Position numbers and translations under genes: made by a program. A stretch of DNA of 64,000 bases from Geoalkalibacter ferrihydriticus DSM 17813 (GTDB taxonomy: Bacteria > Desulfobacterota > Desulfuromonadia > Desulfuromonadales > Geoalkalibacteraceae), in assembly GCF_000820505.1 (NCBI RefSeq), contig NZ_JWJD01000004.1, positions 1 through 64,000 of the forward strand. Reading direction: 5' to 3'. Numbering within the stretch: the stretch's first letter is position 1; every line of letters begins with the position of its first letter. Below, one piece after another: positions 1 through 64,000 of the stretch. The notes below the pieces were generated by a model, which was not told where the DNA came from, did not search any database, and saw only the letters and a list, made by a program, of their open reading frames with translations.

Positions 1-144
1 CTTCTGCCTTCTGCCTTCTGCCTTCTGCCTTCTGCCTTCTGCCTTCTGCCTTCTGCCTTCTGCCTTCTGCCTTCTGCCTTCTGCCTTCTCGCTTTCTCGC
101 TTTCTCGCTTTCTCGCTTTCTCGCAACTGACAACTGACAACTGA
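1..144. repeat. Composite short tandem repeat array
   Basis: Three different short repeats lie end to end. There are twelve exact copies of the heptamer CTTCTGC (1-84, probably continuing beyond the window edge), then about five copies of the octamer CTTTCTCG (85-123, the first one a hybrid CTTCTCG), then three copies of CAACTGA (124-144). The spacing is too short and spacer-free for CRISPR. Similar heptamer arrays are known from cyanobacterial genomes as STRR sequences; any relation is an inference. No ORF runs through the array in a convincing way. Confidence 0.95.
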
Positions 145-172
145 CAAAAAAAAACCCCGCTTGCGCGGGGTT
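145..172 (-). terminator. Rho-independent terminator of the MFS gene
   Basis: Read on the minus strand, a GC-rich stem AACCCCGC/GCGGGGTT with a four-base loop is followed by a run of about nine T. It sits 34 bases after the stop codon of the minus-strand MFS transporter gene. Confidence 0.85.
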
Positions 173-205
173 CATCTAACCTCATTCAAATGTCAGGGGT
201 TCGTG

Positions 206-1534
206 TCAGTCAGCCTTTTGGAAAACCAGTTCTTCCTCTTCCACAGGGGCTGCTGCGGGTGCAGTCGCCAGAGCTTCGACTTTCTTGGGCCGCAGGGAGA
301 GGGACAGCATGGCACCGACCAGGAGCAGTACGCCGGCGACGGCGAAGGGCATGGCGAAGCTGCCGGTCTGGGCGCGGAGCATTTCAGAGAGCCGCACCAG
401 GACAAAGCCGCCGACGCCCCAGGAGGTGAAGAGGATGCCGTAATTCATACCGAAATTCTTCAGGCCCCAGAGATCCTTGGCAAATGAGGGGAACAACGCG
501 AGGTTAGTTCCGTAATTAAAGCCGATAAAGGTGGCCAGCAGGACAATGACAACCGCGCTGGTTCCCTGATTGCCGATCACAGGGATGGCCGCGAACATCA
601 GAGAAGCTTGAAGGACGAGCATAATGATCAGGGTGTTGGCGCGGCCGATTTTGTCAGAGACGATACCTGCGACGATGCGACCGGCGGCGTTACCGATGGC
701 AAGAATCGCAACAGCGAGAAATGCCAGGGTTCCCATGCTCGCCTTGGCCATACCGGCGACGCTGCCGATAACCATGAGGCCCGCGCCGGCACCGATGAAA
801 AAGACCATCCACAGGGTGTAGAATTGACCACTTTTAAAAAGCTGCGAAGGGGTCATGTCGACGCTGGGCTTGGCAGGAGCCGCGGTCGAAGCGGCGGCAG
901 TCTGAGCAGGTGCGCCGACAGGAACGTAACCCTTAGGCGGATTGGTGACCAGCAGTGCCAACCCACTGACGAGCACGGCAAAGGCGACACCAAAGATCAG
1001 CATGGATTGCTGAAGACCATAGGCACCGAGCATATACTGGGCCAAAGGAGCGATGTACACCGATGCCAGACCGAACCCCGACACGACGATACCCGCGATC
1101 AAACCGGTCTTTGCCGGAGGAAACCACTTGAGCGCCGGTGGCGTGGCGGCCGAATAACCAAAACCGATGCCGGCACCCGCCATCACCCCAAAACCGAGGA
1201 CCCAGGCCCAATAGGCGGTGGACTGAGAAACCAGCACGAAGCCTGAAGCGACCAGCAACCCACCGATCATGATGGTTAGGCGCGGGCCGAATTTGTCCTG
1301 GCACTTGCCGGCCAGAATCATGGAAAAGGCAAACACCAGACAACATACCGCGTAAGGATCGTTGATGGCGGCAGGATTCCAATTAAATGCACCAGCTCCG
1401 CCTTGTGCGACCGAATCGGCAATGGCGCCACGGAAAATACTCCAGGTGTAAAGAATGCCGAGTGCCAGGTTGATCCCGGTTCCGGCAAGAACAACGGTCC
1501 AGCCCTTGCGGTTGGAAGTTTGCGTTGCGTTCAT
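206..1534 (-). CDS. OFA-family MFS transporter (oxalate/formate antiporter-like)
   Basis: A 442-residue integral membrane protein of the major facilitator superfamily, expected to have 12 membrane helices. It belongs by sequence feel to the oxalate/formate antiporter (OFA) group: the N-terminus after the first Met leads straight into a helix with the pattern NLALGILYTWSIF, typical of this group. Members move small mono- or dicarboxylates across the inner membrane; the substrate here cannot be read from sequence. The start at 1534 is chosen because AAGGAGG lies nine bases upstream; the longer reading frame has no ribosome site. The C-terminus ends in an Ala/Glu-rich cytoplasmic tail. It stands alone, with its own terminator. 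Confidence 0.85.
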   Translation of the reverse strand: MNATQTSNRKGWTVVLAGTGINLALGILYTWSIFRGAIADSVAQGGAGAFNWNPAAINDPYAVCCLVFAFSMILAGKCQDKFGPRLTIMIGGLLVASGFVLVSQSTAYWAWVLGFGVMAGAGIGFGYSAATPPALKWFPPAKTGLIAGIVVSGFGLASVYIAPLAQYMLGAYGLQQSMLIFGVAFAVLVSGLALLVTNPPKGYVPVGAPAQTAAASTAAPAKPSVDMTPSQLFKSGQFYTLWMVFFIGAGAGLMVIGSVAGMAKASMGTLAFLAVAILAIGNAAGRIVAGIVSDKIGRANTLIIMLVLQASLMFAAIPVIGNQGTSAVVIVLLATFIGFNYGTNLALFPSFAKDLWGLKNFGMNYGILFTSWGVGGFVLVRLSEMLRAQTGSFAMPFAVAGVLLLVGAMLSLSLRPKKVEALATAPAAAPVEEEELVFQKAD

Positions 1535-2305
1535 GGCCTGTTCCTCCTTTTGGTTGTGCTGAATTAGTGAACTGCGAGTGGCAACGTATCGAACCTGAAA
1601 GGGAAGCGGCCAGCGTACCGAAAAATTGACCACCGGCTTGCCTCCACCCATAAAAACTTGCCCCTGCCCCCCGGCCCCTGTGGATCCCCTACCGTAGGCC
1701 GACCTTTGAAAAAAACTGCACTCCTGATACCGGTCACTGCAAAAAAGATCCTTCCTGCGCGCCTCGCCTGAAGGGACCGCTTTGCAGCGATCTTCTTGTA
1801 CGGCAAAATAAGGACAAAGACTCGCGTTCATGATCAAATTCTCCCGGTGCGGTTCCGATTTGCCCTTCTTGCGTATACATACAGAGCAACGCGCGTACCA
1901 ACCCCGGAGATTCTTAAAAAAATCGTTCTATTTCGTTTAATTTCAACGGCTTAGAAAGACCGATCCGTTGGGGGGAGATTCCTATCCAGAGAAGTCCATT
2001 TGCAAATGTGCGAATCAGCAGGCCGCAGCACAGCTGTGAAGAAAATCGCTGATCGCGACTGAGCGAGGCTGAAAGCCGCCTGGCGGGCCTTGTGCGGGGA
2101 GAGGGGCTACTTTAAAACAAGGTTTTGCAGGACTGCAAAGAAAGGATTTCTGCATTTTCGCAATTGTGCAAATTGCGCAAATCGCTGAGAGGTGACCAGC
2201 CTTGATACTTAACAAAAAACTATGGGGGCCGGCGCATGCTTCGCCGGCCCCCACTTTCAAAATGCTCGCGGGCCGCGGAGCGGTCCCGAATTCTGCTTAT
2301 TCCCG
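1535..2305. other. Gene-free region with several TTGCA dyads
   Basis: No convincing gene in 770 bases. It should carry the promoter of the MFS gene. Three perfect or near-perfect dyads containing TTGCA or its complement stand out: CATTTGCAAATG (1997-2008), TTTGCAG/CTGCAAA separated by two bases (2132-2147), and CGCAATT-gtgca-AATTGCG (2159-2177). They look like binding sites for one regulator, but no regulator gene lies next to them. Short ORFs crossing the region lack ribosome sites and plausible composition. Confidence 0.5.
2219..2253 (-). terminator. Terminator of the cytochrome c peroxidase gene
   Basis: A perfect 12-bp stem TGGGGGCCGGCG/CGCCGGCCCCCA with a short loop lies about 50 bases after the stop of the minus-strand peroxidase gene. 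On the minus strand it is followed by TAGTTTTTTG, a usable T tract. Confidence 0.8.
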
Positions 2306-3562
2306 TTATTTGCTCTTACCCTTGCCCTTGCCCTTGCCTTTGACTGCATATCCATCACTCAGGGTCTGCATAAAGGCGACGATGGCCGCCTCTTCATCGG
2401 CGGTCAGACCCAGATCGCCCAATTCGTCCTCGTTCATGTTCTCCCAGACCTCCGGAACGATCATACCGGCGGCAATCATGGCGTCGCGACTGTTGTAGAA
2501 GCTGACCACCTCTTCAAGACTCTTAAGAGAACCGTTGTGCATATAGGATTTGGCAAATCCGGGGCCGGGGCGCTTGTCGGCATTGCGCAGGGTCGGCACC
2601 TTGTGCTTGCCAAAGCTTTCGGCTACGGCAGTTTCTTTATCCAGACCCCACTCGTCAAACACACTTTGCGGCAGGGTTTCCAAGAAACCGGCCAATCCCG
2701 GATCGACCCAGGCCGCCCCTTCGGGATTGATGGGCATACCGTCGACATAGACGGTATCCATGCGGTAAAAGGGATTTTCAGGATTTTTCGGAACTCCGAG
2801 ATTGTCATAGGTAAAATCGGTGAACAGGGGCGCCGGATGGCATGCGCTACAGCGACCCTTGCCGTTGAACAGTTGCAGGCCCCAGGCTTCCTGCTCGGTA
2901 AATTCAGCTTCTCCGGCCATCACATAGTCGAACTTCGAATTGAAGGGGCTCACTTCCACGGAACGCTCGAAGGCGGCGACGGCCAGAGCAAAATTCTTGT
3001 AGGCGCGCAAATGTCCGTCGGCGTCATAGGCGCTGCAATCCAGGGGCTCGCCGTAGACCACTTCGTAGAGATAAGCATACTTGGATTGCTCCACAATCAT
3101 GCAGGCGGCTTCTTCACTGGGGAGATTCTGTTCGACGGGGTTGAGGTAGGGCCCCATGGCCTGATCGGCCAGGGGATCGCCGGTCACCCAGCCCGTGGCG
3201 CGGCCGTCCCAGAACATGCCGCCGGCAAACAACCATTCGTCCTCGTCCATATCATAGACATAATCAAAGACAGGGCTGTCGCCCGCATAGGAGGCAGTCG
3301 GCGGACGCCGGTTGCCGAAACGCTGGCGCTCGGCTCCAGGATAGACAGCTCCTTGCTTGTTGATGCCGGGGATATGCCCGCTGAAACCGCTACGCTCTTC
3401 GTGGCAGAAGGCGCAGGACTGATTGTTGGGGCTGGATAGTGAACTATCGAAATAGAGTTCCTTGCCGAACTGTTCCTCAGGAGTCAACTCGGCAGCAGCA
3501 GGCATGCCAACCAGGAGCCCTAGCACGGTGAGTGCTAGAGCCTTGCAGATAAAGCTTTTCAT
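2306..3562 (-). CDS. Di-haem cytochrome c peroxidase / MauG family protein
   Basis: A 418-residue exported di-haem protein of the CCP/MauG family. Residues 1-24 form a signal peptide (MKSF..., cleavage near PAAA-EL). Haem motifs are CAFCH at 50-54 and CSACH at 238-242, the spacing expected for two cytochrome c domains. Family members reduce hydrogen peroxide in the periplasm with electrons from small c-type cytochromes, which fits the cytochrome-rich neighbourhood; a MauG-like oxidase role cannot be excluded. The start at 3562 has GGGAGG upstream. The C-terminus ends in an unusual KGKGKGKGK tail. It is transcribed alone and ends at a strong hairpin. Confidence 0.88.
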   Translation of the reverse strand: MKSFICKALALTVLGLLVGMPAAAELTPEEQFGKELYFDSSLSSPNNQSCAFCHEERSGFSGHIPGINKQGAVYPGAERQRFGNRRPPTASYAGDSPVFDYVYDMDEDEWLFAGGMFWDGRATGWVTGDPLADQAMGPYLNPVEQNLPSEEAACMIVEQSKYAYLYEVVYGEPLDCSAYDADGHLRAYKNFALAVAAFERSVEVSPFNSKFDYVMAGEAEFTEQEAWGLQLFNGKGRCSACHPAPLFTDFTYDNLGVPKNPENPFYRMDTVYVDGMPINPEGAAWVDPGLAGFLETLPQSVFDEWGLDKETAVAESFGKHKVPTLRNADKRPGPGFAKSYMHNGSLKSLEEVVSFYNSRDAMIAAGMIVPEVWENMNEDELGDLGLTADEEAAIVAFMQTLSDGYAVKGKGKGKGKSK

Positions 3563-3954
3563 AAATGACGTCCTCCCTGAAACATAGTGCGTGTTGAGAA
3601 AAAAACCGAAGACCCTCTGCCCGACCACTGAATGAAACAAATGAAAGCCGCCCTGGAACACAGCCAGCTCACCTCCCTTCTCTCAGATTCCAGATGTGCG
3701 GCAACAGGGGTTACCAGAAGTAGACGAAATTGCACCTACCCTTTTGTTAGCAGGGAATCACGCCTTGTCAACAAAAGATAAACCTCCATATTTTATGGAT
3801 TTTTAAGTTTCCCCCGCAAGTTACGCGGGTTTTTCGACCACGGTCGACTCGGTTTTTTTTACAATTATTTTCCCCCAATCTCAAAGCGCCAAAGTCCTTG
3901 GTTCAGCTGCGGCCGAGCCTAAAACGCCGCCATGAGGATATTCTTACACCGGGC
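3563..3954. other. Gene-free region upstream of the peroxidase gene, with plus-strand terminator-like hairpins
   Basis: No protein gene is visible. A 6-3-6 dyad TCCATA-ttt-TATGGA lies at 3785-3799. Two small hairpins each followed by T runs on the plus strand lie at 3813-3834 (CCCGC/GCGGG, then T5) and 3834-3860 (TCGAC/GTCGA, then T8). No plus-strand gene lies upstream of them, so they may end an unannotated small RNA or read-through transcript. The peroxidase promoter should lie in this stretch on the minus strand. Confidence 0.4.
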
Positions 3955-3989
3955 ACAAAAAAACCTCCTTGATAACCAAACCAAGGAGG
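3955..3989 (-). terminator. Terminator of the SulP-UspA operon
   Basis: The stem CCTCCTTG/CAAGGAGG with a ten-base loop is followed on the minus strand by seven T. It lies about 110 bases past the UspA stop codon. Confidence 0.8.
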
Positions 3990-4097
3990 CGTGTATAGGC
4001 AGGCGCAACAAACCGCCAAGCTGTGTGCCTGGCCGATGGCCCCGGGGGCAACGTCGCCGCGTTGCGGCCCACATCTGGTCGGACTAGCGAAGCACAA

Positions 4098-4952
4098 TCA
4101 CCGCAGCAGCAGCAAAGGCACGGTGGATTTAAGCATCATCTCGGTGGTGGTGCTACCGATGAGCAACTGGCGAATGCGCGAATGGCCATAGGCGCCCATG
4201 ATCATCAGATCGATTCCATGCTCCTGCTGGTACTGGCTCAAGACGCTGCTTGCCTCACCGGGCAGGATCACCGCCGGTGTTTCGAAGCCGGCAGACTCCA
4301 GACGCAGGCGGGCACGCTCCAACTGGGCGCGTGCCTCGGCGGTATCCGGTCCCACCATCACCAGATGACAGGGCAGGCCCTTGAACAAAGGGCTGGCTGC
4401 CACCATATCCACCCCTTTGCGAGTGGTGGCGCTGCCGTCAAAGGCGAGCATGATTTTTTGCGGCGCGCGAAATTCGGCGGTTGTCACCAGGATCGGGCGG
4501 CTCATGGCACGGATCACCCGCTCCAGGTGGCTGCCCAGATGTTCCTTTGCGACATCGGCCGCCTCACCACGTCGACCGAGCACTAATAGACGGATTCCGC
4601 CTTCCAATTCGCTCAAGGTTTCCACCAGTCCGCCATGGCGCTGCAGCGCCTCGGGCGAAGCCACCCCGGCATTTTTCGCACGTTCCTTGGCGGCAGCCAG
4701 AATCTGGCGACCGCGCTCCTGGGCCAGTTTGCCGCGCTTGGCATCGAGTTCCGCCAATTCTTCAAGCAAGGATTCGCGCGCACCCAGACCGAGACTGCCG
4801 CTCAAGTCGGCCGGGCGGGGTTCCTGCGTTTTGCTCAGAACATGGAGAAAGGTCAGCGGCGCTTCGAGCCGCAGCGCCGCCCAGGCGGCCGCGTCGCACA
4901 CGGCCGGGGCATAGGTAGAGCCGTCAATACAGGCAAGTACGAGGGTTTTCAT
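4098..4952 (-). CDS. Tandem universal stress protein (two UspA domains)
   Basis: A 284-residue cytoplasmic protein with two UspA folds, about residues 1-140 and 150-284. Domain 1 begins with TLVLACIDGS and domain 2 with KIMLAFDGSATTR. Domain 2 ends in the ATP-binding type motif GAYGHSRIRQLLIGSTT; domain 1 has a weaker GRRGEAADVAKEHLGSHLE version and may not bind nucleotide. The gene starts 12 bases after the SulP transporter stop and has AAGGAG upstream, so both are one operon. UspA proteins are often coupled to anion transporters and may sense stress or nucleotide level to adjust transport; this pairing is an inference. Confidence 0.9.
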   Translation of the reverse strand: MKTLVLACIDGSTYAPAVCDAAAWAALRLEAPLTFLHVLSKTQEPRPADLSGSLGLGARESLLEELAELDAKRGKLAQERGRQILAAAKERAKNAGVASPEALQRHGGLVETLSELEGGIRLLVLGRRGEAADVAKEHLGSHLERVIRAMSRPILVTTAEFRAPQKIMLAFDGSATTRKGVDMVAASPLFKGLPCHLVMVGPDTAEARAQLERARLRLESAGFETPAVILPGEASSVLSQYQQEHGIDLMIMGAYGHSRIRQLLIGSTTTEMMLKSTVPLLLLR

Positions 4953-4964
4953 GGCAGAGCTCCT

Positions 4965-6452
4965 TTAATGGCCCATGAGGCGTTCGACCGCGTCGGGCTT
5001 GTCATGCACGGCAAACCGATCGACCATGGTTTCGCTGGCCTTGTTGAGGCCGATGATTTCGACCTCGGTGCCCTCACGACGGAACTTGAGGATGACCTTG
5101 TCCAGGGCGCCGACCGCGGTAATGTCCCAGAAGTGGGCCCGACTGACGTCAATTTGCACCTTCTCCACCGCCTCCTTCAAGTCAAAAGAGGCGATAAAAC
5201 TTTCGGCGGAGGTGAAAAACACCTGGCCGATAACCTGATAGTGGCGCACCCGACCATCCTCCGACAGGTGGGTGCCAACATACAGAATTTTACCGATCTT
5301 GTAAGCAAAGAACAGGGCACTGAGCAGCACCCCGACCATAACCCCCAGCGCCAGATTGTGCGTCGCGACCACCACGATCACAGTCGAGGTCATTACGATG
5401 CTCGAACTTTTGGGGTTCTTGCGCAGATTGCGGATCGACTCCCAGCTGAAGGTACCGATGGCCACCATGATCATCACCGCCACCAGTGCCGCCATGGGAA
5501 TGCGCGCCACCCAGTCGCCGACAAACACCACCATCAGCAACAGAAACACGCCGGCCAACAGCGTCGAGAGCCGCCCGCGGCCGCCTGATTTGATATTGAT
5601 GACAGACTGGCCGATCATCGCGCAACCAGCCATGCCGCCGAGAAATCCGGCGCCGATATTGGCCACACCCTGACCGACGCATTCACGGTTTTTGTTACTC
5701 GCAGAATCGGTAAGGTCGTCAACGATGGTGGCGGTCATCATCGACTCGAGCAGACCAACAATCGCCAGAGGCACTGAATAGGGGAAAATAATCCAGAGGG
5801 TTTCAAGGTTCAGCGGAATGTCGGGGAGCAGAAAAACCGGCAGGCTATCCGGCAAAGCCCCCATGTCGCCCACCGTGCGCACATCCACACCAAAAAAAAC
5901 CGTAAACGCCGTCAGGCCGACTATGCAGATCAGTGGCGAGGGAATGGCCCGGGTGACATAGGGAAAGAGATAGATAAGGCCGAGACCCGCCGCCAGCAGG
6001 GCATAAACTTGCCAGCCGACGTTGGTGATTTCCGGTAATTGCGCCAGAAAGATGAGAATCGCCAGGGCGTTGACAAAACCGATCACCACCGAGCGCGACA
6101 CGAAACGCATCAGCCCCCCCAGGCGAAAAACACCCGCCAGAATCTGTAGCAGACCCGTCAGCACAGTCGCCGCAAGCAGATACTGCAGACCATGATCTCG
6201 CACCAGCAACACCATGAGCAACGCCATGGCGCCGGTGGCACCTGAAATCATGCCGGGGCGGCCACCGACAAAGGCCGTGACCACGGCAATGCAGAAAGAA
6301 GCATAGAGGCCAACCTTGGGGTCGACCCCGGCAATGATGGAAAAAGCGATGGCTTCGGGAATCAGCGCCAGGGCGACGACCATTCCCGCAAGAACATCTC
6401 CACGCAAATTGAAGAACCAGTTAAGCCGAATCGAGTGCAAAGCATGGATCAT
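4965..6452 (-). CDS. SulP-family anion transporter with STAS domain
   Basis: A 495-residue inner-membrane protein. Residues 1-375 form the SulP/SLC26 transport domain with the family signature near the start ([19 protein letters not shown]) and about 12-14 membrane helices. Residues about 385-495 form a cytoplasmic STAS domain. SulP proteins move sulfate, bicarbonate or other anions, often with sodium or protons; some bacterial members are BicA-type bicarbonate carriers. The short length and its [10 protein letters not shown] motif resemble BicA/YchM types, but the substrate is not settled by sequence. AAGGA precedes the chosen ATG. It is co-transcribed with the downstream UspA gene. Confidence 0.9.
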
Positions 6453-6762
6453 TGGTGCAATTCCTTGAAAAAGAGAGTGCTCTCAAACCGGACGCAGTCG
6501 CACCTGAGCCCGAAAAAAAGGAACTTTGGGCGCACGGGACCGGAACAGCAGGGGACGAAAGACGCTGAGGGTAAACGCTTATGGCGGGGTTGCGAGGCAG
6601 GCGCTAAAAACAGTCAGGGTGGTCAAGGGGAAAGCTTCTTCGCAGATGAGGAACTCTAAATTCAAAAACCAAACATGACGCGCAGGACAAGGCGGCGACC
6701 CTATGCCTAATCAGCAAAAAATGCAAGACAAAAATCAACCCTAAGAATAGACACCGGAAATT
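6453..6762. other. Gene-free stretch upstream of the SulP operon
   Basis: About 310 bases with no convincing ORF. It should hold the promoter of the SulP-UspA operon, but I do not see a clear -35/-10 pair. A short plus-strand ORF here has no ribosome site and odd composition. Confidence 0.5.
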
Positions 6763-6796
6763 AAAAACCGCCGCCCGTTCAAGCAGGCGGCGGTTT
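6763..6796 (-). terminator. Terminator of efpL
   Basis: The hairpin AAACCGCCGCC/GGCGGCGGTTT is followed on the minus strand by TTTTTAATTT, 25 bases after the efpL stop codon. Confidence 0.88.
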
Positions 6797-6820
6797 GCAA
6801 AGCAATTCGAGATAAACGCC

Positions 6821-7384
6821 TCAGGCGCGCGACACGAAACGCCCATCGCGGGTATCGACCTTGATCTTTTCCCCGGACTCCAGATAACCCGGCACCTGCA
6901 AACGCAAACCGGTTTCCAGCAATGCCTCCTTGGTCTGGGCGGTCGCCGTGGCGTTCTTGATGGCCGGCGCGGTTTCCGTCACCACCAGTTCCACCACCAT
7001 GGGCGGATCAACACTCACCACCTGCCCCTGAAACACGCCCAGGGTCACTTCGGCGCCTTCCAGCAGATAGCCCTGCACGGGGGTGAAAAGTTCTTCGTTC
7101 AATTCGTACTGCTCGTAATTCTCCAGATCCATGAACACCCCGCCATCGCCGGAAGGGTAGAGAAACTGGCCTTTGCGCCTCTCGAAATCGGCCTCGTCGA
7201 CCTTGTCGCCGGCCTTGAAGGCTTTCTCCAGAACCTGGTTTGTAAGCAGATTGCGGTACTTGGTCTTGACCAGGGTATTGCCGCCACGCGCCGAGGGCGA
7301 CTGAAAGCTGACATCGAGCACCAGACACGGCGCCTGATCAAGCTGAATGACCAGCCCGCGCTTGAGATCATTGGTAAGGATCAT
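6821..7384 (-). CDS. efpL: EF-P paralogue EfpL (YeiP-like)
   Basis: A 187-residue EF-P-like protein with the three OB/KOW-type domains of the family. The tip loop of domain I reads SPSARGGNT, with Arg33 where EF-P carries the modified lysine; this matches E. coli YeiP (SPTARGAAT), now called EfpL. EfpL binds the ribosomal E site and relieves stalling at polyproline and some other motifs without post-translational activation by EpmA. The start at 7384 has AAGGAG seven bases upstream; longer frames read back into the efp promoter region. It is divergently transcribed from efp with about 175 bases between the starts. Confidence 0.9.
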   Translation of the reverse strand: MILTNDLKRGLVIQLDQAPCLVLDVSFQSPSARGGNTLVKTKYRNLLTNQVLEKAFKAGDKVDEADFERRKGQFLYPSGDGGVFMDLENYEQYELNEELFTPVQGYLLEGAEVTLGVFQGQVVSVDPPMVVELVVTETAPAIKNATATAQTKEALLETGLRLQVPGYLESGEKIKVDTRDGRFVSRA

Positions 7385-7558
7385 GGTTGAGGCTCCTTGA
7401 AGTTGTGAAGGCTGCGGAAACTTACCATAAAACAAGTCGGCGACACAACGCTCACCACACAATTTTCCCATGACAAAGCCCCCTTGGTTATGTTCTAATT
7501 GAGAGCTTTTTCGGCAACCCTCCGCCACCAGAGGGAAAAGACCAAGGAGAACAAGAAT
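7385..7558. promoter_or_regulatory. Shared divergent promoter region of efpL and efp
   Basis: These 174 bases separate the two start codons and must hold both promoters. On the plus strand TTGGTTATGTTCTAAT gives a possible -10 (TTCTAAT) without a clear -35. No operator is obvious. The arrangement would let both translation factors respond to one signal. Confidence 0.4.
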
Positions 7559-8122
7559 ATGTACAACTGTTCCGACCTCAAGAAGGGCCTCAAGCTCATG
7601 GTCGACGGCGAGCCGCATGTCATTGTCGCCTTCGACTTCACCAAACCCGGCAAGGGTCAGGCCCTCTACAAATGCAAGCTGCGCAACATGATCACCGGCT
7701 CACTGTTCGATCGTACCTACCGCTCCGGCGAATCCTTCGAGCCCGCCAGCCTGGAAGACCGCGACATGCAGTACCTTTACCAGGACGAGTCCGGCTATGT
7801 CTTCATGGACCAGAAGAATTATGAGCAGGTCACCCTCAGCGCCGAGACCCTGGGCGACGACAAGTACTTTCTCATCGACAATATGGACGTGAAAGTCCTC
7901 ATGTTCGGTGATCGCGCCATCGGTATCACCCTGCCCAACTTCGTCAACCTCAAGATCACCCAGACCGACCCTTGGGTCAAGGGCGACACCGCCGCGGGCA
8001 ACAATAAACCGGCCACCGTCGAAACCGGCTACACCCTGCAAGTCCCAAGCTTCGTCGAGGAGGGCGATCTGATCCAGATCGACACGCGCACCGGATCTTA
8101 CAATACCCGCGTCAAGGAATAA
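7559..8122 (+). CDS. efp: Elongation factor P
   Basis: A 187-residue elongation factor P, which enters the ribosomal E site and helps form peptide bonds at consecutive prolines. The domain I loop is TKPGKGQA with Lys32 at the tip, the form that is beta-lysylated in E. coli (Lys34). The lysine ligase gene epmA follows after six bases and a lysine-aminomutase homologue lies 4 kb away, so the full modification route appears present. AAGGAGA precedes the ATG at 7559; a longer frame upstream lacks such a site. Confidence 0.95.
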   Translation: MYNCSDLKKGLKLMVDGEPHVIVAFDFTKPGKGQALYKCKLRNMITGSLFDRTYRSGESFEPASLEDRDMQYLYQDESGYVFMDQKNYEQVTLSAETLGDDKYFLIDNMDVKVLMFGDRAIGITLPNFVNLKITQTDPWVKGDTAAGNNKPATVETGYTLQVPSFVEEGDLIQIDTRTGSYNTRVKE

Positions 8123-8128
8123 GCCCCC

Positions 8129-9043
8129 ATGGTGGAGCCCAACTGGCGGCTTGCCGGCAAGCGCGCCAAGTTGATGGAACGGGCCCGGATCATCCAGATG
8201 ATCCGGGCTTTTTTCATCGAACACGATTATCTGGAGACCGAAACGCCCCACCGCGTGCCGGGCAACGCCCCCGAGGGCTACATCGCGCCGGTGGCCAGCG
8301 AGACCTGGTTTCTGCACACCTCGCCCGAGTTGGCGATGAAACGCCTGCTTGCCGCAGGCTATCCGCGCCTCTTTCAGATCTGCCGCTGCTGGCGCCACGC
8401 CGAACGCGGCAGCCGCCACCTGCCCGAATTCACGATGCTCGAGTGGTACCGCGCGCAGGCCGATTACCGCGATCTGATGGCGGAATGCGAGATGCTGCTG
8501 AACAGGCTGGTACCGGGCGGCGAGCTCGTGCGCGCCGGCAGAGCCATCGACCTGAGGCCGCCCTGGGAGCGGCTGAGCGTCGCCGAGGCCTTTGCCCGCC
8601 ACACCGCCACCACCCCGCAACAGGCGCTGGCCGCGGATCGTTTCGACGAAATCATCGCCTTCGAGATCGAACCGCACCTCGGCTCGGGCAGGCCGACTTT
8701 TCTCATCGACTACCCCGCCCCCCTAGCCGCCCTGGCACGAAAAAAGCCCGACAACCCAGAGATTGCCGAGCGTTTCGAGCTGTACATCGCCGGCTTGGAG
8801 CTGGCCAACGCCTTTTCCGAACTTACCGAGCCCGTCGAGCAGCGCGCCCGCTTCGCTCAGGAGGAAACCATACGGCGCAGCGCCGGCCAGCCCCCCTACC
8901 CCATGCCCGAAAAATTTCTCGCCGAACTGGCGCACATGCCGCCCGCCGCGGGCATCGCACTGGGCATTGATCGCCTGGTCATGCTGCTCACGGGTGCGGC
9001 GGCCATCGACGAGGTTGTGGCGTTTACGCCGGAGGATTTGTAG
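8129..9043 (+). CDS. epmA: EF-P--(R)-beta-lysine ligase EpmA
   Basis: A 304-residue class II lysyl-tRNA synthetase-like enzyme lacking the N-terminal anticodon-binding domain, as in EpmA/PoxA/GenX. It activates (R)-beta-lysine with ATP and transfers it to the conserved lysine of EF-P. Motif 2 is visible as FQICRCWRHAERGSRHLPEFTMLEW (about residues 83-107) and motif 3 as GIALGIDRLVMLL near the end. The start overlaps nothing but its ribosome site AAGGA lies across the efp stop codon, so the two are translated from one message. Confidence 0.95.
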   Translation: MVEPNWRLAGKRAKLMERARIIQMIRAFFIEHDYLETETPHRVPGNAPEGYIAPVASETWFLHTSPELAMKRLLAAGYPRLFQICRCWRHAERGSRHLPEFTMLEWYRAQADYRDLMAECEMLLNRLVPGGELVRAGRAIDLRPPWERLSVAEAFARHTATTPQQALAADRFDEIIAFEIEPHLGSGRPTFLIDYPAPLAALARKKPDNPEIAERFELYIAGLELANAFSELTEPVEQRARFAQEETIRRSAGQPPYPMPEKFLAELAHMPPAAGIALGIDRLVMLLTGAAAIDEVVAFTPEDL

Positions 9044-9070
9044 CCTGGGGAGCAAGCCCCCCAGGCTACC
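9041..9070. terminator. Hairpin between epmA and katG
   Basis: The stem TAGCCTGGGG/CCCCAGGCTA spans the epmA stop codon and lies about 60 bases beyond the convergent katG stop. No strong T tract follows on either strand, so termination is plausible but not certain. Confidence 0.5.
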
Positions 9071-9129
9071 TGATTAACCAACCGTTTTCTTCGACCAGTC
9101 GGAAACCGGCACAGACGTTAATGCGACGT

Positions 9130-11337
<2,208 letters not shown>

Positions 11338-11380
11338 TTAAAGGGTTCAACTTCTTGAGCAAAAATCCACCAAAAAAAAC

Positions 11381-11392
11381 TTAATAAATACT
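11381..11392. promoter_or_regulatory. Possible PerR-type operator half upstream of katG
   Basis: TTAATAAATACT upstream of katG matches, on the other strand, 10 of 12 positions of AATATTTACTAA at 11891-11902 upstream of the Fur-family gene. Both lie in AT-rich promoter stretches. The sequences are loosely like the TTATAAT half of PerR boxes but neither is a full palindrome. Confidence 0.35.
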
Positions 11393-11430
11393 ACCTGGTA
11401 AGAACCTTTCCTACAATTGGGCCAAAAAAA

Positions 11431-11868
11431 TCAGGAGTTCATGCAGTCCTTGCAGATTCCATAGATAACGACATTTTTCCTGCCGATTTTCCCCCAACGC
11501 GACAAACCCTCCGGAAGCTCAATACATTCAATTGACGGCCACTGAAAATCGGAAATTTTTTTACACTTCTCACAGATCAGATGATGATGTTGCGCCTGGA
11601 CCACTTCAAACCGCGCCTGGCTCTCCACCGTATCGACCCGGTTGACCAGACCATGCTGAACAAAAGTCGCCAGTGTACGGTAAATGGTGTCAAGGGAGAG
11701 TGTCGGCATTTTTTTGCACAGACGCTGATAAAGTTGCTCTGCACTCGGGTGATCTTCTGACATTGCCAGCGCTGTGAAGATTTCAAGACGCTGTGGCGTC
11801 AAGCGCAGCTCATGCTCGCGACATTGCTGTTTAAATTTCTTGATCTGCTCTTTAAGAATCGGCGTCAT
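11431..11868 (-). CDS. Fur-family regulator, PerR-like
   Basis: A 145-residue (148 from the GTG at 11877) winged-helix metalloregulator of the Fur family. Helix-turn-helix residues about 20-75 (RLTPQRLEIF, TLSLDTIYRTL) precede the dimerisation domain. Structural zinc cysteines are CEKC and CKDC. The regulatory site reads AQHHHLIC...ISDF, closer to PerR (DHYHAIC...IVDF) than to Fur, which would have HHEHHDH. The residue matching PerR Asp85 is Glu in the FEVV segment. The regulator is expected to bind near katG, its downstream neighbour. An ATG with a weak site and an upstream GTG are both possible starts. Confidence 0.82.
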   Translation of the reverse strand: MTPILKEQIKKFKQQCREHELRLTPQRLEIFTALAMSEDHPSAEQLYQRLCKKMPTLSLDTIYRTLATFVQHGLVNRVDTVESQARFEVVQAQHHHLICEKCKKISDFQWPSIECIELPEGLSRWGKIGRKNVVIYGICKDCMNS

Positions 11869-11890
11869 GGAATCCACAATATTTCATAAG

Positions 11891-11902
11891 AATATTTACT
11901 AA
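11891..11902. promoter_or_regulatory. Possible operator upstream of the PerR-like gene
   Basis: AATATTTACTAA lies about 25 bases upstream of the regulator start, and a direct repeat of AATATT spans 11880-11896. It resembles the element upstream of katG and could be an autoregulatory site. Evidence is similarity of two short AT-rich strings only. Confidence 0.35.
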
Positions 11903-12092
11903 CAGGGTATCTCATGCAGGAAAAAAGTCAACCAACAAGGACAAATAGGGTAAACTGCCTAAGAGCCGGGCTGGTTCGCGCAGCGTCGCGCAGCCTGGAT
12001 GGCGGTCCAAAGACCCCTGCGTTCTCTGACGCCACGAACCACATGCGACACCAGGCGACAACTCTTATGCTTGGAATTGAAAGGAGCGATCA

Positions 12093-12242
12093 ATGATGAT
12101 CAAGCAAGTGATGACCTGGCTGATAACCCTGATGCTGATAATCGGGATGGCCGGATGTGCTGCCCTGGCGCCAGAGCCTGAAACCCGTGTCATCTGCCCG
12201 GCGTGCGGATACGACTTCGATACGCCCAAGCAGCATAACTGA
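12093..12242 (+). CDS. 49-residue lipoprotein with CPAC metal-binding-like motif
   Basis: A very small but well-formed gene: AAGGAG at 12081-12086, ATG at 12093 (a second ATG follows at once), TGA at 12242. Residues 1-21 are a lipoprotein signal peptide ending in the lipobox GMAGC with Cys22 as the lipidated residue. The mature part of 28 residues contains CPACGYDF, like half of a zinc ribbon or rubredoxin knuckle. A dimer could complete a four-Cys metal site. I do not recognise a family. It lies between the PerR-like gene and the radical SAM gene, alone on its strand. Confidence 0.75.
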   Translation: MMIKQVMTWLITLMLIIGMAGCAALAPEPETRVICPACGYDFDTPKQHN

Positions 12243-12394
12243 TTTGGTTGCCGGCTCCCGGGCTGCCGATCGGAAGTTTTTTCGTTGTCCCTGGATTTCA
12301 AGAGCCCCGCAGATAAAGAGGCAAGGCGAAAGGGGGAGCAAAACCGTCGGGTCGCGCCCGGCCTGCGCCGAAACCGGCAACGAACTTGTAACGA

Positions 12395-13456
12395 TTATGC
12401 AGAAGGATTGTCAGAACAAAGATACTGGGGAAACTCCACCCGCTCGCCGCGGGGCGCGCGCAGCACGGCCACGTCGCCGAGCTTTTCGACGGATTCAGGA
12501 ACAATCGGCACCTTGCCGCGACCGCCGGGCAGATCGACGACGTAATGAGGAATGGCCAGACCGGAGAGGGTTCCGCGCAGAGCGGCCATAATCTCCAGGC
12601 CGGTTTCGAGGCGGGTGCGGAAATGGCCGGTGCCGCGCACCAGATCCATATGGTGCAGGTAATAGGGCCGCACACGCAGTTTGAGCAGTGCGCGGAACAA
12701 TTCTTCAAGGGTCGCAGCATCGTCGTTGACGCCGCGCAGCAGCACCGTCTGGTTGCCCACCGGCACTCCGGCATCGGCCAGGCGCAGGCAGGCTTCCATC
12801 GCCTCGGGGGTGAGCTCGCGGGGATGGTTGAAGTGGGTGTTGACGAACAGGGGGTGGCATTGTCGCAACAGGGCGCAGAGACTTGGTGTAATGCGCGCCG
12901 AGAGCACCACCGGGGCGCGGGTGCCGATGCGGATAATCTCGACATGGGGAATGCGCCGCAGGCGTTCAAGGATTTCCTTAAGCAGCAGATCGGACATGAG
13001 CAGCGGCTCGCCGCCGGACAGGATCACATCACGCACGCTGGGCGTGCGAGCCACGTATTCGATGCCGGCCATGACTTCGCCGAAAGAAACTTCCATGCCT
13101 CGACACCCGACCTTGCGCTTGCGTGTGCAGAAGCGACAGTAGGTGGCACAAGTGCCCGCCACCAGCAACAGCACTCGGTCGGGGTAGCGATGCACGGCAT
13201 GGGACAAGGGCGCGAGGTGGTCTTCGTTGAGGGGATCGACCTGGGCCTGGTCGTCATGCAATTCCCGCACATCGGGCACGCATTGGCGCCAGATGGCGTC
13301 ACCGGGCTCTTCGATGAGATCAAGATACTGGGGTGTGATGCGCAAGGGGTAACGGGCGCAGACGGCTTCCAGTGCCGCGGCGTCCAGCGCAAAACGCTCG
13401 GCCAGTTGTGCAGGCGTGGTGAGGCTCGCCTTGAGTTGCTGCTGCCAGAGTTCCAT
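12395..13456 (-). CDS. epmB: KamA-family radical SAM lysine aminomutase, probable EpmB role
   Basis: A 353-residue radical SAM enzyme of the lysine 2,3-aminomutase family. The iron-sulfur cluster motif is Cys103-x3-Cys107-x2-Cys110 (GTCATYCRFCTRKR). The SAM-binding SGGEP lies at 147-151. PLP would bind Lys315 in LPGGRGKVPIVP, the KamA form of the site, not the EpmB C-terminus of E. coli. Length is close to EpmB and shorter than clostridial KamA. With EF-P and EpmA 4 kb away, making (R)-beta-lysine for EF-P is the likely job; free beta-lysine production as an osmolyte remains possible. No clear ribosome site precedes the chosen ATG, so the start is uncertain. Confidence 0.85.
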   Translation of the reverse strand: MELWQQQLKASLTTPAQLAERFALDAAALEAVCARYPLRITPQYLDLIEEPGDAIWRQCVPDVRELHDDQAQVDPLNEDHLAPLSHAVHRYPDRVLLLVAGTCATYCRFCTRKRKVGCRGMEVSFGEVMAGIEYVARTPSVRDVILSGGEPLLMSDLLLKEILERLRRIPHVEIIRIGTRAPVVLSARITPSLCALLRQCHPLFVNTHFNHPRELTPEAMEACLRLADAGVPVGNQTVLLRGVNDDAATLEELFRALLKLRVRPYYLHHMDLVRGTGHFRTRLETGLEIMAALRGTLSGLAIPHYVVDLPGGRGKVPIVPESVEKLGDVAVLRAPRGERVEFPQYLCSDNPSA

Positions 13457-13547
13457 GGAATAACCGGTGGGAAAAGGTGATAAGTGATGAGTAACGCCTG
13501 ATCCTTCAGGTCGAAGAATGTCAGGGGCAAGGGAAATCCTGGGGAAA

Positions 13548-13988
13548 TCAGGCGCTCTCTTTGACCTGATCGCCGCGCAGCCACCAAGTGGCAACCACCA
13601 GCACCATAATGCCCAGATCCCTGATCAGCGCCTCGAGGGCGCTGGTATGACCATCGCCGCCGGGGTTGAAACAACCGCAGTCGATGTCAAGGCCGCGCGC
13701 GATAACGGTCGCCAACACGATAATGAACACCAGGTTGAGTCCGCCGATCACCAGGGCTGCGGGGCGCACCCGCTGATTGAGGATCAGCAAAATGCCGGCC
13801 AGGATTTCTACATAGGGCAGGGTTGCCGCCACCAGGAAATTCCAACTGTAGGGCAGAATCTGGTAATTGGCGACACTGCCGGCAAAAGCGGTGACGTCCG
13901 CCGCCTTGATCCAACCGGCATAGAGAAAAATGCCGCCCAGAGACAGGCGCGCCAGATGATAGATGGAAGTCTTCAGGGAAAGAGTCAT
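13548..13988 (-). CDS. MauE/DoxX-like redox membrane protein
   Basis: A 146-residue inner-membrane protein with four predicted helices, of the MauE/DoxX superfamily. A Cys104-x-Cys106 pair (LDIDCGCFNPG) lies between helices 3 and 4 as in MauE, where it is thought to handle disulfides or redox equivalents in the periplasm. It starts 15 bases after the upstream rhodanese gene, so the two very probably act together in sulfur or thiol chemistry. AAGG precedes the ATG. Confidence 0.82.
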   Translation of the reverse strand: MTLSLKTSIYHLARLSLGGIFLYAGWIKAADVTAFAGSVANYQILPYSWNFLVAATLPYVEILAGILLILNQRVRPAALVIGGLNLVFIIVLATVIARGLDIDCGCFNPGGDGHTSALEALIRDLGIMVLVVATWWLRGDQVKESA

Positions 13989-14003
13989 GACCGGAACCTT
14001 CGC

Positions 14004-14504
14004 CTAACGCGGCGCTTTTTCGACAGGCAACCCAGCGGCCCGCCACTCGGGCATGCCGCCTTCGTAGGACCAGACGTCACGGTAGCCCTCGTCGATGAGG
14101 CGCAGACCCAGATCGAAGGAATCAGGGCAACCGTAACCACTGCAATAAAGGATTAGCTGCCGGTCCGGAGCGACCCGGGCGCGGAAATCTTCCAGGTGAG
14201 CCTCCACATCGGCAAGGGGCAGGGAAATCGCCCCGGCGATATGCCCATCGCGATAAACCTCGAAAATCCGAGCATCAACCAAAACGGCGCCGGCCTCGCG
14301 GGCCGCGATAACCTCGGCGAGACCGATGGGTTGCGGATAAGCCATGACAGGCTGGTCGGGGACGTGCTGAACCACGGGCGCAACCACCTTACCTGAAAAT
14401 GCATTGAATATCAGGCGATAGTTGATGGAAAGCCCGATCACCACGCCCAATGAGAGGATGATGACGGCTTCAAACACAATGCGCAGTTTTTCGTCGTGGG
14501 TCAT
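14004..14504 (-). CDS. Membrane-anchored rhodanese-like protein
   Basis: A 166-residue protein with one N-terminal membrane helix (about residues 10-34) and a periplasmic rhodanese domain (about 60-160). The active-site loop is YCSGYGC, with Cys121 as the persulfide-carrying residue and an extra Cys126 that could form a disulfide with it. Rhodaneses move sulfane sulfur from donors such as thiosulfate to acceptors. It lies between slyX (three bases upstream) and the MauE-like gene, which would give a small thiol/sulfur redox unit in the membrane. Confidence 0.88.
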   Translation of the reverse strand: MTHDEKLRIVFEAVIILSLGVVIGLSINYRLIFNAFSGKVVAPVVQHVPDQPVMAYPQPIGLAEVIAAREAGAVLVDARIFEVYRDGHIAGAISLPLADVEAHLEDFRARVAPDRQLILYCSGYGCPDSFDLGLRLIDEGYRDVWSYEGGMPEWRAAGLPVEKAPR

Positions 14505-14507
14505 GGA

Positions 14508-14702
14508 TCAGATATCTTTGGGGGGCATGGGCACATTCTCGCTCAGGCGGGCCAAGTGAAGGCGCAGGAGACGCAGATCCTCTTCAAGTTCCAGAATTCT
14601 GCCGTTGCACTCGGTCACCACCTGGTTGAGATCTTCCACTACGCGCTCGTAGTGGGCCTGGCGTGTTTCCAGGGTGAGCAGACGCTCCTGGGTATCCTCC
14701 AT
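14508..14702 (-). CDS. slyX: SlyX-family coiled-coil protein
   Basis: A 64-residue protein that is almost entirely one coiled coil, ending in the proline-rich tail SENVPMPPKDI. Length, heptads beginning at RLLTLETRQ and the tail fit the SlyX family, whose function is unknown. It is three bases upstream of the rhodanese gene and 77 bases downstream of a hypothetical gene on the same strand. Confidence 0.8.
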   Translation of the reverse strand: MEDTQERLLTLETRQAHYERVVEDLNQVVTECNGRILELEEDLRLLRLHLARLSENVPMPPKDI

Positions 14703-14779
14703 CACACTTCTCCAGAACACAAAGTTGGAGAATATTCTAACAGATACCGTGCCCTGGAGCAAGGCAATGAGCCCGCAGC

Positions 14780-15256
14780 TCAACTCTGGGCAAGGCTCGC
14801 AAGCAGCGTCTGACGCTTCTTGAGCAATTCCTCCAGATCCTCGAGCAGACCCGCAAGCAGCGCCTGCATGTTCGGACCGCCGCCCTCACGGTCGATACCA
14901 TCCACGGCACCAGCCAGGGCGGCCGTCTTATCAAGCAGGTTGAGGTCGAAATCCAGCAGCGCCTCTTCCTTTTCGGGAGAAACAGAAATCGAACCTGCCT
15001 GCTGCGAATCTGCCTCGACAAGGGTCGCCTTGATCTGCGCCAAGCGGCGTAAAGATTCGCTCAGCGCCGCGCGCGGCCCGCCTTCGGGAAGCCCGGCGAC
15101 GAAATCGGCCAGCCGTTCACGAATTTCGCCGAGGCGGCCGGAGAGAAAATGTCGCAACAACCGATCGGTTTCCAGATGATGAATCGCCCGGTAACCAGGA
15201 AATTCAGGGACATGCCGACCGATAATCTCAATTTTAGGGTGCCGATCTCTCTTCAT
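14780..15256 (-). CDS. Hypothetical helical protein
   Basis: A 158-residue soluble protein that I do not recognise. The first 35 residues (MKRDRHPKIEIIGRHVPEF) look globular; the rest is charged and helical with two likely coiled coils (about 40-80 and 115-155, ending ELLKKRQTLLASLAQS). There is no signal peptide or metal motif. The ATG at 15256 has AGGA upstream and is preferred over a longer frame starting at 15310. It is the first gene of the minus-strand operon leading to slyX, rhodanese, MauE and the KamA-like enzyme. Confidence 0.65.
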   Translation of the reverse strand: MKRDRHPKIEIIGRHVPEFPGYRAIHHLETDRLLRHFLSGRLGEIRERLADFVAGLPEGGPRAALSESLRRLAQIKATLVEADSQQAGSISVSPEKEEALLDFDLNLLDKTAALAGAVDGIDREGGGPNMQALLAGLLEDLEELLKKRQTLLASLAQS

Positions 15257-15471
15257 GATCCATCCTGAAATAACGTCCGCCTGAATAATACGCATTGCAA
15301 GCGGCTCCACTAATTTCGCCCGCGGGAACTACCTAAAACTTAGCAGCCCCAAGCAGAGTGTCAACGTTCGGGGCGGCGAAGCTGCTGCGTGGGAAAAAAG
15401 GCTGTCCATGACCGCCAATTGGCGCCGCACATCCCGGGAGACTGGCATTTTTTTTCGGGCAATGCTAAAAA

Positions 15472-15513
15472 AGAGAACGCCGAATTCTGCAGCGTTCCCT
15501 TTTTTCTATTTTT
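15472..15513 (+). terminator. Terminator-like hairpin just before the ACT-domain gene
   Basis: The stem AGAGAACGC/GCGTTCCCT (one mismatch) at 15472-15500 is followed by T6-CTA-T5 on the plus strand, and by six T on the minus strand. It lies only 17 bases before the start codon of the ACT-domain gene and between divergent genes, so it may be an attenuator or the 3' end of a small RNA. Confidence 0.55.
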
Positions 15514-15529
15514 CGGGAGGAGATCCGTT

Positions 15530-16069
15530 ATGCCCCATTTCGCACTGACCATCATCGGCCGCGACCGACCCGGCATCGTCTCGCAGGTAACGGAGATTCT
15601 TTACCGTCTCGGCTGCAACATCGCCGATTCGAGCTGCTCCATTCTTGGCGGTCAGTTTGCCATGATCCTGATCATCTCGCACCCTGAATATACCGACCGC
15701 GCGAGTTTCGGTGATGTTTTCGCGCCCTTGGAGGAAACCAACCTTTCGGTTTTTCTGCGTACCCTGCGTCCCGGCGGCGAGAAACGCCCCGACCTGCCTG
15801 GCGAGATCTGCATGATTTCGGTCTATGGCTCGGACAAGCCGGGCATCGTCTATCGCGTTGCCAAGGAGCTGGGTGATCGCCGGATCAATATCACCGACCT
15901 CAACACCAAGCTGATCGGCAGCGAAAGCCGCCCGGTCTATGTCATGATGATCGAGGCGGTGCTACCGGACGATCTCTCCAGCGATGACTTGACGCACCTC
16001 CTCGACCATCTCAAGGAAGCCTTGCAGGTCGACATCTCAGTGCGCTCCATTACCCCCGTGGAGCTCTGA
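15530..16069 (+). CDS. Double ACT-domain protein (GcvR-like)
   Basis: A 179-residue cytoplasmic protein with two ACT domains (about 1-80 and 90-175), each opening with the turn that binds amino acids (IIGRDRPGIVSQV and VYGSDKPGIVYRV). The layout is that of GcvR, the glycine cleavage repressor partner, and of related ACT-ACT proteins of unknown role. No DNA-binding domain is present, so any control would be through a partner. GGGAGGAG precedes the ATG at 15530. Peptide deformylase follows after five bases in the same operon. Confidence 0.88.
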   Translation: MPHFALTIIGRDRPGIVSQVTEILYRLGCNIADSSCSILGGQFAMILIISHPEYTDRASFGDVFAPLEETNLSVFLRTLRPGGEKRPDLPGEICMISVYGSDKPGIVYRVAKELGDRRINITDLNTKLIGSESRPVYVMMIEAVLPDDLSSDDLTHLLDHLKEALQVDISVRSITPVEL

Positions 16070-16074
16070 TCCAC

Positions 16075-16575
16075 ATGGCCGTCAAGGAAATCCGCCTCTA
16101 CCCTGACCCCATTCTCAAGCAGGTCTGTGCCCCCGTCGCCGGGATCGATGCGCAGGTTGACGCCCTGGTACAGGATCTGCTCGACACCATGATTGCGGCC
16201 GGCCACTCGGTGGGCGTCGCCGCACCCCAGATCGGCGTCGGCTTGCGCGTGGTGGTGGTCGATGTCTCAAAAAGCAAGCTCGGTCGCGACAACAACCACG
16301 GCTGTCTGGTACTCATCAATCCCGAGATCATCGAGCGCGAAGGGGAAAAAGTCATGCGTGAAGGATGCATGAGCGTGCCCAATTACACCGGCAACGTAGC
16401 CCGCGCCGAAAGTATCGTCGTGCAGTTTCTCGACCGCTCCGGCAACGAGCGCGTGATCAACGCCGACGGATTCGAGGCCGTTGCCATCCAGCATGAAATG
16501 GATCACCTCGACGGCATGCTGTTTCTCGATCGGGTGTCAAACCTCAAAACCGACGTTTTTCGGCGCAAAAAATAG
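16075..16575 (+). CDS. def: Peptide deformylase
   Basis: A 166-residue iron-dependent enzyme that removes the formyl group from the N-terminal methionine of new proteins. All three motifs are present: GVAAPQIG (47-54; usually GLAAPQ), EGCMSVP with metal ligand Cys98, and QHEMDHLDG with His140, Glu141, His144. It is unusual only in lying behind an ACT-domain gene and not beside fmt, which does not occur in this window. It converges on hemG with about ten bases between stops. Confidence 0.95.
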   Translation: MAVKEIRLYPDPILKQVCAPVAGIDAQVDALVQDLLDTMIAAGHSVGVAAPQIGVGLRVVVVDVSKSKLGRDNNHGCLVLINPEIIEREGEKVMREGCMSVPNYTGNVARAESIVVQFLDRSGNERVINADGFEAVAIQHEMDHLDGMLFLDRVSNLKTDVFRRKK

Positions 16576-16586
16576 CTATTCTGAAA

Positions 16587-17999
16587 TTACCCGGCCTTTG
16601 CATTCAATCCTTGGATCACTCGCTCAACAACCTGATGTGAGGCATGTACGCAGTCGTTAAGCCCGATGCCGTAAAAGGCATTACCTGTCAGGTAGAGACC
16701 CGGGATATCCTGAAGCCTTTCATCAAGAGCAGCCAACCGCTTGGCATGACCGACAATGTACTGTGGAATGGCCTGGGGATGGCGGAAAATTCGCACAAAG
16801 TCCGGTTCGGCGGCAATACCCATGGCGGCATTGAGATCGGCAAGGGTGCGGGCCCGCACTTCCGCATCGGAAAACTCGATGGCGCCCGGGTTGGCCGCCC
16901 CGCCCATCATGGAGCGCAACAGCACCATGCCCTCGGGCGCCCGGTTGGGGAAAATGCTGGAATCCCACAGAGTGCCCAGGGTACTGCACCCTTCCTTGCG
17001 CGGAATGAGATAGCCGAAACCGTCAAGAGAATGGGCGACCTTATCGCGCTCGTAGCCGAAGCAGATAACGTTCATGGGCGCATAGGGAATCTCATTGAGC
17101 AACGTAACCAGAGCGTCATCGAGCCCCACGGCCATTTCGGCCAGGGCATGGGCGGGCGCGGCGCTGACGACCACATCGGCATCCAGGGTACCGCCGCCCT
17201 CAAAGCGTAACTCGAAGCCGCCATCCTTGCGCAGGATGCGCTCAATGCTCGCAGCTTTGCGGATTTCACCGCGCACCTTGACCGCGGTGCCGTCGGTGAG
17301 TTCCTGAATTCCTCCCGTAAAAGAGGTCAGTACCCCACCGGGGCCGGCGGCACTCGCCACCTGCTTACCTTCCTTGATTTCCTTTTTTTTCTTTTTGGCC
17401 AGCTTGACCATTGCTTTGACCAGTCCGCCGTATTCTTCTTCGAGCTGCTGAATCCGCGGAAAGCAGCTTTTGAGACTCATGGTTTCCGGATCACCGGCAA
17501 AGATGCCGGACACCATGGGCGCGATGAGTTTGTCCAGCGCTTCGGCTCCCAGACGCCGCCGCCCGAAATCCGCCAGGGTTTCGTCTTCACCGTCGCGCTT
17601 GGCCGGGATCAGCATTTCCCCGGAAAGGCGCAGTTTTCCCGGCCAGGAGATGAGCTTGGACTTGAGGAACATGGCCCCGTTTTCCGGCAAACGATGTAGA
17701 ACGCCTTCGGAGAAAATATAACGTTTGCGGGCATTATCGTCGGAGCGCAGCAGGCGGTTGCGGATATCGAGTTGCTCGCAGAGTTCCAGGGTCCAGGGCT
17801 TGCTGTCGAGAAAACCATTCGGCCCCCATTCGCAGAGAAAGCCTTCGTCCCGAATACTCCAGATCTTACCGCCGATACGGTCTTTTTTTTCAAGAACGAC
17901 AATTTCGAGGTCCAAACCCGCGGCTTGGGCCTGCCGCTCAAGCAGGAAGGCAGTGGTCAGGCCGGAAATACCGGCGCCGATAATAGCAATGCGGGTCAT
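16587..17999 (-). CDS. hemG: Protoporphyrinogen oxidase (HemY type)
   Basis: A 470-residue FAD enzyme that oxidises protoporphyrinogen IX to protoporphyrin IX. The N-terminal dinucleotide fold is IGAGISGLTTAFLLE (about 8-22), and the family pattern GGKIWSIRDEGFLCEWGPNGF follows. It carries a basic insert KLAKKKKKEIKEGK near residue 210. The ATG at 17999 has AAGGAG seven bases upstream; a TTG one codon earlier is less likely. HemY enzymes normally use oxygen; in an anaerobe an alternative acceptor is implied. hemH and hemE lie 3-5 kb upstream on the same strand. Confidence 0.93.
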   Translation of the reverse strand: MTRIAIIGAGISGLTTAFLLERQAQAAGLDLEIVVLEKKDRIGGKIWSIRDEGFLCEWGPNGFLDSKPWTLELCEQLDIRNRLLRSDDNARKRYIFSEGVLHRLPENGAMFLKSKLISWPGKLRLSGEMLIPAKRDGEDETLADFGRRRLGAEALDKLIAPMVSGIFAGDPETMSLKSCFPRIQQLEEEYGGLVKAMVKLAKKKKKEIKEGKQVASAAGPGGVLTSFTGGIQELTDGTAVKVRGEIRKAASIERILRKDGGFELRFEGGGTLDADVVVSAAPAHALAEMAVGLDDALVTLLNEIPYAPMNVICFGYERDKVAHSLDGFGYLIPRKEGCSTLGTLWDSSIFPNRAPEGMVLLRSMMGGAANPGAIEFSDAEVRARTLADLNAAMGIAAEPDFVRIFRHPQAIPQYIVGHAKRLAALDERLQDIPGLYLTGNAFYGIGLNDCVHASHQVVERVIQGLNAKAG

Positions 18000-18060
18000 C
18001 AAGGGTCTCCTTTTGGAATGCCGGGGGATTACTAAAGCCCCTCAAAAGATTTTCGGATTT

Positions 18061-18597
18061 TTAATCATGCAGGAGATTCTGCAAATCGTCGTCGAGGGGC
18101 AATTCAGGACTCAGTTCCAGGGCGGCCGCCACGGCATCTCGGGCCTCCGCATACTCACCCCGGGCCAGGTGCACCTCTGCCAAAGTTTCAAGGACGAGCG
18201 GATTTTCGGGAGCCAGGAGCTGGGCCTGGCGCGCTTGAGCGAGTGACTGATCAAGATCCCCCTGCTGCAAAAGCACCCAGGCCAGATTATTGAGAGCGAC
18301 GGGATCGACAGGATCGCGCTGGAGCGCACGTTGATAGGCGCGAGCGGCTCCTTGCCAATCCTGCTGCTCAGCCAGGGTGTTGCCAAGGTTGACCAGGGGC
18401 ACGGCCCACTGCCGGTCAAGCTCGGCCGCACGCTCGTAGGAGCGCACCGCCAGATCGAGATCGCCACGTGCCTCATAGGAAACGCCCAGATCGTTGTGCT
18501 GGGCTGCGTCGAGAGGATCGTTGAGTACAATGATGCGCGGCATGGAGCAGCCGACCATAACCACCATCAGCGTTGCGATCAAACAGAAACGCATCAT
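18061..18597 (-). CDS. TPR-repeat lipoprotein
   Basis: A 178-residue exported lipoprotein with signal peptide and lipobox VMVGC near residue 18, then four tetratricopeptide repeats (HNDLGVSYEARGDLDLAVRSYERA and three following units) up to residue 165. TPR arrays bind partner proteins. It lies downstream of a C39-like peptidase and a PA2779-like gene; in many proteobacteria the PA2778 peptidase carries its own C-terminal TPR part, which here seems to be a separate gene. The start may also be the TTG at 18603, since GGAG fits either. Confidence 0.8.
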   Translation of the reverse strand: MMRFCLIATLMVVMVGCSMPRIIVLNDPLDAAQHNDLGVSYEARGDLDLAVRSYERAAELDRQWAVPLVNLGNTLAEQQDWQGAARAYQRALQRDPVDPVALNNLAWVLLQQGDLDQSLAQARQAQLLAPENPLVLETLAEVHLARGEYAEARDAVAAALELSPELPLDDDLQNLLHD

Positions 18598-18761
18598 CTT
18601 CAATCAGCTCCAGGTTGATAGACAAATAGGGGACAAATCTGATCAAGACGGATCAGAACCGGCAAGCACAACAAAATTCATTTTTAACGTTTTTTTGTCC
18701 ATCAGAACTTATCCGCTTTGCGTCCGTGCCCGATTTATTTTCCCTGATCCGCGTTAGACTC

Positions 18762-19310
18762 TCAGGGCAGGTAAAGATACAGCCGGTTCATGGTCTCCCA
18801 GCGCCGCTGCAGTTCTTCGGAGGCCATGAACAGACCCGCGGTCCGGCCATCGTGCACCAGAAAGCGCTCGGCATCATAACCGAATACCACAAGATAATGG
18901 GGGCGCCGTAGGGGTCCGAAACCCATCTCGACCAACACCGCGACTGGGCGCCCGGCATCCACCATGCGCCGCAGCAAGGCGATATCACCACGTCCCGTCC
19001 GGGTCTCAAGCCCTTGGCCCTGGGCGAAGTTCTGCATATCCGCCAGCAGCGACCCGCCCAAACGCTCATCATACACGTACCCTTCGATCTGCTCCAAGGG
19101 AATGTCGCGTCCCCGATGTGCCAACAGTGAAGCCAGAGCCGCGGGGCCACAGTCATTACCCGCCTGTTGCGCCACAAAGGGCACCCCCTCAACAAACTGG
19201 AGCCCCGGTTGTCCGGGGCTCCAAGTGGGGTGTTGGGCGGAAACGCAGGCAAAGAGAACAATCAACAGACCGAGGGAGGCCCCCCTCAAAAAGACAGCAG
19301 AAAAAAACAA
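18762..19310 (-). CDS. PA2778-like C39-family cysteine peptidase
   Basis: A 182-residue exported peptidase of papain-like C39 type. An N-terminal hydrophobic segment ends near FAC22, possibly a weak lipobox. The catalytic Cys54 is in QQAGNDCGPAALA; His138 and Asp154 follow in RPHYLVVFGYD...VHDG. The start is a TTG at 19310, with AAGG seven bases upstream and overlapping the end of the PA2779-like gene; no ATG fits. C39 peptidases cut double-glycine leaders, but this stand-alone periplasmic type has no known substrate. The TPR lipoprotein follows after a gap of 164 bases. Confidence 0.83.
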   Translation of the reverse strand: MFFSAVFLRGASLGLLIVLFACVSAQHPTWSPGQPGLQFVEGVPFVAQQAGNDCGPAALASLLAHRGRDIPLEQIEGYVYDERLGGSLLADMQNFAQGQGLETRTGRGDIALLRRMVDAGRPVAVLVEMGFGPLRRPHYLVVFGYDAERFLVHDGRTAGLFMASEELQRRWETMNRLYLYLP

Positions 19311-19319
19311 TTTGAAACC

Positions 19320-19727
19320 TTATCTGATAATGACCTGCTTGTCGGTGAGTTTTAGAATGACGATGACCAGCAGAATGATGACCAGCACCGTAACAACCAC
19401 ACCCAGACCGTTACCGCCCTCGGCAAGATTATCCGTCAGCCCGGCGATCTGGTGGATCTGCTCATCGGAGAGCGTCGGCAATTTAGCGGCAATCTCCGCG
19501 CTGCTGAATCCATAATCGGCAAGGCGCTGAGCCACAACCTCCTGCTGCAAAACCTGACGCACTTTTTCCAAATCCGCCGCACGCTGCGAATAGGCTTCAC
19601 CCGTGGAGAGGCGGCTTTCCATCAATCCGGCGTGGGTGTTGGTCGGTGCCAGGCACAACAGGGTGAAGGTAAACAACACCATCCAACAGATACGACTGTC
19701 AAGAATCCAGAGACGATGCATGTACAT
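19320..19727 (-). CDS. PA2779-family membrane protein
   Basis: A 135-residue protein with a signal peptide (cleavage near THA-GL, residue 33), a helical periplasmic part whose middle reads RAADLEKVRQVLQQEVVAQR, and a C-terminal membrane helix (about 108-128) with a short basic tail. This matches the PA2779 family, which is almost always next to a PA2778-type peptidase, as here. Function is unknown; it is a candidate substrate or anchor of the peptidase. AGGAGG precedes the ATG. It is the first gene of the three-gene group. Confidence 0.85.
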   Translation of the reverse strand: MYMHRLWILDSRICWMVLFTFTLLCLAPTNTHAGLMESRLSTGEAYSQRAADLEKVRQVLQQEVVAQRLADYGFSSAEIAAKLPTLSDEQIHQIAGLTDNLAEGGNGLGVVVTVLVIILLVIVILKLTDKQVIIR

Positions 19728-19882
19728 CTGTTTTCCTCCTTTATGATCAGTGACTTACATTTACATTTTCATTCTACCCGCGAGAACCGATTTAGCAAGG
19801 ACAAAATCTCGCCGCTGCCTTGACGCTTGATCCGGGGGTCATTATATTTGCAACAGGCAAATGCCTCGGGGAGATTTTCATT

Positions 19883-20782
19883 ATGGCCAAAGACTATTAC
19901 GGTACACTCGGCATCAGCAAAAATGCTTCGGCCGAAGAAATCAAAAAGGCCTATCGCAAACTGGCCCTCAAATATCACCCCGACAAAAATCCCGGGGACA
20001 AAAAAGCCGAAGACAAATTCAAGGAGATCACGGAAGCCTACGCGGTTCTTTCCGATGCAGAGAAGCGCAAGCAGTACGACCAGTTCGGCGAGACTGGCTT
20101 TCATCAGCGTTACAGTCAGGAAGACATTTTCCGCGGCTTCGACGTCGGCGACATTTTCCGCGAGTTCGGCTTCGGCACCGAGGACATTTTCTCCCATCTG
20201 TTCGGTGGCGCCGGCCGCGGGGGCGTATCCGGCGCCGGCACCCGCGTAAGACCCCGTCCGCTCAAAGGCCAGGACTATTCCCTCAACGTCGCCTTACCCT
20301 TTCGCGAGGCGGTCAAAGGCGGCGAGCGCCGCATCGAGTTTCGGCAAAACGGCCAGACCCACGCCGTGCAGGTGCGCATCCCGCCGGGCGTGGAACCGGG
20401 CAGTCGCCTGCGCCTGGCCGGAAAGGGCGGCCCCAGCCCCTCCGGCGGACCTGCGGGCGATCTGTTTCTTCAAGTCGACGTCAGTCCCGATCCCCTGTTC
20501 AGCCGCGAAGGGCAGGATCTGCTGGTCAAGGTGCGGGTTCCTTTCAGCGGCGCCTGCCTTGGCACCACGGTGGAAGTCCCGACCCTGGAGGGGACAAAAC
20601 GTGTCAAGGTGCCGGCCGGCATTCAGTCGGGGGCCAAAATACGCCTTAAGGGTTTCGGCGTTCCCGCCCACAAAAGCAGGCCGCAAGGAGATCTTTACGC
20701 GGTGATTGAAATTGCGGTACCTCAGGAGCTGAGCGACAAGCAGAAGGAACTTCTGGAGAAACTGAAAAAGGAAGGCTTATAG
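19883..20782 (+). CDS. DnaJ-type co-chaperone, CbpA-like
   Basis: A 299-residue J-domain protein without the zinc-finger region of DnaJ. The J domain is residues 1-70 with His32-Pro33-Asp34 in [10 protein letters not shown], followed by a short Phe/Gly-rich linker (FGFGTEDIF) and two C-terminal substrate-binding folds from about 125 to 285. It stimulates the ATPase of DnaK; some homologues also bind curved DNA. The start at 19883 follows GGGGAG; upstream in-frame codons lack a site. It is a single-gene unit. Confidence 0.92.
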
Positions 20783-20878
20783 TAACTGCTCACCCTGGCG
20801 GGGGAGGAGGGGCTCGCGACAGCCCTGTGCTGAATAGTTAGGGTTTATAGAAATCGAGACCGGGCCAAGGCACAACGC

Positions 20879-21064
20879 TCAGGCGTTAAACTCCCGGCAG
20901 TACATCATTCCCAACAGCCCGCGGCTGCCCAGGCAGCGTGGGCAAAGCTCGCCCAGGTCATTCCACTCGCTCTGTTGGGCCATGAAAACACCGGCCTGCA
21001 TGGCCGGGTCGTCGAGGGGCGTGGCGGGATCGAATTCCTGTTCGCAAACCTTGCAGCTTTTCAT
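20879..21064 (-). CDS. Zinc-ribbon microprotein coupled to hemH
   Basis: A 61-residue protein with two CxxC knuckles, CKVC (4-7) and CPRC (41-44), plus a further Cys56 near the end, suggesting one zinc site. Its ATG overlaps the hemH stop codon (ATGA), so it is translated directly after ferrochelatase. The composition is sensible throughout and it has no signal peptide. I do not recognise a family. The tight coupling suggests a role in haem or iron handling, for instance as a small regulator of ferrochelatase; this is inference from position. Confidence 0.75.
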   Translation of the reverse strand: MKSCKVCEQEFDPATPLDDPAMQAGVFMAQQSEWNDLGELCPRCLGSRGLLGMMYCREFNA

Positions 21065-22047
21065 CGCCAGTTCTCCAGTTCGTTGCTCACCAGATCCGCC
21101 ATCCCGGCAAGAAATTCAGGTTGCTCATTGAGAGACGGGCTGCGTTCGAAATGCACGATGCCTTGGGCGCGGGCATGCTCGCGGTATTCGATATCGATTT
21201 CATGCAGAGTTTCGATGTGATCGGAAACAAAGGAGATGGGCACCAAAAGCACCGCCGGGCGCCCTTCGGCAGCCAGTTGATCGATAACCTCGACGGTGTC
21301 CGGCTCCATCCATTTGACCGGCCCGCTTCGGCTTTGAAACCCCATTCGCCAGGAGCGGTTGCCGATGCGCTTCATCACCCCGCGCGCGGTATCGAGCACA
21401 TGCTCGAGATAGGGGTCGCCGCGGTCGATGAATTTCTGCGGCAGAGCATGGGCGGAAAACAGGATCTGCACTTGCGGCCGCAGATCCTCGGAAAATTTTT
21501 CCAGTCCGGCACGCACGCACTGGGCCAGGGCATCGAGGTAGCCCGGCCAGTCGTACCATTGCTCGATGACGCGATATTTAAGAGCCGGATGCTTCGCCGC
21601 GGCGGCACGCTGGAAATCCTTGACGCTGCTGCCGGTGGTGGCACCCGTGTAATGCGGGTACATGGAGAGTACCACGGCCCGCTGAACACCGTCGGCAGCC
21701 ATTTGCGCAAGCGTTTCGTCGGCCCGGGGATGCCAGTAGCGCATGGCCACATAGGGCCGATACGTAGCGCCCAGCCGCGCGGCAATTCCCTCCGCCTGGC
21801 GCTGCGTCCAGTGTAGCAGCGGCGTCTTGCCGCCGATGGCGCGGTAGTTTTCCACAACCTTTTTGGCGCGAAAATGGGAAATCAGCCGCGCAAAAGGCTT
21901 CTGCAACAGCGCCCCCAGGGGAAGCTGTATCAGGTCGCGGTCGGCAAAAAGGTTGTAGAGAAACGGCTTGACCGCCTCCAGCGAATCGGGACCGCCCATA
22001 TTGAGCAGGACGATCCCGATGGGACTGCCGGGGTTCTCATCCTTCAT
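21061..22047 (-). CDS. hemH: Ferrochelatase
   Basis: A 328-residue enzyme that inserts ferrous iron into protoporphyrin IX to make protohaem. The catalytic His200 lies in QILFSAHALPQKFI and the metal-site glutamate in SDHIETLHEIDIEY. The sequence starts with the usual GIVLLNMGGPDSLE. It lies 11 bases downstream of hemE in the same operon and overlaps the zinc-ribbon gene. No C-terminal iron-sulfur cysteines are present. Confidence 0.96.
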   Translation of the reverse strand: MKDENPGSPIGIVLLNMGGPDSLEAVKPFLYNLFADRDLIQLPLGALLQKPFARLISHFRAKKVVENYRAIGGKTPLLHWTQRQAEGIAARLGATYRPYVAMRYWHPRADETLAQMAADGVQRAVVLSMYPHYTGATTGSSVKDFQRAAAAKHPALKYRVIEQWYDWPGYLDALAQCVRAGLEKFSEDLRPQVQILFSAHALPQKFIDRGDPYLEHVLDTARGVMKRIGNRSWRMGFQSRSGPVKWMEPDTVEVIDQLAAEGRPAVLLVPISFVSDHIETLHEIDIEYREHARAQGIVHFERSPSLNEQPEFLAGMADLVSNELENWR

Positions 22048-22058
22048 GGTTCAGGCCT

Positions 22059-23087
22059 TCATCCTTTGGCGCTGAGCCGTTGCACGCACTCGACCATGAA
22101 TTTGGCATGTTCAGGTGGTACGGTGGGCAGGATGCCGTGGCCGAGATTGAAGATGTGGCCGGGGCGGCCGTCGTTTTCGTCGAGGATGCGCTTTACCTCC
22201 CGCTCGATATGCTCAGGGGGTGCGTAGAGGATCGTGGGGTCGAGATTGCCCTGTACGGCCACCTCGGTACCGAGCAGGTTGCGCGCCTTGCCGAGACCTA
22301 TGTGCCAGTCGAGACCGACCACGTCGGAGCCCGCGCGCTTGACCAGATCAAGCATGGTGCCGGCACCCTTGACAAAATGAATGATGGGTACCCCGGTGCG
22401 GTTGAGCCCCTCAATCAACTTGGTGGTGTAGGGCAGAATGTATTTTTCATAGTCACCGGGGGAGACGATGCCGCCCCAGGTGTCGAAAATCTGGATCGCC
22501 TGGGCACCGGCAGCAATCTGCGCGTTGAGATACTGGCGATCCATCTCGGTGATTTTTTCCATGAGCGATGCATAGGACTCAGGCGCAGAATACATCATGC
22601 GCTTGATCTGGGCAAAATCCTTGCTGCCCTTGCCTTCGACCATATAGCAGGCCAGAGTAAAGGGTGCGCCGCCGAAACCGATGAGAGGCACACGTCCTTC
22701 GAACTCACGGCGCAGAATGCGGATGGTTTCAAGCACGTAGGGAACATCTTCTTCCATCACCGGAATACGCAAGGCGTCGATGTCGGCCTGGGTCCGTACC
22801 GGACTCTCGAACACCGGACCGGGAGCGAAATCGAGCTTAAGGCCCATGGGTTCGACGGGAGTGAGGATATCGGAAAACAAAATGGCCGCATCGGCGCCGA
22901 GATAATCAATGGGCTGGATGGTGACCTCGGCGGCCAACTCGGGTGTTTTGCACAGTTCAAGAAAGCTCACCTTGGAGCGCACCGCCATGTACTGGGGAAG
23001 GTAGCGCCCAGCCTGGCGCATGAGCCACACCGGCGTACGATCAACGGGCTCGCCCCAGCAGGCCTTGAGAAAGCGATAATCAGACAT
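22059..23087 (-). CDS. hemE: Uroporphyrinogen decarboxylase
   Basis: A 342-residue enzyme that decarboxylates uroporphyrinogen III to coproporphyrinogen III. The N-terminal signature PVWLMRQAGRYLPQY is intact, as is the GFGGAPFTLACYM motif. AGGTTATT lies before the ATG at 23087. It opens the operon hemE-hemH-zinc ribbon. A radical SAM gene on the same strand lies 130 bases upstream but is separated by a large hairpin. Confidence 0.97.
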   Translation of the reverse strand: MSDYRFLKACWGEPVDRTPVWLMRQAGRYLPQYMAVRSKVSFLELCKTPELAAEVTIQPIDYLGADAAILFSDILTPVEPMGLKLDFAPGPVFESPVRTQADIDALRIPVMEEDVPYVLETIRILRREFEGRVPLIGFGGAPFTLACYMVEGKGSKDFAQIKRMMYSAPESYASLMEKITEMDRQYLNAQIAAGAQAIQIFDTWGGIVSPGDYEKYILPYTTKLIEGLNRTGVPIIHFVKGAGTMLDLVKRAGSDVVGLDWHIGLGKARNLLGTEVAVQGNLDPTILYAPPEHIEREVKRILDENDGRPGHIFNLGHGILPTVPPEHAKFMVECVQRLSAKG

Positions 23088-23125
23088 GGAATAACCTCCT
23101 TGAAAATCCTAAAAAATTCAAAAAC

Positions 23126-23204
23126 GACAGGATTAACGGGATCGACAGGATAGCGAAAAGCAATCCAACCCTATTTTCATGCCCTTATCCTGTGAATCCT
23201 GTCA
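23126..23204 (-). repeat. 17-bp inverted repeat, likely terminator or dispersed repeat
   Basis: GACAGGATTAACGGGAT at 23126-23142 pairs with ATCCTGTGAATCCTGTC at 23187-23203 (15 of 17 positions) across a loop of 44 bases. A second ACAGGAT copy lies at 23145-23151. On the minus strand TTTTTGAATTTTTT follows, so it can end the radical SAM transcript. ACAGGAT-type repeats of this form recur in many proteobacterial genomes. Confidence 0.75.
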
Positions 23205-23217
23205 ACAATGTTTTTAT

Positions 23218-24333
23218 TTATTTTGACGCCAGTTCGGCCGCTTCTTTTTCCAGGCGCTTGCGGGTCCGCGGCGGCAGATAGCTGCAGAAGGGCTCCTCCT
23301 GCATGTAGTCGCCGTAAACCGCATCGGCACGCGCCCGGCAACCACCGCAAACATTGATGAATTCGCATTCGCCGCACTTGCCTTTGTACTTTTTGTTGTC
23401 ACGCAGGTCGTTGAAAACCCTCGAATTGAACCAGAGTTCCTTGAAAGGCACCTGTTTGACGTTGCCCACCGACGAATGGAAATAGCTACATGGCTTGAGA
23501 TTGCCGAAGCAGTCGATGAGGCAGATGGTCTGGGCGGCGATGCAACCCTTGCCACCGCCGGTGGAGAAGGTCAGAGAGCGGCGCTGAAAATCCACTCCTT
23601 CGGCCTTGGCCATCTGCGGAACGATACGGTAATAGTGCGGCGCGCAGGTCGGGCGCATGAGGATATCGTCCTCGGCGCGCTCCTGCTGATAATGCCACTT
23701 GAGAATCTCTTCGTAATCATCCCCGGAGATCAACTCGCTCATGATCTCCTCGCCACGCCCAGTCGGCACGATCATGAACATGTACCAGGCCGTGGCACCG
23801 AGACTCTTGGCCAGCTTGAAGGTGGCGCCGATGTCCTGCTGGTTGCGCTTGGTAAAGGAGGAATTGATGAGAAACTTGATGCCGTTGCGGCGCATGGTTT
23901 CAGCGGCGCGTACCACGCCTTCGAAAGCGCCGGGACAGTTGCGGAAATTGTCGTGAATCTCGGCCGTCGAGCCATCCAGAGAGAGGGACACCATCTTGAT
24001 GTCGGCTTCCTTCATTTTGGCGCATACGGCATCGTCGATGAGGGTGCCGTTGGTCGCCATGCACATGCGCAGCCCCTTGCCCGTCCCGTAGCGGGCGATA
24101 TCCCAGATATCCGCGCGCAGCAGCGGCTCACCTCCGGACAGTACCATGACCGGCTTGCTCACCGCGCAGATATCGTCGATAAGCTTATAGGCCTCTTCCG
24201 TGGTAAAATCCCCTTCGGAGGACTGCATGTCCGAGGAACAACGGCAATGAACGCAACTCAGATTGCAGCGCTGGGTGGTTTCCCAGGCAATCCATTTGGG
24301 GATAAACTCTTCTTGGGTCTTTGCAGCAGCCAT
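23218..24333 (-). CDS. Radical SAM/SPASM protein, AhbD/NirJ-like
   Basis: A 371-residue enzyme with the radical SAM cluster Cys23-x3-Cys27-x2-Cys30 in [18 protein letters not shown]-binding LSGGEPLL, and a C-terminal SPASM domain ([17 protein letters not shown]). The opening [14 protein letters not shown] is like AhbD and NirJ, enzymes of sirohaem-derived haem b or haem d1 synthesis. Its place beside hemE and hemH supports a tetrapyrrole role, but a peptide-modifying role is also possible. AAAAGGAG precedes the ATG at 24333; the 38-residue longer frame is rejected. Confidence 0.8.
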
Positions 24334-24445
24334 GCGTTCTCCTTTTAAAAACAGATGCCGGAGACAGCGTCCGACACAAGTGGGAACTTTACCCCATACC
24401 AAGGCAAAATGGCAAGGATTAAGCCTTTCTATGTTCCTTAATGTC

Positions 24446-24477
24446 AAAAGGGACGAACCTTGCGGTCCGTCCCCTTA
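24446..24477 (-). terminator. Terminator of the NMO-like gene
   Basis: The stem AAGGGACGAACC/GGTCCGTCCCCTT (one mismatch, four-base loop) is followed on the minus strand by TTTTGACATT. It lies about 30 bases after the stop of the nitronate-monooxygenase-like gene. Confidence 0.75.
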
Positions 24478-24508
24478 ATATCCATTCGCTGAGGCCTGAG
24501 CCTGCTTT

Positions 24509-25615
24509 TCAACCGTTGGCCGCTTGCTCCGAACCCTCAGCCGGCACACTTACGGCCAGGTCGAAAAGTTCATTGAAAATCGCCTGCACCGTGGTGATGC
24601 GGTCGGCCTTCCAGGCATTGGTGCCGCAAAAAACCAGGCCGGTGTCGACGTCGCCACGCTGGGCACGATCCAGAGCGTGGACGATGCAGAAGCGTTCCTG
24701 CCCTTCTTTATAAGTGCATTTCTTGAGGCAGCCCGAAGGGCAAATCACGCCGTGGTCGAGATCGCGCTGCCGGACGTTGTCGATATTGGCGCGAATCGCT
24801 CGTCCGGGCAAACCGGCGGGGCTCATGACCAGGCCGATATCCTCGGACCGGCAGTTGAGATAGGCCTGCTTGTAGGCAAGGTCGGCATCGCATTCTTCGG
24901 TGCACACGAAACGACTCGCCATCTGCACGCCGTCGGCGCCCTGTTCCAGGGCATGGAGCACATCTGCGCGGTCCCAGATGCCGCCGGCGGCAATCACCGG
25001 CACTTCGGCATCGAAAGCTTCGCGGAAATAAGCCTTGACGCCCCGCACCGTGGCATACTGGTCGTACTGTCCGGTACCGATGTTCTCCAGCTTCTCGCCC
25101 AAGTGACCGCCGGCGGTATCGGGATCTTCCACCACGACCGCATCGGGCAGCCGATCAAAACTCTTCTTCCATTTGCGGGCGATCAGCTGCGCCGCCTTAA
25201 GAGATGAGACGATGGGCACCAGAGCCACATCGGGGTAGTCGGCGGTCAGTGCCGGCAGGTTGAGCGGCAAGCCGGCGCCGCAGACGATGACTTTTGCACC
25301 GGCTTCGCAGGAAATCCGCACCAGATCATCGAAATCGCTCACCGCGACCATGCAATTGGTGCCGACCACGCCGTCGGGAGCGATTTCGTAGGCCTTGCGG
25401 ATTTCGTCGCGCAGGGCCTGGGCATTGGCGGGGAAATAATTGTTTTCCTGGTAATAGGAGCTATTGATCCCGATGCCCGCGGTGGCGACGATGCCGACGC
25501 CGCCGCAACGGGCCACATGACCGGCGAGGCTGCCGCCGGAAACGCGCACACCCATCCCGCCCTGTAATAGAGGATAGGGAACGGTGTGCTTGCCGATGGT
25601 CAGGGATTTAGTCAT
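24509..25615 (-). CDS. Nitronate monooxygenase / FabK-like flavoprotein
   Basis: A 368-residue FMN TIM-barrel protein of the nitronate monooxygenase (2-nitropropane dioxygenase) family. Barrel start YPLLQGGMGVRVSGGSLAG and phosphate-binding VPVIAAGGIWDRADVLHALE are clear. A Cys cluster near the C-terminus (CPSGCLKKC, then CIVH and CGTN) is a feature of a bacterial subgroup and might bind metal. The natural substrate is unknown; enoyl-ACP reductase activity (FabK) is possible. GAGGAA precedes the ATG at 25615. It is divergent from a histidine kinase gene. Confidence 0.85.
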   Translation of the reverse strand: MTKSLTIGKHTVPYPLLQGGMGVRVSGGSLAGHVARCGGVGIVATAGIGINSSYYQENNYFPANAQALRDEIRKAYEIAPDGVVGTNCMVAVSDFDDLVRISCEAGAKVIVCGAGLPLNLPALTADYPDVALVPIVSSLKAAQLIARKWKKSFDRLPDAVVVEDPDTAGGHLGEKLENIGTGQYDQYATVRGVKAYFREAFDAEVPVIAAGGIWDRADVLHALEQGADGVQMASRFVCTEECDADLAYKQAYLNCRSEDIGLVMSPAGLPGRAIRANIDNVRQRDLDHGVICPSGCLKKCTYKEGQERFCIVHALDRAQRGDVDTGLVFCGTNAWKADRITTVQAIFNELFDLAVSVPAEGSEQAANG

Positions 25616-25751
25616 TGCGATTCCTCGATCAATGGTTTTAAGATAAGACTTTCCATATGTTAGCAGACATTTTCCGCTAGCGTATGTAATATTTACGTAA
25701 AAGCAATCCATGCACTCGGGCAACCCCTTATTTAGCGAGTACCGACCTGTA

Positions 25752-26699
25752 ATGAAATTCTGGCGCAAGCTCTTCAATCCCTTCATCGCCTTGGTTGCCA
25801 TTCAGCTCGCCTGGCTGCTGGTGGTGCTGGTGTGGATCCGCTGGTTCGTCAGCAGCCACCAGAGACTGCGTGAACTGGCGGAGAAATACAGCCCGGAACT
25901 GCTGCACGGCACCATCGACTGGGTACTTCTGGCTGAAGGATTGGTATTGCTGGTGCTGATCCTCGGCGGCGTCTATGTGATCTTCATCTACTGGCGTCGT
26001 CAGGCGGCGCTGTACCGCGAGCAGAAAAAATTCATCTCCCAGGTGACCCACGAGCTGAAATCACCGCTGGCTTCCCTGCAACTGCATCTGGAAACAATCC
26101 GCCTGCGCCACCCCTCTCCCGAGCAGCTGGAGGGCTTTGTTTCGACCATGCTCGCCGATACCCAGCGCCTCCATGGACTCATCAACAACCTGCTCACCGC
26201 CAACCGCCTGGAGCTCAAAGCGCCGCGTCTGGCCTTGCGCAAGGCTGATCTTTCGGTTTTTATCAGAAAGTATTTCGATCAGCAGGGTCCGACCTTGCCG
26301 CCCGACACACGCCTGAACCTGGAATTGCAGGAGGGTCTGGTCAGCCGCTTTGAAGCCGAATCCCTGGAAGTTGTGCTGCGCAATCTGTTGGAAAATGCTC
26401 TGTTTTACAGCGATCCTCCAGCAGACATCAGTGTCCGATTGAGCGGCGACAAACATCACTGCCGGCTCATCATCAGCGATAGGGGACGCGGACTTGCGCC
26501 GCAGGAGCAAAAAAAGGTCTTTCGCATCTTCTACCGCGCAAACCGCGGCAGCGAAAGGGTGCCGGGCACGGGCCTCGGACTCTTTATCGCGCGCGCCATC
26601 ATCCGCCGCCACCGCGGCAAAATCTGGCTCAACAGCCCGGGCCCCGGCCAGGGAACCAGCGTCCACATCCAGTTGCCGCGTGTCCTGGAGAACCTATGA
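25752..26699 (+). CDS. Membrane sensor histidine kinase
   Basis: A 315-residue kinase with two N-terminal membrane helices (about 11-33 and 58-80) enclosing a short periplasmic loop of about 25 residues, so it probably senses the membrane or a partner and not a large ligand. The phosphorylated His100 is in SQVTHELKSPLA; N, G1 and G2 boxes are NLLENALFYS, DRGRGLAP and GTGLGLFIAR. It overlaps the next gene by four bases. No ribosome site is clear, and a start at 25710 adding 14 residues is possible. Confidence 0.9.
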   Translation: MKFWRKLFNPFIALVAIQLAWLLVVLVWIRWFVSSHQRLRELAEKYSPELLHGTIDWVLLAEGLVLLVLILGGVYVIFIYWRRQAALYREQKKFISQVTHELKSPLASLQLHLETIRLRHPSPEQLEGFVSTMLADTQRLHGLINNLLTANRLELKAPRLALRKADLSVFIRKYFDQQGPTLPPDTRLNLELQEGLVSRFEAESLEVVLRNLLENALFYSDPPADISVRLSGDKHHCRLIISDRGRGLAPQEQKKVFRIFYRANRGSERVPGTGLGLFIARAIIRRHRGKIWLNSPGPGQGTSVHIQLPRVLENL

Positions 26700-27409
26700 G
26701 CAAGCAAGAGTCGCCACCCTACCGCATCCTGCTCGTCGAGGATGAACGCCACATCGCCCAAGGCCTGGTGTTCAATCTGCGACACGAAGGATATGTCGTC
26801 ACCCATGTAGAAACGGGCGAGCAGGCACTGCTCGCTTTGGACCAGGCGCCCTACGATTTGCTGGTCCTTGACCTGATGCTTCCCGGGATCTCGGGACTTG
26901 AGGTCTGCCGCCTCTGTCGCGAGATCTACCCTCACCTTGCGATCCTCATACTGACCGCTCTGGGCGATGAGCGCGACCGCATTGCCGGACTGGCTGAAGG
27001 CGCCGACGATTATCTTACCAAGCCTTTCAATCTTGAGGAATTCCTCTTGCGGGTCAAAGCCATCCTGCGCCGGGTGGAGCGCAAGCACGGAGACAGCATC
27101 CAAGCGCGCATCTACGCCTTCGGCGACAACCAGGTGGATTTGCAGGGCGCCCAGGCGCAAACGCTGCATGGCACCATTGATCTGACCGAACTGGAAGTGA
27201 AAATGCTGGAGATGTTTTTCGCACGGGAAAAAGAATTGGTCACGCGACAGGAATTATTGCAGAAGGTCTGGGGCATGGCGCCCGATACGGAGACCCGCAC
27301 CCTGGATAATTTCATCGTGCGGCTGCGCAAATACTTCGAAAAAAACCCCGCCCGCCCCGTGCACTTTCGCACCGTGCGCGGGCGGGGTTATCGTTTTTTT
27401 CGTGAGTAA
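26696..27409 (+). CDS. OmpR-family response regulator
   Basis: A 237-residue regulator: receiver domain 1-125 with phosphoacceptor Asp59 (LLVLDLMLPG) and Lys109 (YLTKPF), then a winged-helix DNA-binding domain 140-237 (TLDNFIVRLRKYF, RTVRGRGYRF). It is translationally coupled (ATGA) to the membrane kinase upstream. Its target genes cannot be told from sequence. A GC-rich terminator stem is built into its last 20 codons. Confidence 0.95.
   Translation: MSKQESPPYRILLVEDERHIAQGLVFNLRHEGYVVTHVETGEQALLALDQAPYDLLVLDLMLPGISGLEVCRLCREIYPHLAILILTALGDERDRIAGLAEGADDYLTKPFNLEEFLLRVKAILRRVERKHGDSIQARIYAFGDNQVDLQGAQAQTLHGTIDLTELEVKMLEMFFAREKELVTRQELLQKVWGMAPDTETRTLDNFIVRLRKYFEKNPARPVHFRTVRGRGYRFFRE
27338..27401. 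terminator. Bidirectional terminator inside the 3' end of the regulator gene
   Basis: CCCCGCCCGC at 27346-27355 pairs with GCGGGCGGGG at 27378-27387, enclosing the smaller stem GTGCA/GCAC. T-rich TTATCGTTTTTTT follows on the plus strand and a run of A precedes it, giving eight T on the minus strand. It lies within the response regulator coding region and can serve the convergent sirohaem gene as well. Confidence 0.7.
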
Positions 27410-27437
27410 GGGCGCCGCATTCTGCACCCATTAGGGA

Positions 27438-28112
27438 TCAGGCGTTAAAATCGCGCAGCACCTCTTCGCGAAACGCATCAATTCCCATCTCCTCGACAAA
27501 CTTACCGAGGCGGCAACGCCGATTCTGCTTTTTGAACCAGTTGACGATGTGATCCACCAGAGCCAGGGCCTCTTCATCCGTGGGCACCTGCTCCACCAGT
27601 TTGTGGGAGAGGCGCGGTTGAGCGCCGCCGTTGCCCCCGACCATGACATTCCAGCCCTTGGGCGTGCCGATCAGCGCCACGTCTTTGATGCAGCCTTCCC
27701 CGCAGTCATTGATGCAGCCGGATACGCCCATCTTGAACTTCCACGGCAACTCCATGCCGTGATACCTTTCATCCATCTCCAGCCCCACCTTCACGGAATC
27801 CTGCTGCCCGCGCTTGCAGTAGGTTGTGCCGGGACAAATCTTGACCGAGCGGATGCACAGGCCGATGGCGGCGCCAGGTTTTTCGCCGAGTTGTTCCCAC
27901 ATGTTGTCGATATGTTTCTCGTCGAACCCGACAATGGCGATACGCTGGGCGCTGGTGATTTTGAGCGCCTGGGCCTGGAACATTTCCGCAACTTCGGCGA
28001 TTTTCCGCAACTGGGCGGGGCTGGTGATCCCTCCCGGAATATGGGGGGCAATGGCATAGGTTTCCTTATCGCGCTGAATGATCGCGCCTTTTTCAAGAAT
28101 ATCTTTTTTCAT
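27438..28112 (-). CDS. Small assimilatory-type sulfite/nitrite reductase (single sirohaem-4Fe4S)
   Basis: A 224-residue protein with one ferredoxin-like half domain and one sirohaem/4Fe-4S domain. Cluster ligands are Cys93-x5-Cys99 (ICPGTTYC) and Cys133-x3-Cys137 (GCINDCGEGC). It matches the low-molecular-weight sulfite reductases of Desulfovibrio and Desulfuromonas (about 27 kDa), half the size of normal assimilatory enzymes. These reduce sulfite to sulfide in vitro; the cellular role is unsettled. AGGAG precedes the ATG at 28112. It stands alone, convergent with the response regulator gene. Confidence 0.88.
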   Translation of the reverse strand: MKKDILEKGAIIQRDKETYAIAPHIPGGITSPAQLRKIAEVAEMFQAQALKITSAQRIAIVGFDEKHIDNMWEQLGEKPGAAIGLCIRSVKICPGTTYCKRGQQDSVKVGLEMDERYHGMELPWKFKMGVSGCINDCGEGCIKDVALIGTPKGWNVMVGGNGGAQPRLSHKLVEQVPTDEEALALVDHIVNWFKKQNRRCRLGKFVEEMGIDAFREEVLRDFNA

Positions 28113-28232
28113 GAAACATCTCCTGAGGGGCTGGGAGTAAACGTTGAATTGGCGAAATCGCAGAGGAGCTGCCAAAGCTGCCGCCCGGCGACTCTGCAGG
28201 AAGAGGAATTATTGAGAAAATTGCTTCGTCTG

Positions 28233-28616
28233 TCAACCTTTGGCGGGCGTGGTGTCGAGAAGCCGCTCGACTTTGGTCAGCAAATCTCTCAGCTTAAAGG
28301 GCTTGGCGAGATAGTCGTCGACTCCCGCCGCGAACGCCTTGGTGCGTTCGGGCTTCTGATCGTTGGCGGTGAGCATGATGATGGGACAGTCCCGGTTTTC
28401 GGGCTGGGCGCGCAAGACCCTGACGGCGTCAAAGCCATCCATGCCGCCGGGCATCATAATATCCATGATAATCAGATCGGGACGCTTGGTGCGCGCCAGT
28501 TCTATGCCTGCTTCGCCGCTCTCGGCATGCAGGACCTTAACTCCACGGGTTTCAAGAGTCATTTCGACCAGCCTGCGCACGGGCAATTGATCGTCGACAA
28601 CCAGAACTTTTTTCAT
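28233..28616 (-). CDS. Single-domain response regulator
   Basis: A 127-residue CheY-like receiver with no output domain. The phosphoacceptor is Asp52 in LIIMDIMMPGG, the acidic pocket is Asp8-Asp9, and Lys106 is in YLAKPFKL. Such proteins act by binding partners or in phosphorelays. No kinase gene is beside it. GGGAGG precedes the ATG at 28616. Confidence 0.92.
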   Translation of the reverse strand: MKKVLVVDDQLPVRRLVEMTLETRGVKVLHAESGEAGIELARTKRPDLIIMDIMMPGGMDGFDAVRVLRAQPENRDCPIIMLTANDQKPERTKAFAAGVDDYLAKPFKLRDLLTKVERLLDTTPAKG

Positions 28617-28756
28617 GCGCCCCTCCCTCGCATTCAATTGTCTGTAAATTAATATCATAATTGTGCGCTTCCCGCACCTCGGCACGGGATTTTTCCAGTT
28701 GCATGCCCCGCAGGATACCCTATAATCGACAACTATGTTTTAAATCGGTGAAACGA
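28617..28756. other. Upstream part of the gap before the quinone oxidoreductase
   Basis: The gap between the receiver gene and the oxidoreductase gene is 328 bases. This first part should contain the receiver gene's promoter; AT-rich TGTAAATTAATATCATAATT at 28643-28662 is a possible -10 region. No ORF is seen. The rest of the gap is filled by the structured repeat described separately. Confidence 0.4.
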
Positions 28757-28884
28757 CGCAGCTGCAGCACTCAATTGCAGCGCAGAATATGACGATTGAG
28801 TGCCGCGGTGAATGTCTGAGCCGCAGGCGAGTTTTTGCCCCAAGCGCTGCCGTCGCGGCCGGCATTGCACTTGAACAGTTGCAG
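28757..28884 (+). repeat. Structured interspersed repeat, copy A
   Basis: Begins GCAGCTGCAGCACTCAATTG and ends TTGAACAGTTGCA. A perfect nine-base stem GCACTCAAT (28767-28775) with ATTGAGTGC (28795-28803) is followed by a second GC-rich part containing GCCGCAGGCGA and TGCCGTCGCGG. Copies B (39371) and C (55576) share these blocks. It lies directly upstream of the quinone oxidoreductase gene. Confidence 0.7.
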
Positions 28885-28944
28885 ATCAACCACCCTTAGA
28901 GCGCAGCGACACGACAAACCGGCTGCGCAAGGAGGACCAAATTT

Positions 28945-29931
28945 ATGAAAGCTGTTTTACTTGATGGTTTTGGTGGCGTTGACGTACTTAAGGTCGGCGA
29001 GGCGGATCGCCCATCCCCCAAAGAGGGAGAGGTTCTGATCAAGGTCGTCGCCACCTCCATCAACCGCCCCGACCTGGTGCAGCGCGAGGGAAAATATCCG
29101 CCCCCGCCGGGTGATTCGGAAATTCTCGGACTGGAAGTTGCGGGCACCATTGAAGAAATCGGGTCCGGCGTGAACGGCTGGAAGAAGGGTGAGCGGGTCA
29201 TGACCCTGGTCGGCGGCGGCGGCTACGCCGAATACGCCGTGGCCTATGCCAGCCACCTTATGCGCATTCCCGAGAGCCTGAGCTTTGAAGAGGCGGCATG
29301 CGTGTGCGAATCCTACATCACCGCTTTTCTCAACGTCTTTATGCTCGGAGAATTGCGTGACGGCCAAACCGCCATCCTGCATGGCGGCGGAGGCGGGGTG
29401 AACACCGCCGGCATTCAACTGTCCAAGGCACTTACCCCGGCCACAAAGTTGATAATCACCGCGCATCCCAGCAAAATGGAACGCGTCAAGGAATTGGGGG
29501 CGGATCTGGTCATTGATTTTACCCAGACGCCCGACTTCACCGACGTCGTCAAGGAGTTCACCAGCAAGAAAGGCGTCAACCTGATTCTCGACCACGTCGG
29601 CGCCAAGTACCTGGCGCCCAACATGAATTCGCTGGGCTACACCGGCCGTCTGGTGATTATCGGGGTGATCAGCGGCATCAAGGCCGAACTCAATCTGGCA
29701 CTGATGATGGTCAAACGCCAGCAGATCATCGGCTCGGTGTTGCGCTCGCGCCCCGTTGCCGAAAAAGCGGAGATCGTCGCTGAATTCACCCGCCGCGCCC
29801 TGCCCAAATTCGCCGATCGCAGCATTGTGCCCATTATCGAAAAAGTCTTTCCCCTTGATCAGGTGGTGGAAGCACACCGCATGATGGAAGAAGACCGTCA
29901 CTTCGGCAAGATCGTCCTGAAGATCCAATAA
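28945..29931 (+). CDS. Zinc-independent NAD(P)H:quinone oxidoreductase (MDR family)
   Basis: A 328-residue medium-chain reductase of the quinone oxidoreductase/PIG3 type. The N-terminal GroES-like fold is 1-120; the nucleotide-binding fold has HGGGGGVNTAGIQLSKAL (about 147-164). The catalytic zinc ligands of alcohol dehydrogenases are missing. Such enzymes reduce quinones or other electrophiles with NADPH. AAGGAGG precedes the ATG. It ends at a strong bidirectional terminator facing mltA. Confidence 0.88.
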   Translation: MKAVLLDGFGGVDVLKVGEADRPSPKEGEVLIKVVATSINRPDLVQREGKYPPPPGDSEILGLEVAGTIEEIGSGVNGWKKGERVMTLVGGGGYAEYAVAYASHLMRIPESLSFEEAACVCESYITAFLNVFMLGELRDGQTAILHGGGGGVNTAGIQLSKALTPATKLIITAHPSKMERVKELGADLVIDFTQTPDFTDVVKEFTSKKGVNLILDHVGAKYLAPNMNSLGYTGRLVIIGVISGIKAELNLALMMVKRQQIIGSVLRSRPVAEKAEIVAEFTRRALPKFADRSIVPIIEKVFPLDQVVEAHRMMEEDRHFGKIVLKIQ

Positions 29932-29951
29932 CCAGAACCGCACACCTATTG

Positions 29952-29997
29952 AAAAAAAACGCCCGCCGCGGACCCTGTGCGCGGCGGGCGTTTTTCA
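29952..29997. terminator. Bidirectional terminator between the oxidoreductase and mltA
   Basis: AAAAAAAACGCCCGCCGCG and CGCGGCGGGCGTTTTT form a ten-base GC stem with T runs on both strands. It lies between two convergent stop codons. Confidence 0.9.
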
Positions 29998-30008
29998 TCG
30001 GGGAACCC

Positions 30009-31151
30009 TCAGTCGCCCGCACCGGCCGTGCGTGGCAGCAGCACCCACATTTGTCCCTGTTGGCGCATGCGCCCTGCATAATGGCCGCCTTCCTCGCCCA
30101 ATCCCCAGTAAAAATCGGCCCGCACTTCACCCTTGATGGCGCCACCGGTATCCTGCGCACCCATCAACCGCCGCAGCGCTCGCTCCTCCATGGGCCAGGC
30201 GGTGGCCAGAAAAACCGGCGCCCCCAGAGGCACGAACCGCGGATCGACAGCCAGACTGTAACGCGGTGTCAGCGGAACTCCCAGGGCGCCGGGGGGATTT
30301 TCCACCTCGCCCGGCAATTCGCGGAAAAAGATATAGCGTGGATTCTCGTTGAGCAGTGGCTGGGTGCTCTCGGGATTGTCGCGCGCCCAGGCGCGGATAT
30401 TCTGCATGGACATCTGGTCGCGGGTCATGGCGCCGCGCTCCAGAAGCAAACGGCCGATGGATGTATAAGGATGACCGTTCATGTCGGCGTAGTTGACCAT
30501 GATCCCCTCGCCGCTTTCAAGATGGATGCGCCCCGAGCCCTGAATATGCAGAAAGAAAAGCTCCACGGGATCGTCCACCCAGAATAGTTCACGACCCGCC
30601 AGCGCGCCCTTGCCCGCCTCGATTTCGGCGCGCGTGTAATAGGGCACGACGCGACGCCCCTCGACCCGGCCACGCAGCTGATAGTCGCTCAAGGCAGGGT
30701 GTAGGTCACGCATGTCGATTCTCAGCATGTCGTCGGGCGGCCCATATAAAGGCCAGGCGTAGCGCTGCGATGGCGTGCGACTGCCGCGCAGATTGGGCAC
30801 ATAATAGCCGGTAATCAAGCCGGAGGAGTCGCCGTCGGGTTTTTGCAGCCGGTGCGGCAAAAAATGGGTGTGAAAAAATCGCAGCACCGCCGTGCGGTCC
30901 CCGCCATCGATCTCCGCAGCCGCCGCGCATACGTCTCGCCAGGGTTCGCGGCCACCGATGGCCCGGCAACTATTGCGGAACACCTCGAAACCCGGGCGCG
31001 GGTCACCTTCCGCCCAGCCTTCCAGACGGTCATAGGTGGTGACTTCGCGCACCGCCCGTGGCTCCGTGGGCGCGATGTCGGCCGGTGCATGCAGGCACCC
31101 GCCGAGCAGACCGAGCAGGCCGGAAATCACTATCCATCGCTGAAAAAACAT
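30009..31151 (-). CDS. mltA: Membrane-bound lytic transglycosylase A
   Basis: A 380-residue lipoprotein that cleaves peptidoglycan strands with formation of 1,6-anhydromuramic acid. The signal peptide ends in lipobox LLGGC near residue 19. The MltA barrel domain spans about 115-270 (LITGYYVPNLRGS, LFFLHIQGSGRIHLESG) and the 3D domain with catalytic Asp in AQDTGGAIKGEVRADFYWG follows. GGAGG precedes the ATG at 31151. It should sit in the outer membrane facing the periplasm. Confidence 0.93.
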   Translation of the reverse strand: MFFQRWIVISGLLGLLGGCLHAPADIAPTEPRAVREVTTYDRLEGWAEGDPRPGFEVFRNSCRAIGGREPWRDVCAAAAEIDGGDRTAVLRFFHTHFLPHRLQKPDGDSSGLITGYYVPNLRGSRTPSQRYAWPLYGPPDDMLRIDMRDLHPALSDYQLRGRVEGRRVVPYYTRAEIEAGKGALAGRELFWVDDPVELFFLHIQGSGRIHLESGEGIMVNYADMNGHPYTSIGRLLLERGAMTRDQMSMQNIRAWARDNPESTQPLLNENPRYIFFRELPGEVENPPGALGVPLTPRYSLAVDPRFVPLGAPVFLATAWPMEERALRRLMGAQDTGGAIKGEVRADFYWGLGEEGGHYAGRMRQQGQMWVLLPRTAGAGD

Positions 31152-31366
31152 GTTCAACCCTCCTGGTGCGAATTGTCGCACAGCTTAACATTTTTCACGG
31201 CCCGCCGCCCACTGAATCCGGCCCAGGAGTCGCGCAAAAATCCTTGTCCCGCCAAGGTGCCCATGTTATAAGCCAATGACCAGAGCGACAGGCAAAACCC
31301 CCGAAATAATGACCATTTTTTCACCAATTGCGCGGCCTTCCGAGGACCGCCGGCGAAGGAGGTTGC

Positions 31367-33949
31367 ATGACTGCCGAAAAAGTGAGCACAGGCTTGCCTG
31401 CCCTTGACGAGGTTCTTGATGGTCTGCGTCTTGGCGACAATGTGGTGTTGAATGTCGACGATATCGAAGAATATCGGCTTTTCGTCACCCCCTACGTCAA
31501 AAGCGCCCTCGCCGCAGGGCGGCCGGTGCTCTACATGCGCTTCGGCAGCCACGCTCCCTTGCTGGAACCGCAAGACGGCCTTATCATCCACGAACTTGAT
31601 CCACGTGCGGGGTTTGAGTCCTTCGCCGTGCGCATCCATAACCTGATCACCAACGCGGGACGCGGCACTTTCTATGTCTTTGATTCCCTGTCCGACTTGC
31701 AGTCGGCCTGGGGCACCGACCAGATGGTGGGTAACTTTTTCTGGGTAACCTGTCCCTATCTCTTCGAGCTCGACACCATTGCCTATTTTGCCCTGATTCG
31801 TGACCGTCATTCCCTGAAAACCCTTGCGCGTATCCGCGACACCACCCAGGTTCTGCTCGACGTGCTGAGCGATGATGGGCGCATTCACGTTCACCCTCTC
31901 AAAGTCTGGCAGCGCCACAGCCCGACCATGTTTCTGCCGCACCTCATGGAGGATGAGCGCTTTATCCCCTTGGCCGACAGCTACCACGCCACCCGCCTGC
32001 TCAGCCGTTGCGCGCCGTCAACACCCGACACGGCCCGCCGCCACCTCGACCACTGGTACCGGCTGTTCCTGCAAGCCGAAGAGTTGGCCGAAACCGAAGC
32101 CGACAGCGAGCAATACGGCGACATGGTGCGCCACCTGTGCCGCCACATGATGGGCCAGGACGAGCGTATGCTGGCCCTGGCGCGCGAGAATTTTTCACTC
32201 GACGACCTGCTGGCCGTCAAAGGGCGCATGATCGGCACCGGCTTCATCGGCGGCAAGGCGGTGGGCATGCTGCTGGCGCGCGACATCCTGCTGCGTGACA
32301 CCGAATTCGACTGGTCCGCGCACCTGGAGCCCCATGATTCCTTTTTTGTCGGCTCCAATGTCTATTACACCTACATTGTGCATAACGGGCTCTGGCCCCT
32401 TTACGTCCGCCAGAAAACCCCCGAGGGCTACTTTGAGGCTGCCGCCGAATTGCGCGCCAAGATGCTCGAAGGCAGCTTTCCCGACGAGATCCGCGCCGGG
32501 TTCCAGCAGATGCTTGAATACTTCGGCCAGTATCCCATCATCGTACGCTCCAGTTCCCTGCTCGAAGATGGTTTTGGCAATGCCTTTGCCGGTAAGTACG
32601 ACAGCTTTTTCTGCGTCAACCAGGGCAGTCCCGAGCAACGCTTGACCCAGTTCGAGGACGCCGTGCGGCGCATCTACGCCAGCGCCATGAGCGAAGACGC
32701 CCTCGCCTACCGCCGCCAGCGTGGCCTGGAACACCTCGACGAACAAATGGCACTGCTCACCCAGCGTGTATCGGGCACCTATCGCGGACACTGGTATTTT
32801 CCCGAACTGGCCGGGGTCGGCGTGTCCTACAACACCTTCGTATGGGACAAGGACATGGATCCACGTGCCGGCATGCTGCGGCTGGTGCTGGGCCTGGGCA
32901 CGCGTGCCGTCGACCGGGTCGAGGGCGACTATCCGCGCCTGGTGGCCCTGGATGCGCCCCTCAAGCGTCCCCACAAAGGCTTCGAGGATGCACGGCGCTT
33001 TCTCCAGCGCGATGTGGACCTGCTCGACATCAACAGCAATTCTCTGGAGACCCTGCCGCTGCTCAAGCTGGCCAACAGCGACACCGGATTGCCCCTCGAC
33101 CTGTTCGCCACGCGCGACGAGGAAATCACCCGCAGGCTGGAAGAACGTGGCCGCAAGGGACAAAAGGCCTGGCTGCTGACCTTTGATCAACTGCTTTCAG
33201 AAACGCCCTTCTGCGAAGTAATGCAGCGGCTGCTCAAAACCCTGGAAAAGGCTTACGACTATCCCGTGGACGTGGAATTCACCGTCAACTTCAGCGCCGG
33301 CGAGCCGCCGCGCATCAACGTTGTTCAGTGCCGGCCTTTGCAGACCCGCGGCGAGCGCCAACGGGTTGAGGTCCCCGACCATCAGGATGATCGCGAGGTG
33401 CTGTTACGCAGCGAGGGCAACTTCATGGGCGGCAATGTCAGCCTGCCCCTGCGACAGATCATCTGGGTCGATGCCGCAGGCTACAGCCGCCTGCCCCTGA
33501 GCGACAAGTACGAGGTTGCGCGCCTGGTCGGCCGCCTCAACCGCCGCATCAGCCGCGAGCAAGAGCCGACTCTGCTCATGGGTCCGGGCCGCTGGGGCAG
33601 CAGCACTCCGGCTTTGGGCGTGCCCATCTCCTTTGCCGAGATCAACAACATGGCGGCCCTGGCCGAAGTCGCATTCAGCAGCGAGGGTCTGATGCCCGAG
33701 CTTTCCTTCGGCTCGCATTTCTTTCAGGATCTGGTGGAAGCCGACATCTTCTACCTGGCGTTGTTTCCCGAAGCGCGCAATGTCTTTTTCAACCGCAACT
33801 GGGTGGAAAATCAGCCCAATGCCCTCGAAGGCATGATGCCGGCGAGCAGTCGCTTCAAGAGCGTGGTCAAAATCATTCGCCTCGATCAACAGCCCCTGCA
33901 ACTTCTGGCCGACGTGGTCAGCCAGCGTCTGGTATGCACACTGCCCTGA
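31367..33949 (+). CDS. KaiC/RecA-like domain fused to PEP/pyruvate-binding domain
   Basis: An 860-residue cytoplasmic protein I know only as a PEP/pyruvate-binding domain protein. The first 230 residues resemble a RecA/KaiC fold (TGLPALDEVLDGLRLGDNVVLN) but the Walker A loop is lost, the expected GKT being replaced by VDD. From about 285 on there is a PEP-synthase-like ATP-grasp part (FIGGKAVGMLLARDIL, PIIVRSSSLLEDGFGNAFAGK). The phosphohistidine swivel domain and the PEP barrel of full PEP synthase are absent. It may phosphorylate or bind a small molecule or act as a sensor; no function is claimed. GGAGG precedes the ATG at 31367. Confidence 0.75.
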   Translation: MTAEKVSTGLPALDEVLDGLRLGDNVVLNVDDIEEYRLFVTPYVKSALAAGRPVLYMRFGSHAPLLEPQDGLIIHELDPRAGFESFAVRIHNLITNAGRGTFYVFDSLSDLQSAWGTDQMVGNFFWVTCPYLFELDTIAYFALIRDRHSLKTLARIRDTTQVLLDVLSDDGRIHVHPLKVWQRHSPTMFLPHLMEDERFIPLADSYHATRLLSRCAPSTPDTARRHLDHWYRLFLQAEELAETEADSEQYGDMVRHLCRHMMGQDERMLALARENFSLDDLLAVKGRMIGTGFIGGKAVGMLLARDILLRDTEFDWSAHLEPHDSFFVGSNVYYTYIVHNGLWPLYVRQKTPEGYFEAAAELRAKMLEGSFPDEIRAGFQQMLEYFGQYPIIVRSSSLLEDGFGNAFAGKYDSFFCVNQGSPEQRLTQFEDAVRRIYASAMSEDALAYRRQRGLEHLDEQMALLTQRVSGTYRGHWYFPELAGVGVSYNTFVWDKDMDPRAGMLRLVLGLGTRAVDRVEGDYPRLVALDAPLKRPHKGFEDARRFLQRDVDLLDINSNSLETLPLLKLANSDTGLPLDLFATRDEEITRRLEERGRKGQKAWLLTFDQLLSETPFCEVMQRLLKTLEKAYDYPVDVEFTVNFSAGEPPRINVVQCRPLQTRGERQRVEVPDHQDDREVLLRSEGNFMGGNVSLPLRQIIWVDAAGYSRLPLSDKYEVARLVGRLNRRISREQEPTLLMGPGRWGSSTPALGVPISFAEINNMAALAEVAFSSEGLMPELSFGSHFFQDLVEADIFYLALFPEARNVFFNRNWVENQPNALEGMMPASSRFKSVVKIIRLDQQPLQLLADVVSQRLVCTLP

Positions 33950-33966
33950 GCATAGCGCTCGCACCA

Positions 33967-34006
33967 ACGCAAAAAGCCCGGCCGATCGGCCGGGCTTTTT
34001 GCGTTG
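33967..34006. terminator. Bidirectional terminator
   Basis: GCAAAAAGCCCGGCCGAT and its complement form a perfect palindromic stem with A/T runs on both sides. It lies between the convergent PEP-binding protein gene and gdhA. Confidence 0.95.
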
Positions 34007-34024
34007 GTGCGATGACGGATAATT

Positions 34025-35693
<1,669 letters not shown>

Positions 35694-37931
35694 TCAGAGC
35701 ATGTCCAGGGGATCAACATCGACGGCGAGACTCAGAGTGCGGGGCAATTTGCGTCGCCGACTGTCGACAACGCCCAGCAGCCGATGCAGAGGCGCACGGG
35801 CGGCCGCCTTGAGCAGAATCTGGTAGCGGGTCTTGCCGCGCAACCGCGCCAGGGGGCAGGGAGCAGGACCGAGAATTTCGACCTCGCCGGCCTTGCGGCT
35901 CAGCTCCTCGGCCAGCTCCGCCGCGCACCGCTCAACCTGCAGGGGCTGATTGCCCGCCAACACCAGGTTGATAAGGTAGCCGAAGGGTGGATACCCCAGC
36001 TCGCGGCGAAACGCAATTTCCTGCTCATAAAACCCTAAATAGTCGTGCCGGGCGGCGCAGGCCAGGGCATGATGGGTCGGCGCATATGTCTGAATCAGAA
36101 CCCGACCCTGAAGTGTCCCGCGGCCCGCCCGGCCGGCGACCTGGGTCAGCAGGGCAAAGGTGCGCTCGGCGCTGCGAAAGTCAGGAAAATTGAGACTGGA
36201 GTCGGCGCCAATGACGCCGACCAAAGTAACACGGGGAAAGTCATGTCCCTTGGCGACCATCTGGGTGCCGATCAGAATGTCGATCGCCCCCTGCTCCATG
36301 CCGTCGACAAGGCTTTGATGCGCGCCCTTGCGGCTGGTGGTGTCGCGGTCCATACGTGCGATACGCGCAACGGGAAAAGCCACGGCGAGCTCTTCCTCCA
36401 GACGCTCGGTTCCCGCGCCTTCCGGCTCGATACTCGTGCCGCCACAGCCGGAACAGCGTTCTGGCGGCCTTTGTACATAATCACAATAATGGCAGCGCAG
36501 CCTGCGACGCGACTGGTAATACGTCAGGGTAATCTCACAGTTGGGGCAGCGAAAGGTCGCCCCACACTCGCGGCACAGCAAATAAGGCGCAAAGCCGCGG
36601 CGATTGAGCAGCAACAACGCCTGCTCTTTGCGCTCCAGGGTCGCCGAGAGGGCCTCCATCAACTCCGGCGCCAGCGCTCCCGACAGGCGCCGCCCGCCGA
36701 GATCGACCAACTCCACCTCGGGCAGGGGCCGCCCCAGAACCCGGGCATCCAAGGATAAATAACCGGTGTCGCCGGCTTGGGTCCGGTAAAAGGTGGTGAG
36801 AGCCGGAGTCGCGCTGCCCAGCACCACCACCGCGGCAGATCCCTGCGCGCGCAGCAAAGCCAGGTCGCGAGCATGGTAGCGCCAGCCCTCGCTCTGCTTG
36901 TATCCGGACTCATGCTCCTCGTCGACGACGACAATCCCAAGATCCGGCAAAGGCGCAAAGACCGCCGAGCGCGCGCCGATAACGATCTGCACTTCGCCAC
37001 GGGCGATGGCGCGCCAGGCGTCATACCTCTCGCCCTCGGAGAGCGCGGAGTGCAGCACGGCAACCCGCGCGCATGCAGCCTGGAAACGTGTCCGGAAACG
37101 CGCCACCAGTTGCGGGGTCAGGGCGATTTCCGGCACCAGAACCAGGGCCTGGCGCCCCTGCTCCAGGACCGCGGCGATGGCATGCAGATAAATCTCCGTC
37201 TTGCCGCTGCCGGTGACTCCATGCAGCAGAAATTGAGCAAAACGCCCCGCCGCCAAAGCGTCGAGCAGGGCCGCCAAGGCCTGTTGCTGGTCAACGCCGA
37301 GCACGGGGCGCACATCGACGGGCACCGGCTGGTCGAGAAAGGGATCGCGGCGCCTCTCTCCCTCACGCACACTGAGAAGATTGAGTTCGACCAGGCGTTT
37401 GAGCACCGCATGAGGGGCGGGAAAGTGGCGGGAGATTTCAGACAGGGGCACTTCTTCCCGACCACGCAGCCAGGCAAGGATTTCGCGCTGGCGGGCGCCG
37501 GGCGGGTCTTGCACGGCACACGCGGCACGATAAAAACGCTCGGTCACAATATTCACCCGCGTCTTGACCGCAGTCAGCCCGGCAGGCAGAGCGGCGCGCA
37601 GAACCTCGCCCAGGGGATGATGGTAATAAGCGGCGGCGCGCCTCAGAAAAGCCAGCATAGGCGAAGACAGCAGAGGCTGAAGATCAAGCACCTCTTCCAC
37701 GGGGCGCAGCCCCTCCACGCCCGCGGACGCAAGCTCAAGGATTACCCCCAGCGCGCGCCGATTCCCAAGCGGAACGCGCACCCGGACTCCCGGCGCCACC
37801 TGCTCGCGCAGAGCAGCCGGCACCTCATAGGAAAGAGGCTTGTCCAGCGGGGCGAACACCGCAACCACGGCGCTCAATGCCGACGGGCAGCCCCCCTCAC
37901 CAGTCTGTGGACCTGGGTCCATGGGGCGCAT
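35694..37931 (-). CDS. priA: Primosomal protein N' (replication restart helicase PriA)
   Basis: A 745-residue superfamily 2 helicase that reloads the replisome at stalled forks. Walker A is HGVTGSGKTEIY, Walker B VVDEEHE, and the zinc-binding insert has the CRECGATFRCPNC and CHYC...CSGC clusters. The N-terminal DNA-binding part (LSYEVPAALREQVAPGVRVRVPLG) is complete. CGGAGGA precedes the ATG at 37931. It lies downstream of the flavodiiron gene but behind that gene's terminator. Confidence 0.95.
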   Translation of the reverse strand: MRPMDPGPQTGEGGCPSALSAVVAVFAPLDKPLSYEVPAALREQVAPGVRVRVPLGNRRALGVILELASAGVEGLRPVEEVLDLQPLLSSPMLAFLRRAAAYYHHPLGEVLRAALPAGLTAVKTRVNIVTERFYRAACAVQDPPGARQREILAWLRGREEVPLSEISRHFPAPHAVLKRLVELNLLSVREGERRRDPFLDQPVPVDVRPVLGVDQQQALAALLDALAAGRFAQFLLHGVTGSGKTEIYLHAIAAVLEQGRQALVLVPEIALTPQLVARFRTRFQAACARVAVLHSALSEGERYDAWRAIARGEVQIVIGARSAVFAPLPDLGIVVVDEEHESGYKQSEGWRYHARDLALLRAQGSAAVVVLGSATPALTTFYRTQAGDTGYLSLDARVLGRPLPEVELVDLGGRRLSGALAPELMEALSATLERKEQALLLLNRRGFAPYLLCRECGATFRCPNCEITLTYYQSRRRLRCHYCDYVQRPPERCSGCGGTSIEPEGAGTERLEEELAVAFPVARIARMDRDTTSRKGAHQSLVDGMEQGAIDILIGTQMVAKGHDFPRVTLVGVIGADSSLNFPDFRSAERTFALLTQVAGRAGRGTLQGRVLIQTYAPTHHALACAARHDYLGFYEQEIAFRRELGYPPFGYLINLVLAGNQPLQVERCAAELAEELSRKAGEVEILGPAPCPLARLRGKTRYQILLKAAARAPLHRLLGVVDSRRRKLPRTLSLAVDVDPLDML

Positions 37932-37947
37932 GCCGAATCCTCCGGAT

Positions 37948-38001
37948 AAAAAAACGCATCCCCTCCGCGCGCCGAGAAACCAGGCGCGCGGAGGGGATGC
38001 G
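37948..38001 (-). terminator. Terminator of the flavodiiron protein gene
   Basis: An almost perfect 19-base stem beginning CGCATCCCCTCCGCGCGCC is followed by seven T on the minus strand, 12 bases after the stop codon and just before the priA start. Confidence 0.92.
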
Positions 38002-38012
38002 CAACACGAGAA

Positions 38013-39209
38013 TCAATCTTCCTGGTTCAGGCTTTGGGCCAACTTACGGCCGAACTCCCGGCAGCCTTCCACATCCGCATCCGTTGGCGTGAAGCGAAAG
38101 GAAATACCAGGTATCGGCAGCTGATACTTGAGACCGCGCAAGCGCTCCTCGATCAGCTTGACCGCCTCGCCGCTCCAGCCGAAAGAGCCGAACACTCCGG
38201 CGACCTTGCCTTTGGGTGTCACCGATGACAACAACGACAGCACCCGCCACACCGGCGGCGGCGCGTCGCGATTTATCGTGGGCGATCCGACCACCAGGGC
38301 ATCGGCTTTTTCGAGTTCGTCCCGCACCAGTTCGTCGTCGAGATCGACCAGGCCGAATTCGGTGACGCTGATATCGGCTTCTTCCAGCCCCGCGCGCACC
38401 GCTGCGCCCATGGTGCGGGTGTTGCCGTGCGGCGAGAGGGTCAACAGGAGTACCTGTTTTTGCGGGGAAGCCGGGGGCGGCGCCGCCCAGGCGCGGTAAG
38501 CGTCAATGGACTTCTGGGGATCACGTCGCAAGATCGGTCCATGCGACGGACAGACCAACGTCAGGGGCAAATTTTCAATTTTCGTGAGCGCCTCGCGGAT
38601 GGATGATTTAAAGGGGCGCATGATGGTGTCGAAATAAAAACGGAATTCTTCGGAAAAATCCTCGACCTGGTCATTGTAAAGACCCTCGCCGCAGAAATGA
38701 GCCCCGAAGGCATCGCAAGAAAAAAGCAGATCCTCTTCGGGAAGGAAGGTGAACATGGTATCGGGCCAATGCAGGTTGGGGGCCAGAATAAAGCGCAGGG
38801 TTTTGTCGCCGAGGCTGATTTCCTCGCCATCACTGACCGCATGGACCGTAAAAGGCTGCACGTAGAGTTGCCGCAGAAAGTTCTCGCCGGCACGGGTGCA
38901 ATAAACCCTGATGTCGGGATTGATCTCCAGAAGTCGTCCCAGGGCGCCCGTATGGTCGGGCTCGGTGTGATTGACCACGACCAGGTCGATATCCGACAAG
39001 GGAACGAGCTTCTGCAGTTTATCCAGATACTCGTCGGTAAAAGGCTCCTTCACCGTATCGATCAGCGCGATTTTTTCCGACCCGCGGACCAGATAGGCAT
39101 TGTAGGTGGTGCCGTGCAAGGTGGGAAAAAGCTCATCGAAGACTTCCAGGTCGGGATGACGGGCCCCCACCCAGAAGATATCCGGACGAATCTCGGCAGA
39201 ACTGGACAT
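38013..39209 (-). CDS. Flavodiiron protein (O2/NO reductase)
   Basis: A 398-residue A-type flavoprotein: metallo-beta-lactamase-like domain 1-250 and flavodoxin domain 255-398. Diiron ligands are His81, Glu83, Asp85 and His86 in NHTEPDHTG, with later His, Asp and His in LHWPDTMF, SCDAFGAH and CPSHGPIL. The FMN loop is SPHGNTRTMG. Such proteins reduce oxygen to water or NO to N2O using rubredoxin or F420, protecting anaerobes. No fused rubredoxin is present, so a separate donor is needed. AAGGAG precedes the ATG. Confidence 0.94.
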   Translation of the reverse strand: MSSSAEIRPDIFWVGARHPDLEVFDELFPTLHGTTYNAYLVRGSEKIALIDTVKEPFTDEYLDKLQKLVPLSDIDLVVVNHTEPDHTGALGRLLEINPDIRVYCTRAGENFLRQLYVQPFTVHAVSDGEEISLGDKTLRFILAPNLHWPDTMFTFLPEEDLLFSCDAFGAHFCGEGLYNDQVEDFSEEFRFYFDTIMRPFKSSIREALTKIENLPLTLVCPSHGPILRRDPQKSIDAYRAWAAPPPASPQKQVLLLTLSPHGNTRTMGAAVRAGLEEADISVTEFGLVDLDDELVRDELEKADALVVGSPTINRDAPPPVWRVLSLLSSVTPKGKVAGVFGSFGWSGEAVKLIEERLRGLKYQLPIPGISFRFTPTDADVEGCREFGRKLAQSLNQED

Positions 39210-39370
39210 AATGGGTTCTCCTTGAAAATCAAAATCGGCGGATCAATGGTTGACAATTCAGGTAAACTATAATGCCCTTGGCACCGATTGGCAAGAAGGC
39301 CCTAAAGCCACACTGGCAGAGAGAACATCAAAAATGCTATAGTTGCAGCTTAAAAAAAGGAAAAAACCTA

Positions 39371-39482
39371 TTCAGCTGCAACGCTCAATTGCGCGGCAAG
39401 GAGTGGCGCTTGAGTGTAGCGGTCACTGTTCAGGCCGCACGCGATGGTGCTGCGTCCTGCGTTGCGCGCTGAACCGTCACAA
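39371..39482 (+). repeat. Structured interspersed repeat, copy B
   Basis: Begins TTCAGCTGCAACGCTCAATT and ends GCTGAACCGTCACAA, so its ends are inverted (TTCAGC/GCTGAA). The stem ACGCTCAA (39381-39388) with TTGAGTGT (39410-39417) keeps pairing relative to copy A through changed bases (G-C to A-T, and A-T to G-T). It lies 20 bases before the phosphoesterase gene. Confidence 0.7.
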
Positions 39483-39502
39483 AAGAACAGAGGTTTGTGC
39501 TG

Positions 39503-40366
39503 ATGAATGACCCCGACGCCCCCCAAGTCCCTCCGGAAAAGCCGGGCATTTCCAGGCGCACACTTCTGATCTCGGTCGGATTGGGCGCCGGAGCCCTGGC
39601 GCTGGGCAAGGGATTGTGGCACGAACCACGCACGGCGCAACTCGAACAAATTCACCTGCCCCTCGACAAAATCCCCCCGGGTCGGCAACTGCGCGTCGTC
39701 CAGCTCTCAGACCTGCACATCCGGCAATTCACCAGATATCACCTGAGCGTGGCGCGGCTGGTCGACAAGCTCGCTCCTGATCTGATCGTCATCACAGGCG
39801 ACTTTCTCGATCAGCAGCGCAACCTCTCCGCCGTAGGCAAGTTTCTCGACCACCTGCAAGCGCCTGCCGGCATCTTCGCGGTGCAGGGCAATTGGGAATA
39901 CTGGGCGCGCATCGAAGGCGATAAATTACGCCAGGCTTTTGCCCGCTGGGGCGTCACCCTGCTGATCAACGAACGCCTCGACCTTGAGGTCCAGGACACT
40001 CCGCTGTCCATCCTCGGCCTGGACTATCCCTCAGCGGCCGATGCCTTGAAAAAACTCCAACAACAAAGCGACCCCGCACGGGTGAATCTGCTGCTTTCCC
40101 ATGTTCCGGCCTTTGACCACGACCTGCTTGACGGTCGTCTCGATCTGCTGCTGGCGGGCCACACCCATGGCGGACAGGTGCGGTTTCCGGGGGTCACGCC
40201 CTTTTATCTGCCACGCTTCTCTGAACCCTTTGTCTCCGGACTCTACCATGTGGGCCCCGGCACCCCCCTTTATGTCAATCGCGGGATCGGTACCAGTTTT
40301 ATGCCGGTACGCTTTCTCTGCCCGCCGGAAATCACCTTATTCAACTTGACGTCTACAAGGGTTTGA
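39503..40366 (+). CDS. Tat-type metallophosphoesterase
   Basis: A 287-residue calcineurin-like phosphoesterase. The N-terminus carries SRRTLLISVGLG, a twin-arginine-like export signal with hydrophobic stretch. Metal-binding motifs are QLSDLHIRQF, VITGDFLD, GNWEYW (usually GNHD/E, so the His is Trp here), LSHVPAFD and LAGHTHGGQ. The family includes UDP-2,3-diacylglucosamine-pyrophosphatase-like and YkuE-type enzymes; the substrate is unknown. ATG at 39503 with AGAGG upstream is preferred to a GTG six bases earlier. It converges on the DAHP synthase gene. Confidence 0.88.
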   Translation: MNDPDAPQVPPEKPGISRRTLLISVGLGAGALALGKGLWHEPRTAQLEQIHLPLDKIPPGRQLRVVQLSDLHIRQFTRYHLSVARLVDKLAPDLIVITGDFLDQQRNLSAVGKFLDHLQAPAGIFAVQGNWEYWARIEGDKLRQAFARWGVTLLINERLDLEVQDTPLSILGLDYPSAADALKKLQQQSDPARVNLLLSHVPAFDHDLLDGRLDLLLAGHTHGGQVRFPGVTPFYLPRFSEPFVSGLYHVGPGTPLYVNRGIGTSFMPVRFLCPPEITLFNLTSTRV

Positions 40367-40397
40367 ACCGCCGCCCACGCGGCACCGGGCAACTCCT

Positions 40398-41408
40398 TCA
40401 GTAGCCCAGGTAACTCAGCAGCGCCCGAATATCGCCCATCATTTCACGAAACTCCTCGCCGTCAAGGCTCTGGGCTCCGTCGCACAACGCCTTGGCCGGG
40501 TCAGGGTGTACCTCGACCATAATGCCGTGGGCTCCAGCGACCAGAGCGGCCTTGCTCATGACCGCAACCAGTGAACGCTTACCGGTGGCATGGCTGGGGT
40601 CGACAAGAATCGGCAGGTGACTCAATTCACGAACCAGCGGCACCACGGAGAGATCCAAAGTGTTGCGCGTTGCACGTTCAAAGGTGCGGATCCCTCGCTC
40701 ACAGAGAATCACCCGCGAATTACCCTCGGCCAGGATATATTCCGCCGCGGCCAGAAACTCTTCAAGCGTCGCACTCATCCCACGTTTGAGCAATACGGGA
40801 TGGCGACACTTCCCAACCTCCTTGAGCAGATCAAAGTTCTGCATATTGCGCGCACCGATCTGCAGAATATCGGCATAGCGGCACACCGCATCAAGCTGTT
40901 CAATCCGCATGATTTCGGTCACGACCGGCATACCCACCGCATCGCCCGCCTGCCGCAGATATTTAAGGCCTTTTTCACCGAGCCCCTGAAAGGAGTGGGG
41001 GCCGGTGCGCGGCTTAAACGCACCGCCCCGCAGGATCTGGGCCCCGCCATCCCGGGCGATCCGCGCTGCAGCCACCATCTGCTCCGGACTTTCAATACTG
41101 CACGGGCCGGCAATAACCACCGGCGGATGCCCATCGCCGATCTTGACCGCTCCGACCTCGACCAGAGTGGACTCCGGATGAAAATCCCGCGAAACTAATT
41201 TATAAGGTTTACTGACGTGAATGCATTCGCGTACGCCCGGCAAATTGCGAATCGCCGTGTCATCAACGTAGCCCTGATTGCCGAGAACCCCGATGGCGGT
41301 CCGCTCGCGGCCGGGTATCGGCGCGGCTTGCAAACCCATGGCTTCGACGGCTTCTTGCACTGCCCGCACCTGGGCGGCACTGGCATTGTGGTCCATAACA
41401 ATGAGCAT
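40398..41408 (-). CDS. aroF: 3-deoxy-7-phosphoheptulonate synthase (DAHP synthase)
   Basis: A 336-residue enzyme of the type I-beta class making DAHP from PEP and erythrose 4-phosphate, the first step of aromatic amino acid synthesis. Residues 1-70 form the N-terminal ferredoxin-like regulatory domain (MLIVMDHNASAAQ); the barrel carries VIAGPCSIES, the PRTGPHSFQG loop and DPSHATGKRS. GAGGAG precedes the ATG at 41408. It is a single-gene unit. Confidence 0.95.
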   Translation of the reverse strand: MLIVMDHNASAAQVRAVQEAVEAMGLQAAPIPGRERTAIGVLGNQGYVDDTAIRNLPGVRECIHVSKPYKLVSRDFHPESTLVEVGAVKIGDGHPPVVIAGPCSIESPEQMVAAARIARDGGAQILRGGAFKPRTGPHSFQGLGEKGLKYLRQAGDAVGMPVVTEIMRIEQLDAVCRYADILQIGARNMQNFDLLKEVGKCRHPVLLKRGMSATLEEFLAAAEYILAEGNSRVILCERGIRTFERATRNTLDLSVVPLVRELSHLPILVDPSHATGKRSLVAVMSKAALVAGAHGIMVEVHPDPAKALCDGAQSLDGEEFREMMGDIRALLSYLGY

Positions 41409-41672
41409 GGCTGAGAACTCCTCACAAAAGATAAGGCCCGGGGCGCTGTCGCAAGAGCCGAGCAGGGCACTCAGAGTACCGGGCAAAACGCAACATTTCA
41501 ATCTATTTGCAACACCCGAGCATCGATCAGCTTGCCTGATGACAGGTTTCGGTTATCCTATCTGCTGGAAGTTACACGCACAAGCCAGGGCATCGTCATT
41601 CAGAAGGATGCTTCCATCCCTTCCTCCTGAATACGAAAACACTCTTACTCTAAAAAAGGAGTCCCGCAAACC

Positions 41673-41993
41673 ATGAAATGGAAACTCGCCAAAACGGCAA
41701 CCCTAGCCGCGATCTGCGCTCTCATTACCGCCGCTCCGGCCGCGGCAGATGAGGCCCGCGGACGTGAACTGATCAGCTCTCTCGGTTGCAAAGGTTGCCA
41801 TCAATTCGAAGGCAGCGGCGGCACCCTGGCTCCAGCCCTTGACGGAACCGGGGAGAGATTCGACGCGGAACGGATCAGGAAACAACTGACCGAGCCCGGC
41901 AGCCTCAACCCAAACACCATGATGCCTTCCTACTCTCATTTGCCTGAAGAAGAGCTCAAAAGCCTGGTCGACTTTCTGGCAGAGCTGAAGTAA
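41673..41993 (+). CDS. Periplasmic monohaem c-type cytochrome
   Basis: A 106-residue exported cytochrome: signal peptide 1-25 (cleavage at AAA-DE), haem motif CKGCH at 39-43, and a likely Met ligand in NTMMPSYSH near residue 90. The size and layout are those of class I cytochromes c that carry electrons in the periplasm. AAAAAAGGAG precedes the ATG. It converges on the multihaem cytochrome operon across a perfect hairpin. Confidence 0.92.
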   Translation: MKWKLAKTATLAAICALITAAPAAADEARGRELISSLGCKGCHQFEGSGGTLAPALDGTGERFDAERIRKQLTEPGSLNPNTMMPSYSHLPEEELKSLVDFLAELK

Positions 41994-42021
41994 GCCGAAG
42001 CAACGCAAAACTGGGGTGCCT

Positions 42022-42065
42022 CAACGACAAAGGCGCGGCCTGTATGGCCGCGCCTTTGTCGTTGG
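42022..42065. terminator. Bidirectional terminator
   Basis: A perfect 19-base stem starting CAACGACAAAGGCGCGGCC with a five-base loop lies between the convergent monohaem and multihaem cytochrome genes. Its arms carry AAAGG/CCTTT; the T tract is short. Confidence 0.85.
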
Positions 42066-42092
42066 CATTACATGAACGCCTGTTCGGTGAGA

Positions 42093-43016
42093 CTATCTGC
42101 GCCTGACGGGCAAGTCATGCACGTTGAGATGGCACGTCAGACAGTTGGGGAAGCGCTCGTGCAGGTTTGCGCTGTGCGGCGCCCCGTGACAAGAGGCACA
42201 GGTGGGGATCAGCCCGTGGTCCGTGTGGCAAACGGTGCAGTTGACCTGACCGTGCTTGCTCGGCGTCTTTTCCCAGTCGGTATAAGCCGTGGTATGGCAA
42301 GCCTCACAGGTGCGTGCGCCGGTGGTCGCGGTAAACGTCATCTCCAGCGGCTTATGCACCGGATGACACTCAGCGCAACTCACGAGCGGTTGCCCCTGAT
42401 AGTGAGGCCCGTGACATTCAAAGCAGGACGGCACATAACCGTGCTGATCATAATGGCAAAGGGTACAATCCTGCTCGGTATGCAGGCTCGGAAACTGAGC
42501 AAGTTCCGCCGCGGGGCCGCCGTGACAATCGGCACAGACATCCGCGACCGGAGTCTGCGCATAGGGAATATAAAGCGGCGCGTGTGGATTAATGTGGCAG
42601 CCCAGGCAATCCGTGAGTTTTTCACCGTGCGGCAAGGTATGGCAACTGGCGCAATCAGGCATGATGTCGTCCCAGTTCTGGCGCACCGGGCTGTAAGCGT
42701 GAAAAACCTCATGGCATTCGCGACAATCGAAGCGATGCTTACCGCCCTCATCCCGAATTGCCTCGAAGTAGGTGGGATGACACTGACCGCACTGCGCCAG
42801 AGTCAATGGCACGATCTCGACATCATAAGGGTCGCGAGCCGGTTCGGGGGCAGGTGCCCGCGCCGCTCTGAGTTCGGTGGGCTGCGCGGCGGCGACCGCT
42901 GGCTCGGCAGTCTTCGCCTCGCTCGTCGGAAGTGTGCAGGCAGCCACCGCCATAAGACCCAGTAGAACCAAGGCAGTGAACAGCGAATGTTTAAAACCTC
43001 TTTTCATGCTTTTCAT
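42093..43016 (-). CDS. Dodecahaem c-type cytochrome, lipoprotein
   Basis: A 307-residue exported protein with twelve CXXCH motifs (first CGQCH, last CLTCH) in about 230 residues, roughly one haem per 20 residues. The signal peptide ends in lipobox AVAAC (Cys27), and a Pro/Ala-rich linker precedes the haem part, so it is tethered to a membrane, probably the outer one. The last third is clearly paralogous to the neighbouring cytochrome (PSKHGQVNC..., HERFPNCLTCH). It is the second gene of a two-gene operon with a 27-base gap. Its partners in extracellular electron transfer are not known from sequence. Confidence 0.93.
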   Translation of the reverse strand: MKSMKRGFKHSLFTALVLLGLMAVAACTLPTSEAKTAEPAVAAAQPTELRAARAPAPEPARDPYDVEIVPLTLAQCGQCHPTYFEAIRDEGGKHRFDCRECHEVFHAYSPVRQNWDDIMPDCASCHTLPHGEKLTDCLGCHINPHAPLYIPYAQTPVADVCADCHGGPAAELAQFPSLHTEQDCTLCHYDQHGYVPSCFECHGPHYQGQPLVSCAECHPVHKPLEMTFTATTGARTCEACHTTAYTDWEKTPSKHGQVNCTVCHTDHGLIPTCASCHGAPHSANLHERFPNCLTCHLNVHDLPVRRR

Positions 43017-43043
43017 TGCTTACTTCCCCTTTTCCCGGTTGGC

Positions 43044-43841
43044 TCAATAGGTGAGGTCGTGAGCGGTATTGTGGCAGCTACCGCAGCTGGGGAACTTAGC
43101 ATGAATTCCCGGCGCATGCGGCGAGCCGTGACAATCTGCGCACAACGGCACCATCATGTGCTTGTCCTGGTGGCAGTAGACACAGGCCAGCGACTGGTGC
43201 TTAGAGGGGTTGGCAAGAAGCTCCTCATTGGCGACGTCGTGGCAGGCCGCGCAATGCATGTTCGGCAGGTCGTCGTCATAGACCACATGCAGAGGCTTGT
43301 GCGCGCCGTGGCAGCTCGCGCAGTCTGCGTTGGTCTGCTCGGGAGAATGGGGACGGTGGCATTGTACGCAATCGGGAACATAACCGTGGGTATCCGCATG
43401 ACAGAAATTACACGCGACATCCTTGTGAGCGCTGGGATGAGCGGCAAGCTGCTGCCCGATGGGCATGTGGCAGGTCAGACATTCGTTGACCAGATCACCC
43501 TGGAGGGTCAGCTCCAAAGGGGTATGGGCGTTGGTGTGACACTGCGCGCAATTGGGCAGATCAAAATGCGGCGTGCCGGCATGACACATGGAGCAGGCGG
43601 GAATGGCATCCGCCACTGCAGGGGGATGCCCAATGTGGCAGTCAAGGCAGTTGACTGCGGTTTTGTGCGCACGGCCCTTTTCAGCAATTTCCCTGGGCTG
43701 CGCCTCGTGGCATTTGATGCAATCGGCGTTCTGCAAAACAGCCGCTTCGGCCTGCGTGGAAAACCCAACCGCAAGCGCCAGCCAACCTAGGAGCACAAAG
43801 GCCCCCAAACCAAGGCGACACAATCTCTTGTTCTCTCTCAT
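43044..43841 (-). CDS. Dodecahaem c-type cytochrome
   Basis: A 265-residue exported protein with signal peptide (cleavage near AEA-AV, residue 34) and twelve CXXCH motifs (CIKCH first, CGSCH last). Many extra histidines lie 8-15 residues after haem motifs and would serve as distal ligands. There is no lipobox, so it is periplasmic or secreted. The pattern xHGYVPxCxxCHxPH occurs in both this and the downstream protein. GGAGG precedes the ATG. I do not assign it to a named Geobacter cytochrome. Confidence 0.93.
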   Translation of the reverse strand: MRENKRLCRLGLGAFVLLGWLALAVGFSTQAEAAVLQNADCIKCHEAQPREIAEKGRAHKTAVNCLDCHIGHPPAVADAIPACSMCHAGTPHFDLPNCAQCHTNAHTPLELTLQGDLVNECLTCHMPIGQQLAAHPSAHKDVACNFCHADTHGYVPDCVQCHRPHSPEQTNADCASCHGAHKPLHVVYDDDLPNMHCAACHDVANEELLANPSKHQSLACVYCHQDKHMMVPLCADCHGSPHAPGIHAKFPSCGSCHNTAHDLTY

Positions 43842-44045
43842 TTGTTCTTTCCTCCTGTCCCAACTCCGTTAATAAAACAACCCCCGCAGGGAATGGATCT
43901 TGATAATTACATGCACAACTCCCCCTTGGGGGAGAGCACTCCAGCGACCCTATCTTAATTAGCCCACCCGGCGGACAATGTCAACACGAAGGACAGGCAC
44001 GCGACGGCCGCGCCGGAAAAAATTTTGGGTAGAAACAGCAGAACC

Positions 44046-44732
44046 CTAGTTTACCGAAAGCAGTTCGACGTCAAAAATCAGGGTTTGATTAGGTCCGATG
44101 ACCTGCCCGGCACCCTGCTCGCCGTAAGCGAGTTCGGCCGGGAGAAAAATTTTCCACTTGGCGCCCTCTTTCATCAACTGCAGGGCTTCGGTCCAACCGG
44201 GGATCACCCCGGAAACAGGAAAGGTAACAGGCTCGCGGCCGTAGGAACTGTCGAATTCCGTGCCGTCGACCAAGGTGCCACGATAATGCACGGTGACGGT
44301 ACTATCAGGGCCGGGTGATTTGCCCGAGCCTGCTGTGATTACCTGATACTGCAGACCGCTGGCGGTGGTTTTAACGTCCTTTTTCTTGGCATTTTCCGCC
44401 AAAAAAGCCTTACCCTTTTCAAGGTTTTCACGACCCATTTGCTCCTGCATCGCCATATGCCGCATCATCATCTCGCGCTGCATCTCTTCCATGGCAAGCT
44501 CCATTTCCTCGTCGCCCATGCGCGAGGTTCCGGCCAGGGCATCACGAACGCCGTCAGCGATCAACTCGGGAGTCACAGCCACACCGCCCATTTTCAGATC
44601 CCGCCCAAGTTGTTGACCCAGGGCATAGGAAAACCGATCGGTGTTCGAATCCAGGGGCGGATTCTGTACGGCGCCCGCCGACACAGCGACCATAAGCAAA
44701 AAGCAAAGCAGCAGAATACATGATTTATTCAT
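44046..44732 (-). CDS. FKBP-type peptidyl-prolyl isomerase (FkpA/Mip-like)
   Basis: A 228-residue exported isomerase. Signal peptide 1-21, N-terminal helical dimerisation domain 25-115 including a Met-rich stretch (EEMQREMMMRHMAMQEQM), and C-terminal FKBP domain 120-228 (TVTVHYRGTLVDGTEFDSSY, GVIPGWTEALQLMKEGAKW). It folds proteins in the periplasm; placed next to multihaem cytochromes, it may help their maturation. It lies about 200 bases downstream of the cytochrome operon start on the same strand. Confidence 0.93.
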   Translation of the reverse strand: MNKSCILLLCFLLMVAVSAGAVQNPPLDSNTDRFSYALGQQLGRDLKMGGVAVTPELIADGVRDALAGTSRMGDEEMELAMEEMQREMMMRHMAMQEQMGRENLEKGKAFLAENAKKKDVKTTASGLQYQVITAGSGKSPGPDSTVTVHYRGTLVDGTEFDSSYGREPVTFPVSGVIPGWTEALQLMKEGAKWKIFLPAELAYGEQGAGQVIGPNQTLIFDVELLSVN

Positions 44733-45061
44733 GAGAAGAACATCCTTTCACAAACGGCTAAAAAAAGAAAACCCTCCGAAAAAAACCTTACCAATCCGCA
44801 CGACTGCGGGTGCCATTCTAATACCGCGACAGACACCAACTGTCAACCGCAGAAAATTCATGGACCGACCACGCACCAGAACCTTCCTTTTCCCACGGAA
44901 AAAGGCGTAATCGTCCAAACTCAAATTGACTGCCCGGAAGGAAGGTTGGATAATGACACCGATAAAATCTCAGGATAGTTCAGGCTGGCGGTCTTCACGC
45001 GCCGGCCCTTAGGGCTAGGCAACATCGTGGTTGCGACTTATCGCAACAAGAGGAGAGTGCT
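44733..45061. other. Divergent regulatory region before the haem-sensor kinase
   Basis: No gene in 329 bases. A plus-strand sigma-70 promoter is visible: TTGACT at 44926-44931, a 17-base spacer, and GATAAT at 44949-44954. The start would be near 44961, leaving a leader of about 100 bases. The region also holds the promoter of the FKBP gene on the minus strand, which I cannot place. Confidence 0.55.
44926..44954 (+). promoter_or_regulatory. Sigma-70 promoter of the haem-sensor kinase gene
   Basis: TTGACT, 17 bases, GATAAT. Both boxes differ from the consensus at one position. Confidence 0.65.
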
Positions 45062-46657
45062 GTGCGCGTCAATCTCATCACCAAGGTGACCTTGGTCACG
45101 GGTGTCGTCCTGCTGGTGGCGATGGTGCTGTTCGCATTTATCAACGTCACGACACTCAAAAAGATCTTTCTTGAAGAAGCCATTCACGATGTCGACAATC
45201 TCAGCGAAACCCTCATCCGCTCAACGCACTACCAAATGCTAGAAGATGACCGCAAACGCGTCTACCAGATGATTCAGGAGGTCGGTACGCAGCGGGGCAT
45301 CGAGCATATTCGCCTGATCAACAAGGATGGGGAAATCACCTTTTCAACGGAGCGCGCCGAAATCGGCACGATTCTCGACAAAAACACCGAAGGCTGCAAT
45401 GTTTGTCACGCCGAAGACACGCCCCTGATCCACGCTTCCTCCATGAACCGCAGTCGCATTTTCGCAGATCGCGACGGCAAGGAGGTGCTCGGCATGGCCA
45501 GGGCCATCTATAACCAGGAAAGCTGCGCCACCGCCGACTGCCATTTCCATCCCCCCGACCTCAGCATGGTCGGCATTCTCGACGTCATCGTTTCCCTCGA
45601 CGGCATGCATATGCAAACCGCCACCTATCGCAACAACATCATCGTGCTGACCCTGATGCTCTTGCTGATTGTGGCGTCCTGCCTGACCCTGGTGACACAG
45701 AGGTTCATCACCAACCCACTCAGCAAACTACTCCACCATACCCAGAGGATCGCCCAGGGCGATTGGTCGCCTGTCGAGCTGAAGTCTCATGATGAATTCG
45801 GCAAGTTGGCCGGCGCCTTCAATGATATGACTCACAACCTCAAGCAGGCCCAGGACGAATTGGCCCAGTGGGGCTCTCAGCTCGAGGCCAAGGTTGAGGA
45901 ACGCACCCATGAAATCAAGAACATGCAGTCACGCCTTATTCGTTCGGAAAAAGTTGCATCCCTTGGTGAATTGGTGGCCGGCATCGCTCATGAACTGAAC
46001 AATCCTTTGACCGGGGTACTCATGTTTTCCTCGATGATCGCCGAGGATCCGCGACTGGACCCCGCCCTTAAACCCGATTTCGACACCATTATCCACGAAA
46101 CCCAGCGGTGCGCCGAAATCGTGCGCGGCCTGCTTGATTTCGCCCGCGAAAGCGTGCCCCAAAAATCGCACTGCGCGGTGGAACAGGTTCTCGAGCAAAC
46201 CCTGATTCTGGTATCTCACCATAGCTCCTTCCACGATATCCGCGTGGAGCGCGACTACGGTTCCCCCCCCCAGATTCTGGCCGACCCCAACCAACTTGAA
46301 CAAGTATTCATGAACCTTCTCATAAACGCCAGCCAAGCCATGGAAAACGGCGGAACGCTGAAGATCAAAACAGGAACCCTGAACCGGGATGCGCAGGTGT
46401 TTGTAAAAATCAGCGACAGCGGCTGTGGGATTGCGGAGGAAAATCTCACCAAAATCTTTGATCCGTTTTTTTCCACCAAGGGTCACAAGGGAACAGGACT
46501 GGGATTGTCCGTATCCTACGGCATCATCGAAAACCACGGTGGAAAAATCGAGGTGCAAAGCCGCATGGGGGAAGGCACCACCTTCACCGTTCTGCTGCCG
46601 GCCAGCTTTGAGCAGAAAAAACAGCGTGCCGAAAGCGGCCTGGCCGCCACCGCCTGA
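45062..46657 (+). CDS. Haem-binding sensor histidine kinase (CXXCH and CX4CH)
   Basis: A 531-residue membrane kinase. Two helices (8-29 and 192-212) enclose a periplasmic domain that carries CNVCH at 112-116 and CATADCH at 155-161. The first is a standard c-type haem site; the second is a CX4CH variant. Then come HAMP (213-265), a coiled coil, the H box with His310 in AHELNNPLTGV, and a complete ATPase domain (NLLINASQAMENGG, DSGCGI, GTGLGLSVSYG). This is an NtrB-type kinase, fitting the convergent sigma-54 regulator. The start is a GTG with AGGAG eight bases upstream. The same sensor domain recurs in the protein at 49551. Confidence 0.92.
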   Translation: MRVNLITKVTLVTGVVLLVAMVLFAFINVTTLKKIFLEEAIHDVDNLSETLIRSTHYQMLEDDRKRVYQMIQEVGTQRGIEHIRLINKDGEITFSTERAEIGTILDKNTEGCNVCHAEDTPLIHASSMNRSRIFADRDGKEVLGMARAIYNQESCATADCHFHPPDLSMVGILDVIVSLDGMHMQTATYRNNIIVLTLMLLLIVASCLTLVTQRFITNPLSKLLHHTQRIAQGDWSPVELKSHDEFGKLAGAFNDMTHNLKQAQDELAQWGSQLEAKVEERTHEIKNMQSRLIRSEKVASLGELVAGIAHELNNPLTGVLMFSSMIAEDPRLDPALKPDFDTIIHETQRCAEIVRGLLDFARESVPQKSHCAVEQVLEQTLILVSHHSSFHDIRVERDYGSPPQILADPNQLEQVFMNLLINASQAMENGGTLKIKTGTLNRDAQVFVKISDSGCGIAEENLTKIFDPFFSTKGHKGTGLGLSVSYGIIENHGGKIEVQSRMGEGTTFTVLLPASFEQKKQRAESGLAATA

Positions 46658-46683
46658 GATTTTTGCCAAAATCGTTCACGAAA

Positions 46684-46716
46684 AAAGCCGCAGGGAAATC
46701 CCCTGCGGCTTTTTTC
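46684..46716. terminator. Bidirectional terminator between kinase and regulator
   Basis: GCCGCAGGG/CCCCTGCGGC with a four-base loop, flanked by six A and six T, ends both convergent genes. Confidence 0.93.
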
Positions 46717-46733
46717 GGTCAATAAGAATACCC

Positions 46734-48155
46734 TTATGAATTTGCGGAATGCTCACGCACCGAGATACCCTGCTTTTTCAGCAAGGCCTGAAAGTTGGGG
46801 CGCAGCATGCCGACTTCTTCGGCGGCCCGCGTGATATTCCAATCGTTGCGTTTGAGAGCGTCGAGCACGAACGCTCGCTCAACAGGCGCCACGGCCTGCT
46901 CACGCACATGACGTTTGGTTTCCTTGAGTTCATCGGCCGTGCGCGGAACAAAATGACAAAACAATTGGTCATCTTCGCCCGCGGCGGACGGCAGCTCCAG
47001 GTCGTCCTCTTCGATCAGGTCATCTGCCGCCAGCACCACCGCACGCTCGATGACGTTTTCCAACTCGCGCACATTGCCGGGAAAAGAATGACGCTCGATA
47101 CACGCCATGGCCGCCGGAGTCATTCCGCGAATCTCCTTCCCCATTTCCCGCGAGAATTTTTGCAGAAAATGACCGACGAGGATCGGCAGGTCCCCAAGAC
47201 GCTCTCTCAGAGGCGGCAAATCGACGGGGATGATATTGAGACGAAAAAACAGGTCTTCACGGAACAGGCCCTCGCTGACCATCTCCTTGAGGCTTCGATT
47301 GGTCGCCGCGACCAGGCGAATATCAATGGGTACCGGCTTGGTGCCACCGATGGGCGTCACTTCGCGTTCCTGCAAGACCCGCAACAATTTGGCCTGAGTG
47401 GTGAGGCTGATATTGGATACTTCATCGAGAAACAAGGTGCCGCCATCCGCGACTTTAAACAAGCCGGTTTTGGTCTGTACGGCCCCGGTGAATGATCCCT
47501 TGACATGGCCGAAAAGTTCACTCTCCAGCAGAGTTTCCGCCAGAGACGTGCAGTCAACGGCAACAAACGCCTGATCTTTGCGCGGGCTGTTGCGATGGAC
47601 CGCCCGGGCGACCAATTCCTTACCGGTGCCGCTTTCGCCGGTGATCATGACGGTGCTATCGGTGGGCGCGACCTGAATAATACGACGATACACCTTCTGC
47701 ATCGCCTTGCTTTCACCAACGAAGGAATCAAAGCCGTGACGGTCTTTGAGTTCCTTCTTGAGATAGAAATTTTCTAGAAGCATCGCCCGCTGCCCGAGGG
47801 CTTTTTCGACGATGCCGAGGATCTGGTCAGGCGTGAAGGGCTTGGCGAGATAGTCGAAGGCGCCGTTCTTCATGGCCTCGACAGCGGTATCGACGGTCGA
47901 ATAGCCGGTGATGATGATCACCGGCACGTCGGGCTGCAGGATCCGGATGGCCTTGAGAACCTCCATGCCGCTCATGCCGGGCATTTTCAGGTCGGTAACG
48001 ACGATGTCAAAATCATCCTCCTGCAGACGCTCAACGGCAACCTGACCGCTGGCCGCTACATCGACCCGATACTTGTTGTTTTCGAGAATGCGCCGAATAC
48101 CCTCGCGTATCACGCTCTCGTCGTCAACCACCAGAATGCGCGCCTCATCCCTCAT
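46734..48155 (-). CDS. NtrC-family sigma-54-dependent response regulator
   Basis: A 473-residue activator: receiver domain 1-120 with Asp55 ([10 protein letters not shown]), AAA+ domain 140-370 with Walker A GESGTGKE and the sigma-54 contact loop GSFTGA (GAFTGA in most), and a Fis-type helix-turn-helix at the end ([25 protein letters not shown]). It activates sigma-54 promoters from a distance. The likely partner is the convergent haem-sensor kinase. A candidate target promoter lies 500 bases upstream on the other strand. The ATG at 48155 is used, a longer frame beginning with TTG being unlikely. Confidence 0.94.
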
Positions 48156-48767
48156 CTGACCTGCTCCCTCCAACGGCAACTATGTGCATGCTGAGCCCCT
48201 TGCCCGCGCCCCCAACCTATCATGGACTCCAGGTATCCCTATTTCTATACACAATATACGCAATCTGCTTTTTCATCCACCTGAAAAGGAAACATTTGCG
48301 CCGGTTATTGGGTATACGAAAACCTCCCCGGAACGCACCGATCCAGAGATTTCCGCGAAAAACATAGCGGCAAGATCATAACAGAACATTGTGCCCAACC
48401 CAAGAAGTGCCTGGGCCGGCGCCCCAAACTGCTATTTTTTTGCCGGGCACGTACATTTTTTTTATACAGGCCACCACACGCACCCGCACATCCCCTTACA
48501 CGCAGGCCTTACCCCTGCCTGGCGGCAGTAAAAAGACTTATCGCAACGGCTGGCTGCATATAATAAATATACATCTCGGCGAAAACTGAGTTCTTGCCCC
48601 TTTGCCGGAAAAAATCAAAACCTTCCTTATTATCGGGAAGTTAAAAAGAATTTGGTCAATCGGCTGCAGCTTGGCACAGCCAATGCTACGTTCCATGTTC
48701 AGTACAGCTTATGCCGCAAAAAGAAAGTGGTGACCGGCATTGGTCAATCGACGGGAGGAGGCGAGGG
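48156..48767. other. Divergent regulatory region between the NtrC-type gene and cytochrome b
   Basis: No convincing gene in 612 bases. This is long enough for upstream activator sites, and a sigma-54 promoter lies near its right end at 48671-48688. CTTCC...GGAAG forms a small dyad at 48633-48650. Several T runs (48435-48442, 48453-48460) occur without a clean stem. Confidence 0.5.
48671..48688 (+). promoter_or_regulatory. Sigma-54 (RpoN) promoter of the cytochrome b operon
   Basis: TTGGCACAGCCAATGCTA has the -24 element TGGCAC and the -12 element TGCT, with GG and GC exactly ten bases apart. It matches the RpoN consensus TGGCACNNNNNTTGCW at all but one fixed position. The predicted start near 48698 lies about 70 bases before the cytochrome b gene. 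Confidence 0.75.
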
Positions 48768-49469
48768 ATGAAGCATAAACAAAAAATTTATCTGACGCCA
48801 ACGCCGGTGCGCATCTGGCACTGGCTCAACGCGTTCGGCTTTCTCGCGCTGATCTTCAGTGGCGCCCAGATTCGCTATCCTGAATACGTTAACTTCTTCG
48901 GCAGTTACAAGGCTGCCATCAGACTGCATGACACCGCCGGCATCGTGGTGTCCATTTCTTTCTGCCTGTGGTTGATTTATTACCTGATCGTGGCGCGCAG
49001 TCTTCTGAAACTCTACCTCCCCACCAAGGAAGATTTACGTCTTGGGCTCTTCAGGCAGGGCCTGTTCTATTTTTTCAATTATTTCCGCGGAAAACCCAAT
49101 CCCCACGTCACGACGCCGGAAAACAAATTCAACCCCTTGCAGAAATCCGCCTATGTAATCATCATGATGGTGCTGGTGCCACTGGTGATACTCTCCGGCT
49201 TGCTGCTGATGAATATCGAGCTGTTGCGCCCTGTCGTGTTGTTTCTGGGTGGAGTGAAATTCGTCGCGGGCGCCCACTTTTTGTTGGCCTGCGCGCTTAT
49301 CGCCTTTTTATTCACTCACGTCTACCTGGCGACCCTCGGACACACCCCTTTTGCCCACTTCAAACCCATGTGGACGGGATGGGAGGAGCACGAGGACGCT
49401 ACAGGGAAAGACGATGCTCCGGGCAGCCAGGCAAAGCCCGCAGCGCGCACCGAGCCAAAACAGCACTGA
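48768..49469 (+). CDS. Membrane cytochrome b (thiosulfate reductase/formate dehydrogenase gamma type)
   Basis: A 233-residue inner-membrane protein with four main helices. Candidate haem b ligands are His18 (RIWHWLNAFGF), His54 (IRLHDTAG) and histidines in AHFLLACALIAFLFTHVYLATLGH near the end. Such subunits pass electrons between the quinone pool and a periplasmic partner. No large catalytic subunit is nearby; the partner may be one of the c-type proteins around it. GGGAGGAGG precedes the ATG at 48768, just behind a likely sigma-54 promoter. The C-terminal tail is charged and Ala/Pro-rich. Confidence 0.85.
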   Translation: MKHKQKIYLTPTPVRIWHWLNAFGFLALIFSGAQIRYPEYVNFFGSYKAAIRLHDTAGIVVSISFCLWLIYYLIVARSLLKLYLPTKEDLRLGLFRQGLFYFFNYFRGKPNPHVTTPENKFNPLQKSAYVIIMMVLVPLVILSGLLLMNIELLRPVVLFLGGVKFVAGAHFLLACALIAFLFTHVYLATLGHTPFAHFKPMWTGWEEHEDATGKDDAPGSQAKPAARTEPKQH

Positions 49470-49550
49470 GATGTCCAATACAAAATATCCGCGCCGGCGT
49501 GGCCCCCACCCCGCCCTTTTCTTATCGAGCCGAGCGAACCGGGAGGTAGC

Positions 49551-50432
49551 GTGAGCACTCTAAAAACCATTGTCTCAAGGGCCCTGGTGCCGGTCGGCCT
49601 GACCGTCACCGGGTTCGTCATAGTCTGCAGCATCCTTCTGTACTCGTTCGTCAAGCAAGACCTGATTCAGGACACCATTCAGCGCGAAATCCAGCTCGCC
49701 GATATCATTGTCAAGGCAACGCGCTATTCCATGCTCAAGGATGACCGCGAATCCCTGCGCCAAACCATCAACGATATCGGTGGGCAAAAAGGCGTCGAAC
49801 ACGTACGCATTTTCAATAAACGCGGTGTGATCATGTTCTCCGCCCACGAGGAGGAAGTCTTACAGATGCTGGACAAGGAAGTCGCCGGCTGCATCGAGTG
49901 CCATGCCGGCGAAGTTCCAGCTGTACACCTCGGCCCCATGGACCAGGCGCGTGAATTCAAAAACGAGCAAGGCAAGCCGGTTATCGCCATCACCGCCGCC
50001 GTTTACAACGAGCCAAGCTGCTACACCGGAGCCTGCCATGTACACTCGCCCGATGAACAGATTCTCGGCACCCTTGACATCGGCATGTCCCAGGCGCCCC
50101 TACTGCAATCCCTGGCCACCTTGCGCATCCGCCTGATCATCTTCTGCCTGATGGTCATGGTCCTCACCGTGGGCGGCGTCATTGCCTTGCTGCGGCGCAA
50201 CGTCTTGCTGCCGGTGCGCCAGTTGGTGTATTTTGCCGACAGGATCAGCGACGGCGACCTGAAGGCTCAGGAACCCGAAGGTACCGAGGAAGTGGCAAGC
50301 CTGGCCGCCAATTTTAAGCGCCTCGCTCAAGACCGCCACCAATGCGATGTCAAACTGGAGGAACTGCAGAAGAGAATCGACGACCTGACGCGCGAGATCA
50401 AGGCGCGGGAAAACGCCTCCAAAAGCCTGTAA
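49551..50432 (+). CDS. Haem-sensor HAMP protein without kinase domain
   Basis: A 293-residue membrane protein. Helices at 8-33 and 193-216 enclose a periplasmic domain with CIECH (114-118) and CYTGACH (157-163, CX4CH). This domain aligns along its whole length with that of the kinase at 45062 (e.g. RYSMLKDDRESLRQTINDIG against HYQMLEDDRKRVYQMIQEVG). A HAMP domain and a coiled coil follow, and the protein stops there, with no kinase, methyl-accepting or cyclase part. The start is GTG with GGGAGG. It lies between cytochrome b and a small membrane protein. It may be a redox subunit, a decoy sensor or a partner of the kinase. Confidence 0.88.
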   Translation: MSTLKTIVSRALVPVGLTVTGFVIVCSILLYSFVKQDLIQDTIQREIQLADIIVKATRYSMLKDDRESLRQTINDIGGQKGVEHVRIFNKRGVIMFSAHEEEVLQMLDKEVAGCIECHAGEVPAVHLGPMDQAREFKNEQGKPVIAITAAVYNEPSCYTGACHVHSPDEQILGTLDIGMSQAPLLQSLATLRIRLIIFCLMVMVLTVGGVIALLRRNVLLPVRQLVYFADRISDGDLKAQEPEGTEEVASLAANFKRLAQDRHQCDVKLEELQKRIDDLTREIKARENASKSL

Positions 50433-50454
50433 TTTCGGGAGTAGCTATCATACC

Positions 50455-50991
50455 ATGAGGATCCGGCAGAAATTGCGCCGCCCGCCCCCGGAAACGCCGG
50501 AGAGTGGTACGTCCAACGACAAACAGGCGGACGCTCAAGCGCGCATCCAGCACCTTCAGGTCCTATCGCGTCGCGGCCTTTGGGGGTTGGCCGTTTTTCT
50601 GCTGATGAGCCTTGCGGCCTTCGGCCACGAAACCCTGTTGCCGCAAATTTCCCCCGGCGTACGCTCCGCCCTGGGCAGCGCCCCGCCCACCAATTTCATC
50701 AGCATCGCCCTTGTGGTGTACAGTTTCTCCGCCCTGGTGCTGATTCTCTCGCGCATGAGTTCTGGTGAAGGCAAATACAAAGGCTGGTCGCACCTCGGTT
50801 ATCTGTTTGGCTTCTATGCCTTTTACTATTACGGCGAAGCGCTCGGCACTAATTTCTGGGCCGTATTCGCCGCCGGCATCACGATCATGTCACTGGAATA
50901 CTATCAGATGTGGAGCTTCTGTTCCGAGTCCATCGCCAAGGAAAAAGAGGCCCTCGCCAAAGCCGAACGCCTGGAGAAATTCAACTCTTAG
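50455..50991 (+). CDS. Small membrane protein of a cytochrome b operon
   Basis: A 178-residue protein with a basic, Pro-rich N-terminus (about 40 residues, cytoplasmic), a first helix 42-60, then two or three more between 83 and 150, and a charged helical tail (SIAKEKEALAKAERLEKFNS). I do not recognise it with certainty; similar proteins in Desulfuromonadota are sometimes labelled menaquinol oxidoreductase. It starts 22 bases after the HAMP protein gene, so it should belong to the same complex or pathway as cytochrome b. Confidence 0.75.
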   Translation: MRIRQKLRRPPPETPESGTSNDKQADAQARIQHLQVLSRRGLWGLAVFLLMSLAAFGHETLLPQISPGVRSALGSAPPTNFISIALVVYSFSALVLILSRMSSGEGKYKGWSHLGYLFGFYAFYYYGEALGTNFWAVFAAGITIMSLEYYQMWSFCSESIAKEKEALAKAERLEKFNS

Positions 50992-51038
50992 CCCCCCGAC
51001 TAAGCTTGCCGAAACTCTTGCTTTTGGACCGATCGGAC

Positions 51039-51067
51039 TTGACAAACCGTCACTTTCCCATTACAAA
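51039..51067 (+). promoter_or_regulatory. Sigma-70 promoter of the cytochrome c7 gene
   Basis: TTGACA (perfect -35) at 51039-51044, 17-base spacer, TACAAA at 51062-51067. It lies about 50 bases before the ATG. Confidence 0.7.
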
Positions 51068-51115
51068 TTTACCGCAGATGTTTTTTTAACCTTTTTTTTT
51101 GACAGGAGGCTTGAA

Positions 51116-51403
51116 ATGAAGAAGTTCGTCGTGATTGCCCTGGTCGTCCTCTTTGCCGCTGCCACCGGCATTGCCGCCCAGAAAGCCCAGGATATCTACA
51201 CCTACGAAGCCCGCAATGGCAACGTAACCTTTGACCATGTGAAGCACATCGAATATGAAGATGGTACCTGCGTTGCCTGCCATGGCGAAGGCGAGCCCGG
51301 CGCCATCGCTATCGATCGCGACTCCGCTCATGGCGCGTCCTGCAAAGACTGCCACGACCAGAAAGGCGGCCCCACCCGCTGCGGCGAGTGCCACATCCGC
51401 TAA
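51116..51403 (+). CDS. Triheme cytochrome c7 (PpcA family)
   Basis: A 95-residue periplasmic cytochrome: signal peptide 1-20, three haem sites CVACH (52-56), CKDCH (76-80) and CGECH (89-93), with axial-type histidines at 41, 44 and 72. The order NGNVTFDHVKH...GGPTRCGECH follows PpcA of Geobacter. These proteins carry electrons from the inner membrane to outer-membrane cytochromes. AGGAGG precedes the ATG at 51116. It has its own promoter and terminator although it lies just behind the cytochrome b operon. Confidence 0.94.
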   Translation: MKKFVVIALVVLFAAATGIAAQKAQDIYTYEARNGNVTFDHVKHIEYEDGTCVACHGEGEPGAIAIDRDSAHGASCKDCHDQKGGPTRCGECHIR

Positions 51404-51424
51404 TCCCGACCAAACAGACCGACC

Positions 51425-51457
51425 CGAAAAGCCCCCATCAGGGGGCTTTTCTTTTTT
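51425..51457 (+). terminator. Terminator of the cytochrome c7 gene
   Basis: GAAAAGCCCCC-atca-GGGGGCTTTTC followed by TTTTTT, 22 bases after the stop codon. Confidence 0.93.
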
Positions 51458-51533
51458 CCTGCGGCATCCCCCCAAAAAAACGTTCGCCACCTCACCACAT
51501 GCCCGAGATGCTCACGCCCATAAGACACAAGGC

Positions 51534-51562
51534 TTGACATATTCTATACTTTCATATATAAA
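51534..51562 (+). promoter_or_regulatory. Near-consensus sigma-70 promoter of the NapH-like gene
   Basis: TTGACA at 51534-51539, 17-base spacer, TATAAA at 51557-51562, in an AT-rich stretch. It is the best sigma-70 promoter seen in the window. Confidence 0.85.
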
Positions 51563-51604
51563 GCTTTCTGCATCTAAAACAAACGCCAACCAAGGAGCCG
51601 CCTC

Positions 51605-52288
51605 GTGTCTACAGAAGCCGTCATTCACCCAAAATACCAGATGGTCTCCCAGCGTCGGGTACTGCAATGGGTGCTGCTGCCCATCATGCTGATCACCATT
51701 GCTCTGGGCTGGAAATATCCGCTGCTGGGCTTTAGCGTCGCGGCCGCCATGGCGACCGGTATGGTTGGCGGGGTCATCCGCGGGCGCTATGTGTGCGGCA
51801 ACCTCTGTCCACGCGGCGCATTCTTCGATCGAATAATCGCCCCCCTTGCTCCGCGCGGCAAGGTTCCCGCGTTCATGCGCGGGATGCCCTTTCGGCTGGT
51901 GGTTCTCGCCGCGCTGATGGGGTTCATGGTGTGGCGCATTGCGCAGAATCCCGGCGATCTCAACCACTGGGGGTTTGTTTTCTGGACCATGTGCGCGGTG
52001 ACCACCGCTGTCGGCCTGGGTCTAGCTTTCACCCTGCATCCCCGTGCCTGGTGCGCCATCTGTCCCATGGGCACCATGCAGAACCTGCTTGGCGGGCATA
52101 AACTGCGCCTGCAGATTGCCGCGTCCTGCCGCTCCTGCGGCAAGTGCGAAACGGCTTGCCCCATGAATCTGTCCATTGCCGCAGACAAACGGCTGGGCGC
52201 TCTCCAGGATCGAGATTGCCTCAAGTGTCCCGAATGCATTGCCGCCTGTCCGGCCAGTGCGCTGAAATGGCCGGAAGCCAAAAGCTAA
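51605..52288 (+). CDS. NapH/CcoG-like membrane ferredoxin
   Basis: A 227-residue protein with four membrane helices (about 20-37, 42-58, 96-113, 125-143) and the CGNLCPRG and CAICPMG motifs typical of NapH-type quinol dehydrogenases, each starting a CX3CP site at the membrane. Two 4Fe-4S clusters follow in CRSCGKCETACP and CLKCPECIAACP. It would move electrons from menaquinol to a redox partner. No nap or other terminal reductase gene is nearby. The start is a GTG with AAGGAG upstream, behind a strong promoter. Confidence 0.9.
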   Translation: MSTEAVIHPKYQMVSQRRVLQWVLLPIMLITIALGWKYPLLGFSVAAAMATGMVGGVIRGRYVCGNLCPRGAFFDRIIAPLAPRGKVPAFMRGMPFRLVVLAALMGFMVWRIAQNPGDLNHWGFVFWTMCAVTTAVGLGLAFTLHPRAWCAICPMGTMQNLLGGHKLRLQIAASCRSCGKCETACPMNLSIAADKRLGALQDRDCLKCPECIAACPASALKWPEAKS

Positions 52289-52363
52289 GCATAAGCTTGT
52301 CGGCGAGCAGGAAATCGATTACAATCTCCACAGATAGCGACGCGATTTCCCAGGAGATGTCTT

Positions 52364-52969
52364 GTGCCCTCGCCACTTGGAACTGTAACCTTCATTGCAC
52401 GCTATGCACGCATGGCCGACGCCAGCGTGTTTCAGGTATCGCGCCCCACCGCGGCGCCCGCGGTGGGGTCGGACCACAGCCCGGAACGCCGCTACTCTGC
52501 AAACAACAAACGCGATATTTCGGCGCCGACCGATCGCGTCACCCTGAGCGCCGAGGCCGAAGCGATTCGTGCCCTGCAAGTCCGCGACCGCCAGGTTCGC
52601 GCGCATGAGGCGGCCCACGCCGCCATCGGCGGCGCCCATGCCGGACATCCCACCTACACCCTGGAGCAGGGCCCCGACGGCAGCACCTATGCCGTCGCCG
52701 GCGAAGTCAGCATCGATACCAGCAGGATTCCAGGCGACCCGCAGGCGACGTTGGAAAAGGCTGAAATCGTTCGCCGCGCAGCCCTTGCTCCCCTTGATCC
52801 TTCACCCGCGGATCGGGCTATTGCCGCAAAGGCCACGCAAATGGCTGGTCAAGCCCGCCGGGACCTGATAGCGGGAGAAGATTCACCCGGCGCCTTCACC
52901 CTTGCCCCTCAAGATTCATCCGTCGATCGCAGACCTCCCCGCGGAGGCCTTCTCAACGTGCTTGCCTGA
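52364..52969 (+). CDS. SprA-related putative metallopeptidase
   Basis: A 201-residue protein of the SprA-related family, annotated elsewhere as a putative metalloprotease. The core has HEAAH (His81, Glu82, His85) in VRAHEAAHAAIGG, followed by GPDGSTYAVAGEVSIDTS and the EKAEIVRRAALAPLDPSPADRAIAA block typical of the family. No signal peptide is seen. Its role is unknown. The start is a GTG with AGGAG upstream. Its last 61 bases overlap the end of the convergent MFS gene. Confidence 0.87.
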   Translation: MPSPLGTVTFIARYARMADASVFQVSRPTAAPAVGSDHSPERRYSANNKRDISAPTDRVTLSAEAEAIRALQVRDRQVRAHEAAHAAIGGAHAGHPTYTLEQGPDGSTYAVAGEVSIDTSRIPGDPQATLEKAEIVRRAALAPLDPSPADRAIAAKATQMAGQARRDLIAGEDSPGAFTLAPQDSSVDRRPPRGGLLNVLA

Positions 52970-54108
52970 TTTTCATCTGGATCCTGATTCGTCGGTCCCG
53001 ATTTCCAGACCGCCAGCCAAGTCAGCAATGCCGCCCCGAAAAGTCCCCAAATCATGCCCTCCCAGCCGAAAATCCGATACACCGGCCCCGGCGCATAGGA
53101 TCCCAGCGCCCCCCCGGCGTAATAAAAAGATACATAGAGCCCATTGATGACCCCCTTGTTGGCACCGGCACAACGGTTGAGCAGCCCCGAGGCCGTCGCG
53201 TGAGCGAGAAACATGCCTGCGCAAAACACAAACATGACACCGAACAACACCGGAACCGAAGAGACCAACATGCCGCTCAGCGACAAGGCGAACAGCCCCA
53301 GGCCCAGGCGCAGAGCCGGCATCTCGCCTCCCAGCCAACCACTGATGCGCACAGCGCTCAAAGACGTAACCAGACCCATGAGATAGCCGCTGTACATCAA
53401 GCCGATGCGAAACTCGCTGGCGTCGTCGCTGATCTCGGTCAAGCGGAAGGGAATGAAGTTCATGATGGCGGCAAATACCAGAAAAAACCCGAAGACCGCC
53501 AGATAAAGGCGTAAAAACCCGGGGCGCCGGAGGACTTCCAGCAACACCCGCGGGTGCGGTTTGCTGAGATTCAAAGAAGAGGCGTCGCGCAACCGGCCGA
53601 GAAGGAAGAAAGCCAGCAGCAGACTCGCGGCAAGTACCAGGAAGCTGTAACGCCAGCCAAAGCTTGTCGCCACCCAACCGGAAAAGGCCCGCCCCAGAAA
53701 GCCGCCCAGGATGGTCGCCGACACATAAACAGCCATGGCCCGCTGCACTGAACCCTTGCCGCTGGCCTGGGATACATAAGTCATGAGCGCGGTCAAAATG
53801 GCGGGGATCAGCGCCCCCTGGAACACGCGCACGGCCAGCAGAAATGAGAAGGTCGGGCCCCAGAAAAAAAGAACCTGGGAAATCGCCAGAAGAAAAACGC
53901 TCACCCGCAGCATCCGCCGCGGCGGTACGGACTCCAGCACATAACCGTAAACCAGCGGTGCCACGCTCAACGGCAAAAAGCAGACGGTGGTGAGCAAGGC
54001 AGCGCTGGAGCGCGACACATCAAACTCGCTCATGATCACCGGCAGGAGGGGCTGCGGCGCATAGAGAACGGACAGGGCGAGGACGGTGGTGAACAAAATC
54101 GTCGGCAT
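52909..54108 (-). CDS. MFS transporter
   Basis: A 399-residue major facilitator with 12 helices. The family loop between helices 2 and 3 reads YGYVLESVPPRRMLR. The early part (SVLYAPQPLLPVIMSEFDVS) is like YnfM/arabinose-type drug or sugar efflux proteins. The substrate is unknown. Its C-terminus STLRRPPRGGLRSTDES runs into the convergent SprA-like gene, whose own C-terminus also contains RRPPRGGL because the DNA there is palindromic. The last 25 residues may therefore be a late extension of the frame. Confidence 0.85.
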   Translation of the reverse strand: MPTILFTTVLALSVLYAPQPLLPVIMSEFDVSRSSAALLTTVCFLPLSVAPLVYGYVLESVPPRRMLRVSVFLLAISQVLFFWGPTFSFLLAVRVFQGALIPAILTALMTYVSQASGKGSVQRAMAVYVSATILGGFLGRAFSGWVATSFGWRYSFLVLAASLLLAFFLLGRLRDASSLNLSKPHPRVLLEVLRRPGFLRLYLAVFGFFLVFAAIMNFIPFRLTEISDDASEFRIGLMYSGYLMGLVTSLSAVRISGWLGGEMPALRLGLGLFALSLSGMLVSSVPVLFGVMFVFCAGMFLAHATASGLLNRCAGANKGVINGLYVSFYYAGGALGSYAPGPVYRIFGWEGMIWGLFGAALLTWLAVWKSGPTNQDPDENQASTLRRPPRGGLRSTDES

Positions 54109-54320
54109 AGAAACTCCATCCAGCAGGACCGGAAGGCAAACCCCGGCCGCGCTAACCCCAGGGTTTTTCGGCGAACCAGCGGCCGCAGGCAGACCTTAGC
54201 ACGTATCTCCAGCAAAATCGATGACAACGCCTTGCCCCCTGAACCTGCCGCGGCCTCACCTGAAAAGCCATTGACTCCGCCGCGCGCTTGCGGTAAATAC
54301 ATGACCTCATGCAAAAAAAC

Positions 54321-54396
54321 GCCACCCTAGCTCAGCTGGTAGAGCAGCTGATTCGTAATCAGCAGGTCGTCGGTTCGAATCCGATGGGTGGCTCCA
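54321..54396 (+). tRNA. tRNA-Thr (anticodon CGT)
   Basis: A full 76-base cloverleaf with encoded CCA. Acceptor GCCACCC/GGGTGGC, D arm AGCTCAGCTGGTAGAGC, anticodon stem GCTGA/TCAGC with loop TTCGTAA (anticodon CGT, reading ACG), T arm GTCGGTTCGAATCCGAT. A terminator follows at once. Confidence 0.97.
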
Positions 54397-54400
54397 ACCA

Positions 54401-54437
54401 AACAAAAGGCTTACGGTTTTATCCGTAGGCCTTTTGT
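54401..54437 (+). terminator. Terminator after tRNA-Thr
   Basis: AAAAGGCTTACGG and CCGTAGGCCTTTT form a stem with six-base loop, then TGTCTTTG. It separates the tRNA from the aldolase gene 35 bases on. Confidence 0.8.
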
Positions 54438-54471
54438 CTTTGTTTTCCTCCTGCCCCTGGGAATCGATATC

Positions 54472-55557
54472 ATGATGAAATCAGCTCCCGCGCCGGTCCT
54501 GCAAAAAAACCAATTCGCCAGCGACAACTATTCCGGCATCTGTCCGCAAGCCTGGCAGGCCATGGCCCAGGCCAATCAAGGCACTGCCGCTGCGTACGGC
54601 AATGATCCCTGGACAGCACGGGCCTGCGATCTGCTGCGCGATTTTTTTGAAACCGATTGCCAGGTGTTTTTCGTCTTCAACGGCACCGCCGGCAACTCTC
54701 TCGCCCTGGCTGCCCTGTGCCATTCTTACCACAGCGTTATCTGCCACGAGAGTTCGCATGTGGAAACGGATGAATGCGGTGCCGCAGAGTTTTTCTCCAA
54801 CGGCACGAAAATCCTGCTGGTCCCCGGCGAACACGGCAAGGTTGATCTTGACGCCGTGGCTCATACCGTCGCGCGCCGCAGCGACATCCACTACCCCAAG
54901 CCCAAGGTGCTCTCCATCACCCAGGCCACCGAACTGGGCACCGTCTATTGCCTGCAGGAGCTGCAGGCAGTCGGCGCTCAGGCGCGCCACCTGAATCTGC
55001 ACCTGCACATGGATGGCGCACGCTTTGCCAACGCCCTGGCGAGCCTGGCCGCGTCCCCGGCCGACATTTCCTGGCGCGCCGGCGTCGACGTGCTCACCCT
55101 CGGCGGCACCAAAAACGGTATGGCCGTGGGCGAGGCAGTGATTTTCTTCAACCGCGGCCTGGCCGAGGAATTCGACTACCGCTGCAAACAAGCCGGCCAG
55201 CTCGCCTCCAAGATGCGCTTTCTCGCCGCACCCTGGATCGGCTTGCTGGAAAGCGGCGCCTACCTGCGCAACGCCGCCCACGCCAATCGTTGCGCGGCGC
55301 TCCTCGAAAGCGAACTGCGCAAGATCAAGGGCGTCACACTCACCCACCCACGCCAGGCCAACGCCGTCTTTGTCAGCATGCCGCCGTCTTTGATCGAGAG
55401 CTTAAGGACGCGGGGCTGGCACTTTTATACCTTCATCGGCTCGGGCCATGCCCGCTTCATGTGTTCGTGGAACACCCTGGAGGCGGATATTGCAGCCCTG
55501 GTTGCCGACATGCGCGAACTTGCCGCCAGGCTGCCGGATCAGGCGCCGCCCGAATAG
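54472..55557 (+). CDS. ltaE: Low-specificity L-threonine aldolase
   Basis: A 361-residue PLP enzyme of the beta-eliminating lyase/threonine aldolase family, splitting threonine into glycine and acetaldehyde. The PLP lysine is Lys214 in LTLGGTKNGM, and Asp181 in LHMDGARFAN holds the cofactor ring nitrogen. The opening FASDNYSGICPQ is typical. The start at 54472 has only a weak GGGAA site, but longer frames run into the tRNA and terminator. tRNA-Thr lies directly upstream, which may be coincidence. Confidence 0.93.
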   Translation: MMKSAPAPVLQKNQFASDNYSGICPQAWQAMAQANQGTAAAYGNDPWTARACDLLRDFFETDCQVFFVFNGTAGNSLALAALCHSYHSVICHESSHVETDECGAAEFFSNGTKILLVPGEHGKVDLDAVAHTVARRSDIHYPKPKVLSITQATELGTVYCLQELQAVGAQARHLNLHLHMDGARFANALASLAASPADISWRAGVDVLTLGGTKNGMAVGEAVIFFNRGLAEEFDYRCKQAGQLASKMRFLAAPWIGLLESGAYLRNAAHANRCAALLESELRKIKGVTLTHPRQANAVFVSMPPSLIESLRTRGWHFYTFIGSGHARFMCSWNTLEADIAALVADMRELAARLPDQAPPE

Positions 55558-55575
55558 CTGAACCAGACCTAAGGA

Positions 55576-55646
55576 TTCAGCGGCAATGCCCAATCGCGCC
55601 GCAGGCGATGCCGTCGCGGTCTGCGGTGCATGCTGAACAGTTACAA
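55576..55646 (+). repeat. Structured interspersed repeat, copy C
   Basis: A shorter member: starts TTCAGCGGCAATGCCCAATC, continues with GCCGCAGGCGATGCCGTCGC and ends GCTGAACAGTTACAA. It lacks the middle stem of copies A and B but keeps both ends and the GCAGGCGA/TCGCGG core. It lies 25 bases before the LysR gene. Confidence 0.7.
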
Positions 55647-55671
55647 CCTGACCTACCCTTCAGGAGTCTTC

Positions 55672-56574
55672 ATGGATCTTAAACGCCTCGAAGTATTTTG
55701 CCGCACCGTCGAGCACAAAAGCTTCACCCGTGCCGCCGAAGCGCTGCTGCTGTCCCAACCGACGGTCAGCGAACATATCCGCCACCTGGAGGAAATGCTC
55801 GGCGAAAAACTGCTCGACCGGCTCGGACGCGAGGTGCAACCAACCCCGGCCGGACAAATTCTTTATCAGTATGCCCAGCGCATCCTGCGCCTCAAGGACG
55901 AGGCGTGCCAGGCCCTGGAACACTTCCGCGGCAACCTCGCGGGCCATCTCAGCCTGGGCGCCAGCACCATTCCCGGCGCCTATCTGTTGCCGCGTCAGAT
56001 CGCCGCACTCAAGCGGCAAGTGCCTGCCGTGCAGGTGAGCCTGCAAATATCCGGCACCAGCAACATCGAGAGTGGACTGCTGCAAGGCGAGCTGGAACTG
56101 GCCCTCATCGGCGCCCAGGCCAAGGACGCGCGCCTGGAGTGCCGTGAGCTGTTCCGGGATGAAATCGTTCTGGTCGCACCACCCGAGCATCCCCTGACGC
56201 GCAGACCCCAGGTCAGCCTTGAGGATTTGCGGGACGAGGATTTTCTCTTGCGCGAGCGTGCCTCAGGTACCCGCACGGTCACCGTGCGGGCGTTACGCGA
56301 ACAGGGCTTCGACCTGGAAAAAGCCAGGGTGGTGGCCGAACTGGGCAGCGGCGAGGCCATTCGCGAAAGTGTCAAGGCCGGCATCGGCATCGCCTTTATC
56401 TCATCGTTGGCGGCCGCCGAGGAGCGCAGCCGCGGCACCCTGGCCGTCGTACCCCTGACGGACTTCTCCCTGCGGCGCCCCTTTTTCCTTGTCCATCGGC
56501 GCAATCGCGAGCTAACTCCCGTGGCGCAACTTTTCTGCCGGCGCCTCGCCGAAGCCGCGGCCATTGCAAAATAA
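55672..56574 (+). CDS. LysR-family transcriptional regulator
   Basis: A 300-residue regulator: winged helix-turn-helix 1-60 (SFTRAAEALLLSQPTVSEHIRHLEE) and a periplasmic-binding-like effector domain 90-295. The opening MDLKRLEVFCRTVEHKSFT and LSLGASTIPGAYLLP resemble a LysR group linked in some genomes to selenium or sulfur metabolism; this link is uncertain. AGGAG precedes the ATG at 55672. Its effector and targets are unknown. Confidence 0.92.
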   Translation: MDLKRLEVFCRTVEHKSFTRAAEALLLSQPTVSEHIRHLEEMLGEKLLDRLGREVQPTPAGQILYQYAQRILRLKDEACQALEHFRGNLAGHLSLGASTIPGAYLLPRQIAALKRQVPAVQVSLQISGTSNIESGLLQGELELALIGAQAKDARLECRELFRDEIVLVAPPEHPLTRRPQVSLEDLRDEDFLLRERASGTRTVTVRALREQGFDLEKARVVAELGSGEAIRESVKAGIGIAFISSLAAAEERSRGTLAVVPLTDFSLRRPFFLVHRRNRELTPVAQLFCRRLAEAAAIAK

Positions 56575-56625
56575 CCGGGATTATGTTACCAAATCGTGCC
56601 GATGTTGCGGCAACGAGGATGTTTT

Positions 56626-57318
56626 ATGACCCAACGCATGATTCTGATCAATTCACCCTTCTTTTTTTCCGAGGAACGCGTTAAGACCGTGGCCGACTGG
56701 TCAGAGGTGTTCGGAAACTCTGCCCCCCTATCCCTGGAAATCGGCTGCGGAACCGGCCACTTCATCGTCGAACGGGCGCGGCGCAACCCGCACCGCAACT
56801 ACCTCGCCATCGATATCTTCAACCGCGGCTGCCACAAAACCTGCCGCAAACTCGAAGACGAAGGCATTAGCAACGTGCGGGTGGTGCGCGCCGAAGCGCG
56901 CCATTTTCTCAGCCACCATATCCGCCCGGCGAGTCTCGGCGAAATTTTCATCAACTGTCCCGATCCCTGGCCGAAAAAACGCCACCGGCGGCGCAGGCTG
57001 GTCAGTGCCGAATTTCTTCCCCTGATGGACTTCGCCCTGCGCGCGGATGGGGATTTTTATTTCAGCTCCGATGTCGCGGACTATGCCCGGGATGTGGCAC
57101 ACCTGCTAAGCGAACATCCGGGCTATGGACCCGCCCACGCAGCGCCTCTGCTCAACGAGTTGCCCGATTATCCGCGCTCGAAATATATGCTGCGCTCCCT
57201 CGAACAGGGCGGCCCCATGTATTTCGTCCATTTCCGCCGTCAGGCGCGGAACGTTGAGGTCGCTCCACCTCTCGTCGGCCCCGGCTTTCGCGTGAACTGG
57301 GCAACGAGTTGTCCGTGA
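56626..57318 (+). CDS. trmB: tRNA (guanine-N7)-methyltransferase
   Basis: A 230-residue class I methyltransferase making m7G46 in tRNA. The SAM motif is LEIGCGTGHFIVE; the family motif INCPDPWPKKRHRRRRLV and the late SKYMLRSLEQG follow. GAGGA precedes the ATG at 56626. It overlaps the truD start by four bases, so two tRNA-modifying enzymes form one operon. Confidence 0.95.
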   Translation: MTQRMILINSPFFFSEERVKTVADWSEVFGNSAPLSLEIGCGTGHFIVERARRNPHRNYLAIDIFNRGCHKTCRKLEDEGISNVRVVRAEARHFLSHHIRPASLGEIFINCPDPWPKKRHRRRRLVSAEFLPLMDFALRADGDFYFSSDVADYARDVAHLLSEHPGYGPAHAAPLLNELPDYPRSKYMLRSLEQGGPMYFVHFRRQARNVEVAPPLVGPGFRVNWATSCP

Positions 57319-58553
57319 CACCCTATCTATCCGCGCATTTTCCCGGAACCGGCGGGCACATCAAACAGACCCCTGAAGATTTCGAGGTCGAGGAACTTCC
57401 CCTGTATCGGCCCTGCGGCGAGGGGGAACATCTGTACCTGTTTGTCGAAAAAAGGGGACTCACCACCCTGGACCTGCTGCGTCACCTGGCCCGCGCTTTC
57501 GGGCTGCGCGAACGTGATCTGGGTTACGCGGGGCTCAAGGATGCCCGCGCCCTCACGCGCCAATGGATTTCCCTACCCGGGGTGCGCCGCGAGCAGCTTG
57601 GCGAACTCGATCTGCCTGGCGTGCGGATCCTCGAAGCTGACTATCACCGCAACAAGCTGCGCCTCGGTCATCTTGCCGGCAACCAGTTCCGCATCCGCAT
57701 TCGCGGGGCAAACACCAACACCCTGGAAACCACCCGCGACGTTCTCCACGTCCTCGCGCAGGTGGGCGTCCCCAACATCTTCGGCTCCCAGCGCTATGGC
57801 GTGCTCAACAACAGCCATCTCATCGGGCGCGCCCTGGTGGCCGGCGACTTCAACGAAGCGGCCCGGCAGATCCTCGGCGACCCGGCTGCTATTCAGGATC
57901 CCCGCTGGCGGCAGGCAGCCCAATCCTTTCGCGACGGCGATTTGAGGGCAGCCCAGGCAGCGCTACCCAGACACATGGCGGATGAACGACGCCTGGTGAA
58001 TTCGCTAATGTCCGATAAGGATGTGCGCCGTGCTGTCCTGGCCTTTCCTCGACGTAAGCTGCGCCTGTATCTTTCCGCCTGCCAGTCCTGGCTATTTGAT
58101 CGCCTCGTCGCCATGCGCTTATCGAGCCTTGACGTGCTCTGGCCCGGCGATCTGGCCTATATCCACGGCAAGGGCGCCTGCTTTCAGGTGGATGACCCGA
58201 ACATCGAGCAACCGCGCGCCGACAAATTTGAAATCAGCCCCTCGGGACCGCTTTTCGGCACCAAAGTGCGCCTGGCGACCGCCCAGGCCGGCCTGCTCGA
58301 AGAAAGTCTGCTGGCCGAAGCCGGCTTAAACCTGGAATCCTTCCGCCTGCCCGCCGGCTTGACCATGGAGGGCGAACGGCGTCCGCTGCGGGTGCCTCTG
58401 CACCAGCCGGCGGCTCATCCGCTGGACGCTGACCTTGAAGTCACCTTTTCCCTGCCGCGCGGCAGCTACGCCACCAGCGTGATACGCGAGATCATCAAGG
58501 ACGGCGGCTGCGTCGCCGAAGAACCTGGGCCGGGCGGCGCACAAAACGGCTAA
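57315..58553 (+). CDS. truD: tRNA pseudouridine(13) synthase TruD
   Basis: A 412-residue enzyme that makes pseudouridine 13 in tRNA-Glu. The catalytic Asp76 is in GYAGLKDARALTRQ; the family stretch GVPNIFGSQRYG is present. The start is a GTG overlapping the trmB stop codon (GTGA); a TTG two codons earlier is the alternative. The C-terminus ends in EEPGPGGAQNG. Confidence 0.94.
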   Translation: MTPYLSAHFPGTGGHIKQTPEDFEVEELPLYRPCGEGEHLYLFVEKRGLTTLDLLRHLARAFGLRERDLGYAGLKDARALTRQWISLPGVRREQLGELDLPGVRILEADYHRNKLRLGHLAGNQFRIRIRGANTNTLETTRDVLHVLAQVGVPNIFGSQRYGVLNNSHLIGRALVAGDFNEAARQILGDPAAIQDPRWRQAAQSFRDGDLRAAQAALPRHMADERRLVNSLMSDKDVRRAVLAFPRRKLRLYLSACQSWLFDRLVAMRLSSLDVLWPGDLAYIHGKGACFQVDDPNIEQPRADKFEISPSGPLFGTKVRLATAQAGLLEESLLAEAGLNLESFRLPAGLTMEGERRPLRVPLHQPAAHPLDADLEVTFSLPRGSYATSVIREIIKDGGCVAEEPGPGGAQNG

Positions 58554-58645
58554 GCAACTTCTCAGGACGCCGCGTCTATGGTAAAGTTTCTCTCACTTCA
58601 TCCAACCGGCCCGGCCTCTTGCGCCTGCGGCCACGGAGGAACCCC

Positions 58646-58978
58646 ATGACCAGCCGCGCACCGCAGTCAAAACCGCCCAGCGATGATTACCGTGTCAATT
58701 TCTTTCGTCCCCGCCCCGGCTACATGCGCCAGAAGGTGACCTACATCTGGGTGCTGCTCACCAGTTGGACAGTCTTTACCTTCGGCTTTCAACTGCTGCT
58801 GGCCTGGACCAGCCGCACGCCCGAGGGCGAGGGCCTTTTCACCGATCTCAGCATCTTCGGATTTCCCTTCCATTTCTGGTACAGCGGACATTTTCTGATC
58901 GTCTGGTTCATCGTCTTGTGCTTCCTCTTCAATACCTTCGTCGATCGCCTGACCCAAACCTATCGCCCGCGCAAGTAG
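58646..58978 (+). CDS. DUF4212 small subunit of a sodium/solute symporter
   Basis: A 110-residue protein with two membrane helices (about 30-52 and 75-98), of the DUF4212 family. The motif YRVNFFRPRPGYMRQ and FWYSGHFLIVWFIVLCFLFN are typical. It always precedes SSS-type transporters and is needed for their activity in related systems. GGAGG precedes the ATG at 58646. The symporter gene starts eight bases after its stop. Confidence 0.9.
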   Translation: MTSRAPQSKPPSDDYRVNFFRPRPGYMRQKVTYIWVLLTSWTVFTFGFQLLLAWTSRTPEGEGLFTDLSIFGFPFHFWYSGHFLIVWFIVLCFLFNTFVDRLTQTYRPRK

Positions 58979-58986
58979 GAGCTGCC

Positions 58987-60513
58987 ATGATTTTTGAGGG
59001 GTTCAAATGGAGCCCGGCCCTGATTCTGCTTCTCACTCTGGGGGCGTTTCTCGTCGCCGGCCTGTTCAGCCGGATTCGCGGCGGCAGTGAATACTATCCG
59101 GTTGCCGGCGGCACCACGGGGGTCGTTGGGGCCGGCGCGTCCATCGCCTCGAACTGGATGAGCGCCGCGTCGCTGCTTGGCATCGCCGGCATTTTTTATC
59201 TACAGGGCTATTTCGCCCTGGCTTACGTCATCGGCTGGACCGGCGGCTATGTCCTGCTGCTCATCCTGCTTGCCGGGCAATTGCGGCGCTTCGGCAAATT
59301 CACCGCACCCGAATTCGTCGAAGAGCGCTACGCTTCACCCGCGGCGCGCCTGCTCTCGGCCATCATCGCCATCATTATTTCCCTGATCTACTGCGTCGCC
59401 CAATACAAAGGCATCGGCCTGATTTTCTCCTGGATCTTCGGTTTCGACTACACCCAGTCCCTGCTGTTGGGCGCGGCGGTTGTCATGACCTACATTGTTC
59501 TTGCCGGCGCCCTCGGCGCCAATCGCAACCAAAAATTTCACTATACGGTGCTGATTCTGTTTTTCATCGTTCCGCTGATGGTCATCGCCAACAAAATGAA
59601 CTTTTTCTGGGTCGTGCCTCAGTTCGGCTACGGCCCCGCCCTGCACGAACTCAGCGGGCACACCCGTGGTGCCTTCACCCAGCCTTTTGCCCATGCGGGA
59701 GTGCTGCAATGGTGCGCCCTGGCCTTCACTCTGATGGTCGGCACCGCCGGCCTGCCCCATGTGCTGTCGCGCTTCTATACCGCGCCCAACCTGCGCGATG
59801 CCCGCTGGAGCGTCCTCTGGGGCATTTTTTTCATCGGCCTGCTGTACTGGAGCGCACCGGCCTACGCCATCTTCGCCCGCATCTGGCAGGCGCGGCGCGG
59901 TATCGTGCCCGATGCCGAAACCGCCCGGCAGACCGCGGACATCGTCGTCATCCTGGCGGGCGAGTGGATCGGATTGCCACTGTGGCTCACCGGCATCATC
60001 GCCACCGCCGCCATCGCCGCCGCCTTTTCCACCGTGACCGGCCTGCTCATCACCGGTGCCGGTGCCTTCTCCTACGACATCTATTTCCGCCTGCTCAATC
60101 CCAACGCCAGCCAGAGCCAGTGCGTGCGGGTCGCCAAGGGCGCAACCCTGGTTATGGCCCTGGTGGTGGTCCTGCTGGCGGTCAATCCGCCGGGGCTGAT
60201 CGCCGAGATCACCGCCGTGGCCTTCGCTCTGGCCGGCAACACCCTGTTCCCAGTGTTCGTACTCGGTATCTGGTGGGATCGCACCAACAAGTACGGCGCC
60301 ATCGCCGGCATGCTTACCGGCATAATCGTGACCTTTTCGGCCTTCTTCCTGCCGCAGATGGTGCCCGCCCTGCAAGGGATACTGCACCCGACATCCTCAG
60401 CGCTCCTTGGCGTTCCATTGGTTTTCGGCGTAATGATCGGCGTTTCCCTGGTTACCCCGCCGCCGCCGGAAAACATCCGGCGTTTCCTCGCGGAAAAAGT
60501 GCATGCCCCCTGA
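58987..60513 (+). CDS. Sodium:solute symporter (acetate permease-like)
   Basis: A 508-residue membrane protein of the SSS family with about 13 helices. GASIASNWMSAASLLGIAGIF and the VGTAGLPHVLSRFYT motif near the middle are those of acetate/solute symporters of the ActP group with a DUF4212 partner. Acetate, the main electron donor of Desulfuromonadota, is the likely substrate; other monocarboxylates are possible. AGGAG lies five bases before the ATG. It is the second gene of the pair. Confidence 0.9.
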   Translation: MIFEGFKWSPALILLLTLGAFLVAGLFSRIRGGSEYYPVAGGTTGVVGAGASIASNWMSAASLLGIAGIFYLQGYFALAYVIGWTGGYVLLLILLAGQLRRFGKFTAPEFVEERYASPAARLLSAIIAIIISLIYCVAQYKGIGLIFSWIFGFDYTQSLLLGAAVVMTYIVLAGALGANRNQKFHYTVLILFFIVPLMVIANKMNFFWVVPQFGYGPALHELSGHTRGAFTQPFAHAGVLQWCALAFTLMVGTAGLPHVLSRFYTAPNLRDARWSVLWGIFFIGLLYWSAPAYAIFARIWQARRGIVPDAETARQTADIVVILAGEWIGLPLWLTGIIATAAIAAAFSTVTGLLITGAGAFSYDIYFRLLNPNASQSQCVRVAKGATLVMALVVVLLAVNPPGLIAEITAVAFALAGNTLFPVFVLGIWWDRTNKYGAIAGMLTGIIVTFSAFFLPQMVPALQGILHPTSSALLGVPLVFGVMIGVSLVTPPPPENIRRFLAEKVHAP

Positions 60514-60616
60514 CGCGGCCGCCGACCATCGGCGGCGCGCGTGGCGTTGACAGCGTAGCCAGGTTCTGTAAAATGCGAAATTTTAAAACAATGTTCTATT
60601 TTTACGGGGATTGTAC

Positions 60617-61495
60617 ATGAAGCTGATCCTCTCAGCAGGCAGCCTTCATACCCTGCCCCTGGAAAAAGTCTTTGAACTGGCCAGGGACACAGGTTTCGAC
60701 GGCGTGGAAGTCATCATCAACTATGACTTCCAGTACCAGGACAATCTCGCCTACGTTCGCGACCTGCAACAGATTCTGCCTATCGCCTCACTGCATGCGC
60801 CTTTTTTTGAGATCGACGGCTGGGGGAACAAGATGAATCAGCTCACCCGCACCGCCAATCTCGCCCTGGAGGCCGGCATTCCCTTGATCAACTTCCACCC
60901 GCCCTCGTGGATGGCGTTTGAGTGGCGGTTCTGGCGCTGGCTGAAAAAGATCCGTGATTTTCAAGAGCAAATCGGACACAACCAGGTGATCATCACGATG
61001 GAGAACATGCCCTGCACCGGCGCCTTCAAAAGCAATCCCTACTATCTCGGCCAGACCCGAAAAATGATTGACTTTCTCAAACACCACAACCTGTTTCTGA
61101 CTTTCGACACCGCCCACATGGGCACGTCAAAAGCCAACTTTCTAAGTGATTTTCATCTTTTCTACGATTCGGGCATGATGCGCAACATTCATTTCTCCGA
61201 CTACGGCTATGGAAGGGAACACTTGCTGCCCGGCCATGGCATTCTGCCCCTGACCCGTTTTCTTAACCATCTGCGCGAAACCCAATACAATGAAGCGCTG
61301 GTACTCGAACTTACGCCACGAGAATTTCCGGAAGAAGAGGAGATGATTCGCGAGAGTCTGGCGGAAATTTTTTCCTACCTGTGCCAGGAAACCCGCCACC
61401 GGGTGCCGTTGCGCGATCAAGATCGCGCGGCTGCGGAGGGAGAGGATGAATTGGTTTCCGAAGAGAACCTCGGCGGGGAGCCGTTGGGGGTTTAG
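60617..61495 (+). CDS. Sugar phosphate isomerase/epimerase-like TIM barrel protein
   Basis: A 292-residue protein of the xylose isomerase-like/AP endonuclease 2 fold. Metal ligands typical of the family lie in SLHAPF, NFHPPS, ITMENMP, FDTAHMG and NIHFSDYG. It carries an extra Asp/Glu-rich C-terminal tail of about 30 residues (QDRAAAEGEDELVSEENLGG). The substrate is unknown. A weak GGGGA site precedes the ATG at 60617. It converges on the UspA gene. Confidence 0.85.
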   Translation: MKLILSAGSLHTLPLEKVFELARDTGFDGVEVIINYDFQYQDNLAYVRDLQQILPIASLHAPFFEIDGWGNKMNQLTRTANLALEAGIPLINFHPPSWMAFEWRFWRWLKKIRDFQEQIGHNQVIITMENMPCTGAFKSNPYYLGQTRKMIDFLKHHNLFLTFDTAHMGTSKANFLSDFHLFYDSGMMRNIHFSDYGYGREHLLPGHGILPLTRFLNHLRETQYNEALVLELTPREFPEEEEMIRESLAEIFSYLCQETRHRVPLRDQDRAAAEGEDELVSEENLGGEPLGV

Positions 61496-61523
61496 TCGAC
61501 ACGGACTCGGTCGTATCGGCGGA

Positions 61524-61976
61524 CTAGCGGACGATATACACCGAACAGCGGGCGTGCAGGGCGACCTTGGTGGAAACGCTGCCGAGCAGAGCGCGCTTGA
61601 CGCGCCCGGCCCCCGAGGAGCCGATGACGATGACCGAAATTTCTTCCTGCTCGGCGAAAGCGAGTATTTCTTCCGCCGCATCACCGTAAACCACGACGTT
61701 TTCAAGGGCCACTCCGGTTTCGGCGGCGACTTTTTCCACCACATAGAAAATGCGCTTGCGCTGCTCCTCCCAGCCGGGGCGCTCCGTGGGCGGAGGCGAG
61801 GGCATGAAATCGGTGAAGGATGGCGCGCGCGTCCCGGGAAGGACAATAATGGCGTAGATTTTGCTTCTGAAACGTGTTCCAGAAGCGACAGCCAGGCGCA
61901 CGGCCTCCTCGGCCGCCTTGTCCGACTGGGGTGAGCCATCGATGGCCACCAGTATCTTCTTGCTGAGATTAAGCAT
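61524..61976 (-). CDS. Universal stress protein (single UspA domain)
   Basis: A 150-residue cytoplasmic UspA fold. The opening KKILVAIDGSPQSDKAAEEAV and the ATP-binding type motif GSSGAGRVKRALLGSVSTKV are both intact, so nucleotide binding is likely. GGGGAG precedes the ATG at 61976. It is divergent from the IclR gene and convergent with the isomerase gene. Confidence 0.93.
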   Translation of the reverse strand: MLNLSKKILVAIDGSPQSDKAAEEAVRLAVASGTRFRSKIYAIIVLPGTRAPSFTDFMPSPPPTERPGWEEQRKRIFYVVEKVAAETGVALENVVVYGDAAEEILAFAEQEEISVIVIGSSGAGRVKRALLGSVSTKVALHARCSVYIVR

Positions 61977-62088
61977 GTTTTCTCCCCGGTTGCGTACTGA
62001 AAGATCCGCAGTCAAAGGTAGCCAACCGGCGGGGTAAAGTCAACAACGGCACGGCGGCGGCCACAGAATTGTTTCATTATGCTTTGTG

Positions 62089-62117
62089 TTGACTTTCATA
62101 AAACAACATTTTATATT
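62089..62117 (+). promoter_or_regulatory. Upstream promoter P1 of the IclR gene
   Basis: TTGACT at 62089-62094, 17-base spacer, TATATT at 62112-62117. The leader to the IclR start codon would be about 170 bases. Confidence 0.65.
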
Positions 62118-62209
62118 TCTTGTGTTTGTTCTACCTCAAAGTCGTGCTGAAACTCATCGCAAACACCTGTACGGCCGGGGTTTGCATGGTCGCGACCACG
62201 CATTGTTGC

Positions 62210-62237
62210 TTGACATATGGTGCATATTCTCTAAGAT
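62210..62237 (+). promoter_or_regulatory. Downstream promoter P2 of the IclR gene
   Basis: TTGACA at 62210-62215, 16-base spacer, TAAGAT at 62232-62237. The spacer holds ATATGGTGCATAT, an imperfect dyad that could be the autoregulatory operator. Confidence 0.6.
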
Positions 62238-62296
62238 GGTAAATCTTTTTATTTCCTTTGTCCGCGTAATCGATTCGAAAAAGGATCAAGACCACC

Positions 62297-63079
62297 ATGG
62301 CCAGAAAAGAGAAATCCGAATATATCATTCAGGCGGTCTCTCACGCCCTCGATCTGCTTGAGCAGTTTCACGACGATGTCGACGAACTGGGTGTCACAGA
62401 GCTGAGCAAACGGCTGAAGCTGCATAAAAACAACGTCTTCCGCCTGCTCGCCACCCTTGAGTCGCGCGGCTACATCGAGCAGAACAAGGCCACCGAGAAT
62501 TACCGCCTCGGGCTCAAGGCTCTCGAACTCGGACAGACGTTCATCAAGCAAATGGGGCTGTTGCGCCAGGCCAAGCCGATCCTGGAAAAAATCGTTGAGC
62601 AGTGCAACGAAACTGCCTATGTCGCCATTTTCAAGGAAGGCTTCATTGTTTATCTTGACGTGGTTGAAACCAATCTGACGGTGCGCGTGGTTTCACGCGT
62701 CGGATCGCGCATGCCGGCCTACTGCACCGCCGCGGGCAAGGTTCACCTCGCGCACATGTCCGACGAAGAGGTCGACAGCCTATTGCCGACGCGTGAACTC
62801 AAGGCCTTCACGCCCAACACCATCAAGGATCGCGACACCTTGCACCAGCAGTTGCGCGAAGTTCTGGAAAAAGGCTACGCCATCGACGACGAGGAACTTG
62901 ACCTCGGTGTGCGTTGCGTGGCCGCGCCCATTCGCGACTATACCCGCCGCATCGTCGGCGCCATCAGCGTATCGGGTCCGACCATGCGTCTTGGCGAGGA
63001 GCGCATCGCGCAGGAAATCGTGCCCCTGGTTCTCGAATCGGCGGAAGAGCTTTCCACCCGCCTGGGCTTTCATAAATAG
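62297..63079 (+). CDS. IclR-family transcriptional regulator
   Basis: A 260-residue regulator: winged helix 8-75 (VTELSKRLKLHKNNVFRLLATLESRGYIEQ) and an IclR effector domain 85-255 (AYCTAAGKVHLAHM, ELDLGVRCVAAPIRDY). IclR proteins control aromatic, glyoxylate and organic acid catabolism and usually repress their own gene. The targets are not evident; the gene is followed by a terminator and a separate hydrolase gene. An AAGGA site lies somewhat far from the ATG. Confidence 0.93.
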   Translation: MARKEKSEYIIQAVSHALDLLEQFHDDVDELGVTELSKRLKLHKNNVFRLLATLESRGYIEQNKATENYRLGLKALELGQTFIKQMGLLRQAKPILEKIVEQCNETAYVAIFKEGFIVYLDVVETNLTVRVVSRVGSRMPAYCTAAGKVHLAHMSDEEVDSLLPTRELKAFTPNTIKDRDTLHQQLREVLEKGYAIDDEELDLGVRCVAAPIRDYTRRIVGAISVSGPTMRLGEERIAQEIVPLVLESAEELSTRLGFHK

Positions 63080-63100
63080 TCCCGGACCAACCAGCGTTCA

Positions 63101-63137
63101 TACACCCAACGCCTCCTTGTTTCAAGGGGGCGTTGCT
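63101..63137 (+). terminator. Terminator of the IclR gene
   Basis: CAACGCCTCCTTG and CAAGGGGGCGTTG form a stem of 12-13 bases with a four-base loop, followed by CTTTATC. The T tract is weak. Confidence 0.65.
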
Positions 63138-63171
63138 TTATCCGGATAACCGACGGGGAGATGGCGGCACC

Positions 63172-63981
63172 GTGCAGAGCCTGATTGAGAGCGAAATCGC
63201 CCGCGCTCGCGCCGATGGCTGCACACGGCAGGAAAATCTACCGTTTGTGCTGGGCGACGGAGCGGCTCGTAACGCGGTGCTTCTGGTTCACGGTTTTTCC
63301 GGCTCGCCCTGGGAGATGCGGCCCTTGGGCACCTATCTGGCGGGACGCGGCTTTCTTGTCTACGGTTTGCGCCTACCCGGCCACGGTACAACACCCGAAG
63401 ATCTCGCCGGAAAAACCATGGAAGAGTGGCTGGAGACAGTCGCCGCAGGCCTTCGCCGCCTCTTTGCCACAGGGACCTCAGTTTCGGGAGTGGGACAAAG
63501 TACCGGAGCGTTGCTGTTGCTGCTCGCCGCCTTGGAGCAGGCCCCTGCGGGGATGGTGCTTTTGTCGCCCTTTCTCCAGGTGCGCCACCGCCTGGCCCCC
63601 GCAGCCGGCATTCTGCGCTTCTTCAAGACCTATCAGAACACCTCGGTCACCCCGCAGAACCTGCCCTTTTATTATGATCGGCGGCCTGTTGAAGGCATGC
63701 ATCAGATCAACCGCATCACCCGTTGCCTGCGCCGCCGCCTGAAGCAGATCAAGAGCCCGACCCTGATCGTCAGCGCGCAGGGCGACCGAACAATCCTGGT
63801 GCCGAGCGCCATGAGGCTCTATCAAGAACTGGGCAGCGCCCATAAGGAATATCATCTGTTCGGCCCCGAGGCTCCACATGTGCTCACCACTCCCGACAAT
63901 CCCCGGCAGGGCGAAACCCTTACCCTGACGGCAAGCTTTCTGGCTGGTCTCTACCGGCAGCAGACGTCGTCAATTTTCTGA
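63172..63981 (+). CDS. Alpha/beta hydrolase (carboxylesterase or monoacylglycerol lipase type)
   Basis: A 269-residue serine hydrolase. The oxyanion-hole motif is VLLVHGFSGSPWEM; the nucleophile elbow is GVGQSTG; the acid is Asp in SAQGDRTILVP; the base is His in EAPHVL. Length and motifs match Est30-type carboxylesterases and bacterial monoacylglycerol lipases. The start is a GTG at 63172 with GGGGAG upstream; a TTG at 63133 would add 13 residues but lies in the terminator. No signal peptide is seen. Confidence 0.85.
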   Translation: MQSLIESEIARARADGCTRQENLPFVLGDGAARNAVLLVHGFSGSPWEMRPLGTYLAGRGFLVYGLRLPGHGTTPEDLAGKTMEEWLETVAAGLRRLFATGTSVSGVGQSTGALLLLLAALEQAPAGMVLLSPFLQVRHRLAPAAGILRFFKTYQNTSVTPQNLPFYYDRRPVEGMHQINRITRCLRRRLKQIKSPTLIVSAQGDRTILVPSAMRLYQELGSAHKEYHLFGPEAPHVLTTPDNPRQGETLTLTASFLAGLYRQQTSSIF

Positions 63982-64000
63982 ACAAGTCCCTGACCTGCAC

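Follow-up and report, generated by a model that had tools for sequence, protein, structure and literature searches.

A CbcD-like membrane protein with two haem-c motifs and no output domain in Geoalkalibacter ferrihydriticus

Introduction

What is the role of a membrane protein that resembles the sensor half of a histidine kinase, yet ends shortly after its HAMP region and carries no output domain? This question is raised by a gene at positions 49551-50432 of the window, the 64,000-nucleotide stretch of contig NZ_JWJD01000004.1 of Geoalkalibacter ferrihydriticus DSM 17813 analysed here. A preliminary description made from the sequence offered three options: a two-haem electron carrier of a cytochrome b complex, a heterodimer partner of the neighbouring kinase, and a decoy.

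The published cluster that bears on this locus is Cbc5 of Geobacter. According to the accessible parts of the cited papers, it comprises CbcA with 7 haems, the b-type CbcB, CbcC (OmcQ) with 12 or 11 haems, the HAMP-containing CbcD with 2 haem sites, and the membrane protein CbcE (PMC7894505, PMC11434368, PMC10470525, PMC10989804), encoded in that order by Gmet_2928-2932. In the same excerpts, the Cbc complex is termed putative or predicted, and CbcD is labelled a cytochrome c family protein, a 2-haem HAMP-containing subunit or, in two papers, a monohaem cytochrome. Both CbcD and CbcE are named, and the portions of the literature available contained no demonstrated function for either. Two CX2-4CH motifs are given in the excerpted text of PMC8396549 for just two G. 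sulfurreducens proteins, GSU0591 and GSU0599, of which GSU0599 is a two-component protein with two haem motifs.

Gene, architecture and predicted fold

The reading frame begins with GTG behind a GGGAGG box and closes with a normal TAA stop. The next ATG, at 50455, lies 22 bases past the stop with no kinase remnant in between, just as the preliminary description stated. The features of the locus are collected in Table 1.

Table 1. Features of the cbcD-like gene and its surroundings (positions in the window)
Feature	Position	Strand	Remarks
Sensor histidine kinase	45062..46657	+	homologous two-haem sensor domain
Sigma-54-dependent response regulator	46734..48179	-	NtrC/AtoC type
Sigma-54 -24/-12-like candidate site	48672..48687	+	upstream of cbcB-like gene, one mismatch
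cbcB-like cytochrome b561 (PF01292)	48768..49469	+	E 1.6e-27
cbcD-like gene	49551..50432	+	293 aa; TM1, diheme Cache domain, TM2, HAMP remnant, helical tail
TM1 of cbcD-like protein	49581..49649	+	residues 11-33; helix borders set by the authors
Haem-c motif 1, CXXCH	49890..49904	+	residues 114-118; 90/93 homologues; predicted haem attachment
Haem-c motif 2, CX4CH	50019..50039	+	residues 157-163; 92/93 homologues; predicted haem attachment
TM2 of cbcD-like protein	50127..50198	+	residues 193-216
HAMP remnant and variable helical tail	50199..50429	+	residues 217-262 and 263-293
cbcE-like gene	50455..50991	+	178-aa membrane protein, four predicted TM helices, long terminal helices; AlphaFold2 pLDDT 88.9
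Triheme cytochrome c7 (PpcA-like)	51119..51403	+	
NapH-like membrane 4Fe-4S protein	51605..52288	+	TIGR02163, 56.1 bits, below cut-off 213
tRNA-Thr(CGT)	54321-54396	+	the window's only tRNA and only Rfam match at gathering score

Pfam returns only sub-threshold matches for the protein, chiefly sCache_3_2 (25.8 bits, cut-off 28.4). The HAMP match scores 24.2 bits against a cut-off of 25 (residues 213-260), Mcp40H-20_sensor (PF21563) scores 17.7 bits against 27, and no HisKA, HATPase or MCP domain is found by Pfam. At E 0.01, the Mcp40H-20_sensor profile is matched by 10 of 11 family members and the HAMP profile by 7 of 11. The C-terminus lies 33 residues beyond the HAMP match, close to the approximately 30 given earlier. 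The sensor-HAMP architecture without output domain is therefore as first described, and the same output-less layout is conserved in relatives.

In the AlphaFold2 model (mean pLDDT 77.3, pTM 0.49), a transmembrane (TM) helix is followed by a mixed alpha/beta domain, a second TM helix, a further helix and a long terminal helix (246-291). Fold searches with this model matched the WalK sensor 4ywz_B (Z 12.3, rmsd 2.4 over 136 residues) and 9a5d_A (WalK, integrative model; Z 14.2). As modelled, the protein is a single-Cache/PDC sensor fold placed between two TM helices. A sequence search of the PDB gave no credible relative, the best hit being the HAMP of NarQ at E 0.035 with a profile.

The single row of 93 that does not match CX4CH has an alignment gap at the His, and the first motif is missing in 3 of 93 CbcD homologues. 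Because the second motif is of the CX4CH type, a count restricted to CXXCH gives one haem for the CbcD-like protein, and the published monohaem label of CbcD probably goes back to such a count. Met61 is invariant and common to CbcD and all 57 neighbouring kinases. In the homologues at loci L160, L164, L165 and L180-L183 (same order), motif 1 is gone together with its loop, with CX4CH and most of TM1 and TM2 retained; the kinases adjoining CbcD at L160, L164 and L165 keep both haem motifs.

Assignment to the CbcD family and the window cluster

On the basis of gene order, haem counts and the published annotation of Cbc5, the protein at 49551-50432 is assigned as a CbcD homologue and the product of the next gene as CbcE, GSU0591 being compared by its description only. 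The features used for the assignment are two motifs of the CX2-4CH kind, the lack of an output domain, a cbcE gene immediately after it and a cytochrome b of the cbcB type within the cluster. The protein is a member of a known but little-studied family. Geobacter CbcD (GSU0591, Gmet_2931), as far as the available descriptions go, likewise has 2 haem sites and CbcE in its cluster; it is described as HAMP-containing, and the HAMP match of the window protein falls slightly below the Pfam cut-off. The Geobacter cluster differs in having CbcA and CbcC, whereas in the window CbcE is followed by c7 and the NapH-like protein.

The window order of CbcB, CbcD, CbcE, c7 and NapH-like protein recurs at L149 and L152, and in none of these three clusters is a 7-haem CbcA or a multihaem CbcC adjacent. 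Their absence next to CbcD marks the window cluster as a variant and is a property of the cluster, not of the CbcD protein. Elsewhere in this genome, a different contig carries a CbcA-CbcB pair whose CbcB is 69% identical to that of the window. The order is changed at L069 and L150, where cytochrome b and c7 stand behind the regulator, CbcD and CbcE. The NapH-like protein and a PpcA-like c7 occur together with a cytochrome b gene also at L149, L152 and L069.

To judge from sequence, ATG 48768 seems a likelier start of the cbcB-like gene than 48711. Sequence searches of the PDB yielded nothing at E 0.01 for the window cytochrome b and no credible relative of CbcE (best E 0.12), and a fold search with CbcE gave nothing at E 0.001 or below. 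Pfam matches obtained for 16 CbcE members (Yip1 5, DUF2304 5, MFS 1) are mutually discordant and are not believed. No inverted repeats were found in two intergenic stretches of the window.

Two further groups of haem proteins are similar in layout. The available descriptions of the Geobacter chemoreceptors GSU0582 and GSU0935 (PDB 3B47, 3B42) give a c-type haem sensor: the haem is bound covalently in a PAS/Cache-like domain of the periplasm, which is flanked by two TM helices, and HAMP comes next. Their single haem and MCP output contrast with the two motifs and missing output of the window protein, and the CbcD-like profile overlaps only weakly with 3b42 (E 0.25). Stand-alone sCache_heme proteins (DUF3365/Tll0287) are likewise haem Cache proteins without a signalling module, and a redox-related role is proposed for them in the accessible text of PMC12889525. 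Compared with these, the window protein adds two TM helices, CX4CH and a regular partner gene, and no Tll0287-like profile appears among the 9 Pfam families listed for it at E up to 1.

Homologues and the question of truncation

Five places in the genome itself match the protein at E 0.01, the protein included. Apart from the protein's own gene, only the full kinase at 45062-46657 is a close match (32% over query residues 16-286, E 5e-50), in agreement with the earlier observation that its sensor half aligns with that of a full kinase; the next match has E 4e-7. In the window's family, 5 of 6 genomes match, its own included, and all five hold an output-less copy. At the level of the order, 88 of 136 genomes match, and an output-less homologue (open frame of at most 370 aa) is present in at least 83 of the 136 by hand count among the matches listed. 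A draw from the phylum gave matches, output-less or not, in 126 of 395 genomes. Closed frames of 243-321 aa are found in 98 of 100 homologue rows, duplicates included. Four pattern matches on viral contigs included no relative.

For the trees, 93 of the 100 rows were kept after removal of duplicates, unclosed frames and L090, whose frame of only 154 aa was also excluded from identity counts. In a tree of 154 sensor halves, which included four further kinases as an outgroup, the 93 distinct output-less proteins lie on one side of a branch with support 100, and the 57 neighbouring kinases on one side of another with support 99. The branches separating the two groups are long (0.72 and 0.6 changes per column). 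The output-less proteins are one clade apart from the neighbouring kinases. Consequently, the protein at 49551-50432 is not a truncation. The preliminary description had judged it no obvious truncation, with the proviso that its homologues might all prove to carry a kinase or methyl-accepting domain; instead, they include a large output-less group. In-frame stops were flagged in five matches, four of one genus and one elsewhere, and all five stretches were inspected. At L180, L181 and L183 the flagged stop is the end of the protein, and at L182 and L184 the alignment finishes before any stop.

Conservation in CbcD and in the neighbouring kinases

Mean pairwise identity was compared over 55 genomes holding both CbcD and the kinase. 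CbcD exceeds the kinases in TM1 (0.644 vs 0.398), TM2 (0.615 vs 0.353) and the periplasmic domain (0.530 vs 0.421), and the reverse holds for HAMP (0.284 vs 0.441). The CbcD tail reaches 0.058, and the HisKA and ATPase parts of the kinases reach 0.628 and 0.595. With 33 representatives below 75% identity, the differences between CbcD and kinase were +0.271 for TM1, +0.276 for TM2, +0.080 for the periplasmic domain and -0.140 for HAMP, all four with 95% bootstrap intervals that exclude zero. Relative to the kinases, constraint in CbcD has shifted from HAMP to the TM helices, a pattern newly described here. Since the periplasmic domain is also more conserved in CbcD, the contrast is not confined to the membrane.

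At the level of residues, the family signature of TM1 consists of A11, P14, V15, T20, G21, F22, C26 and L30. The HAMP residues Asp244, Gly247 and Asn254, present in nearly all 57 kinases, are mostly lost in CbcD; the HAMP glycine occurs in 56 of 57 kinases and is Gly in 8 of 93 CbcD homologues. The kinase residues Glu245 and Met256 correspond to Glu in 66 of 93 and to Met in 30 of 93 CbcD proteins. The remnant in CbcD is marked by Pro221 (93/93), Leu225 (88/93) and Glu247 (66/93), and the tail is recognisably similar within the window's genus and family. Mirror-tree correlations of CbcD over the 55 genomes were 0.78 with CbcE, 0.76 with the kinase sensor and 0.80 with the kinase domain. These values do not discriminate between the three and do not single out CbcE as the partner of CbcD.

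The CbcD-CbcE pair and its cores

Gene neighbourhoods were studied in the best 80 of 123 loci found with the output-less query. Such a set cannot show the frequency of kinase-bearing versions, which is addressed by the family, order and phylum searches above. Genes in relatives were called with a longest-ORF script and tblastn, so that some may have been missed. CbcE directly follows CbcD in 78 of these 80 loci, the other two stopping at a contig border, and the gap is at most 118 bases in 74 of the 78. This near-constant pairing is reported here for the first time.

To count as nearby, a core had to share the strand of CbcD and lie no more than 9 kb upstream or 7 kb downstream of it. Among the best 80 of 123 loci, 68 have at least 3.5 kb upstream, and 64 of them have a core nearby: CbcB-type only in 33, HmcC/NrfD-like only in 29 and both in 2, with neither in the remaining 4. 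Where the contig extends far enough, the HmcC/NrfD-like core comes with an HmcB-like Fe-S protein and a 5-haem cytochrome. Hmc/Hyb-type modules (HmcB, HmcC) replace CbcA-CbcB upstream of CbcD-CbcE in some relatives, but not in the window cluster. The Hmc-like module of one relative was tested and scored below the cut-offs (HmcB 404 vs 420 bits, HmcC 346 vs 550 bits). The collection of papers searched contained none that mentions both HmcC and CbcD.

CbcC-like matches occur in 43 of the best 80 of 123 loci, and many type-A relatives have both CbcA and CbcC. These relatives show the published Cbc5 order, often with the kinase and sigma-54 regulator alongside. By haem counts, L159 and L163 have a 7-haem protein, b561, a 9- or 12-haem protein, the CbcD homologue and a CbcE-like protein, and further loci show the same order by similarity. 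Over the 100 rows, the core was labelled A in 49, B in 40 and none in 11, with 7 labels assigned by hand from gene order, which altered two. With 82 labelled rows placed on the CbcD tree, a minimum of 11 changes of core label is needed, and well-supported branches force no fewer than 7 of them. The core near CbcD has changed repeatedly between the CbcB type and the HmcBC/NrfD-like type, a further new observation; as some genomes hold more than one CbcD copy, duplication may underlie part of the changes.

Two other arrangements were observed. At L134 and L135 the cores are in tandem, with CbcA, CytB and a CbcE-like protein followed by a 5-haem protein, HmcB-like, NrfD-like, CbcC, CbcD and CbcE. 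At L072, L073 and L154, CbcD-CbcE lies behind a kinase/regulator pair weakly matching that of the window, and no quinol-oxidoreductase core was recognised nearby.

Kinase, regulator and sigma-54-like sites

Flanks of 9 kb or more upstream and 7 kb or more downstream are available in 39 of the best 80 of 123 loci; 29 of these have a strong kinase match and 35 the regulator. BccR is the sigma-54 regulator of cbcBA. Across the whole window, sigma-54-like matches are as frequent as expected (5 observed, 5.5 expected). In each of the five window-type loci, the cytochrome b gene has a site of this kind in front of it, which would fit the adjacent sigma-54 regulator. Upstream of CbcA or the 5-haem gene in the wider set, sites were found in 6 of 76 cases, against 0.27 expected from mononucleotide shuffles and 0 on the reverse strand. 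With so few first genes preceded by one, the site is not general.

Proposed role and alternative explanations

The best explanation, which is considered reasonably probable, is a diheme subunit of the CbcD family that transfers electrons together with CbcE, beside a quinol-oxidising core, rather than serving in signalling. It would be a membrane-anchored periplasmic Cache domain with two c-type haems, of common descent with the sensor half of the kinase next to it. The output domain is proposed to be missing because the protein no longer signals through one: the haem domain would do the work, HAMP would be a relic, and the TM helices would dock CbcD against CbcE and the quinol-oxidising core. 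The haems would then relay electrons between the core and periplasmic cytochromes. In this cluster the core would be the cytochrome b561 CbcB and the periplasmic partner probably the triheme c7; in relatives the partner would be the multihaem CbcC/OmcQ. From the sequences, we infer haem attachment, the direction of electron flow and contact with CbcE and CbcB.

The option of a two-haem carrier, already among those of the preliminary description, agrees with this evidence and with the published annotation of CbcD in the accessible text of PMC7894505 and PMC10470525. Against it stand the HAMP region, still partly recognisable, and the loss of motif 1 in the 3 of 93 homologues. A 2026 preprint, in the parts of the sources at hand, regards the presence of HAMP in a haem-Cache protein as indicating signalling. 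Expression data are a further point against. During DIET in G. metallireducens, according to the excerpts available, cbcA and cbcB rose 29-fold and 42-fold, and cbcC, cbcD and cbcE 2-3-fold (PMC10470525); transcript changes of cbcA and cbcB exceed those of the other three genes in a second paper as well (PMC10989804). Such unequal induction does not look like that of one tight complex.

A broader proposal is held tentatively, with slightly more doubt than belief. CbcD-CbcE may be a receptor-derived adaptor that joins structurally unrelated menaquinol-oxidising cores (b561-type CbcBA and NrfD-type HmcBC-like) to one electron exit and one kinase/regulator pair. The cores would have been swapped repeatedly while the adaptor was kept, and the TM helices of the receptor would have turned into a docking surface. 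The shift of constraint, the single tree group and the retention of the pair with two types of core suggest a signalling receptor that became a respiratory subunit. This leads to testable predictions for the electron route from the menaquinone pool to the periplasm in metal-reducing bacteria.

The main alternative to an electron-transfer subunit is a redox co-sensor. As part of the quinol-oxidising complex, CbcD would use its haems to read the electron load, and it would tune the neighbouring kinase through its own TM helices, through CbcE or within a mixed assembly. The haem motifs and Met61 shared with the kinase leave room for redox sensing by CbcD, and a kinase and a regulator accompany most of the loci with wide flanks, but such a kinase could be there just to regulate the operon beside it. 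The predicted structure of CbcE has long terminal helices, and, in the parts of the sources at hand, NO-sensor properties are reported for haem-Cache domains fused to signalling modules (PMC12889525). However, CbcD has for the most part lost the HAMP Asp, Gly and Asn found in nearly all kinases, its TM sequences differ from theirs, and two solitary copies terminate just past TM2. The lost motif, common Met61, frequent kinase and regulator, remnant HAMP and family-similar tail together leave the co-sensor a minor but appreciable share of belief; it is considered unlikely.

A heterodimer partner or decoy, forming a mixed sensor dimer with the kinase through the common sensor-HAMP fold, is improbable. 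The 32% identity across the sensor half and the genetic linkage to the kinase speak for it, but the linkage is tighter to CbcE (78/80) and to the core (64/68) than to the kinase (29/39) among the best 80 of 123 loci. CbcD and kinases are, moreover, separated by the long branches described above. Two findings further weaken the earlier suggestion of such a partner or decoy: conservation in CbcD is highest in the TM helices and, the tail aside, lowest in HAMP, and a pair of solitary copies stops after TM2. A functionless recent truncation of a kinase or chemoreceptor, to which the HAMP remnant and variable tail might point, has a negligible chance given the single tree group spread through the order, the closed frames and the conserved haem motifs and TM helices, and an output domain predicted at the locus in near relatives was looked for and not borne out.

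Solitary copies

Three solitary second copies of CbcD-like genes were found, at L185 (7042-7716, minus strand), L186 (6880-7560, minus strand) and L187 (6297-7169, plus strand). No match to CbcE or a core was found within the 13 kb taken around each. All three keep both haem motifs. The copies at L185 and L186 stop right after TM2 and have no HAMP, which is reported here for the first time, and that at L187 keeps a HAMP-like stretch. According to the authors' reading of the sequences, P14, T20 and F22 of TM1 are altered in all three copies, two of which retain G21. Near the solitary copies at L185 and L186 there is a gene encoding a 1079-aa multi-TM protein.
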